This document shows, in pieces, positions 1 through 41,432 of a DNA stretch of 41,432 nt. The notes beneath the pieces were generated by a model. That model worked only from the letters and a program-made list of their open reading frames with translations, did no database searches and was not told where the DNA came from. Both the position numbers and the translations under genes were made by a program. The stretch is from contig JANQIE010000294.1 in NCBI GenBank assembly GCA_028282295.1, forward strand, positions 1-41,432. The letters run 5' to 3'. Position 1 is the first letter of the stretch; each line of letters opens with the position of its first letter. Source of the DNA: Desulfobacterales bacterium. Lineage in GTDB: Bacteria > Desulfobacterota > Desulfobacteria > Desulfobacterales > JANQIE01.

Positions 1-100
1 GAGCATTTTTAAAACCGCAGGCATAGCGTGCTATGTCGAGGATTTTAAAAATGCGAGAACGCCGCCGGGGGCCAAAAGATGCCATTTCCGGATGGACACT
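1..100 (+). repeat. Large palindromic intergenic element, copy 1 (cut by window edge)
   Basis: Right part of a long imperfect palindrome. GCATTTTTAAAA near position 3 pairs with TTTTAAAAATGC near 43-54. Between them lie CCGCAGG, a small CATAGC/GCTATG hairpin and TCGAGGA. The outer arm ends GGATGGACACT at 100, three bases before the pilW stop codon. It shares its central motif and outer arm with the copies near 29.5, 33.6 and 41.4 kb. It may act as a terminator for the pilin genes. Confidence 0.8.
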
Positions 101-103
101 AAC

Positions 104-823
104 TTACAGCCCAAGATTGCGGCACTTCACGGTGGTTGTCATCAACATACGGCGATAGGCATCGTTCTGGGCACCGAGAATCGTGGTTCCCTGGGGATTC
201 TGGTACACCCGATCATCGGTGTAACCCTTTATCTTCTTAGGTGTCCGGCAAACAAGCGAGATCTGAACATAACGAATCAGCGTCAGGTCGGTTACCTCGG
301 TGGCGCCGTCTTCACCCAGATAAACAAAATTGATAGCATCGATATTATCAGCGATTGTCCGGGTTACATTGGAAACCCGTTGCAGGCTGCCGCCATTAAG
401 TTGGAACGTAACCTGCTCACCCGGATCATCGGTAACACCGTCGCTGAAAATGCTCTCATCCGGTGCGCCGACCGTAGGATCGTCCGCACCATCGGCCAAT
501 CCATCCTGATCATTGTCGACACCGTCCGATTCACCGCCGGTAATATCCATGGTGTAGGTAATCGTATTTGCCGCGGCGTTGGTAATGCCCGAATCCGCCT
601 CATCCGTGGGATCATAGCCCGCCAGACGAATATCCTTGGCGATGTAATATTGCCCGGCACGCGCATTTTGTTGCATCTGAACAACTTGCTGCTGAGTAAA
701 GTGAGACTGGTTCAATGAGATATAAATTTTATAGATCCCCGTAAGCAGAAACACCGCGATAAACATCGCAACGATTAGTTCCACGAGCGTGAAGCCGCCT
801 TGCTGTCGAATTTTCATTTTCAT
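104..823 (-). CDS. PilW-like minor pilin (second copy)
   Basis: Type IV pilus minor pilin of the PilW family, expected in the inner membrane and pilus tip complex. A short basic leader ends in a prepilin peptidase site (GG|FTLVEL, Glu at +5), followed by about 20 hydrophobic residues and a motif IRLAGYDP typical of PilW-like proteins. A middle Asp/Asn-rich stretch (DGVDNDQDG) could bind calcium; that is inference. The C-terminus KCRNLGL closely matches the end of the other PilW at 7.7 kb (KCRNLGI), so the gene is complete although a palindromic repeat starts three bases after its stop. I chose the ATG at 823 because AGGGG lies about five bases upstream; an upstream TTG at 838 is the alternative. 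It follows a FimT-like gene by 17 bases and is probably cotranscribed with it. Confidence 0.85.
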   Translation of the reverse strand: MKMKIRQQGGFTLVELIVAMFIAVFLLTGIYKIYISLNQSHFTQQQVVQMQQNARAGQYYIAKDIRLAGYDPTDEADSGITNAAANTITYTMDITGGESDGVDNDQDGLADGADDPTVGAPDESIFSDGVTDDPGEQVTFQLNGGSLQRVSNVTRTIADNIDAINFVYLGEDGATEVTDLTLIRYVQISLVCRTPKKIKGYTDDRVYQNPQGTTILGAQNDAYRRMLMTTTVKCRNLGL

Positions 824-840
824 TTTTTCCCCTGCCAAGA

Positions 841-1326
841 TTAATCCATCGTAATATTGCCGGAAGCATTAACCCGAACATTTGCGGTGCTGTCACCTTT
901 TGAAACCGCTAATGTATAGTTGCCCGATTCGGTCGGATCTTTTGGAAAACCGGTGGCGGTAAAACGCAGTGCACGGTCATTGTCGGTATTTTTCGCACAA
1001 GTGATGTTAAAGGAAAGGCTGTCGCGGTAATCAGACCAGGGTTTGTCCAAAATGACGGTTTCGCCGGCGTCCTGCAGGAAATCGTTATCGTCATCTATAA
1101 AAATAGTGTACGTGCTGGAGCCGAACACGATCGTGCAGGAGGTGTTGCGTTTTATTGCTTCCTGCCTCGCCTTCTGAAAATTGGCGTAAATGTTCTGGGC
1201 GGCACCATTAAGGGAGGTTTTTTCGGACCATGCAAGTAGATCCGGCATGGCGACGGCAGCCAATATAGCCACCACCACCAAAACGGTCAGCATCTCAATT
1301 GATGTGAATCCTTTTTCGTTCGCCAT
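841..1326 (-). CDS. GspH/FimT-like pseudopilin (second copy)
   Basis: Minor pseudopilin of the GspH/FimT family, thought to help initiate the pilus or cap its tip. The prepilin site is MANEKG|FTSIEML, giving a six-residue leader, followed by a hydrophobic helix (VLVVVAILAAVAMP). The motif NFQKARQEAIKRN matches the conserved region of the family. The start at 1326 is preferred over the longer frame to 1380 because GGAG sits nine bases upstream and the leader length becomes normal. It pairs with the downstream PilW-like gene, repeating the FimT-PilW order at the head of the larger operon at 7.7-9.0 kb. Confidence 0.85.
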   Translation of the reverse strand: MANEKGFTSIEMLTVLVVVAILAAVAMPDLLAWSEKTSLNGAAQNIYANFQKARQEAIKRNTSCTIVFGSSTYTIFIDDDNDFLQDAGETVILDKPWSDYRDSLSFNITCAKNTDNDRALRFTATGFPKDPTESGNYTLAVSKGDSTANVRVNASGNITMD

Positions 1327-1868
1327 GGCAGATTGCTCCATTTGAAGTTTGAATTGCTCACAGTCTAAGCAATGTTTCAAAAACTGTGCCGCAAGTTGCC
1401 CGGCTCATTTTGGCTTTATGTGATCAATCCATGTTGTAACTATCTGTAATTTCGTAATGTTTTTAATTTTGGCGGGATCGGTGTAAATTCATAAATCAAC
1501 CAATGATCAAAAAAGTGTCATTTTCCGTCAATTTCACCGCTTGAGGTATTAAATTTTTTAATAGCAGAATTTCGTCATACCTGCGGCATGACATGATTTT
1601 ACGATGTGCCGCGATGATGCCGCAAAGGCCTTCATGGAAATTTTTGCTTTAATTACAAAAGCTTAAAATATTTCACAATTAGAGCGACAAAATCGCATTA
1701 TAGCGAACAAAAAAAGCCCGTCAAGAATGTATACAAAAAGTAAACACCCGGAATCCAGTGTTTTTCCTCGTATGAAAGCTCATACCTTTGTCACCCCGGC
1801 GAAAGCCGGGGTCCAGGATCAAATCGAAAACTACCCTTTTAATTGCCGGGTTAATAATAAAACGGCCC
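1327..1868. other. AT-rich gap between pilY1 and the second fimT
   Basis: No convincing gene. It should contain the 3' end of the pilY1 transcript and possibly a promoter for the second fimT-pilW pair. The only structured element I see is a GC-rich palindrome at 1791-1820. A sequence loosely like a sigma-54 site lies near 1375-1390 but lacks the -12 GC. A T-run reads on the minus strand near 1711-1717, but I find no stem in front of it. Confidence 0.6.
1791..1820. repeat. Short GC palindrome (CCCCGGC-GAAA-GCCGGGG family)
   Basis: Stem CCCCGGC/GCCGGGG around GAAA, followed by TCCAGGATC. The same core, often extended by CCAGAATCAAAACGA, recurs near 29.80, 29.92, 39.46, 39.57 and 39.68 kb. Here it lies about 50 bases past the pilY1 stop and could end that transcript, although no U-run follows. 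Confidence 0.85.
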
Positions 1869-4800
1869 TTAATCGTGCCAAAAACGCAAATGCACGCCCG
1901 GACCGAGAACTTTGAGAGGGGCAGTCAGGTCGATTTGCCGGATTTCACCGCTGCTGGTTTGAATGTAAACGCGGGGGGCGCCGCTGCCGGGGTGCAGGGA
2001 TGGGGTGGCGGCCAGGCCGGTGCCCAGGTCGGTTTTGTTTTTGGAACCCTGGAAGGTGATGTCGGTTTCGCCGTCACCGTCGGTGTCAATGGTTATGGTG
2101 TCGTCGCTGAAACCGAGAATCGGCAAATAATAGGCTGAACCGGTCAGATAATGCAGGGCATACAAATTGGAGGTGCCGATGGGCTCGCAAATCTGGGTGC
2201 TGGGGGTATAGGTCGCAAACGCCACCAGTCCGCCAAGCAAACCGGCTTGGCCCATTGCGCGTTCGCCGGTTGCGGCGAGCCCGGTTTTCCAGCCGGCATA
2301 ACGGTAAAAATGATCGTTGGCGGGCTCGTCAACATCGCTGACCATCAGATACTGCAACCAGCTTTTAAAGTCCGGCGGATTGCTGGACCAGCTTGTAAAT
2401 GATGGGGTTTCAGGTTCGGTGCGCCACGGATCGGCGCCGTTGCCCTCAACGTCCACCCACCCGTTGGTGTAGACTTTAGTGGCGGTCGTATCCATCAGAC
2501 TGGACGGATCCACGGTCGCAAAGGTCAACTTGTAGGTTGCCGGTTCCGATTCGCTGACGGATTCGATCGTGACCGGTTCTTTGATGCCGTAAAAATAGTT
2601 GGGCGCGGTGTCGTTGGCATCTTCCTTGAAAAAATACTCGCCGGTACCGGCATAAACCATCGGCACATAACCGACGGTGGTTTCATCATCAGATTGGATG
2701 CGGGCCTGGTAGAGCCCCAACCGGCCTTTCAATCCGGCAATGGACACGTTGGGCGCCGCGACCACCGGGCGTTCCACATCACTCAACACGTCGACCTCCC
2801 AATCATCAGGCAAAAAACGGCTATCGCCGGATTCAGTCACCGCACGGATGCGCATCAGTTTGCCCTTTGACAAGCCGCCTTCATGGTAGGCCATGCCGAC
2901 GTAGCCCAGTTCCGTGCTGTAAAGTCGTTTGCCGGCGACTGTTTCCGCCCTGAAATTGATATCCACGGCAACAGCGTCACCGAAGTAAGCGTTGCCTTCC
3001 GCCAGGGTGGTGATACGTGTAACGTCGCCGGTTTCGATATCGATGGCAAAAAGATGGGCGGCTTGATCGCTTTTGCGGGGATAATGGGAGGCGTAAAGTT
3101 CATTGAGTGTCGTGGGGCCGGAACCGACAACAACATAATTTTTTTTTGCATCGGTGCTATGCACGGTCATCACCGCCGGATAGGCGGTGGTAAAGCCCAG
3201 CCGCCCGGTCCCGCCGGAATCCGAGTTGTGGGTGTCGTTGAAACTCCATAATAAACGGGGTGGTTGTTCCGGGTTGGTGACATCCAGGGCAAAAAAAGCC
3301 GATTGTAATGCATCGCCGTTCACCGTAACTTTCCCGCCGCCAAAGCGCATACCGCACAGCAGCACCGTGTGCCATGTGCCGTCATTGAATTGCACGTCCA
3401 CGGCCTTGGGTTTCAAGTCGACAAAACTGACATGATGTCCGAAGCGCGGATGATAGTCCGGCTGCGGCAGCGCCTGCAAATGCGGCAGCAGATCAAAAGG
3501 AATAAAAGCCCACAGCTCCTGCCCCAAGGCGTACGCGGTTTCACCACTGTTACCGGTCACGGTATATTTTTGATCGGTTTGATCATAAAAACCGGCGTTG
3601 AACGCGTGCAGCATCCCGTCATTGCCGCCGACATAAACCACTTGGCGGCGATTGCGCCAGACATTGTAAAAGGAGCGGTAGGACGTGTCACCGTAAATCA
3701 GATCCAGGGCCTCGGCCGGCGGACCGACCACCGTGGGGGTCGAATAAACAATATCCCCCAACCGCCAGGTACGCGGTGTACCGGTGTTGTAAAAGTCGAT
3801 GGCCCGGCGGCGCAACCCGGTCTGATCGATCCCGCGAATCCAGTCAATCAGGTTCGCCGGGCTGATGTAGTCGGGATCAGTTGGATTGGGAAGATCTAAA
3901 TAAGGATAAATCTGGGTCTCACTCTGAACAAAATCCTTGATTTCGTCAAGTTCGTCCACCTGTCCGTCGTTGTCGGTATCGATCCAGGTAAACAGGTACC
4001 GCCCGGCGGCGGCCGCGGTGTAGCCGCGCTGACCCGTGAGCTGGGCGTCCTCGATTTGGCTGAGCCCTTTGCCGGCCTCCCAAATCGGTTTGACATTGGA
4101 TAAATTGTTACGTTCGGGATCGTATGAATCCGGATGAACCGTAGCCGGGTCCGGTGCCCCGGCATCGCGGCCACTGCTGATGCGCCCGGTGTAATAGCGC
4201 ACCTTGGTTTGGTTTTGAACCTCATCCCGGTAAAACACGACAATGCGATCAGAGGTACCGGTGAGCGGGTCCGGACTTGCACCGTCCAGTTGGGCGTTCT
4301 GGTTGGTATCTTCCCAAATGTTGCCGTAACGGTCGATAAACAGGGCATGCAGATAACCGCTCCAGGCCACCGAGCGTACCCCTGCCGGTTCGATCATTTC
4401 AGGAAAAAACAGGGCCTGGAAAACCGCTCCGGCGCCGGCTTTTGATCCGGTCATGACCGCCGCGGCCGAACCGGCGGCGGCTTTGTTCATCACGCTGCTC
4501 AGGGCCGAAACCAGGTGATGATGAATGGTTGTGCCGTTTGCGGCTTCAAAATAGTTGTCCGGTTCGCCGTCGGCGTCGAAATCCCACTCCTTGCCGGCAG
4601 CGGGCCGGGAGGCTTCCTCGTCGATGGTGTTGGGGCGACCGTCGTTGTTCTTGTCGATAAAACCACCGTTGCGGGCCGTGCTTTTCAAGAGATCCGAGCC
4701 GGCCCCGAAAAGATAAAGCGGGTAAACCGTGATCACGTTCTTTTGGGCACTGAACGTGGCCTCGTCGTCGTTGGTCCGCAAATCGGTGATGTGCGCGTAG

Positions 4801-6305
4801 CGGGCGATGTCATCGACGCTCAGCCCGGCGGCGTTACCGCCGTCACTGTAATCGACGGCCCAACCCGGCCATTGGTCATCGCCGGACGACTCACCGTCGG
4901 TGAGCAGAATGACGTGTCCCTGACTGCAAACCCCGTAGTCGCCCTCGTCCGGCGCCACCACACAATTATCATCCGTGTCCCGATTGATGAAAAACGGGTC
5001 CCAGAATTTGTCGTCAATCAGATAATCGTCGGCATGGTAGGTATTCAGGGCGGTATTGCTCTGGCGGAAATAATCGACGGCAGTGGCCAAAGCTTCCCCC
5101 ACCGGCGATTCGCCGTTGGACGACAGATTATTGACAGCCAAAATGGCGCCATCCAGGCGAAAACCGTCGCCCAGATCTTTGGTGGCGTCGGCGGGCACTG
5201 CGGGACAGGCTGTTGAAATGGGAAATTGCAGATGATCGGTATTGCCCACCGGAACGTCAACCTTGCCGCCCTGGTTGTCGGCATTATACCTCATGACCCC
5301 GAGGCGAAGCTGGTTGCCGACCTGCTGGATAACCCCTTGCGGCTGCTCGGTTTGACCGGCGTCGGTGGGCAGCTTGAGCACCAGCAACTTGCGTTGACTC
5401 AATGCTTCGGTCACCGCGGTGAAATGCAGGTAGTAACCACGCAGGCCGTCCGTGCCCAAGGTGGCGTGAACCTGTTGATCAAACTCAACGGCAACGCCAC
5501 CGCCACCGGTTCCGTAGGGTGTCAGATAATAAGCAGTGGCGGGTTTGCCGGCGGCGACCGCCTCACTTTCGGTTTCCGACGGCCCGGGTGGAAGTGCGGT
5601 TTTCACATCGCTGAAGGTCACCGTGCGGCTTTGCCACTGTTCATCGCCAATAACCAGGTATTCCAGCGGATCGACCGCACTGCCGGTGTCAAAGCCGGTG
5701 GGCGCCTGATCGAACAGCGTCCCCAAATTGGCCGGCGCGCGACGCCCGCCGATCAGGACCTTTTTCAACACGTCCATGCGTCGCATGGTGATGTAATTCA
5801 GCAGATTGCCCGACCATTCATAATAACCGGTACCGGTATCGCCGGTGCCGACGTTATCCTCGCCGTCTTCAAAACCGGGATAGTCACCCCCCTGCCTCGA
5901 ATGATACCCGTGACGGTCACCCTTGGTATCGACCCACCCGGCCGGATTCTCCTGGAAAAAGCCGCTGCGTGCGATGGTATCTTCGTTATCCCGGCAGCGG
6001 ACATAGCGATAGTAGGCATATGAATCAAAATAACCGTCATAGACGCGGTTGGGATCAAAAGGTGTGTTGGCTGCCGCGCCGTCCGAATCGTCTTCGGCAT
6101 AGGCCAGGGCATCCATGCTTCCGGACGTGTCACAGACCAACAGAACCGCCGGCTGCCGGGCCGTGTCGATAAACGGCGGCATGTAACTGTATTTTTTCAG
6201 ATCGTACGCATCGGCCGGCCGGCTCCCGCCGGTCATGAACAGCAAGGCGGCGATGATTGCGATGAACTTACACACTCGGGGCAAAACAACAAGGTTGAAA
6301 GACAT
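1869..6305 (-). CDS. pilY1: PilY1-like tip-associated adhesin
   Basis: Very large secreted protein (1478 residues) of the PilC/PilY1 family, which sits at the type IV pilus tip and affects pilus extension, adhesion and surface sensing. The N-terminus has a hydrophobic signal-like segment. Next comes a von Willebrand A-like region with a MIDAS motif DxSxS at about residues 59-63 (DTSGSMD) and a later LLTDGESSGDD segment. The C-terminal half has the PilY1 beta-propeller signature VVYVGGNDGMLHAFNAG. Asp-rich loops (DTDNDGQVDELDE, and DTDGDGETD near the end) resemble calcium-binding loops. It is the last gene of the fimT-pilW-pilV-pilX set, the usual place for pilY1. Domain roles come from the family; calcium binding here is inferred. 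Confidence 0.93.
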   Translation of the reverse strand: MSFNLVVLPRVCKFIAIIAALLFMTGGSRPADAYDLKKYSYMPPFIDTARQPAVLLVCDTSGSMDALAYAEDDSDGAAANTPFDPNRVYDGYFDSYAYYRYVRCRDNEDTIARSGFFQENPAGWVDTKGDRHGYHSRQGGDYPGFEDGEDNVGTGDTGTGYYEWSGNLLNYITMRRMDVLKKVLIGGRRAPANLGTLFDQAPTGFDTGSAVDPLEYLVIGDEQWQSRTVTFSDVKTALPPGPSETESEAVAAGKPATAYYLTPYGTGGGGVAVEFDQQVHATLGTDGLRGYYLHFTAVTEALSQRKLLVLKLPTDAGQTEQPQGVIQQVGNQLRLGVMRYNADNQGGKVDVPVGNTDHLQFPISTACPAVPADATKDLGDGFRLDGAILAVNNLSSNGESPVGEALATAVDYFRQSNTALNTYHADDYLIDDKFWDPFFINRDTDDNCVVAPDEGDYGVCSQGHVILLTDGESSGDDQWPGWAVDYSDGGNAAGLSVDDIARYAHITDLRTNDDEATFSAQKNVITVYPLYLFGAGSDLLKSTARNGGFIDKNNDGRPNTIDEEASRPAAGKEWDFDADGEPDNYFEAANGTTIHHHLVSALSSVMNKAAAGSAAAVMTGSKAGAGAVFQALFFPEMIEPAGVRSVAWSGYLHALFIDRYGNIWEDTNQNAQLDGASPDPLTGTSDRIVVFYRDEVQNQTKVRYYTGRISSGRDAGAPDPATVHPDSYDPERNNLSNVKPIWEAGKGLSQIEDAQLTGQRGYTAAAAGRYLFTWIDTDNDGQVDELDEIKDFVQSETQIYPYLDLPNPTDPDYISPANLIDWIRGIDQTGLRRRAIDFYNTGTPRTWRLGDIVYSTPTVVGPPAEALDLIYGDTSYRSFYNVWRNRRQVVYVGGNDGMLHAFNAGFYDQTDQKYTVTGNSGETAYALGQELWAFIPFDLLPHLQALPQPDYHPRFGHHVSFVDLKPKAVDVQFNDGTWHTVLLCGMRFGGGKVTVNGDALQSAFFALDVTNPEQPPRLLWSFNDTHNSDSGGTGRLGFTTAYPAVMTVHSTDAKKNYVVVGSGPTTLNELYASHYPRKSDQAAHLFAIDIETGDVTRITTLAEGNAYFGDAVAVDINFRAETVAGKRLYSTELGYVGMAYHEGGLSKGKLMRIRAVTESGDSRFLPDDWEVDVLSDVERPVVAAPNVSIAGLKGRLGLYQARIQSDDETTVGYVPMVYAGTGEYFFKEDANDTAPNYFYGIKEPVTIESVSESEPATYKLTFATVDPSSLMDTTATKVYTNGWVDVEGNGADPWRTEPETPSFTSWSSNPPDFKSWLQYLMVSDVDEPANDHFYRYAGWKTGLAATGERAMGQAGLLGGLVAFATYTPSTQICEPIGTSNLYALHYLTGSAYYLPILGFSDDTITIDTDGDGETDITFQGSKNKTDLGTGLAATPSLHPGSGAPRVYIQTSSGEIRQIDLTAPLKVLGPGVHLRFWHD

Positions 6306-6332
6306 TTTTATGGTCCGCGCAAAAAAGATCGT

Positions 6333-6653
6333 TTAGCGATGTAACGGGCGAATACGAACAATGCGTTGCAACCCTTCTTCTTCCGCCTGAACGGTAATGC
6401 GGCAGTGATGAGGCAGGGTAAAGCCTTCAATGGACGCAACCCGTCCATTGTTATCGATAATTTGCGCATCCTGGGCCAAAGGATAGATGCCGTCGCTCAA
6501 TTGAACCAGAACCCGGTCGTTGTCTTCATCCGGCACAGTCGCCAATATGGCGCCGACAATTGTGGTCCGGGCTTCGCTCGCACAAACCGTTGTGTCCAGG
6601 GCCGCCGAGGCGCACAAGATCAAAATCAGTATCCAACAAAATGGCATTTTCAT
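6333..6653 (-). CDS. Small secreted protein between pilX and pilY1
   Basis: I do not recognise the family. The product is 106 residues with a likely signal peptide (hydrophobic ILILILCASAAL, possible cleavage after CAS or nearby). The mature part is short, acidic in the middle and looks beta-rich, with an alternation such as RVLVQLSDGIYPL. The start is supported by AAGGAG eight bases upstream. The gene lies 36 bases after pilX and 27 bases before pilY1 on the same strand, so it is almost certainly part of the minor-pilin operon. A role as a periplasmic partner of PilY1 or the pilin tip complex is inference from position only. Confidence 0.75.
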   Translation of the reverse strand: MKMPFCWILILILCASAALDTTVCASEARTTIVGAILATVPDEDNDRVLVQLSDGIYPLAQDAQIIDNNGRVASIEGFTLPHHCRITVQAEEEGLQRIVRIRPLHR

Positions 6654-6689
6654 AATTGCTTCTCCTTACTGACGCATCCTGCAAACACG

Positions 6690-7268
6690 TCAACGAACCG
6701 CATCCACCCGGATGCCGATTTGCCGCCGGGCATTGGCGCAGGCATCGCCCTGGGCCACAACATAATATGAACCGGCCCAGGCCGCGGCCACGCTTTTACC
6801 ATACCCCTCATAACCGGATCGCGCGGCAATCGATTCGCCGACCATGTCGGCGGTCAGGGGCACGATGTCCAGACGGGCGTTGCCCACCGACGGCACCACC
6901 ACGTCCGCCACCGATTCGCAAGAGTACTCTTTGAGCAGTTGGGTTGAAAAATCCCGGACCGGTTCGTTCCAAAAGGCGTTGCCGTCGCCGGCAAATCCCA
7001 GTTGGGCAAAGCGCGACGGCAACTGCGACGGGTCCAACCCGCTACGCAGTTCATCGAACAGGTCAAAGGCAACCTGTTGAGCCCCCTCGGCGTTGTAAAA
7101 GGCGATGCGCTGGCATTTGGCATTGCGCGTAATCTTACGCTCGACATTGCTGGTTTTGAAAGCCGCCATGCCGATCAGTGTAATCAACAACAGCATCATC
7201 ACGGCAACGATCAGAACCGCGCCGGTTTCTTCGGAAGACTTTAATCGAATCAGAAAAACGCGCCACAT
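6690..7268 (-). CDS. pilX: PilX-like minor pilin assembly protein
   Basis: PilX family. The N-terminus carries the typical E-T-GAVLIVAVMMLLLITLIGMAA hydrophobic segment, which resembles a pilin helix but lacks a classic G-FTLxE cleavage site, as is common in this family. It is followed by ERKITRNAKCQRIAFYNAEGAQQ, a region conserved in PilX proteins. In the family the protein joins the minor-pilin complex that primes pilus assembly and presents PilY1. The ATG at 7268 is chosen; a TTG at 7283 in the same frame would add five residues. The gene lies between pilV and the small secreted protein. Confidence 0.85.
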   Translation of the reverse strand: MWRVFLIRLKSSEETGAVLIVAVMMLLLITLIGMAAFKTSNVERKITRNAKCQRIAFYNAEGAQQVAFDLFDELRSGLDPSQLPSRFAQLGFAGDGNAFWNEPVRDFSTQLLKEYSCESVADVVVPSVGNARLDIVPLTADMVGESIAARSGYEGYGKSVAAAWAGSYYVVAQGDACANARRQIGIRVDAVR

Positions 7269-7295
7269 GGGTATTTCAATCAAATAGGTTTACAA

Positions 7296-7733
7296 TCAGG
7301 TTTTTGTTCGCACGTAATTGAGCGGCACATAGTGATCACGCCCGTTTTCCCGCCACTGCACCACAATGCGAATGTGCACCGATTGAGGGGTTGGAAACGC
7401 ATCGGTTACGGTCCAGCGCAACCGGTACCTGTCATCAAGTGTGGCTCGCGCCGTATGGGGATTTGAAGCCGTTTCCGAACTCAGCCGGGTGTCGGTCAAA
7501 GGTGCCGACAATAATTGCTCGGCCAGGTCTTCGGCCACGGTGACCGCTTCGGTGATCCCATGCGCCCCCCGGTCGGACCGCAGGCTGTTGGACATCAACG
7601 ATGCAGCAGCGAGCATCCCCACCGAAAGAATGGTCAGCGCCACCATCACTTCGACCAGACTGAAGCCGCGCGGTTCAAGTGCAAAAGTCTTCAGGTAATG
7701 CTTCAGGCGTGCGTTTGGCTTCACATCAACCAT
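7296..7733 (-). CDS. pilV: PilV-like type IV pilus modification protein
   Basis: PilV family minor pilin, 145 residues. The cleavage motif is RG|FSLVEVMVALTILSVGML with Glu at +5, after a rather long leader of about 23 residues. The downstream segment LAAASLMSNSLRSDRGA fits the family. It begins six bases after the PilW stop, with AAAAGAG directly before the ATG, so translation is probably coupled. In related systems PilV, PilW and PilX form the tip complex together with FimT-like pilins and PilY1. Confidence 0.88.
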   Translation of the reverse strand: MVDVKPNARLKHYLKTFALEPRGFSLVEVMVALTILSVGMLAAASLMSNSLRSDRGAHGITEAVTVAEDLAEQLLSAPLTDTRLSSETASNPHTARATLDDRYRLRWTVTDAFPTPQSVHIRIVVQWRENGRDHYVPLNYVRTKT

Positions 7734-7739
7734 CTCTTT

Positions 7740-8465
7740 TTAAATCCCGAGGTTCCGGCATTTGATTTCACAGGACAATTGCTGGCGATGATACCGGTCA
7801 TGGGGCGACGGCAAGATCGCCTGGCCCTGCAAATTGCGATAAAGCGTGCGATCCGGGCTTGAGTTGATCTCTTCATCGCTACGCACGACAATGGAGATTT
7901 GAACCGCACGGATATCCGCGCGATTTAGATCAGGATCGGCGATGACATTACGATTCTCATCCAGGTAGACAAAATCGAGCGCATCGACGTGATCGATCAG
8001 GGGCCACCAGGTTCTTCTTACAATCCCGAACGCACTTAAAGTCCCGTCCTGCAGTTTAAAGCCCACCACTTCATGTCGAACCGGATCGCCACCCGCATCT
8101 TCCATTTCGACCAATCCGTTGGCATCGTAATCCATCGAAAACGCGATGTAATCGGCTTCGGCCCGGGGGCCGATATCGCGCGCCCGTTGCGGAAAGGCGC
8201 TTACGAACCCGGCTTGCGCCGACGCCATCGGATCATATCCGGCCATGCGAATATACTTGGCAAGATAGTGCATGGCCATGCGAATATCTTCGTCCCGCCG
8301 GGTAGTTTGTTGCTGTTTATCGTGGGCTTTGCGTTGGGAAGCATAGACGGAAAAGATACTGCCGACCACGGTCAAAAAAATAACCGAAGCCACCAACAGT
8401 TCAATAATGGTGAATCCTTCCTGTCTTTGATACCTGCGTTTCAATCCAACCCCTTCCCTACTCAC
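7740..8465 (-). CDS. pilW: PilW-like minor pilin (first copy)
   Basis: PilW family minor pilin. The prepilin motif is QEG|FTIIELLVASVIFL, followed by HYLAKYIRMAGYDPMASA, the family signature after the helix. The C-terminus is IKCRNLGI. The frame is open back to 8510, but that would overlap the upstream fimT by about 50 bases. The GTG at 8465 overlaps the fimT stop as GTGA and has AAGGA a few bases upstream. A TTG at 8444 preceded by AAGGGG is an equally reasonable start. Either way it is coupled to fimT. It is related to the second PilW at 0.1-0.8 kb. Confidence 0.87.
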   Translation of the reverse strand: MSREGVGLKRRYQRQEGFTIIELLVASVIFLTVVGSIFSVYASQRKAHDKQQQTTRRDEDIRMAMHYLAKYIRMAGYDPMASAQAGFVSAFPQRARDIGPRAEADYIAFSMDYDANGLVEMEDAGGDPVRHEVVGFKLQDGTLSAFGIVRRTWWPLIDHVDALDFVYLDENRNVIADPDLNRADIRAVQISIVVRSDEEINSSPDRTLYRNLQGQAILPSPHDRYHRQQLSCEIKCRNLGI

Positions 8466-8989
8466 CCTTCTATCCTTACCCGGCCGCCACCGCTGACCAC
8501 AATTCGACATTTACGGTCGGCCCTGTTTTTCAAATAGATCGTGCCGTTGCCGGGTACGTTGTTTACTGTCACCGCAAGCCCGGTTGAATCAAATGCTACG
8601 GTAGGTTGCGCCACACTGTTTTTGGTGAACGTAACCCCTTTTTCATTTTCGGATTTGTCTATGTGGATGGTTCGATAAGAATTCCAGGAGACTTGGGCGA
8701 GTAATTCTTCTCCGGTTTCACGCCGGTAGTTGGTCGTCTGGTCCAGGTAGACCATATAACCGGTTTCGGTGAACGAGACCGCGCAGTTAACACCCCGGTT
8801 TACGGCTTCGGCTTTGGCCCGTTGCAGGTTTATAAACAATTCCTGCACGGCGTTGTCGAGTTGCTGGCGATCTTCCCAGGCAGGCAGGTACAATGCCCCG
8901 GCGGCAAGCATGATCGAGGCGATCCCCATGGAGACGCAAAGCTCCATGATAGTAAACCCTCGATTATAGGTAGAGCGGAATAATCGCAT
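8462..8989 (-). CDS. GspH/FimT-like pseudopilin (first copy)
   Basis: First gene of the minor-pilin operon. The prepilin site is YNRG|FTIMELCVSMGIASIML with Glu at +5. The motif LFINLQRAKAEAVNRGVNCAVSF matches the GspH/FimT family. At 175 residues it has the usual length. No strong ribosome binding site is visible in front of the ATG at 8989 (TTTGAA precedes it). The promoter should lie in 8990-9287, but I could not identify it with confidence. Confidence 0.87.
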   Translation of the reverse strand: MRLFRSTYNRGFTIMELCVSMGIASIMLAAGALYLPAWEDRQQLDNAVQELFINLQRAKAEAVNRGVNCAVSFTETGYMVYLDQTTNYRRETGEELLAQVSWNSYRTIHIDKSENEKGVTFTKNSVAQPTVAFDSTGLAVTVNNVPGNGTIYLKNRADRKCRIVVSGGGRVRIEG

Positions 8990-9154
8990 TTCAAAAATCG
9001 GAACGTAGTTCTTTCGTTACTGATAACATGCCGCCCAAGGGCACGCGATTCCGGTATCGGCGAAGAAACAGCGACAGGTCCCGGAACGGTATTTCTTTTT
9101 ACTTACATTTAGGTACAACGTTGGAAGAGCACTGTAGCCAAGCTTATAGACTCT

Positions 9155-9217
9155 TGTGAAAGGCTAAAACCGACTTCCCGAGGATGGGTAAACGTTTCCG
9201 GTCGGGCTTGTTTTTTT
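9155..9217 (+). terminator. Possible intrinsic terminator on the strand opposite the genes
   Basis: Within the 298-bp gap between purQ and the pilin operon, CCGAC (9170-9174) can pair with GTCGG (9201-9205), or CCCGA with TCGGG, followed by GCTTG and seven T's on the plus strand. Both neighbouring genes are on the minus strand, so this would end an unannotated plus-strand or antisense RNA. The stem is short (five pairs) with a long loop. Elsewhere in 8990-9287 I see no gene. Confidence 0.35.
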
Positions 9218-9287
9218 AATCACGATCGAGTTTTGATCGAACTTTGGTTGATCCTGAAAATAGTGCTCAAATTAAGGTGGGCTGATT

Positions 9288-10112
9288 CTACATGGCTGTT
9301 TCGATAAATTCAACAGCATTTTTAAAAATCCGGGTACCCGGCGTCATTTTTTCGGTCATGGAAATGCCCTGGCGCTTTTGCTGTTGCTTGCGTCGCGTCC
9401 ATTGCGGATGATTCGTCCAGTGATTGTAAGCTTCCGGATGCGGCATCAAACCGAAGATCCGGCCGGTGGGATCGCAAATACCGGCAATATCTTTCACCGA
9501 ACCGTTGGGGTTGTATGGGAAGGTTTGATCGGCACACCGGCCGTCGGCCCGCGCGTATTGCAATGCAATCTGATTGCCGGCAACCAACCGTTCAATGCTC
9601 GCAGCGTCGGCATAAAACTTCCCCTCGCCGTGACGCACCGGATATTCAACCTGCTCCAGCCCCCTGGTGAAAACGCAGGGTGATGCGGTATTGACTTTCA
9701 AGTGAACCCAGTCATCACGGAAATTGCCGCTGTCGTTATAAATCAATGCCAGCTTGCGGTCCTGGTAGTCACCGTCGAAACCGGGCAGCAATCCCAAATT
9801 CACCAGGGTTTGAAATCCATTGCAAATTCCCATGATCAGATGGCCCCGTTTGACGAAAGCCAACAGTTGCTCACCGACATGCGTTTTCAAGCGTACCGCT
9901 TGCACGACCCCGGCACCATGGTCATCGCCCCAACTGAAACCGCCGACAAATACCAAAATCTGAAACTCGTCCAGCTTCACCTGCCCGCCGATCAGGGCAT
10001 TGATGTGCACACGTGCGGCCCTGGCGCCTGCCAGTCGCAGGGCATAAGCGGTTTCATGATCACAGTTCAACCCGTATCCACACAACACAAGCGCATTAGC
10101 TTGAGACGGCAT
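9288..10112 (-). CDS. purQ: Phosphoribosylformylglycinamidine synthase, glutaminase subunit
   Basis: Class I glutamine amidotransferase subunit that supplies ammonia to PurL for converting FGAR to FGAM in purine synthesis. The catalytic cysteine is in IMGICNGFQTLVN, and the His-Glu pair is in GLMPHPEAYNHW. The start ALVLCGYGLNCDHETAYA and the block GGFSWGDDHGAG resemble the glutaminase domain of long, fused PurL proteins more than the small Bacillus-type PurQ. At 274 residues it is also longer than the small type. The ATG at 10112 is chosen because TGGAG lies about six bases upstream; a GTG at 10124 is possible. It follows purL by 37 bases. Confidence 0.92.
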   Translation of the reverse strand: MPSQANALVLCGYGLNCDHETAYALRLAGARAARVHINALIGGQVKLDEFQILVFVGGFSWGDDHGAGVVQAVRLKTHVGEQLLAFVKRGHLIMGICNGFQTLVNLGLLPGFDGDYQDRKLALIYNDSGNFRDDWVHLKVNTASPCVFTRGLEQVEYPVRHGEGKFYADAASIERLVAGNQIALQYARADGRCADQTFPYNPNGSVKDIAGICDPTGRIFGLMPHPEAYNHWTNHPQWTRRKQQQKRQGISMTEKMTPGTRIFKNAVEFIETAM

Positions 10113-10149
10113 AGCTGACTCCACATTTAACAGTTTCCAAATTTAACCT

Positions 10150-13146
10150 TCAAACCAGATCGCCGAAGGGGGCTTTCCAAGCCGCCTTCATCTCTTCCAG
10201 CGCCAGATCGACGAGCGGCTGACCGCTTCTGCTGTCGATACAAAACTGCGGTTTTGGGATCACTTCACCCACACAGGCAGCCGGCAGTCCGGCAAACAGT
10301 TTTTCAAACACGTCTTTATCTTGCGGTGCAATCGTAACAATGAAACGCCCCGCCGACTCGGAGAACAAAAGCGTGTCGTCCCGCGCGGTGCCTTCAGCCG
10401 GCACCTTGGTCAAATCGACGTGCACACCCAACCCACCGCCCATGGCGACCATGGCCAGATGAATCCCCAAGCCGCCACGGTAAATGCCATGCGCCGAGGC
10501 GACCAGCTCATTTTGGATTGCGCGGCTCAGCGCCCGATACAGGATCTTGAATTGCCCGGCCCGAACTTCAGGTACGTTCAAACCGACATACCCCAGGGTC
10601 TCGTAATACTGCGAGCCACCCAATTCGTTGTAAGTGGTTCCCAGGACATAGACCAGGTCACCGGCGCATTTGACATCCATGCTCACGCAGTAGTCAACGT
10701 CCTCAATGGCCGCCGAGGTCGAAAACTGCAAGGTGCCCAAAGCACTGACTTTATGGGTTTCGCCGAAAGGTCCCGGCAAGTGCCCATCGACATACATACT
10801 GTCTTTACCCGACAGCAGCGGTATTTCATAATCGAGACAAAGGGTCTTCAAGGCCCGGCAACTGCGCACCAGTTGCGCTGCTTTGAAACGGCCGTCCGGA
10901 TTCTTCACAGCGTCGTATTGAATGTTCGGCCAGCAAAAATTATCGACCCCGCCGATATTTTCCAGTGGCGCCCCCACGGCGATGAGTCGTCGCACCGCCT
11001 CGTCGATGGTGCAGGTGGTCATGTGATAGGCGTCGATAGCCGAGTATTGCGGCAGCAACGCCTGGGCAAACGCCAACCCGTTTTGCTTTTCCAGAATGGG
11101 GCGAATTACTGCCGCGTCGCTGTTCATATCCCGTTCGGCGCCCACCAGCGGTTTGATCACACTGGTCCCCTGAACCTCGTGGTCGTATTGCCGGACCACC
11201 CATTCCTTGGAGCAAATATTCGGTTCGGCCAGGATCTGTTTTAAAATCGCGTTGTAGTCGGACGGCTCGCCGGTCACCGGCTCGGTCAGTGCGCGCCGGG
11301 CGGGTGATTGCCAGTGCGCGTCAAATTGCCATTGCGGAAATCCGGATTTGAGCAAATTCATGTCCACGTAGGCGCAGGTTTGGCCGTCATATTTGATGTG
11401 CAACTTACCCGTGTCAGTGTAGCGTCCGATCACCGTGCTTTGCACCGCGTGCTTGTGGGACAACCGCATGAACCGGTCCAGGTTTTCCGGTTTGACCGCC
11501 ACGGTCATCCGCTCCTGGGATTCGGAGATCCAGATTTCCCATTGGTCCAGGCCGTCGTATTTCAGAGGCACTTTTTCCAATTCGACCTCACACCCATTGG
11601 AAAAAAGAGCTGATTCACCCACCGAGGAAGACAAGCCGCCGCCACCGTTGTCGGTAACAAATTGAAGCAGGCCCTGATCACGGGCTTCCAGAATGAAGTC
11701 ATGCATTTTCTTCTGGGTGTAGGGATCGCCGATCTGGACATGACCGGCCGGTGTGTTTTCGCTGAATACCTCCGAGGAGGCGGTGACGCCGTGAATGCCG
11801 TCCTTGCCGACCCGTCCGCCGCACATGATCACCAGATCGCCGGCAGTGGTGGTTTTCAGTTCCGCCGGTGCGTTGTCGACCCTTGCCGGCATGACCCCCA
11901 ACGCGGTGACAAACACCAGACACTTGCCCAGGTAGTCGGGATGAAAAAGAATCTGACCAAACGTCGTCGGGATGCCGCTTTTGTTGCCGCCGTCACGCAC
12001 CCCTTCAATCACACCGTCCAACAGGCGCCGGGGGTGCAGGCGCGGTTGCAGCGGACCGTCATAATCCCGCGGCCCAACACAATAACCGTAGCCCCCCATA
12101 ACGAGTTTGGCCCCCATGCCGGTTCCCAGAGGATCGCGATAGACGCCCACAATGCCGGTGATGGCTCCGCCGTAGGCCTCCATGTTGGACGGCGAGTTGT
12201 GTGTTTCACCGGTTATCACATAATAATGTTCGTCATCGATTTTGCCGACACCGGCATTGTCCCACAAAACCGAGATCACCCAGGGCTTTTCTGCCTTCAA
12301 TTTCAACGTCGGTGCTTCGATGCAGGTTTTGAACAGGTTGTCGATGACCTCTTCTTCTCCGGTATCCTGATCGACGTAGTGAAAGCGGCCGCGAAAAGTA
12401 TTGTGATTGCAATGATCGCTGCGCGCCTGACTGATGTATTCCAACTCGACATCGGTGGGATCGCCGAGCCCCACCGCCGCCCGCAGCTCTCTTGTTTTCG
12501 GATCGATGAAGTAATTGCGGATCGTGGGAATGTCGTTGGGGTTCAGGGCCAGATTGCGCTGATCGCTGATTGCCTGCAGCGTGGCTTCACTATCGATGGC
12601 AACGGTTGTCACCGTGGGGGTGTGGTCGAGCATGACCTTGGGGATGATATATCCGATCCCCCGGGCCGCATCCCATTGCGCCGCGGAAAAAATGCGCCAC
12701 TGCTGGATGATGTCGTTGGCCAGAAGTTCACCGGCGATTCGATCGATAGCGGCATGATTTAAATCCCGCCCCCGGATGCAATAGCGCTTGGACGTATACA
12801 CCGCTTCACCGGGCTTCAGCGTGATGTTGAGCAGGTCCTGAACCGCCTCCACCGCGGTGGCGCCGGGGTTATCACGCACGCCGGCGCGAAAACCGACCCA
12901 GATGCACCAATCGAATTCAAGCGGCAATGACTGCAGGGAAGAAAGCTGGGTCACCGGATTGGTGAAGATCCGGCTGCGCATGGCTTCAAGCTGGGTATCG
13001 GTCAAATCGGCGTCGATCGTCAGGACATGGACCGTCCGGATCGACTCGATTTCAAGGCCAAAGTAATCGCGGGCTTTTTTCCGGATTGCTTCGCCCTCGG
13101 CGTCTTTCAGTTCGGGTTTAAGCGTAATTTCCAGTCTGTGCGGCAT
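10150..13146 (-). CDS. purL: Phosphoribosylformylglycinamidine synthase with double PurS-like N-terminus
   Basis: ATP-dependent FGAM synthase subunit, 998 residues. The first about 155 residues contain two PurS-like units: one starting LEITLKPELKDAEGEAI, the second around CIWVGFRAGVRDNPG. The AIR-synthase-like catalytic halves follow, with motifs such as SDHCNHNTFRG, GETHNSPSNMEAYGGA, TDNGGGGLSSSVGE and, in the second half, LLSGKDSMYVDG. No glutaminase domain is attached; that is the next gene. The layout is therefore intermediate between three-part small PurL and fully fused large PurL. I use the ATG at 13146 with GGGA seven bases upstream; the frame is open to 13233 but would overlap rseP. 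Confidence 0.93.
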   Translation of the reverse strand: MPHRLEITLKPELKDAEGEAIRKKARDYFGLEIESIRTVHVLTIDADLTDTQLEAMRSRIFTNPVTQLSSLQSLPLEFDWCIWVGFRAGVRDNPGATAVEAVQDLLNITLKPGEAVYTSKRYCIRGRDLNHAAIDRIAGELLANDIIQQWRIFSAAQWDAARGIGYIIPKVMLDHTPTVTTVAIDSEATLQAISDQRNLALNPNDIPTIRNYFIDPKTRELRAAVGLGDPTDVELEYISQARSDHCNHNTFRGRFHYVDQDTGEEEVIDNLFKTCIEAPTLKLKAEKPWVISVLWDNAGVGKIDDEHYYVITGETHNSPSNMEAYGGAITGIVGVYRDPLGTGMGAKLVMGGYGYCVGPRDYDGPLQPRLHPRRLLDGVIEGVRDGGNKSGIPTTFGQILFHPDYLGKCLVFVTALGVMPARVDNAPAELKTTTAGDLVIMCGGRVGKDGIHGVTASSEVFSENTPAGHVQIGDPYTQKKMHDFILEARDQGLLQFVTDNGGGGLSSSVGESALFSNGCEVELEKVPLKYDGLDQWEIWISESQERMTVAVKPENLDRFMRLSHKHAVQSTVIGRYTDTGKLHIKYDGQTCAYVDMNLLKSGFPQWQFDAHWQSPARRALTEPVTGEPSDYNAILKQILAEPNICSKEWVVRQYDHEVQGTSVIKPLVGAERDMNSDAAVIRPILEKQNGLAFAQALLPQYSAIDAYHMTTCTIDEAVRRLIAVGAPLENIGGVDNFCWPNIQYDAVKNPDGRFKAAQLVRSCRALKTLCLDYEIPLLSGKDSMYVDGHLPGPFGETHKVSALGTLQFSTSAAIEDVDYCVSMDVKCAGDLVYVLGTTYNELGGSQYYETLGYVGLNVPEVRAGQFKILYRALSRAIQNELVASAHGIYRGGLGIHLAMVAMGGGLGVHVDLTKVPAEGTARDDTLLFSESAGRFIVTIAPQDKDVFEKLFAGLPAACVGEVIPKPQFCIDSRSGQPLVDLALEEMKAAWKAPFGDLV

Positions 13147-13192
13147 GTCAATTCCCAGTCGCTTTCGCAGGTTGCAAGATAAACCGTTGGCA

Positions 13193-14527
13193 TCACTTGA
13201 ATAAGGTTCGGGTAATATCGTTATAGAGGGCAAACATCATTAAAAATAACAGCAGGAAGAGACCGACTTGTTGCGCAACATCGCGCACACGCTCATTGAC
13301 CGGTTTGCCGATGACCGCCTCGATGGCGAAAAAAAGCAGGTGACCGCCGTCCAGGACCGGAATCGGCAGGATGTTGAGGATCGCCAGGGTGATGCTGATC
13401 CAGGCGGTAAACCGGGCCAGGTAGTCAACACCGATTTTTGCGTAGTGCCCGGCCATCTGGGCGATCAGGATCGGTCCGCCGATCGACTTGGCCGATTCGG
13501 TGCCGTTTATAATCCGGCCGATCCCCAGCAAGGTTTCCTTGATCAGACTGCCGGTCTCATAAGTGCCCGCCACCAGCGACTGCCAAAGATTCAGATCCTT
13601 GATACGATCATACCCTTTGGGCCCGATGCCGATCTTGAACACTCGCACCTCGGAGTCAGCCGTTTTGCGTACCGTTATCTCCGGGGTAACAGCAACCGTG
13701 AGTTCCTGCCCATCCCGAAGGATGGTAATGGCAAGTTGCTTGCCCTGGCTGGAAGTGATCAAACGGGTCATCTGGGACCAGTAGCGGGCAGGTTGGCCGT
13801 CGATGGCAATAATAATATCATCGGCCATCAAACCGGCCTTGGCCGCCGGCATCCCGGCGACTACTTCCTTGATGTGGGATTCCAGGGCCGGTTCAAGCCC
13901 ATCGATCTGATAGTTAACCAAATCGATGCCGAACAGTTCCACGGCCACGGCCGCGGGAGTGGCTTTTATTTCAAGTTGCCGGCGCTCACGGCGAATCACA
14001 AAACGTAACGGTTTGCCGTCACTTTTGGTAATTCGTTGCTGTACATCCGGCCAATACCGGACCTCGTCTCCGTCGACGGACAGGATTGTATCGCCGGTGC
14101 GAAAACCGGCTTCGTACGCGGCGGCGCCGTCCAGTGTTTCTAGGGTGGTGTTGATCACCTGAAACCCGTAAATCTGAAACAGCCCGGTAAAGATAAAAAC
14201 AGCCAGCAACAGGTTAAACAACGGACCGGCCGCGACAATCAAAAACCGTTTGTACAAGGATTTGTGCGTAAAAGAGAAGGGAATGTCTTCGGGGGCAATG
14301 TCACTGCCGGGTTCTTCACCCACCATTTTAACGTAGCCGCCCAAAGGAATCGCTGAAATACGATAGTCGGTTCGGCCGACCACTTTACCGAATACGCGCG
14401 GACCAAAGCCAAGCGAAAAGCGCTCGACCCCGACCCCGAACAGGCGTGCGATCAAAAAATGTCCCAATTCATGAAAAAAAATCAGAACACCAAGCACGAC
14501 GACAAATGCGATTAAATTGGTACCCAT
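13193..14527 (-). CDS. rseP: RseP-like site-2 membrane metalloprotease
   Basis: Intramembrane zinc protease of the M50 family, which in other bacteria cleaves anti-sigma factors during envelope stress. The active-site motif HELGH is at about residues 20-24 in the first membrane helix. The second zinc-ligand motif LPIPVLDGGHLLFF lies near the C-terminus between further membrane segments. Two PDZ-like domains fill the middle (around GFRTGDTILSVDGDEV and GLMADDIIIAIDGQPA), so it resembles E. coli RseP (two PDZ) rather than the single-PDZ form. It follows dxr in the common uppS-cdsA-dxr-rseP order. About 140 bases separate it from dxr, with nothing recognised there. Confidence 0.94.
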   Translation of the reverse strand: MGTNLIAFVVVLGVLIFFHELGHFLIARLFGVGVERFSLGFGPRVFGKVVGRTDYRISAIPLGGYVKMVGEEPGSDIAPEDIPFSFTHKSLYKRFLIVAAGPLFNLLLAVFIFTGLFQIYGFQVINTTLETLDGAAAYEAGFRTGDTILSVDGDEVRYWPDVQQRITKSDGKPLRFVIRRERRQLEIKATPAAVAVELFGIDLVNYQIDGLEPALESHIKEVVAGMPAAKAGLMADDIIIAIDGQPARYWSQMTRLITSSQGKQLAITILRDGQELTVAVTPEITVRKTADSEVRVFKIGIGPKGYDRIKDLNLWQSLVAGTYETGSLIKETLLGIGRIINGTESAKSIGGPILIAQMAGHYAKIGVDYLARFTAWISITLAILNILPIPVLDGGHLLFFAIEAVIGKPVNERVRDVAQQVGLFLLLFLMMFALYNDITRTLFK

Positions 14528-14667
14528 AATGTATACTCAGGCCTACGGCGAATATTTTGCCTCGTCAGTCCGGAGCCGTCCCGGAGACACAACAGGATCG
14601 GACCCTATAACATTCCAAACGTAATTCATCAATTGCTTATTACAACCGCATCGCGGGCGCGAAACCC

Positions 14668-15825
14668 TCACCCGGCGGCAATCAGCCGCCGGGTCTGATC
14701 GCGGGCCCATTGATCGGCAGCGTTGATGGCGTTTAAATCAGGTTTGGCCACCAGTTGATGTGTGCGCATGACCTGCTCAATCAACTCCGGAATCCGGGTG
14801 AACCCGATTTTCGCGTCCAAAAAGGCCTCAACCGCCACTTCGTTCGCGGCATTGAGCACGGCCGGCAAGGTTTCCCCCCGCCGACAAGCCTCGAACGCCA
14901 GGCGCAAACAGGGAAATTTATCGAGATCCGGTTTCTTGAACGTCAACGCGCCGACCGTTGCAAAATCGAGCCGGGGCTGCGCCAGTTCAAGACGTTCGGG
15001 AAAGGACAAGGCATAGGCGATAGCCCCTTTCATATCGGGCAGCGACAGTTGGGCCAGTATCGAACCGTCCCGGTAGCCCACCATGGAGTGGATGATACTT
15101 TGTGGATGGACCACAACTTCAATTTTCTCCGCCGGCACATCAAACAGCCAGCGGGCCTCAATCACCTCCAGCCCTTTATTCATAAGGGTCGCCGAATCGA
15201 TGCTGATTTTGCGGCCCATGTTCCAGGTAGGATGATTCAGGGCATCTTGCGGCGTGATGTCGGCAAACTGCTCCGCCGGTCGATTCAAAAAGGGCCCGCC
15301 CGAAGCGGTCAGGATGATCTTTTCCAACTGTGCGCGTTTTTGCCCGTTTAAACACTGAAAGATGGCGCTGTGTTCGCTGTCGATGGGCAGAATCGATACC
15401 TGATTTCGACTGGCCGCCGCCATGACCAGTGGGCCGGCCATCACAAGCGTCTCCTTGTTGGCCAGAGCAACGTGTTTGCGTGCACCGATTGCGGCCATGG
15501 TCGGTGCCAAGCCGGCACTGCCCACCATGGCGGCCACAACGGAATCACTCTGTTCAAGCCGGGCGGCTTCGCAGTAACCTTGCGCGCCAAACAAGATACG
15601 GACGTCGGTCTTGTCGGGCAACAAGTGTTCCAGCGCCGCCGCGCGCCGCTCGTCGAGCACCACCGCCAACCGGGGCTTGAACCGATCGATCTGTTCGGCC
15701 AAAAGGGAAACGTTGACACCGGCAGCCAGGGCCTGCACTTTGTAGCGGTCGGGAAACTTCCCGACGATTGACAGTGTATTGGTTCCGATGGACCCGGTCG
15801 AGCCTAAAACAGTCAGATTTTTCAT
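14668..15825 (-). CDS. dxr: 1-deoxy-D-xylulose 5-phosphate reductoisomerase
   Basis: Second enzyme of the MEP pathway, converting DXP to MEP with NADPH. The NADPH-binding motif GSTGSIGTNTL is at the N-terminus. The metal and substrate region includes PIDSEHSAIFQCL, and ASGGPF and MGRKISIDSATLMNKGLE are classic Dxr blocks. The start is ATG at 15825, giving 385 residues; the frame extends 15 codons further upstream only by running into cdsA. The cdsA stop is one base away, so the two are coupled. With uppS upstream it links isoprenoid precursor supply to undecaprenyl phosphate synthesis. Confidence 0.95.
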   Translation of the reverse strand: MKNLTVLGSTGSIGTNTLSIVGKFPDRYKVQALAAGVNVSLLAEQIDRFKPRLAVVLDERRAAALEHLLPDKTDVRILFGAQGYCEAARLEQSDSVVAAMVGSAGLAPTMAAIGARKHVALANKETLVMAGPLVMAAASRNQVSILPIDSEHSAIFQCLNGQKRAQLEKIILTASGGPFLNRPAEQFADITPQDALNHPTWNMGRKISIDSATLMNKGLEVIEARWLFDVPAEKIEVVVHPQSIIHSMVGYRDGSILAQLSLPDMKGAIAYALSFPERLELAQPRLDFATVGALTFKKPDLDKFPCLRLAFEACRRGETLPAVLNAANEVAVEAFLDAKIGFTRIPELIEQVMRTHQLVAKPDLNAINAADQWARDQTRRLIAAG

Positions 15826-15826
15826 T

Positions 15827-16645
15827 CTACACGACATATTGCATAAAGAAGTAAGCCAGGGGGGCGGCAAACAGCAACGCGTCGATACGGTCTAAAATAC
15901 CGCCATGGCCCGGCAGCAATGACCCGGAATCCTTTATTCGGGCTGAGCGTTTAAATACCGATTCAAATAAATCGCCGGCCTGACCGGCCATTCCGGTGAC
16001 AACGAACATCAACAGACAACCACCCCAGTTCAAATCCGGAAAAAACAGCATTTTGTATAAGCTGCCGACAGCCACATTGGCGCCGAGCCCGCCGAGCGCC
16101 CCTTCAACGGTTTTACCCGGACTGACCGAAGGACAAAGCTTATGGCGCCCCCAATAGGTACCGGCATAATATGCGGCGACATCACCTGCGAAAATGATGC
16201 AGATCAGAAAAAAAATCCAATTGGCGCCCTCGACACCACTGCGCATCAATACCAGATAAGCGAGAAACACAGGAATGTACACAATGCCGAGAACCTGCTT
16301 GATCACCAATTCAGGCACAGCAGCGTCTTTTTTGAACAATTTCAACGCGATCAGCGCCGTGGCGATCAAATTGAGCGATATCAGATATAAAATAACATCA
16401 AAGTGTCCCAATCCGGCGGCGGCGATGATCACCGGCCCGATGATCAAACCCAGGATTTGGATCGGCCCGCGTGTGGCCTGTCGATGATCATTGAAAACAA
16501 TGCCGAAATACTCCCACAAGGCCACCGCGCAGACAGCCATGATGAACAACGTGAACAACACAAGGCCACCCATGTATATCAACAGAAATAGCAGGGGGGC
16601 TGCAACCAGACTTGTGATCCAACGTTTTTGGTGAGTTATCCGCAT
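15827..16645 (-). CDS. cdsA: Phosphatidate cytidylyltransferase
   Basis: Integral membrane enzyme that makes CDP-diacylglycerol from phosphatidate and CTP for phospholipid synthesis. It has several hydrophobic helices and the C-terminal signature DSGSLLPGHGGILDRIDALL. The segment SPGKTVEGALGG is also characteristic. 272 residues is a normal length. AAGG lies about nine bases before the ATG. It sits between uppS and dxr, as in many proteobacteria. Confidence 0.95.
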   Translation of the reverse strand: MRITHQKRWITSLVAAPLLFLLIYMGGLVLFTLFIMAVCAVALWEYFGIVFNDHRQATRGPIQILGLIIGPVIIAAAGLGHFDVILYLISLNLIATALIALKLFKKDAAVPELVIKQVLGIVYIPVFLAYLVLMRSGVEGANWIFFLICIIFAGDVAAYYAGTYWGRHKLCPSVSPGKTVEGALGGLGANVAVGSLYKMLFFPDLNWGGCLLMFVVTGMAGQAGDLFESVFKRSARIKDSGSLLPGHGGILDRIDALLFAAPLAYFFMQYVV

Positions 16646-16698
16646 TAACTATGCCTTCCGATTCGAAACCGCGCTTATGACCGCTTCCGGAAGTACTG

Positions 16699-17451
16699 TC
16701 ATACTTGGCCACCGACCCTGCCGAAACGACGCTCCCGCGTTTGGTAGGCTTTAAGAATCTCTAAAAACTCCACCTCGGAAAAATCGGGCCACAAGGTCTT
16801 GGTCACAAAAATTTCAGCGTAGGCAATTTGCCAGAGTAAAAAATTGCTGATTCGCATCTCGCCGCTGGTTCGAATCAAAATATCCGGATCGGGCATCGAT
16901 TGTGTGTACAGACAATTGCTTATGATATTTTCGGTAATTCGGTCCGGATCAAGCGATCCAGCCCGAACCTGTTGCGCAATCTGCTGAACCGCCCGCGTTA
17001 TTTCCGCGCGGCTGCCGTAGCTTAGCGCCAGGTTCAACGTCATGTGCCGGTTGTTCCCGGTTGCAGCACAAACGTCATGAATGGTCGCCCGGACATCATC
17101 GGGCAGATTTTCGATCTGCCCGATGCAGCTCAAGCGGATATCCTGCGCCATCATCTCGGCTTTTTCTTTTAACAGGAATTTTTTAAGCAGGGCCATCAAT
17201 GCGGCCACTTCCTGGCGTGGTCGTTGCCAGTTCTCCGTTGAAAAGGCGTACAACGTTAGGTAGGGGATATTCTGTTTGCGGCAGGTACGCACTGCCATGC
17301 GCACGGTTTCGGTCCCTTTTTCATGGCCCCTGATGCGATTGAGCACCCGTTTTTTCGCCCAGCGGCCATTGCCGTCCATGATGATAGCCACATGCCGGGG
17401 AAGCTTATCCGGGTCGAGGTCAACGGCTGCCGTGGCAGATGAAAAACTCAA
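16699..17451 (-). CDS. uppS: Isoprenyl transferase (undecaprenyl diphosphate synthase)
   Basis: Cis-prenyltransferase that builds the C55 lipid carrier for cell-wall synthesis. The family motif HVAIIMDGNGRWAKKR (catalytic Asp) is near residue 27, and the C-terminal block PDILIRTSGEMRISNFLLWQ carries the conserved RTSGE residues. Start: TTG at 17451 overlapping the frr stop as TTGA; no better start is seen before the conserved block. 250 residues is normal. Confidence 0.94.
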   Translation of the reverse strand: MSFSSATAAVDLDPDKLPRHVAIIMDGNGRWAKKRVLNRIRGHEKGTETVRMAVRTCRKQNIPYLTLYAFSTENWQRPRQEVAALMALLKKFLLKEKAEMMAQDIRLSCIGQIENLPDDVRATIHDVCAATGNNRHMTLNLALSYGSRAEITRAVQQIAQQVRAGSLDPDRITENIISNCLYTQSMPDPDILIRTSGEMRISNFLLWQIAYAEIFVTKTLWPDFSEVEFLEILKAYQTRERRFGRVGGQV

Positions 17452-18005
17452 AACTCGAGAATCTCTTTCTCTTTTTCCTTATAGATGCCGTCAATCTGCT
17501 TGATGTAGTCGTCGGTAATTTTCTGAACTTGATCCTGCGCTTTAAAGGCATCGTCCTCGGTGATATCACCGTCCTTTTTAAATCCCTTCAACAACTCATT
17601 GGCGTCCCGACGGATGTTACGTACCGCGACCTTGTATTCTTCACAGGTTTTGCTGACGACTTTGACCAGCTCCTTGCGACGCTCTTCGGTCAACGCCGGT
17701 ATGGAAATGCGAATAATCTTGCCGTCATTGGACGGCGTCAGTCCCAGATCGGATGCCAGGATGGCTTTTTCAATATCTTTGAGGGCTGTAACGTCCCAAG
17801 GCTGAACCACGATCAAACGGCTCTCGGGAACAGACAGTGACGCCATTTGATTTAACGGTGTCAGTGTGCCGTAGTAATCCACTTTGATGCCGTCCAACAG
17901 TGCCGTCGAAGCACGCCCGGTGCGGACCCGTTTCAACTCATTTTGCAGGGCCGTTATCGATTTGCCCATCCGGTCTTTTGTCTCTTGATAGGTATCCTCA
18001 ATCAT
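17448..18005 (-). CDS. frr: Ribosome recycling factor
   Basis: Works with EF-G to split post-termination ribosomes. All 185 residues fit the family: N-terminal helix with MGKSITALQNELKRVRTGRAS, then VDYYGTLTPLNQMASLSVPE, and a C-terminal helical part with ISIPALTEERRKEL and IRRDAN. AAGG lies eight bases before the ATG. It is in the usual rpsB-tsf-pyrH-frr order. Confidence 0.97.
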   Translation of the reverse strand: MIEDTYQETKDRMGKSITALQNELKRVRTGRASTALLDGIKVDYYGTLTPLNQMASLSVPESRLIVVQPWDVTALKDIEKAILASDLGLTPSNDGKIIRISIPALTEERRKELVKVVSKTCEEYKVAVRNIRRDANELLKGFKKDGDITEDDAFKAQDQVQKITDDYIKQIDGIYKEKEKEILEF

Positions 18006-18035
18006 TGGCTCACCCTTGCTTTTTTCGATTCAACG

Positions 18036-18767
18036 TCAGGTTTTGTTGCGATTTTTATTGATACGGGTGCCCACCGGTTCGCCACAAATGACGCGACGGA
18101 TATTGCCGGCCTCTCTCAAATTAAACACAACCAGGGGCAAATCATTATCCATGGCCAGCGAGATTGCGGTCATGTCCATCACACGCAACTGTTTTTCCAA
18201 TACCTCCATATAGTTAATATCGGAAACAAATCTGGCATCCGGGTTAACGGCCGGGTCGGAATCGTAAATGCCGTCGACCTTGGTCGCTTTCAACAGGATT
18301 TCGGCCTGGATCTCCTGGGCCCGCAGCACCGCAGCGGTGTCGGTGGTAAAATAAGGATTACCGGTACCTGCAGCAAAAATAACCACACGCCCTTTTTCAA
18401 GATGCCGGACAGCCCGGCGTAAAATATACGGTTCGGCCAACTCATGCATGGAAATGGCACTCAAAACGCGGGTCTGAATCTGAATTGCTTCCAAAGCCCC
18501 CTGCAGAGCCAGGGAGTTGATAACCGTTGCCAGCATGCCCATGTTGTCGGCAGAAGCGCGATCCATGCCGTAGGAGCCGGCGGCGATACCGCGGAAAATG
18601 TTTCCGCCGCCCACGACCACGGCAACTTGAACGCCGAAATCGACAACCGACTGGATCTCCTCAGCGACATACTTGATAACATCCGCAGAGATACCGAAGC
18701 CCTGATTCCCCATCAGGGCTTCACCGCTCAACTTCAACAGAACTCGCTTATACAGAGGATGTCCCAA
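18036..18767 (-). CDS. pyrH: UMP kinase
   Basis: Phosphorylates UMP to UDP in pyrimidine synthesis. Family motifs are [12 protein letters not shown] at the N-terminus, [11 protein letters not shown] and [16 protein letters not shown]. 243 residues is typical of the bacterial amino-acid-kinase-fold enzyme. The start is a TTG at 18767, three bases after the tsf stop, with GAGG about eight bases upstream inside the end of tsf, so translation is probably coupled. Confidence 0.96.
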
Positions 18768-18770
18768 AAT

Positions 18771-19367
18771 TTATGCCTCTCCCGTCTGGAAACGCGCAAA
18801 ACGTTTGATCGTAATGTTTTCGCCGGTTTTGGCAATCACCTCGTTTAAATAGTCGGCGATGGAAATGTCGGGATTCTTGACATAAGGCTGATTCATCAGA
18901 CAGCTTTCCTTGAAAAACTTGACAACCCGACCTTCGACGATTTTATCCACCACCTGTTCAGGCTTGCCCATTTCCAGAGCCTGCGCCCGGTAAATTTCTT
19001 TTTCACGCGCCAGTGTGTCCTCGGGAACATCCTCAGGCTTGATGCCGACCGGATTGGAGGCGGCGATATGCATGGCGATATTTTTGGCAAACTCTTTAAA
19101 ATCATCGGTTTTGGCAACGAAATCGGTTTCGCAGTTGACTTCAACCAACACCCCCAGTTTGCCGCCCATATGAATATAGGATTGGATGGTGCCTTCGCTC
19201 ATGGCGCGATCGGCGCGTTTTTGAGCTGTTGCCAAGCCCTTTTTACGTAAAAAATCGATCGCCTTATCAACATCGCCGTCACACTCGGCAAGTGCTTCCT
19301 TGCAATCCATCATGCCGGCTCCGGATTTCTCCCGAAGCTGTTTTACCATCGCTGCTGTGATCGCCAT
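18771..19367 (-). CDS. tsf: Translation elongation factor Ts (short form)
   Basis: Guanine nucleotide exchange factor for EF-Tu. The N-terminal block is VKQLREKSGAGMMDCKEAL, followed by FLRKKGLATAQKRADRAMSEG and the core TDFVAKTD. At 198 residues it is the short form, as in Thermus and several Desulfobacterota, lacking part of the second core domain found in E. coli (283 residues). AGGAG lies seven bases before the ATG. It starts two bases after the rpsB stop. Confidence 0.96.
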   Translation of the reverse strand: MAITAAMVKQLREKSGAGMMDCKEALAECDGDVDKAIDFLRKKGLATAQKRADRAMSEGTIQSYIHMGGKLGVLVEVNCETDFVAKTDDFKEFAKNIAMHIAASNPVGIKPEDVPEDTLAREKEIYRAQALEMGKPEQVVDKIVEGRVVKFFKESCLMNQPYVKNPDISIADYLNEVIAKTGENITIKRFARFQTGEA

Positions 19368-19369
19368 TA

Positions 19370-20278
19370 TTATTCTCCTGTAGTTTCTGAGTCCGTATTT
19401 TCGGTTGTTTGGGTTTCTTCGGTTACGGCAACCGGTGCTTCATCGGTGGCACCACGTTTAATGATCTCAACCACCGGCCCCTCGGTACCGTCGGAAATAA
19501 CCTTGCGTTCGCCCGGTTTCAAGTCGGCTGCCGCGGCTCCCAGTTCAGCACTTTCCTCGTGAGCCTTGTCATCCCTGGCGTGCTGTTTTTCTTCCAGCCG
19601 GGCCTGCCCCTCGATACATGCATCGGCAACACGCGCCGCGAGCAGGCGAATGGCGCGGATGGCGTCATCGTTGCCCGGAATGATGTAATCGATATCATCG
19701 GGATTGCAATTGGTATCGACAACGCCGACAAGGGGGATACCCAACCGCCGGCCTTCACGAACCGCGATGGCTTCGTTTTTTGGATCAACGACAAAAATCG
19801 CGCCCGGCAGCCGGGTCATGTTGCGAATCCCGCCCAGGTTGTTGTCGAGCTTGACGCGCTCTTTGCCCATTTTCAGGCGCTCTTTTTTAGGGAACATATT
19901 TATGGAACCGTCGTTTTCGATTGTATTAAGATAGTTCAGACGGTCGATACTCTTTTTGATGGTCTGGAAATTGGTCAGCATGCCGCCCAGCCAACGATTA
20001 TGAACATAGAACATCTCACAACGATTGGCTTCTTCGTAGATGGATTCACGGGCTTGTTTTTTAGTGCCGACAAAAAGAATGGAATTACCGTTTGCCACGG
20101 TATCGACAACAAAATCGTAAGCGGTTTTAAACATCCGCACGGTTTTTTGCAGGTCAACGATGTAGATGCCATTGCGCGCCCCAAAAATATAAGGCTTCAT
20201 TTTCGGATTCCAACGTTTGGTTTGATGGCCGAAATGCACACCGGCTTCCAACAGTTCTTTCATTGTTACATAAGCCAT
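19370..20278 (-). CDS. rpsB: 30S ribosomal protein S2
   Basis: Small-subunit protein S2. The N-terminus [21 protein letters not shown] and internal blocks [28 protein letters not shown] and [25 protein letters not shown] are diagnostic. At 302 residues it carries a C-terminal acidic, Thr/Glu-rich extension of about 60 residues beyond the core. GGGAG lies about six bases before the ATG. The 157-base gap to prmC may contain a promoter (a TTGACG sequence is present on the minus strand), but I could not define a -10 box. Confidence 0.97.
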
Positions 20279-20435
20279 GGATTACTCCCTTTCTCACGTT
20301 TGGTTTTGACCACCGCCTTCGTCAACTCCGCGCTCAACTTTCGCCCGACGCAAAAGCACCAGAGCTGCGGATCCAAAGACGTGCGTTTTAAAATCAGGTT
20401 TTGTTAACAGTTTTTGGTATGATGCGCAATATTTT

Positions 20436-21350
20436 TTATGCCCGATTGGTCGCTTTTTTGTATAGTTGCGCCACACGATCGAGACCGGCGTAATCAGTAT
20501 AAAACCGGGGACTTTCGTAGGCGGGATACATGGCGGCAATAGCAACTAACGCTTCTTTCTGGTCATATCCGATTTCGAGCATCAAGGCTCCTTGGGGGGA
20601 CAACCGCATCGCCGCTTCACTAACAATGTTGCGAACCGCATCCAGACCGTCCACACCACCGTTCAATGCCGATTTGGGTTCGTACTGCAGGATCTCGGGT
20701 TGCAGCTTTTCAATCTGTTCTGTTGGGATATAGGGAGGATTGGAAATAATCAAATCAAACGGGGCCGCAACGGGTTTCATCGGATCAAACCAATCGGCCG
20801 CAAAAAAACGGACCGATTGCGCCAGGTTATGATGCCGGGCATTTTGCCGCGCCACAGCCAATGCCGCGAGCGAATAATCACACGCATACAACCGGTCATC
20901 GGGCCGTTCGGCAGCCAAAGCCAGACTGATCGCACCGCTACCGGTGCCCAGTTCCAGGATCCGCGCCGTTTTTTGCCCGTGGGCATTGTTTAAAAAATCC
21001 AAGGCCCGTTCAACCAGGCACTCGGTTTCGGGCCGGGGAATCAACACGGCCGGCGATACCGCCAATCCCATTGACCAAAACTCTTTGTTGCCGACGATAT
21101 ACGCCACCGGTTCGCGCTGTGCGCGCCTTTTTATCAGGGCTTTGTAGGCGACCAGTTCGGTTTCGGCGAGTGGCTGGTCGTACCGCAAATACAGATCGAT
21201 ACGTTTTAAGACGAGCGTGTGGGCCAATAAGATCTCGGCGGATGCGCGGGGGCTTTCAACCTGCCGGCTCCGAAAGTAGCCGGTGGTCCATTCAAGCAAT
21301 CGCAGAATTGTCCAGGGTCTGTTGCTATTGGCTTGATTCGGATTCGGCAT
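20436..21350 (-). CDS. prmC: Release factor glutamine N5-methyltransferase
   Basis: SAM-dependent methyltransferase that modifies the GGQ glutamine of peptide release factors. It has the SAM-binding motif [15 protein letters not shown] and the catalytic motif [13 protein letters not shown]. The N-terminal helical domain includes [14 protein letters not shown]. 304 residues. It overlaps the end of prfA, its substrate gene, by 26 bases, the common prfA-prmC arrangement. Confidence 0.95.
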
Positions 21351-22404
21351 TTTTCAGAGCCTGGGCTTGGTAGAATGTCGTCAGTTGCTCGATGATCTCT
21401 TCAATATCGCCCTGCAGAATCGATTCCAGCTTGTACAGTGTCAATCCGATTCGGTGATCGGTTACACGCCCTTGGGGAAAATTATAGGTTCGGATGCGAC
21501 CGGACCGGTCGCCGGATCCGATTTGACTTTTGCGTTCCTTGGATCGCTGGTCATTCTGCTCTTGTTGCATTTTATCCAACAGCCGTGCGCGCAGAACTTT
21601 GAGTGCCTTGGCCTTGTTCTTGATTTGCGATTTCTCGTCCTGACAGGTTACGACCAAACCGGTGGGCAGATGAGTAATGCGTACCGCTGAATCAGTGGTG
21701 TTGACCGACTGTCCGCCGGGCCCCGTGGATCGGTAAACATCGATTTTCAGTTCATTCTGCTCGATATCCACTTCGACATCCTCGGCCTCCGGCAACACCG
21801 CCACGGTAACCGCCGATGTATGAATCCGGCCCTGGGTTTCGGTGGTCGGCACGCGCTGAACCCGATGGGTACCGCTCTCATATTTAAGACGGCTATAGGC
21901 CCGCTCGCCCTGAATCATGGCGATAACCTCTTTCAAACCACCGACACCGGTGCCATGATGCGTGATGACATCGACTTTCCACTTTTTTTGCTCGGCGTAC
22001 CGGCTGTACATCTTGAACAAGTCGCCGGCGAACAACCCGGCTTCGTCGCCCCCCGTGCCCGCGCGAATTTCCAGCAGCACGTTTTTATCATCGTTCGGAT
22101 CCTTGGGCATCAACAGCAGCTTGAGCTCCTTTTCCAGACGCTCCTGTTCTTCGGTCAGCATACCGACCTCATCGCGGGCAAGATCCTTGATGTCCGGATC
22201 ACTGTCCTGCATGAGTTCATAACTGTCCTCAAGATCCTGCCCAACCTTGCGATAGACGCGGTAAACCGTAACCACCTTATTGATTTCGGCATGCTCGCGA
22301 ACGTATTTCCGGTATAAATTGCGATCCTGCACAACTTTGGGGTCGCTGAGCAATTTTTCCAATTCATGAAATCGTTCTTCAACACCTGATAGTTTGTCGA
22401 ACAT
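21325..22404 (-). CDS. prfA: Peptide chain release factor 1
   Basis: Recognises UAA and UAG. It carries the GGQ loop ([16 protein letters not shown]) and the RF1-type codon-recognition tripeptide PxT in [17 protein letters not shown], which separates it from RF2 (SPF). Also seen is [20 protein letters not shown]. 359 residues is the standard length. It lies downstream of rpmE across a strong terminator-like hairpin. Confidence 0.96.
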
Positions 22405-22447
22405 TCAAGCAAACCTTTCGTATAGTTCTCGCCACTCAAACGCGAAA

Positions 22448-22494
22448 AAGCCGATGGCGGTTGGTTGTCAAATTCACCAACCGCACATCGGCTT
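22448..22494 (-). terminator. Intrinsic terminator after rpmE
   Basis: AAGCCGATGGCGGTTGG pairs with CCAACCGCACATCGGCTT around a 12-base loop, with one mismatch. On the minus strand the stem ends in TTTTT. It lies 18 bases past the rpmE stop and 44 bases before prfA, so it probably separates rho-rpmE from prfA-prmC. Confidence 0.85.
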
Positions 22495-22511
22495 CAAAAA
22501 GCTTGGCAGAG

Positions 22512-22721
22512 CTATTTCTTTTGGTATTTTTCGTATTTCTTGCGAAAACGCTCAATACGACCGGCAGTATCCACAAGCTTTTGCTTGCCGGTGAAAAACG
22601 GATGACACGCGCTGCAAATCTCAACGGAAATATCCGCCTTGGTGGAACCGGCTTCGACCGTATTGCCGCAAGCACACTTTATCGCCGTTAGATGATATTC
22701 TGGATGGATTCCTTCTTTCAT
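22512..22721 (-). CDS. rpmE: 50S ribosomal protein L31, zinc-binding form
   Basis: 69 residues. The zinc-ligand cysteines of the C+ form are present: KCACGNT and EICSACHPF. The C-terminal [18 protein letters not shown] is typical. The presence of the zinc ligands means it is not the zinc-free paralogue. AGGGGG lies about ten bases before the ATG. It follows rho by 48 bases. Confidence 0.96.
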
Positions 22722-22769
22722 TGTAATTCTAGCCCCCTACGATGGATTTTCGAGGTATCCGAGCACCTC

Positions 22770-24017
22770 TTAGGTATTCATTGAATCAAGAAATTTTTTA
22801 TTATCCTTGGTTCCTTCCATTTTTTCAAGTAAAAATTCCATGCTGTCAATCGGATTCAGGGAAGAAAGCAGCTTTCGTAGAATCCACACACGATTGAGCG
22901 TCTCTTCGCTGAGCAACAGTTCTTCCTTGCGCGTACCTGATTTTTTAATATCGATGGCCGGGAAGATGCGTTTATCGGATAAGCGGCGATCCAGATGGGT
23001 TTCCATATTGCCGGTGCCCTTGAATTCCTCGAAAATAACCTCATCCATGCGGCTGCCTGTGTCAATCAAGGCCGTTGCAATGATCGTCAAGCTGCCGCCC
23101 TCCTCGATGTTACGCGCGGCGCCGAAAAATCTTTTCGGCCGCTGCAAGGCATTGGAATCAACCCCGCCGGATAAAATCTTGCCGCTGGGTGGCATTACGG
23201 AGTTGTACGCCCTTGCAAGGCGAGTGATGCTGTCCAGCAGAATGACCACATCCTTTTTATGCTCGACCAGCCTTTTCGCTTTCTCGATTACCATCTCCGC
23301 AACCTGCACATGACGCTCGGCCGGTTCGTCAAAAGTAGAGCTGATCACCTCCCCGCGCACCGAGCGTTGCATGTCGGTCACTTCCTCGGGCCGTTCGTCA
23401 ATCAGCAATACAAACAGGACAATGTCTTTGTGATTCGCCACCAGGCTGTTGGCAATCGATTGCAGCAGCATGGTTTTACCGGTACGCGGTGGTGAAACGA
23501 TCAACCCGCGTTGCCCGAAACCGATGGGGGTCACCAAATCCATGATCCGGACCGAGTACCCTTTGGGTTTGGTTTCAAGGGAGATTTTTTTTTCGGGATA
23601 GAGTGGGGTGAGATTGTCGAACAGAATTTTTTCACGGGCGACCTCAGGGTCTTCATAGTTGACCGCCTCGACTTTTAGCAGGGCGAAATAACGCTCCGAT
23701 TCCTTGGGCTGGCGAATCTGACCGGAAATTGTATCACCGGTGCGCAAATTAAAACGCCGAATCTGAGACGGCGAGACGTAAATGTCATCCGGTCCGGGCA
23801 GGTAATTAAAATCAGGTGACCGCAAAAACCCAAAACCATCAGGCAATATTTCCAAGGTGCCCTCACCGAAAATCAACCCGTTTTTCTCGATCTGCGCTTG
23901 AAGTAATGCAAAGATCAACTCCTGTTTGCGCATGCCGGCGGCACCGTCGATTTTGAATTTTTTAGCAATCGTGGTCAGTTCGCTAATCTTTTTGTCTTTC
24001 AGTTCTACAATGTTCAT
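22770..24017 (-). CDS. rho: Transcription termination factor Rho
   Basis: RNA-dependent ATPase that ends transcription. The N-terminal Rho domain is followed by the cold-shock-like RNA-binding fold ([26 protein letters not shown]). The ATPase core has Walker A PPRTGKT and Walker [18 protein letters not shown], and the Q-loop region [16 protein letters not shown] is also present. 415 residues. GGGG lies about ten bases upstream of the ATG. The gene has an unusually long upstream region (about 400 bases from the best promoter), consistent with attenuation-type self-control known for rho elsewhere; that control is inferred here. Confidence 0.97.
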
Positions 24018-24144
24018 TTATTGATTACCCCGCGAAATATTTTTTTTGCGATAACGAACAATACTCTCGTCATTTTGGAAGCTCTGCTATTAAATTTTCT
24101 GTATTACGCACAACGTTCACATACAAACGACGGCGTTCATATCG

Positions 24145-24172
24145 AGCGAACGCACTGTAGCGAACGCACTGT
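24145..24172. repeat. 14-base tandem duplication in the rho leader
   Basis: AGCGAACGCACTGT is present twice in direct succession (24145-24158 and 24159-24172), followed by A. It may be replication slippage or a small repeated binding site. Confidence 0.8.
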
Positions 24173-24419
24173 ATATTTGAGTTATAAAGGACCAACCCAC
24201 AACACCGACTTGAATCGAAATTGCCGAGCAGCGTGAAATTCCGAAGAATTCATTCCAGTCATTGCACAGGCATATCCATTTCGGTATTAACCCACAATCG
24301 GGGTGTTAAAAGGGCTGGATCCATGCTGGCTATTATGGAGATTTTGAGCGCTGTTAAACTGCGAATGAAGAAATTATAGGTATTAGCTCCGACAGGCGGG
24401 CGCCTCATTCTTGGCAGGA

Positions 24420-24447
24420 CCTATACCAAGATACCATACTATGTCAA
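24420..24447 (-). promoter_or_regulatory. Sigma-70-type promoter for rho
   Basis: On the minus strand TTGACA (24447-24442) and TATAGG (24425-24420) are 16 bases apart, just past the end of coaE and pointing towards rho. The -35 box is a perfect match; the -10 matches four of six. Confidence 0.6.
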
Positions 24448-24469
24448 GCGCTTTTGATTGCTACTGCTG

Positions 24470-25081
24470 TTATTGATAAAGCTTTTTAAAAAGAAGGTCA
24501 ACAGAATTTGTCATTTTATCATAATCACCCTCATTTTTTATCACAAAATCAGCATGTTCGATCTTGTAGGCCTCGGACAATTGCGTGGAGATCAAATCCC
24601 GCGCGGCCGTTTTGTCGATACCATCGCGGGTCGCAATGCGTGCAATCCGAGTTTCCGTGGCGGCAGTGACGACCAGCACCTTGTCGAAATGATCGGCCAG
24701 GTTGAGTTCATACAAAAGAGGAACCTCGACAACAATCAACTTCCGGCCGGCCTTCTGTGCCGATGTGATTCGGGCGTGCATCAGGTTAAGGATGGCCGGA
24801 TGCATGATCCGGTCAAGTTGTTCGCGCTTGACAGTATCAGTGACGATTTCGTTTCGCAACCAAGCGCGGTCCAGCGTGCCGTCGGCTAGCAGGGCCCGCT
24901 TGCCAAAGCCGGCGACAATCTGTTTTAAAGCCGCTGAGCCGGGAACGACCACGCTACGAGCCAACTCGTCGGAACTGATGCAACAGGCGCCAAGTTCCTT
25001 TAAACGATTGCATACCGCAGATTTGCCGGAACCCGCCCCACCGGTGACCGCCAACAGCACACTTGCTTGCGTGGGATTCAT
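24470..25081 (-). CDS. coaE: Dephospho-CoA kinase
   Basis: Last step of CoA synthesis, adding the 3'-phosphate. The P-loop is LLAVTGGAGSGKSAVCNRL near the N-terminus. VVEVPLLYELNLADHFDKVLVV and RIARIATRDGIDKTAARDLI are family blocks. I use the ATG at 25081 (203 residues, the family's normal size) rather than the open frame to 25171, whose extra 30 residues look unlike CoaE. No strong ribosome binding site is visible for either start. It diverges from cca with about 130 bases between them. Confidence 0.93.
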   Translation of the reverse strand: MNPTQASVLLAVTGGAGSGKSAVCNRLKELGACCISSDELARSVVVPGSAALKQIVAGFGKRALLADGTLDRAWLRNEIVTDTVKREQLDRIMHPAILNLMHARITSAQKAGRKLIVVEVPLLYELNLADHFDKVLVVTAATETRIARIATRDGIDKTAARDLISTQLSEAYKIEHADFVIKNEGDYDKMTNSVDLLFKKLYQ

Positions 25082-25209
25082 TAGATCAATTGTCCGCTTA
25101 TTGTCGTTTTTTTCATTGGCGAAACGCGAAACGTTTTTTATCGTGATTGAATCGCCGATATGATAGACCAATCATCTAAAAAATCAAGGGACGCAAATCG
25201 GATCAAAAA

Positions 25210-26595
25210 ATGATGCTCAACTTACCGGAAGAATTGCAGGGGCTCGACTCGACAGGCTGGCTCGTAGGCGGCTGTGTGCGGGACCTTCTCCTGGGCCGCA
25301 ATCCCATGGATTACGACATAGCTGTTGCCGGGGCTCCAGCTCGGATTGCCAAAGCGCTTGCCCGCCGGACACGGGGCCGTATTGTCGAGTTGGGTAAACC
25401 GGGGCTGGCGCTAACCCGCATTGTGACGCCTGAATTCATCATCGACCTGACACCGTTAAACGGACCCAATATCGACACGGACCTGCGCCACCGCGACTTC
25501 ACGGTCAATGCCATTGCTTATGACCTGCAGGCTGGCCGGATTATCGATCCGGTCGGCGGCCGAAAAGCGTTGCAGCAGAAAGTCATCCGCCAGGTCACCG
25601 ATGACGCGTTTAAGCAGGACCCGGTGCGGCTGCTAAGGGCATTTCGCATGGCGGCCATTTTGAACTTCAACATTGCAAATGACACCTTGATGCGCATCAA
25701 ACACGATGCGCCTTTAATCAGCCGGTCCGCCGGCGAACGAGTACATGCAGAACTCCTTAAGATGATATCCCGGCCGCGGGTTGCAGGCTACATCCGCCAA
25801 ATGGTCGACGCCGGCTTCTGGGACCATCTATTTCCGGAAATGGCCCGGATGGCAGACTGCCGCCAGGGCCGCCATCATGAATACGATGTATTGGAACACA
25901 CGCTGCAGGTCTTCGGGCACCTGGAAACGATCATCGGGCAGCCGCCCCAAACACCGGTGATGCAAATGTTGCATCGTTTGATCACCGCCGACGCCAAAAA
26001 AATCACCTTGTTGAAGATCGCGGCCCTAATGCACGACAGCGGCAAACCGGCTGCGCGTTCGATCGGTTCCGATGGCCGGATTCATTTTTACGGCCATGAA
26101 AAAAAAAGCACCGGCATCGCATTGAACATGTGCCGGCGACTAAAATTCTCCAATCAGGAAACGACTTTTGTGGAATCGATTGTCCGCCATCACCAACGAC
26201 CGCTTATGTTGTTTAAAGCCGAAAACATCAATGCCCTGACGCGCAAGGGGATCGCCCGCTTCTGTATCCGCTGCGGCGAGTATACCCCCTGGGTGCTGCT
26301 GCACGCGATGGCCGACATGCGCGGTAAAAGCGCGGCGCCCAGAGCAAAGTTGCAATCATTCAACGAACTGGTCCAAAGACTGCTGCATGTTTACTTCCAT
26401 GAATTCAGCGTGCAGAAAAACGCGCCGCCTTTAATTACCGGACACGATTTGATTCAAGACTTCAATCTCAAGCCGTCGGCCTTGTTCAAAACAATCCTGA
26501 ACCACATTGCGGAACTACAGATAGCCGGCCAGATCGAATCGCGGGAGCAAGCCCTTGACCGGGTCCGCCGGTATCTGGTCCGGCACTCACCGTGA
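25210..26595 (+). CDS. cca: CCA-adding enzyme / tRNA nucleotidyltransferase with HD domain
   Basis: Class II polynucleotide polymerase that builds or repairs the tRNA CCA end. The catalytic head has LVGGCVRDLLLGRNPMDYDIAV (GG and DxD motifs) and DLRHRDFTVNAIAYD. The RNA-binding neck includes DPVRLLRAFRMAA. A C-terminal HD domain (EYDVLEHTLQVFG, AALMHDSGKP) suggests phosphohydrolase activity on tRNA ends or cyclic phosphates. 461 residues. Because the tRNA in this window already encodes CCA, repair could be a main role; whether the enzyme adds all of CCA or only part cannot be told from this sequence. Confidence 0.92.
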   Translation: MMLNLPEELQGLDSTGWLVGGCVRDLLLGRNPMDYDIAVAGAPARIAKALARRTRGRIVELGKPGLALTRIVTPEFIIDLTPLNGPNIDTDLRHRDFTVNAIAYDLQAGRIIDPVGGRKALQQKVIRQVTDDAFKQDPVRLLRAFRMAAILNFNIANDTLMRIKHDAPLISRSAGERVHAELLKMISRPRVAGYIRQMVDAGFWDHLFPEMARMADCRQGRHHEYDVLEHTLQVFGHLETIIGQPPQTPVMQMLHRLITADAKKITLLKIAALMHDSGKPAARSIGSDGRIHFYGHEKKSTGIALNMCRRLKFSNQETTFVESIVRHHQRPLMLFKAENINALTRKGIARFCIRCGEYTPWVLLHAMADMRGKSAAPRAKLQSFNELVQRLLHVYFHEFSVQKNAPPLITGHDLIQDFNLKPSALFKTILNHIAELQIAGQIESREQALDRVRRYLVRHSP

Positions 26596-26654
26596 CGGTT
26601 GCCAACCGGGCTCGCACCGCCTATTCCCGAAGCAGCCGTGCAATTTGATAGGAC

Positions 26655-26683
26655 TTGACACACTATACGGTTTCAGTCATATT
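26655..26683 (+). promoter_or_regulatory. Sigma-70-type promoter for adk
   Basis: TTGACA (26655-26660) and CATATT (26678-26683) with a 17-base spacer, about 100 bases before adk, in the 191-base gap after cca. Confidence 0.55.
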
Positions 26684-26729
26684 GCGGCATCGTAACAACG
26701 GCTTGCGCACATTGAGCCGCTCAGGATGA

Positions 26730-27449
<720 letters not shown>

Positions 27450-27479
27450 CGGCATTGCTCAAACCAGCAGGTCTTGCAA

Positions 27480-27514
27480 AAATCCGCAGCCGCATCAATG
27501 GGGGCTGCGGATTT
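27480..27514 (+). terminator. Intrinsic terminator after adk
   Basis: AAATCCGCAGCC pairs perfectly with GGCTGCGGATTT, followed by CTTG. It lies about 30 bases past the adk stop. Confidence 0.85.
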
Positions 27515-27573
27515 CTTGTACCGGCATCTCACCGGCAACAAACCATGAATCCATAATTCTTCAATTTTTTGGG

Positions 27574-27602
27574 TTGCAGTAGAAACAGAAATGATCTATA
27601 GG
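27574..27602 (+). promoter_or_regulatory. Sigma-70-type promoter for rpsU
   Basis: TTGCAG (27574-27579), 17-base spacer, TATAGG (27597-27602), about 55 bases before the rpsU start. Confidence 0.5.
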
Positions 27603-27657
27603 AAATGGCTTAGTTCATAACTAACCATCCGAATTAGTGATGGGACGAAAGGGGCGT

Positions 27658-27867
27658 GTGAGTTTGAAGGCGATTGAAGTTAAGGTTTTCGATAACGACC
27701 TTGAAAAGGCCATGCGGATTTTGAAGAAAAAAATCCAGAACGATGGGCTTTTCAAGCGTCTGAAGCTGAAAAAAAGTTATGAAAAACCGAGCGAGTACCG
27801 CCGTCGCAAGCAGCGTGAAGCCTTGAGGCGTCAACGAATAGCAGCTGCCAGAAGATACCGCAGATAA
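27658..27867 (+). CDS. rpsU: 30S ribosomal protein S21
   Basis: Small basic ribosomal protein involved in translation initiation. The sequence IEVKVFDNDLEKAMRILKKKI and YEKPSEYRRRKQREALRR is diagnostic of S21. The start is uncertain: GTG at 27658 or TTG at 27664 both lie behind AAAGGGG, and the frame is open to 27637. The shorter forms give the normal size (67-69 residues). It has its own promoter and is followed by a clear terminator. Confidence 0.93.
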   Translation: MSLKAIEVKVFDNDLEKAMRILKKKIQNDGLFKRLKLKKSYEKPSEYRRRKQREALRRQRIAAARRYRR

Positions 27868-27894
27868 CTGTTAACGATCAGTCCAAGCAAGGAG

Positions 27895-27927
27895 CCCGGT
27901 AAAATAACGCATTTTGCCGGGTTTTTT
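27895..27927 (+). terminator. Intrinsic terminator after rpsU
   Basis: CCCGGTAAAAT pairs with ATTTTGCCGGG (one G-U pair) and is followed directly by TTTTTT. The folC start codon comes only six bases after the T-run. Confidence 0.9.
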
Positions 27928-27932
27928 ATTCC

Positions 27933-29288
27933 ATGACCATGACCGAAAAATATCATGACTGCCTTCAAGCCATGTATAGCCTCAAGCGTTTCGGCATCAA
28001 ACTTGGTTTGGATGTGATCAAAACAATTTTGGCAAACCTGAACAACCCCCAGAACAGCTTCCAGGCCATCCACATTGCCGGCACCAACGGCAAAGGCTCG
28101 GTGGCCGCGGCCCTGGCCAATATATTCCAGGCCGCCGGCTATTGCACCGGCCTTTACACGTCACCCCACCTGGTTCACTTTAACGAACGCATCTGCACCA
28201 ATGGTCAACCGATAAGCGATGAATCCGTTCTCAAATCGTTCAACGCCGTGCAACAGGCGCATGCCTCGGACCGGGAACCGACCTTTTTCGAATACACCAC
28301 CGCCATGGCGTTTCACGAATTTGCACGTCGCAATGTCCAGTGGGCCGTCATCGAAACCGGCATGGGGGGACGTCTGGATGCCACCAATATCCTCGAGCCC
28401 AGACTGAGCATTGTCACCAATGTTTCCATGGAGCATCAAGAGTATTTGGGCAACTCGCTTGCCCAAATCGCCGCTGAAAAAGGCGGCATTATCAAGCCGA
28501 ATGTACCGGTCATAACCGGTGTGCATCAAAAATCGGCCCTGCACGTAGTCAAACAGATAGCCTTGAAACAATCCGCACCATTGTATCGTCGCGGACACGA
28601 TTTTAGAGTGCGCCGTTGTGCGCACGGCGCATTCAACTACTATGGCATTGATCATATCTGGCGCAAAATGAAGGCCGGGCTTTTGGGAAACCATCAAATC
28701 GACAACGCCGCCCTGACGCTTGCGGCCTGCGAGACCTTGCAACACCGGGGGGCCAAACTGACGGAAGAAATGATTCGTAGTGGCTTGTTGCAAACCCAAT
28801 GGCCCGGACGCCTGGAGTTGATTTCGGAAAAACCCGCCGTGCTGCTCGACGGCGCCCACAACCTTGAAGCCGCCAAGGCATTAGCACGGTTCCTGGAAAC
28901 CGACTGGGGCAAGCACAACATCACCCTGGTCGCCGGCATCTCGGATGACAAAGCCTATCGCCCCATGCTTGAATGCCTGTTGCCCGTGTGCCGACGCGCC
29001 ATCCTGACCAGGCCCAAAATCGAACGTGCCATGCAGCCGGAGAAATTGCTGCCGGTGGCGCGGTCGATGATCGACGATATCCAGATTGTAACCGATGTCG
29101 AGGCTGCGGTGCGTCAAGCCGTGTCGGACGCCGGACCAGGCGACGCGGTATGCGTAGCCGGTTCCCTCTACCTCGTCGGTGAAGCCCGGGAGGCGCTGCA
29201 AATGATCGGCCTCGGTGAAAAAGATGACCCAAAAGATGTCGCCGATCCAACCGAACCGGCTCAACACAACTTCAAGTTTCAGGCTTGA
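27933..29288 (+). CDS. folC: Folylpolyglutamate synthase / dihydrofolate synthase
   Basis: Mur-ligase-family enzyme that adds glutamate to dihydropteroate or folates. The N-terminus MYSLKRFGIKLGL is typical. The P-loop is IAGTNGKGSVAAAL, followed by GLYTSPHLVHFNERI. The later motif LLDGAHNLEAAKAL is the family's C-terminal signature. 451 residues. No ribosome binding site is visible, because the rpsU terminator T-run abuts the start; expression may depend on read-through or a downstream start. It ends 61 bases before a tRNA gene. Confidence 0.94.
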   Translation: MTMTEKYHDCLQAMYSLKRFGIKLGLDVIKTILANLNNPQNSFQAIHIAGTNGKGSVAAALANIFQAAGYCTGLYTSPHLVHFNERICTNGQPISDESVLKSFNAVQQAHASDREPTFFEYTTAMAFHEFARRNVQWAVIETGMGGRLDATNILEPRLSIVTNVSMEHQEYLGNSLAQIAAEKGGIIKPNVPVITGVHQKSALHVVKQIALKQSAPLYRRGHDFRVRRCAHGAFNYYGIDHIWRKMKAGLLGNHQIDNAALTLAACETLQHRGAKLTEEMIRSGLLQTQWPGRLELISEKPAVLLDGAHNLEAAKALARFLETDWGKHNITLVAGISDDKAYRPMLECLLPVCRRAILTRPKIERAMQPEKLLPVARSMIDDIQIVTDVEAAVRQAVSDAGPGDAVCVAGSLYLVGEAREALQMIGLGEKDDPKDVADPTEPAQHNFKFQA

Positions 29289-29315
29289 CTTGTGCAACCG
29301 GATTAAGTAATTACC

Positions 29316-29348
29316 CTTAGGCTCGCACAAAAACAATTTCACATTTTA
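29316..29348 (+). repeat. 33-base dispersed repeat, copy A
   Basis: CTTAGGCTCGC-ACAAAAACAATTTCACATTTTA. It recurs at 41331-41364 with two substitutions and one extra G, and a 16-base piece occurs inverted at 38185-38200. It directly precedes the tRNA. Confidence 0.75.
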
Positions 29349-29349
29349 G

Positions 29350-29426
<77 letters not shown>

Positions 29427-29482
29427 TCTCATCCCCTCACCCACAACCGAAGCAACCCGTTCCGCCGTTCGGTCTACTCACT

Positions 29483-29627
29483 AGTGTCCAGCCGGAAACA
29501 GTAGCTTTTGGTTCAGATCAAGGACGCGGCCCAATTGCGACCGCAGGCGTAGTCAGGCTACGTCGAGGATCGCAATTGGGCGAGAACGCCGTCTTGGACC
29601 AAAAGATGCTATTTCCGGCTGGACACT
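29483..29627 (+). repeat. Large palindromic intergenic element, copy 2 (complete, 145 bp)
   Basis: The outer arms AGTGTCCAGCCGGAAA and its reverse complement are perfect over 16 bases. An inner arm CCCAATTGCGA (29530-29540) pairs with TCGCAATTGGG (29570-29580). The centre is CCGCAGG-CGTAG-TCAGG-CTACG-TCGAGGA. No open reading frame lies inside. It sits about 55 bases downstream of the tRNA. Confidence 0.85.
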
Positions 29628-29695
29628 CACTAAGGGCCGCTGAAAAATGTGCCTGTTTTCCCAGGTAATTATTGGCTGAACAACCGAATCCGGCT

Positions 29696-29994
29696 CAGGG
29701 TAACCGCATTTGGAAATCATCCCGCAATAGGGAATGTTTATCGCTGTCGAAATCGCTTAGGTTTTATGGATAACCACAAAAGGCTATTATCGTTTTGATT
29801 CTGGACCCCGGCTTTCGCCGGGGTGACGCGAATAATATACCACTTTACCTGACGCCCCCTGATTGCGTGCACAACTGCTCCGGGAGTCCGAAATAAAAGC
29901 AAAAAAACATCTGGACCCCGGCGAAAGCCGGGGTCCAGAATCAAAACGATATTAACCTTTTTTGCTCTCCCAATTTCAAAATGCGGTTACCCTG
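29696..29994. repeat. About 300-bp element with nested inverted repeats (MITE-like)
   Basis: It is flanked by 22-base inverted repeats CAGGGTAACCGCATTT-G/T-GAAAT (29696-29717 and 29973-29994, one mismatch). Inside, about 36 bases (29788-29824) reading TATCGTTTTGATTCTGG then the CCCCGGC palindrome are repeated inverted at 29916-29951. The second palindrome is a perfect 12-bp stem with a GAAA loop (29911-29938). No transposase is present. Target duplications were not found with confidence. Confidence 0.7.
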
Positions 29995-30013
29995 GAATCC
30001 GGCTCTGAAATCA

Positions 30014-30042
30014 TTGACACAAATATGCTGATAAGTTATAGT
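30014..30042 (+). promoter_or_regulatory. Sigma-70-type promoter for the response regulator
   Basis: TTGACA (30014-30019), 17-base spacer, TATAGT (30037-30042). This is the strongest promoter match seen in the window. It leaves a leader of about 155 bases before the gene. Confidence 0.7.
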
Positions 30043-30205
30043 AATAATTTGATTATATTTCGCCTATCGGTTTAATCAACAACTGATCGGTGATGATAAG
30101 GGCGCGACTTCATCGAAATCTATGTTCGACTTTTATACGATTGAAAACTTGAAAACGGATGCCTTCAGCGAACACATACCGTGAAACTTTATGCGAGTAT
30201 AATCC

Positions 30206-30943
30206 ATGACAGCCATCATTATAGCCGAGGATGATTTTCTGGTCAGAAAAAATATGGTCGTTGCCCTGACCAAATTCGACCCTGAAATTAAAATTTATCA
30301 AGCAACCGACGGCCAGGAGGCCATCGATCATTTAAAACTTCACAACGTCGAGTTGCTGGTGACCGACCTTAAAATGCCCCAGGTCGACGGTTTGGCACTT
30401 TTGGCCTACGTCAACAACCATCACAAACGCCTGCCGTGTTTGATCACCTCCGGGCATGCCGGCTCTCTCAAAGAATTTAGACGCATCGTTCGCGCCCTGG
30501 AGCCGGAAATCGACGCCGCTATCTGCCAGGACCACTACAAATTCATGTCCAAACCCTTCCGGCTGACTGATTTTACCGCGACAGTCAGCGAACTGCTGGC
30601 CCTGAACGGGTTGGACCGTTTCATGAAAGGCATTTCCCCCGCCGGATTTGCGCAGTTGATTGAAGGTGAGGCCAAAACCTGTGTTTTAAAAGTCGTTGAT
30701 GGTGCCGGTGAAGCCGGCTACATGTTTTTCGAAGAAGGTGATTTGTACCATGCCCGTAAAAACAATCTGACCGGTGATGAGGCCGCGGTCGCCATCCTGA
30801 ATATCAAGGAACCGTATATCACGATTCAAGACAACCTTAACACCGCCAAGTACGAACGATCGATCGATACCGGCCTGATGGCCCTTATCCTGGAGGCCAG
30901 CAAACGCAAGGACGAATCCGGCTTTGTCAGCGAGGTGGAGTAA
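30206..30943 (+). CDS. Response regulator with C-terminal DUF4388-like domain
   Basis: 245 residues. The N-terminal receiver domain (about 1-125) has the acidic pair EDD, the phospho-acceptor Asp in LLVTDLKMPQ and the conserved Lys in FMSKPFR. The rest (about 140-235) resembles the DUF4388/PATAN type: GISPAGFAQLIEGEAKTCVL, then GYMFFEEGDLYHARKNN and GDEAAVAIL. No DNA-binding domain is seen, so signalling is probably by protein contact. The gene runs tail to tail into the hybrid kinase on the other strand with 18 bases between them. A partnership is plausible but not shown. Confidence 0.88.
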   Translation: MTAIIIAEDDFLVRKNMVVALTKFDPEIKIYQATDGQEAIDHLKLHNVELLVTDLKMPQVDGLALLAYVNNHHKRLPCLITSGHAGSLKEFRRIVRALEPEIDAAICQDHYKFMSKPFRLTDFTATVSELLALNGLDRFMKGISPAGFAQLIEGEAKTCVLKVVDGAGEAGYMFFEEGDLYHARKNNLTGDEAAVAILNIKEPYITIQDNLNTAKYERSIDTGLMALILEASKRKDESGFVSEVE

Positions 30944-30961
30944 ATCCGGATCCCGCACCCT

Positions 30962-33493
30962 TTATACGGATACCGGCGAGCCCACCCCATCGTCACCCCC
31001 CGGCGGACGGTCCAATATATCCCGCAACTTTTTTGACAGATCAATCAGACTAAACGGCTTTTGAATAAACCCATCGAAATCACGCGATTGGATTTCCATG
31101 TTGTTGATATTTCTACTGTAGCCGCTCTGAAGAAGTACTTTCACATCCGGATTGATCTGCTTGAGACGGTCAAAAACGTCGATACCGTTCATTTCAGGCA
31201 TAATCATATCCAGAATAACCAGATCGATGCGGCTGCGATAGGCCTTGAACGTCTCGATCGCCCGCTTGCCGTCCTTGGCCACCAGCACCTCATACCCCAA
31301 CGCCTGCAGCATCGGTTTGCCCACGGCGATGATATACTCTTCGTCATCCACCATCAGAATTTTTTCCGAACCGGTTAAAATACTGTCGTCGCCTTGATCG
31401 GTCTCTTCTTCCGGTTTGCCCTCGGACGCTGGCAGATAGACATTGAACGTGGTGCCCGCTCCGTTCTCACTCTCAAAATCGATTATGCCGCTGTGGTTCT
31501 TGACAATGCCGTAAGCCGAAGACAATCCCAGTCCGGTGGAGGAGCCCATCGGCTTGGTCGTAAAAAAGGGTTCGAAGATTCGATGCTGATGCGCGACATC
31601 GATGCCGGTTCCGGTGTCGGCGATGCTGATATTCACATACCTGCCGGGAGACACATCATGTCTGAGGGCTTGCTGATCGTCGATTTCAATATTGCGCGTT
31701 GTCAGGGTCAGCGTCCCCCCTCTGGGCATGGCCTGACCGGCATTCAGGTAAATATTGAACAGTACCTGCTCGATCTGACCTTGATCGGCATCGACGACCC
31801 ACAACCCAAGATCAAGATCGTGCGCGATGGTAACGTTTTTCTGCGTCTGACCGAATAACTGCGTGGTGCTTCTAACGATATCATTGAGCTCGGTCGGCTT
31901 GACTTTATACTTGCCGCCCCTGGCAAACCCGAGCAACTGTTTGGTCAAATTGCCGCCACTGGCAATACAACGCTCGATGCTGACAAGATTCTCATAGTTG
32001 GGATCTTCCTGCGCCATGTTGACCAACAACAGCGAGACATTGCCCTGGATCCCCATCAGCAAATTGTTAAAGTCATGCGCAATGCCGCCGGCCAGGGTGC
32101 CGATGGCCTTTAGCCGCTGTGATTCGATCAACTGTTCTTCCAACTGCTTGCGTTTGGTAAAATCGCGGAGAAAACTCAGCGTTGCCGGTTGCCCCTCCCA
32201 GGTTATGGGGACCGAATTCATATCGACCCACAGTTCGTCGCCCCCCTGCCGGCACATGCGAAACGAATAGGGGAGTGAAACCGCGTCGCCCGCAAGACTA
32301 TCATTTTGCTTCTTTGAATAAAACTCCCGGTCGTCGGCGTGCACAAAATCGGAAAAGCGAATATTGTCGACCTGGGGGCTCAATTGGCCACGCAGTTGTT
32401 CGGCCTGGGGATTGGGAAATTTAATGCGATCATCCTGCAGGACGAAAATAGCATCATTGGCGTTTTCAAACAAAATCCGATAACGCTCCTCGGACCGGCG
32501 CAGGGAGCTTTCCGCCTGAATACGTTCAGCCACTTCTTTTTTGAGTTTTTCGTTGGCTTCACCCAATTCCGCGGTTCTTTTTTCCAAAGCGCTTAGATTG
32601 CGATTGGCCTTGGCATGCAAGCTGGCGTTTTCAAGCGCGAAGCCGATCTCGGTGATCATGATGGATAAAATCTGCTCATCATTGTGATCGAACACACGCT
32701 GTTTTTCTTTGCACGCCAGATTCAGTACCGCCACCAACCTGCGGCCGACAAAGATCGGCATGCTGATCAACGAAGGTGCGCCGTAGTTCGGATCGTTGGA
32801 CTTGAGCGTCCGCGCATCGGTTTCGATATCGCTCACCACAAGTGGTTGGCGGGTCTCAACCACCGACCGCACCACCGAATTTTTGATATTGACGTAGCTG
32901 CCGATCTTCAAAGCCGGTTCCGCCCCGCGTGACGCCACCACCCGAAAGTGGCCCTTGTCGGCCTCGACCATAAAAATGGAACCGATTTCAGCGTAGGTAA
33001 CCGCCATGGTCTTTTGCAACAACGTCTTCAGCAATTCATCGATATCGATGATACGGGTTGCAACCTCATTCAGCTCGCGGATGGACACAAGTTCGAAGGC
33101 GCGCTGCTTGAGATCATCCGTGGCCTGCCGGAAGTTGAGCATCAGGTCGTTGAACGATTGATTGATACCGCTTAATTCTTTGCTCTCAACACGAATGTCT
33201 TCCAGGTATTCATTGGTGGCCACCGCCTTTTTCACGGAAGACGTGATCGTCAGAAAATTGTCGAAAATCTGGCGTACAATGACCAGACCAGCGAGAATGA
33301 GAAGCAAAATAAAAGAAATAATGATCAGTTGCAGGTTGGAAAAATCGATTTTGCTCTGCGACAAAACATAGGCCAGACTCAAGGAGGGAATCACAAAAAC
33401 CAACGCTTGCACGATAAACAACTTGCTGCGCAGCCCCTGCCCTTCGAGCCCGAACTTTCCCCAGCCTGATTTTGTTTCCTGGTAAGAATCCAC
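30962..33493 (-). CDS. Membrane hybrid sensor histidine kinase (GAF-PAS-HisKA-HATPase-REC)
   Basis: 843 residues. Two membrane segments lie at about 25-45 and 54-73, so there is almost no extracytoplasmic domain. A coiled linker follows, then a GAF domain (about 135-290) and a PAS domain (RYRILFENANDAIFVLQDD, about 330-445). The kinase core has the phospho-acceptor His in GTLAGGIAHDFNNLL, the N box and G boxes (ADTGTGID, STGLGLSSAYGIVKNH). A C-terminal receiver domain has Asp in LVILDMIMPEMNG. The receiver may modulate the kinase or relay phosphate. The start is GTG at 33493; AGAGG lies about 14 bases upstream, so the start is moderately certain. The signal sensed is unknown. Confidence 0.92.
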   Translation of the reverse strand: MDSYQETKSGWGKFGLEGQGLRSKLFIVQALVFVIPSLSLAYVLSQSKIDFSNLQLIIISFILLLILAGLVIVRQIFDNFLTITSSVKKAVATNEYLEDIRVESKELSGINQSFNDLMLNFRQATDDLKQRAFELVSIRELNEVATRIIDIDELLKTLLQKTMAVTYAEIGSIFMVEADKGHFRVVASRGAEPALKIGSYVNIKNSVVRSVVETRQPLVVSDIETDARTLKSNDPNYGAPSLISMPIFVGRRLVAVLNLACKEKQRVFDHNDEQILSIMITEIGFALENASLHAKANRNLSALEKRTAELGEANEKLKKEVAERIQAESSLRRSEERYRILFENANDAIFVLQDDRIKFPNPQAEQLRGQLSPQVDNIRFSDFVHADDREFYSKKQNDSLAGDAVSLPYSFRMCRQGGDELWVDMNSVPITWEGQPATLSFLRDFTKRKQLEEQLIESQRLKAIGTLAGGIAHDFNNLLMGIQGNVSLLLVNMAQEDPNYENLVSIERCIASGGNLTKQLLGFARGGKYKVKPTELNDIVRSTTQLFGQTQKNVTIAHDLDLGLWVVDADQGQIEQVLFNIYLNAGQAMPRGGTLTLTTRNIEIDDQQALRHDVSPGRYVNISIADTGTGIDVAHQHRIFEPFFTTKPMGSSTGLGLSSAYGIVKNHSGIIDFESENGAGTTFNVYLPASEGKPEEETDQGDDSILTGSEKILMVDDEEYIIAVGKPMLQALGYEVLVAKDGKRAIETFKAYRSRIDLVILDMIMPEMNGIDVFDRLKQINPDVKVLLQSGYSRNINNMEIQSRDFDGFIQKPFSLIDLSKKLRDILDRPPGGDDGVGSPVSV

Positions 33494-33532
33494 TTTGTTG
33501 CGCTACCTCTTTATATTTTAAGTGCAACCCAA

Positions 33533-33562
33533 ACATTACAAACCAATCATAGCGTCTGTCAA
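33533..33562 (-). promoter_or_regulatory. Sigma-70-type promoter for the hybrid kinase
   Basis: On the minus strand TTGACA (33562-33557), 18-base spacer and TAATGT (33538-33533), about 40 bases before the GTG start. The -35 lies six bases from a palindromic repeat. Confidence 0.5.
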
Positions 33563-33568
33563 TCGGTT

Positions 33569-33713
33569 AGTGCCCATCCGGGAATGGCATCTTCTGGCCC
33601 AGGACGGCGTTCTCGCCCAATTACGATCCTCGACGTAGCCTTGCTGCGCCTGCGGTCGCAATTGGGCAGCGGCCTTGTCCTGAACCCGAAACTACCATTT
33701 CCAGATGGGCACC
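33569..33713 (-). repeat. Large palindromic intergenic element, copy 3
   Basis: Same family as copy 2 but inverted. The outer arms AGTGCCCATCC.. and ..GATGGGCACC are degenerate. The inner arm is CCCAATTACGA/TCGCAATTGGG, and the centre (minus strand) is CCGCAGG-CGCAGCAAGGCTACG-TCGAGGA. It occupies much of the 410-base gap between the divergent kinase and AAA+ genes. Confidence 0.85.
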
Positions 33714-33830
33714 AGTTAAATAAACAGGCGCCGCCGCCGGTCACCGGCCGGCCATATACCCTACTGCCCGCAACATCCGCAAACAGCCTTAAAACATTAA
33801 CCGGCGCGGTTTTAGGACCAGTCGGCCGGC

Positions 33831-33858
33831 TTGCATTCGAACACGTGGTGCTTATAGT
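33831..33858 (+). promoter_or_regulatory. Candidate promoter for the AAA+/ahbC operon
   Basis: TTGCAT (33831-33836), 16-base spacer, TATAGT (33853-33858), about 45 bases before the ATG. Confidence 0.45.
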
Positions 33859-33903
33859 TAGCGATGAAAGCAAGCCGCAAAAATATAAAAACATGAGGCC
33901 GGT

Positions 33904-35673
33904 ATGATAACCAATAGCGAAAAAAAGCCCGATCCCAAAAAACTCGAAAAAGAGATTGGCGACTTTCTGAGCAAAAAATTCGGTGACAACGTAAAAATCG
34001 TTTCCCCTTTAATGGTCCCGCAAAAAAGCCCGGTGGAAGAAACGGCGCCCCTGAAAAATCCCGGTAAAAAAATCGATTTCGATTTAAAACCCGAGGAACT
34101 CGTCGCCTACCTCGACCGGTATATTGTCAAACAGGACGATGCCAAAGCCATTCTGGCCACCAAAATCTGCACCCACTTCAACCGCATCAAATACGCCGAG
34201 CAAAGCCCGGAAACCATCCGGGATATCGTCGGCTCGATCAAAAACAACGTGCTGATGATCGGCCCCACCGGCGTCGGCAAAACCTACATGGTGCGACTGA
34301 TCGCCAGAAAAATCGGCATCCCCTTTGTCAAAGGCGACGCCACCAAGTTCAGCGAAACCGGATATGTCGGCGGCGATGTCGAAGATCTGGTGCGCGATCT
34401 GGTGCGTGAAGCCGACGGCGATATCGAACTGGCCCAATACGGCATCATCTACATCGACGAAATCGACAAAATCGCTTCGAGCCGCAACTTGATCGGAGCC
34501 GACGTATCGCGCACCGGCGTGCAACGCGCCCTGCTCAAACCGTTGGAGGAAACCGATGTCGAACTCAAAGTACCCCATGATCCGATTTCCATGATCCAGG
34601 AGATCGAGCGCTTTCGCAAAACCGGCAAGCGGGAACAAAGCACGATCAACACCAGAAACATCCTGTTCATCGTCAGCGGCGCGTTTTCCGGCCTGCCCGA
34701 AATCATCGAAAAACGCTTGAACGCCCAAAGCATCGGTTTCGGTGCGCCCATGTCCAGATCCGACAAATCCTACAAAGTGATCCGCAAAATCAAGTCCGAG
34801 GATCTGATCGAATTCGGCTTTGAATCGGAATTTGTCGGCCGGCTGCCGGTCCGCGCCGTGTTCGAGGAACTCACGGCAAAAGACCTGTACCAGATCCTGA
34901 AAAACCCCAACAATCCGATCGTGCTGAGCAAAAAACTCGATTTCGCCGCCTATGGCATCGATATCCGCTTCGAAGACGACCTGCTCAAAAAACTGGCCCA
35001 AAACGCCTTCAAAGAAAACACCGGCGCCCGGGGGTTGGTCAGTTCAGTGGAAAGAGCCCTGCTGCCCTTTGAAAAAGCGCTGCCGTCCGCATCCTGCCGT
35101 AAATTTCCGGCCACAACCGCGATTCTGAAGAAAACTCAACGGGTGCTGGATCAGTTGCTCGAATCACCGGAAGACGACGCCGTCGACAAAACATTTGACC
35201 GTTTGGTCCAGGCAGAGCAACAAACCGTGGAACAATACATTCTGGACAACTGGCAAAACCTGGCCGGCGAATACAATCTTCCGGCCACCCATGCCAGGGG
35301 CCGGCTGGCGGCCCACTATTACAGCCGGCATATCAACGACGTCGGTTCCGTGATCCGCAAAATCAACACCTGTTACAATGAAATCAAAAATATTGAGTTA
35401 TATTTTTTCAAAAATCATGATATCAACATTATCTTTGAAGAAGACGCCATCGACCACATCATCGAAGCGTTCATTCTGGGCCAAAGCAACGCGGATGCGT
35501 TTTACCAGCAACTACAGACCGATTTCAAATTGGGCCTTAAACTGATCATGGAAAAAACCGGCCGCAATCGATTCTTCATAACCCGCAAAGCATTGCTCAG
35601 CCCTGAACGATTTCTCGAAACGCTAGTAAAACAAGAACTCAGCAACATCGAAACCAAAACGGAAACAAAATGA
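33904..35673 (+). CDS. ClpX-like AAA+ unfoldase with C-terminal extension
   Basis: 589-residue AAA+ ATPase close to ClpX. Walker A GPTGVGKT is at 120-127, the pore loop GYVG at 153-156, Walker B IIYIDEID at 181-188, an IGFG loop at 277-280 (the ClpP-docking loop in ClpX), an arginine-finger region GRLPVR at 322-327 and sensor 2 GARGL at 374-378. It lacks the N-terminal zinc-binding domain of ClpX; instead there are about 60 charged residues. It has about 200 extra residues after the ClpX core with no recognised motif. GAGG lies five bases before the ATG. Its stop overlaps the ahbC start as ATGA, so it is translated with a heme-synthesis enzyme. It could unfold, remodel or deliver to ClpP a heme-pathway protein; that is inference. 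Confidence 0.9.
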   Translation: MITNSEKKPDPKKLEKEIGDFLSKKFGDNVKIVSPLMVPQKSPVEETAPLKNPGKKIDFDLKPEELVAYLDRYIVKQDDAKAILATKICTHFNRIKYAEQSPETIRDIVGSIKNNVLMIGPTGVGKTYMVRLIARKIGIPFVKGDATKFSETGYVGGDVEDLVRDLVREADGDIELAQYGIIYIDEIDKIASSRNLIGADVSRTGVQRALLKPLEETDVELKVPHDPISMIQEIERFRKTGKREQSTINTRNILFIVSGAFSGLPEIIEKRLNAQSIGFGAPMSRSDKSYKVIRKIKSEDLIEFGFESEFVGRLPVRAVFEELTAKDLYQILKNPNNPIVLSKKLDFAAYGIDIRFEDDLLKKLAQNAFKENTGARGLVSSVERALLPFEKALPSASCRKFPATTAILKKTQRVLDQLLESPEDDAVDKTFDRLVQAEQQTVEQYILDNWQNLAGEYNLPATHARGRLAAHYYSRHINDVGSVIRKINTCYNEIKNIELYFFKNHDINIIFEEDAIDHIIEAFILGQSNADAFYQQLQTDFKLGLKLIMEKTGRNRFFITRKALLSPERFLETLVKQELSNIETKTETK

Positions 35674-36863
35674 TAGGCATATCCAAATTGTATTGCGGCA
35701 CCGTCGAGCCGTCCGACGCACTGCGCTACGGACGGCATTCCGCGCAGCTCCCCTCCCATCTACTGCAGTTTTCGGCGGACAAACGCCCCGTGGTGGTCTG
35801 GAACACAACACGCGCCTGCAACCTGAAATGCGTCCACTGTTATGCCCATGCCAAAGAGCACGCCGTGGCCGACGAACTGACCACCGCCGAAGGCAAAACC
35901 CTCATCGACGATCTGGCCCAATTCGGCGCGCCGGTCATGCTGTTTTCAGGCGGTGAACCCCTGGTGCGCAAGGACCTGCCCGATCTGGCCGAATACGCCG
36001 TCAAAAAAGGCATGCGCGCGGTCATCTCCACCAACGGCACCCTGATCACCAAAACACTGGCCCGCACCCTCAAGAACATCGGCCTGTCGTACGTCGGCAT
36101 CAGCCTGGACGGCATGGAAACCATCAACGACCGCTTCCGGGGCGTCAAGGGCTCCTTCAAAAAAGCACTCAACGGCATCGAGAACTGCCAGAGCGCGGGC
36201 ATCAAAGTCGGTCTGCGATTTACCATCAACAAATTCAACGTCGGCGAAATCCCCAGCATATTTCAACTGCTCGAAAAAATGGAAATCCCGCGCGTCTGCT
36301 TCTACCACCTGGTCTACGCCGGGCGCGGCTCCAAAATGGTCGAGGAAGACCTGACCCTGCAACAAACCCGCGAGGCCGTCGATCTGATCATCGATCACAC
36401 CAAGGACCTGCACGACCGCGGCAAGGCCAAGGAAGTCCTCACCGTCGACAACCACGCCGACGGGCCCTATCTGTACATGCGCATGCTCAAAGAGAATCCG
36501 GAGCGGGCCGCCGATATCCTCGAACTGCTCAAAATGAACGAAGGCAACAGTTCCGGCCGGGGCATCGGGTGCATCAGTTGGAACGGCGACGTGCACGCCG
36601 ATCAATTCTGGCGACACTACAGCTTCGGCAATGTCCGCCAACGCCCCTTTTCCGAAATCTGGACCGACACCTCCGAACCGCTGATGGGCAAATTAAAAGA
36701 AAAAAAGAAACACGTCACCGGCCGTTGCGCCACCTGCCGCTGGCTGAACATCTGCGGCGGCAACTTCAGAGTGCGGGCCGAAGCGGTCAGCGACGACCTG
36801 TGGGCCCCCGACCCGGCGTGTTACCTGACCGATGAGGAAATAGCCGATCCGGGCCAGGACTGA
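35670..36863 (+). CDS. ahbC: 12,18-didecarboxysiroheme deacetylase (radical SAM)
   Basis: Radical SAM enzyme of the siroheme-dependent heme pathway, removing acetate side chains from didecarboxysiroheme to give iron-coproporphyrin III. The N-terminus MIGISKLYCGTVEPSDALRY is characteristic of AhbC/NirJ2 proteins. The cluster-binding motif CNLKCVHC is at residues 50-57, followed by FSGGEPL for SAM binding. The C-terminus has a second cysteine set (GCISWNG, then CATCRWLNIC), as in auxiliary-cluster radical SAM enzymes. 397 residues. The start overlaps the AAA+ stop (ATGA) with only a weak ribosome binding site of its own, implying coupling. hemB follows after 43 bases. Confidence 0.93.
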   Translation: MIGISKLYCGTVEPSDALRYGRHSAQLPSHLLQFSADKRPVVVWNTTRACNLKCVHCYAHAKEHAVADELTTAEGKTLIDDLAQFGAPVMLFSGGEPLVRKDLPDLAEYAVKKGMRAVISTNGTLITKTLARTLKNIGLSYVGISLDGMETINDRFRGVKGSFKKALNGIENCQSAGIKVGLRFTINKFNVGEIPSIFQLLEKMEIPRVCFYHLVYAGRGSKMVEEDLTLQQTREAVDLIIDHTKDLHDRGKAKEVLTVDNHADGPYLYMRMLKENPERAADILELLKMNEGNSSGRGIGCISWNGDVHADQFWRHYSFGNVRQRPFSEIWTDTSEPLMGKLKEKKKHVTGRCATCRWLNICGGNFRVRAEAVSDDLWAPDPACYLTDEEIADPGQD

Positions 36864-36906
36864 CCCGAACCCGTTTCACAACCCCAACCAAAAACAAGAG
36901 GCATCC

Positions 36907-37881
36907 ATGCTGTTTCCCGATTACCGGCCACGACGCATGCGGCGTAGCGAAGCCCTGCGCAAGATGGTGCGCGAGACCAACCTGACCGTCAACGATCTGA
37001 TCCTGCCGCTTTTCGCCATCGGCGGTAAAAACATCAAAAACAAAATCCCGTCCATGCCGGGCCACCACCAGCTATCCATCGACCATCTGGCCGACCAGGC
37101 CCGTCAGGCATTCGCAAAAGGGATTCCCGCCGTCATCCTGTTCGGGATCCCGGATCGCAAGGATCCGCTGGGCACCAACGCCTACGCCAAAAACGGCATC
37201 GTTCAGCAAGCCGTGCGGGCCGTCAAAGAAGCGGTTCCCGATCTGGCCGTCATCACCGACGTCTGCCTGTGCCAGTACACCGACCACGGCCACTGCGGCA
37301 TGGTGGACGGCAAGCACATCGACAACGACGCCACGCTCGACCTGCTGGCGCGCACCGCGCTCTCACACGCCCGGGCCGGCGCCGACATGGTGGCGCCGTC
37401 CGACATGATGGACGGCCGTGTGGCCGAAATACGCAACCTGCTGGACGAAAACGACTACAGTCACATCCCGGTCATGTCATACGCCGCCAAATACTGCAGC
37501 GCCTACTACGGGCCGTTTCGCGCCGCCGCCGATTCCGCCCCGCAGTTCGGGGACCGGCGCACCTATCAAATGGACCCGGCCAACGCCGTCGAAGCCATCC
37601 GCGAAGCCACCCTGGACATCGAGGAAGGCGCCGACATCATCATGGTCAAACCGGCCCTGGCCTACCTGGACATCATTTACCGGCTGCGCGAAGAAACCGA
37701 TCTGCCCCTGGCGGCCTACAACGTCAGCGGTGAATTTTCCATGATCAAAGCGGCGGCGCAAATGGACTGGCTGGACGGTCAAAAAGTCATGCTGGAAACC
37801 CTGACCGCCATCAAACGCGCCGGCGCCGACATGATCCTGACCTATTTTGCCCTGGAAGCCGCGGAAACGTTGGGAAATTGA
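36907..37881 (+). CDS. hemB: Delta-aminolevulinic acid dehydratase (porphobilinogen synthase)
   Basis: Condenses two 5-aminolevulinate molecules to porphobilinogen, the precursor of siroheme, heme and corrinoids. The zinc-type metal site is visible as DVCLCQYTDHGHCG. The two active-site lysines are in MSYAAKYCSAYYGPFR and IIMVKPALAYLD. 324 residues is standard. AGAGG lies five bases before the ATG. Its place between ahbC and ahbD is the usual order in sulfate reducers, so one cluster serves an early step and the late heme steps. Confidence 0.97.
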   Translation: MLFPDYRPRRMRRSEALRKMVRETNLTVNDLILPLFAIGGKNIKNKIPSMPGHHQLSIDHLADQARQAFAKGIPAVILFGIPDRKDPLGTNAYAKNGIVQQAVRAVKEAVPDLAVITDVCLCQYTDHGHCGMVDGKHIDNDATLDLLARTALSHARAGADMVAPSDMMDGRVAEIRNLLDENDYSHIPVMSYAAKYCSAYYGPFRAAADSAPQFGDRRTYQMDPANAVEAIREATLDIEEGADIIMVKPALAYLDIIYRLREETDLPLAAYNVSGEFSMIKAAAQMDWLDGQKVMLETLTAIKRAGADMILTYFALEAAETLGN

Positions 37882-38304
37882 GACTGGCAATTTGAAACTT
37901 GAAATTCAAGCCATTAACTTAAGGCAGTGGCTCAGGGCTTTTGCCTGTAGCCGACATTTGTAAAACGCCTTTAAGTTGCGGCAGGCCGCCGGAACGAGCA
38001 ATTTGCGCATTCAGGGACATTTTCTGGATTCCCGCCTGCGCGGGAATGACGACGTAGGTTTTGCCTCGTCGTGTTTAGACGTCATTCCCGCGCAGGCGGG
38101 AATCCAGGAGATATCACAAAAAACACCTAAGTGTTGTTGTCAGACTTCGACATGCAATTGTGCTCAATTGTTATTCATTTTTTCTTTGCGCGAGCCCTTA
38201 CCTTGACGGCTATGAGCTTAAGGCCCTGCGCTACATTTCTTCGACGCATCGGATTGTTTAAGTTAATGACATTGATTTGAAACTCAAAATTGGGGCGAAC
38301 AAAT
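37882..38304. other. Gap between hemB and ahbD
   Basis: 423 bases with no gene found. It holds an inverted pair of CCCGC palindromes (38023-38108) and a fragment of the 33-base repeat (38185-38200). No promoter for ahbD could be defined with confidence. Because of this gap ahbD may be expressed separately from ahbC-hemB. Confidence 0.6.
38023..38108. repeat. Inverted pair of ATTCCCGC-type palindromes
   Basis: GGATTCCCGCCTGCGCGGGAATGAC (38026-38050) and its reverse complement (38081-38106) flank a 30-base spacer. Each unit is itself a palindrome resembling the widespread ATTCCC-N8-GGGAAT short repeats. The pair can form one long hairpin. Confidence 0.85.
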
Positions 38305-39420
38305 ATGAAACCACACCATCCACCGCACGGCCATCCCCACCATGGAAGGGCCGCCGGTCACGCGGACAAAAAAGACAATCCCCTGCGCCTGGTGGCCTGG
38401 GAAATAACCCGCAACTGCAACCTCGACTGCCAACACTGCCGCGCCTCGGCCACCATGGGGCCCTACGAAGGCGAACTGGAAACAGCCGCGGCCCTGAAAC
38501 TACTGGACCAGATCGCCCAGGTCGGCCGGCCGATCGTTATCCTCACCGGCGGCGAACCATTGCTGCGCGATGACATTTTTCAAGTCGCCCGTTACGGCAC
38601 CGACCTGGGCCTGCGCATGGTCATGGCGCCCAACGGCACACTGATCACCGCCGCAAACGCCCGGCAGCTTGTCGACGCCGGCATCCAGCGCATCAGCATC
38701 AGCCTGGACGGCGCCACCCAAAAAACCCACGACCACTTTCGCGGCGTACCCGGCGCCTACGAAGGCGCCCTGCGCGGTATCGAGCACGCCAAAGCCGTGG
38801 GACTCGAATTTCAGATCAACACCACCATCACCAAAGCCAACCTGGACCAGATCCCTAAAATCCAGAAACTGGCTGTCCGGCTGGGCGCCGTGGCGCACCA
38901 TATCTTTTTACTGGTCCCCACCGGCCGGGGCAAATACATCGTGGATCAGGAAATCGACGCCCAGGAATATGAAGAAACCCTGAACTGGTTCTACGATCAA
39001 CGCAACCAATCCGAACTGCAACTCAAAGCCACCTGCGCCCCGCACTACTACCGCATCCTGCGCCAGCGGGCCAAAGCCGACGGCGAAAAAGTCACCTTCG
39101 AAAGCCACGGCCTGGACGCCGTCACCCGCGGCTGCCTGGGCGGCACCGGCTTTTGCTTTATCTCGCACCGGGGCATCGTCCAGCCGTGCGGTTTTCTACA
39201 CCTGAATTGCGGCGACGTGACCAAACAGTCATTTGCCCAAGTCTGGAACAACTCGCAGATCTTCTGCAATCTGCGCAACTACGACAATTACAAAGGCAAA
39301 TGCGGCCAATGCGAGTACAAACGGGTCTGCGGCGGCTGCCGGGCACGCGCCTTCGAAGCTACCGGTGATTACCTGAACGAGGAACCACTGTGCCTGTACC
39401 AGCCCACCGTCCGTTGCTAA
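38305..39420 (+). CDS. ahbD: Iron-coproporphyrin III decarboxylase, heme-forming (radical SAM)
   Basis: Radical SAM enzyme for the last step of the alternative heme pathway, converting two propionates of iron-coproporphyrin III to vinyl groups. The cluster motif is CNLDCQHC and the SAM motif LTGGEPLL. C-terminal cysteines suited to an auxiliary cluster are GCLGGTGFCFISHRGIVQPCGF and CGQCEYKRVCGGCRARAF. The ATG at 38305 has GGGGC about nine bases upstream; a TTG at 38290 would add five residues. The first 19 residues contain seven histidines (HHPPHGHPHH), which could bind metal or be disordered. 371 residues. Confidence 0.93.
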   Translation: MKPHHPPHGHPHHGRAAGHADKKDNPLRLVAWEITRNCNLDCQHCRASATMGPYEGELETAAALKLLDQIAQVGRPIVILTGGEPLLRDDIFQVARYGTDLGLRMVMAPNGTLITAANARQLVDAGIQRISISLDGATQKTHDHFRGVPGAYEGALRGIEHAKAVGLEFQINTTITKANLDQIPKIQKLAVRLGAVAHHIFLLVPTGRGKYIVDQEIDAQEYEETLNWFYDQRNQSELQLKATCAPHYYRILRQRAKADGEKVTFESHGLDAVTRGCLGGTGFCFISHRGIVQPCGFLHLNCGDVTKQSFAQVWNNSQIFCNLRNYDNYKGKCGQCEYKRVCGGCRARAFEATGDYLNEEPLCLYQPTVRC

Positions 39421-39730
39421 GGGCTCACAGATAAAACAAAGGGAAAACAACCCGGCAACCTCGGCGAACCCCGGAGTCCAGAATCTAAACGACAAAACAC
39501 CTTTCTTCGTTCACCCGACCGCCTCAGGGTTCACAGACAAAACGAAAAAAAACACACCGTCACCCCGGCGAACGCCGGGGTCCAGAATCTAAACGACAAA
39601 ATACCTTTTTGCGGTCACCTGACCACCTCAGGGCTCACAAACAAAACGAAAAAAAACACACCGTCACCCCGGCGACCCCCGGATCGGGTCCGGGGCAGGC
39701 GCCGGGATCCAGAATCAAAACGACACCATT
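39421..39730. repeat. Three tandem copies of a ~105-bp repeat
   Basis: The units begin GGGCTCACAG (39421), GGGTTCACAG (39527) and GGGCTCACAA (39631), spaced 106 and 104 bases. Each has an A-rich run, a CCCCGGCG..CGCCGGGG-type palindrome, the tail CCAGAATC-T/A-AAACGACA and (units 1 and 2) CGACC/TGACC-CCTCA. The palindrome in unit 3 is expanded. The array begins at the base after the ahbD stop. Confidence 0.85.
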
Positions 39731-39833
39731 TTTTTATACGGTTTACAAAATGGTCTCCATCCACAATTCTTAATTTTGAATTCTTAATTCTTAATTCATC
39801 TCCCTTCTCCCTTCTTCACAAATCCACCCCCAT

Positions 39834-40397
39834 CTACTGCATCCCGGCCACCATCTGCTGCAAATTCTCAACCGGCGCCCCCAACGCGTCAGCCATCCGG
39901 TCCATGAAATTGAACAACGCCGTGACCGCCACCGCTTCAAAAATCGCCTCATCGGTACAACCGATTGCCCGCAGGGCGTCCATATCCTCCGGTGTAACCT
40001 TATAGGCATGCCGGGTGATCTTTTCCGCCAAATGAAGCAACTGTTTGGTCTTGGCGTCAATCAACCCCGAACCATCGATATTTTCCAGAATGCCTTGAAC
40101 CTGTTGCTGCGTAAGCCCTTGCGCCATGGCCATGGCGCTGTGTGCGTCCACTCAGTAGGCACACTGGTTCAGCTTGGAAACATGGGCCGCAATCAACTCC
40201 TTGGCCGTGCGGTCAAGCGCCCGCGTTTCAACCATCAACTGCTTGACATAGACCACCAGCGGTTCCAGCAGATCCGGCCGCAGGCTCTGCGCGACAAAGA
40301 CCTGCGGCACCATTTGAAACATTTCGTCAAGCATTGTATAAGTATTTTTAAGCTGTCCAACGGCCGCTTCAGGTGCAATCGTTTTCAAGTAGGTCAT
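39834..40397 (-). CDS. AhpD-like / carboxymuconolactone decarboxylase family selenoprotein
   Basis: Two abutting frames in the same phase are separated only by TGA at 40154-40152. Read through, they give one 187-residue protein with NQC-AY-U-VDAHS, matching the CxxCxxxH redox motif of AhpD-like proteins with selenocysteine at the second cysteine. The flanks fit the family on both sides (AKELIAAHVSKLNQC before, AHSAMAMAQGLTQQQV after, later EAVAVTALFNFMDRMADAL). A GC-rich hairpin follows the TGA. The ATG at 40397 has AAGGAG six bases upstream; the longer frame to 40484 is unlikely. The likely role is thiol/selenol peroxidase-type detoxification or redox exchange. The selenocysteine call is inference, but a chance nonsense mutation exactly at this cysteine is much less likely. 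Confidence 0.88.
40121..40154 (-). promoter_or_regulatory. Sec codon and bacterial SECIS-like hairpin
   Basis: On the minus strand the TGA is followed after 13 bases by GCGCCAT-GGCC-ATGGCGC, a seven-pair stem whose loop starts with G and lies about 20-24 bases after the TGA. That is within the range of known bacterial SECIS elements read by SelB. Confidence 0.75.
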
Positions 40398-40525
40398 ATG
40401 CTTCTCCTTTTGGTCCTGATGTTTTAACTCACACACCGCCATCAACACATTAGACCAAACTAAGCACCCTGGCCGGCCTTTCAATCATTGCCCCAATAAA
40501 TCGTTTAAACCCGCCGGAGGCCGCA

Positions 40526-41251
40526 ATGCGTGAAACCGCACCCGAGCACCAAAGCAGCGATGCAACCAAACACCCCCCCATCAAACCGGGCAAAACCGTC
40601 AGCAAGTGGCAAAACCGCCTCACGATCCTGATGATCGTGATCATGCTGCTGGTCTACACCTACAAGGCGCTCTTCACGCTGCTCGGATCAATCATAATTG
40701 CCGATGACCCGCCGGTTGCCGCCGATGCCGTGGTGGTGCTCAACTCGGGAGTGGAATACTATCCCCGCCTCATGGAAGCGGCCCGCCTGTACCGCGACGG
40801 CCTGGCCCCCCATGTGGTCATCAACGGCAACCGCAAAACCGACACCATCCGGCAGTTGGAAACCATGGGATATGCCCCGCTGTGCCGGTGGCACGACAAT
40901 TCAGTGCAGATACTGACCCTTTTGGGCGTACCCGAAGACGATATCACCCCCATCAGCGCTGAAGACGCCTACGACACCATGAGCGAAGCCGACGCAGTGG
41001 GCCCGGAATTGATTGCCGGAAACTTCAAAATCATCACCATCACGACAAGTAAATACCACACCCGGCGCGCGCGCCACATCTGGCGGGACCTTTACGGTGA
41101 GCAACTCGACATCAAAATGGTGGCAGCCAAAGACGACCCCTACCAACCGGACGGCTGGTGGCGCGAAGGCCGCCAGATACGCTGGGTATTGGCGGAATAC
41201 GGCGCCTGGGTGTTTTACTACTGGAAGAAAGTATTCGGGTTTTCAAAATAA
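40526..41251 (+). CDS. YdcF/SanA-like DUF218 membrane protein
   Basis: 241 residues. The hydrophilic N-terminus is followed by a membrane helix (about 32-55, LTILMIVIMLLVYTYKALF). The DUF218 fold comes next: ADAVVVLNSGVEYYPRLMEAARLYRDG, HVVINGNR, SAEDAYDTMSEA and ITTSKYHTRRARHIW, all typical of the family. E. coli members affect envelope barrier function or bind SAM, but a precise reaction is not established. GGAGG lies five bases before the ATG. It diverges from the selenoprotein gene, which starts 128 bases away. Confidence 0.88.
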   Translation: MRETAPEHQSSDATKHPPIKPGKTVSKWQNRLTILMIVIMLLVYTYKALFTLLGSIIIADDPPVAADAVVVLNSGVEYYPRLMEAARLYRDGLAPHVVINGNRKTDTIRQLETMGYAPLCRWHDNSVQILTLLGVPEDDITPISAEDAYDTMSEADAVGPELIAGNFKIITITTSKYHTRRARHIWRDLYGEQLDIKMVAAKDDPYQPDGWWREGRQIRWVLAEYGAWVFYYWKKVFGFSK

Positions 41252-41330
41252 ATCCCCAACGCCGTTTCACATCATGGCGCCGATCTGCTGCCGGAGCGGC
41301 GTCCCGTCCCGGTTTACGTGCTTTTTTTAT

Positions 41331-41364
41331 CTTAGGGCTCGCGCAAAAATAATTTCACATTTTA
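41331..41364 (+). repeat. 33-base dispersed repeat, copy B
   Basis: CTTAGGGCTCGCGCAAAAAT then AATTTCACATTTTA, nearly the same as 29316-29348. It lies in the gap after the DUF218 gene, just before another palindromic element. Confidence 0.75.
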
Positions 41365-41375
41365 TGCATCCCGGC

Positions 41376-41432
41376 TTCAGGTCATCTTGGTCCGATCTTC
41401 GGTCCCAAAATCCTCGCCATAGCTTGCTATGG
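41376..41432 (-). repeat. Large palindromic intergenic element, copy 4 (cut by window edge)
   Basis: It has the conserved ATCCTCG next to a perfect small hairpin CCATAGC-TT-GCTATGG, in the orientation of copy 3. The outer sequence (GATCTTCGGTCCCAAA) differs from the other copies. The second half lies beyond the window. The left limit is uncertain. Confidence 0.65.

Follow-up and report, generated by a model that had tools for sequence, protein, structure and literature searches.

A ClpX-like ATPase with a predicted second lid domain stands at the head of tetrapyrrole operons in Desulfobacterota

The window, the whole 41,432-nucleotide stretch of DNA from a Desulfobacterales bacterium that was analyzed here, contains a ClpX-like AAA+ gene followed on the same strand by ahbC, hemB, and ahbD (Table 1). 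The second open reading frame had been proposed to encode AhbC, and this assignment was confirmed by its score against TIGR04546. The stop codon of the AAA+ gene and the start codon of ahbC had also been read as overlapping in an ATGA, which was found at the expected place, and ahbC had been described as having little ribosome-binding site of its own. This holds, as purine-rich sites are clear for the AAA+ gene (GAGG, a few base pairs 5' of its ATG) and for hemB (AGAGG), whereas ahbC is without one and is preceded by just the weak ACGGAAACAAA.

A GAF-PAS hybrid histidine kinase gene (30962 to 33493) lies just upstream of and divergent from the AAA+ gene, and a gene for a receiver-DUF4388 protein (30206 to 30943) is also found upstream. 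Between the kinase and AAA+ genes is a 151-bp element with 36-nucleotide inverted ends (33568 to 33718), for which approximately 40 copies were scored in the genome at 80% identity or more (from 481 first-look candidates), many of them at contig ends; it resembles a small palindromic repeat or mobile element and lies immediately ahead of the operon. A second repeat family is represented between hemB and ahbD by a 95-bp hairpin with arms that are 92% complementary (38016 to 38115), and at least 40 near-identical copies of it are present in the genome.

Table 1. Genes of the operon in the window and features of the AAA+ protein
Feature	Residues (aa)	Position	Strand	Evidence
ClpX-like AAA+ unfoldase with putative doubled lid	589	33904..35673	+	Intact open reading frame, translation; ClpX-like, below ClpX cut-offs; own clade (99/98)
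Predicted N-terminal helix replacing ClpX zinc domain, within PDPKKLEKEIGDFLSKKFG	11-26	33934..33981	+	Alignment and AF2 model, low confidence (block-mean pLDDT 55-63)
Walker A, GPTGVGKT	120-127	34261..34284	+	G-x-TG-[VS]-GKT in 120/120 members
Pore-1 loop, TGYVGG	152-157	34357..34374	+	GYVG in 120/120 members
Putative ClpP-docking tripeptide, IGF	277-279	34732..34740	+	[IMLV]GF in 120/120 members, three phyla
First small AAA+ (lid) domain with sensor-2 TGARG	318-403	34855..35112	+	hhalign to ClpX lid, P 99.8, E 3e-28
Predicted helical linker	411-479	35134..35340	+	AF2 models; alignment; mostly absent in Verrucomicrobiota members
Predicted second, degenerate lid without GAR sensor-2 motif	480-567	35341..35604	+	hhalign, structure alignment
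ATGA stop/start overlap, AAA+ gene and ahbC		35670..35673	+	Sequence
ahbC (12,18-didecarboxysiroheme deacetylase)	397	35670..36863	+	TIGR04546, 775 bits (cut-off 650)
hemB (porphobilinogen synthase)		36907..37881	+	PF00490, 505 bits; PRK09283, 509 bits (cut-off 297)
ahbD (heme b synthase)		38290..39420	+	TIGR04545, 570 bits (cut-off 500)

The AAA+ protein missed the cut-offs of both ClpX equivalog models, scoring 289 bits against 370.75 for TIGR00382 and 311 bits against 359 for PRK05342, and the HslU model gave 180 bits against a cut-off of 362. Its fold over residues 59 to 423 is nevertheless ClpX-like, with a VIA-align Z of 31.5 to solved ClpX and approximately 41% identity over the core. 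A maximum-likelihood tree, from which one row that is a Lon protein and not a ClpX (L111) was left out, placed the family in a clade apart from the ClpX clade with support of 99/98; the outgroup, HslU, carries a long-branch warning. Members of the clade come from Desulfobacterota, Latescibacterota, and Verrucomicrobiota, the last of these included on the basis of a single initial scan. Desulfosarcina alkanivorans (L039) is an example of a cultured organism with a homologue. A search of plasmids gave no match at an E value of 1e-70 or less. The same genome carries a true clpX directly after clpP on another contig (C34), scoring 641 bits and thus above the cut-off, and this gene rules out that the AAA+ gene is the sole clpX of the genome. 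Both the separate clade and the clpP-clpX pair agree with the original reading of a ClpX-like protein, which called for a normal clpX elsewhere in the genome, and judged by its sequence the window gene is a second ClpX relative, belonging to an uncharacterised family and distinct from the normal ClpX of its genome.

To compare motifs, 120 family members from three phyla were set against 17 ClpX sequences. The pore loop GYVG, the Walker motifs, sensor 2, and the IGFG loop had all been reported for the window protein, and all were found there (GPTGVGKT, IYIDEID, GYVG, IGFG, and TGARG, together with GRLP). As well as the motifs counted in Table 1, GR[LFIV]P and GAR are kept in 120 of 120 members, and Walker B takes the variant form D-E-[IV]-D in the members listed. 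The RKH loop, which recognizes the ssrA tag, was present in all 17 ClpX sequences and in none of the 120 members. The absence of a zinc-binding N-domain, also noted originally, extends across the family, as 116 of the 120 members, among them the window protein, have no cysteine ahead of F59. In ClpX, the IGF loop, the RKH loop, and the zinc domain serve to bind ClpP and read substrates (PMC9035409). Given these roles, the retained motifs and the loss of the RKH loop and zinc domain suggest a protein in which the central machinery and its contact to ClpP are preserved and the elements that read substrates are replaced, the IGF loop itself being of low confidence in the AF2 model of the AAA+ protein.

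The original prediction left about 200 C-terminal residues unexplained. A region of this kind is present, and it can now be accounted for in part. Searches of the C terminus against Pfam and NCBIfam returned nothing past the first lid, nor did Foldseek by itself yield a match at an E value of 0.001 or less. In profile comparisons using hhalign, however, residues 480 to 567 matched the first lid of the same protein with P 97.2 and E 3.7e-11, and the lid of ClpX with P 88.5 and E 2.7e-6. In an AF2 model of the C terminus alone, residues 484 to 570 aligned to the HslU lid with a Z of 8.3 and to the ClpX lid with a Z of 8.1 by VIA-align, values that are borderline significant when structure is considered by itself. 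The pLDDT was 80.5 for the whole AAA+ protein and 88.4 for the C terminus alone, and both models showed helices followed by a helix-strand-helix-helix-strand unit repeating the layout of the first lid. The linker was ruled out as a further lid (P 0.5 to a lid by hhalign). In the alignment, Verrucomicrobiota members have the second lid, while most of the linker is missing. From these profile comparisons and models, the C terminus is taken as a helical linker and a second lid that would have lost sensor 2.

To identify whether the ATPase-ahbC pair is widespread, 58 genomes of the same order were searched, as were 247 Desulfobacterota genomes, in which ahbC was called at an E value of 1e-120 or less; most are draft assemblies, so that an absence is uncertain for any single genome. 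Within the order, the ATPase was found in 55 genomes and ahbC in 53, and in 49 of the 51 genomes that carry both, the two genes are neighbors on the same strand. Across the phylum, the ATPase was present in 118 genomes, ahbC in 136, and both in 82, with the two adjacent in 55 of the 82, in 22 families. These adjacency counts show that the pairing is not due to chance. The two genes also co-occur more often than expected among the 247 genomes (odds ratio of 3.2, Fisher P of 1.3e-5, uncorrected for kinship). In 36 of the 118 genomes with the ATPase there was no ahbC match, although in one of these (G134) part of an ahbC gene lies where a contig ends (L144), and 54 of the 136 genomes with ahbC lacked the ATPase. 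In three genomes of the order without an ahbC match (G025, G040, and G041), hemB follows the ATPase directly, with no break in the DNA, and in two others (G026 and G049) ahbC-hemB occurs without a full ATPase gene.

The gene that follows the ATPase in the 118 phylum genomes was ahbC in 56, a gene for a CbpA-type J-protein in 30, hemB in 13 (in six of these with a small receiver-domain gene between), and another gene in 15, with the contig ending in the remaining 4. In total, the ATPase is beside ahbC or hemB in 69 of the 118 genomes, and it is the first gene of a tetrapyrrole operon (ATPase-ahbC-hemB-ahbD) in most Desulfobacterota that carry it. At the Verrucomicrobiota and Latescibacterota loci, no ahbC was found near the ATPase. 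A partner tree, built with a quick method, gave 12 partner changes over 113 labelled rows, with the J-protein link going back to approximately one origin and the ahbC and hemB links found on both deep and shallow branches. As partner changes are few, the linkage appears to be largely inherited. The pairing sought on the basis of the original prediction is therefore conserved, as a link to ahbC or hemB, across many families, and the location of the ATPase next to heme genes is genuine and of long standing. Relatives in which the ATPase lies at a distance from heme genes, which had been named as evidence against a dedicated heme role, were found outside the order and not inside it.

Other partners of the ATPase show similar arrangements. 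A whole clade couples it to the CbpA-type J-protein, a DnaJ without the zinc finger, and the start of this gene overlaps or abuts the ATPase gene at 11 of 30 loci. A receiver-domain gene overlaps the ATPase gene at three of five loci, and the exact 4-base overlap with ahbC was seen at 6 of 45 ahbC-linked loci. The stop/start overlap is thus not peculiar to ahbC and occurs with unrelated partners too. In one family-level group and one relative, a Lon-like gene follows the J-protein gene. Genes for the unfoldase, the J-protein, and a LonB-like protease lie in a row as a compact proteostasis cluster at L122 (3739 to 7968) and L126 (9783 to 14054), and the same row occurs at L118, L145, L149, L154, L156, and L161, with rsmE next in some. 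At some of the 15 loci with another next gene, the ATPase is followed by a gene for a small zinc-ribbon protein and one for a PpiD/SurA-type peptidyl-prolyl isomerase (L136, 9721 to 11816; L177, 3228 to 5335).

A stand-alone receiver-domain gene is located between the ATPase and hemB or ahbC at nine loci in deep lineages (L124, 7601 to 8005; L125, 7603 to 7971; L127, 7735 to 8100; L132, 9746 to 10114; L152; L158; L191; L192; and L202), and the window locus has no such gene. By motif reading, each of the nine proteins has R, K, Y, or E at the position of the phospho-acceptor aspartate. The receiver proteins RssB and CpdR act as adaptors of ClpX. Given this precedent and the replaced aspartate, the pseudo-receiver could be a candidate adaptor that needs no phosphate.

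A dedicated role in the siroheme-dependent heme pathway, for example in cofactor insertion into AhbC or in turnover of a pathway enzyme, was originally suggested. A dedicated AhbC remodeller, which would insert or repair the iron-sulfur clusters or substrate of AhbC, would fit the window, where ahbC is translationally coupled to the ATPase, and the adjacency in 22 families, yet the same overlap is seen with unrelated partners, and the ATPase is neither confined to genomes with ahbC nor always present in them, with 36 ATPase-only and 54 ahbC-only genomes among the 247, the latter including G026 and G049 of the order. Together with the J-protein clade and the three order genomes that have lost ahbC and kept the ATPase by hemB, this distribution removes an AhbC-specific role as the leading view and makes such a role highly improbable. 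A broader alternative is that the unfoldase, with ClpP, sets the level or cofactor state of enzymes such as HemB and AhbC in the heme-linked lineages. The position beside ahbC or hemB in most phylum genomes with the ATPase, and in nearly all order genomes with both genes, argues for this, as do the persistence of the ATPase at hemB when ahbC is lost, the receiver-like gene that separates the ATPase from hemB or ahbC in deep lineages, and the activation of ALA synthase (ALAS) by partial unfolding by mitochondrial ClpX (PMC7077987). However, 30 genomes have the J-protein as partner instead, Verrucomicrobiota members are away from ahbC, ahbC occurs without the ATPase in 54 genomes, and the client of mitochondrial ClpX is a PLP enzyme that is missing from the operon here; regulation of the pathway is considered unlikely, while retaining some real chance of being correct. 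It is quite unlikely that the ATPase is unrelated to the heme enzymes, with inherited gene order giving co-expression only. The few partner changes and largely inherited linkage would be expected from this, but the order has been kept over deep branches of the phylum despite frequent rearrangement of bacterial genomes, and the ATPase stays with hemB once ahbC is gone.

The AAA+ protein is probably a second ClpP-dependent unfoldase for quality control or turnover, which usually heads a tetrapyrrole operon and is not dedicated to AhbC. An ATP-driven hexamer would pull proteins through a pore lined by GYVG, and the IGF loop would dock it on ClpP, for degradation or for partial unfolding. Its clients may differ from those of ClpX, as the protein lacks the zinc domain and RKH loop and carries an N-terminal helix of its own and a second lid. 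The first position in the operon would lead to the ATPase being made together with the heme enzymes, and its clients may include tetrapyrrole enzymes. The spread of the ATPase without ahbC suggests a general role rather than that of an AhbC factor, as do the J-protein and Lon-like genes that accompany it in a sister clade. Counting against a general role, the conserved place beside ahbC or hemB, seen in over 20 families, exceeds what an unrelated housekeeping gene would need, and the ATPase and ahbC co-occur more often than expected. A wider proposal, put forward tentatively and regarded as doubtful, is that tetrapyrrole synthesis in Desulfobacterota is coupled to quality control by an undescribed family of two-lid ClpP-dependent unfoldases, for which the neighboring pseudo-receiver would serve as an adaptor in some lineages.

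Heme is made by way of siroheme in sulfate reducers. A conserved second ClpX heading the heme operon provides a concrete gene for study, as well as a natural test of the effect of a second lid on a ClpX-type ring. In the literature searched, no paper contained AhbC and ClpX together, or ClpX-like proteins with sulfate-reducing bacteria and heme, and none was found that links protein turnover to the siroheme route of heme synthesis. Among known systems, ClpX (TIGR00382 and PRK05342; PDB 4i4l and others) shares with the window protein the AAA+ core, Walker A and B, the GYVG pore-1 loop, GRLP, the TGARG sensor 2, and the IGF loop. The window protein differs in falling below both cut-offs, in being without the zinc domain and RKH, in adding a linker and a putative second lid, and in belonging to a separate clade. 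HslU has a similar AAA+ core and lid fold (Z of approximately 26 for the core), although its model cut-off was far from reached and it is the outgroup of the tree. Mitochondrial ClpX is likewise a ClpX-type unfoldase tied to heme synthesis; however, it is a canonical ClpX, its client is the enzyme of the first step, and no operon is involved. Its action on ALAS indicates that a link between an unfoldase and heme is possible, not that one exists in the window system. The nearest experimental lead is ClpX3 of Myxococcus xanthus (MXAN_2743), which is reported to be without the N-terminal domain and RKH motif and to be needed for growth in heat, its gene standing alone in a genome that also has a canonical clpP-clpX operon (PMC11423568). 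Compared by description only, and thus as a lead, ClpX3 lacks the same two parts of ClpX as the window protein, and in both genomes the canonical clpP-clpX pair is also present.
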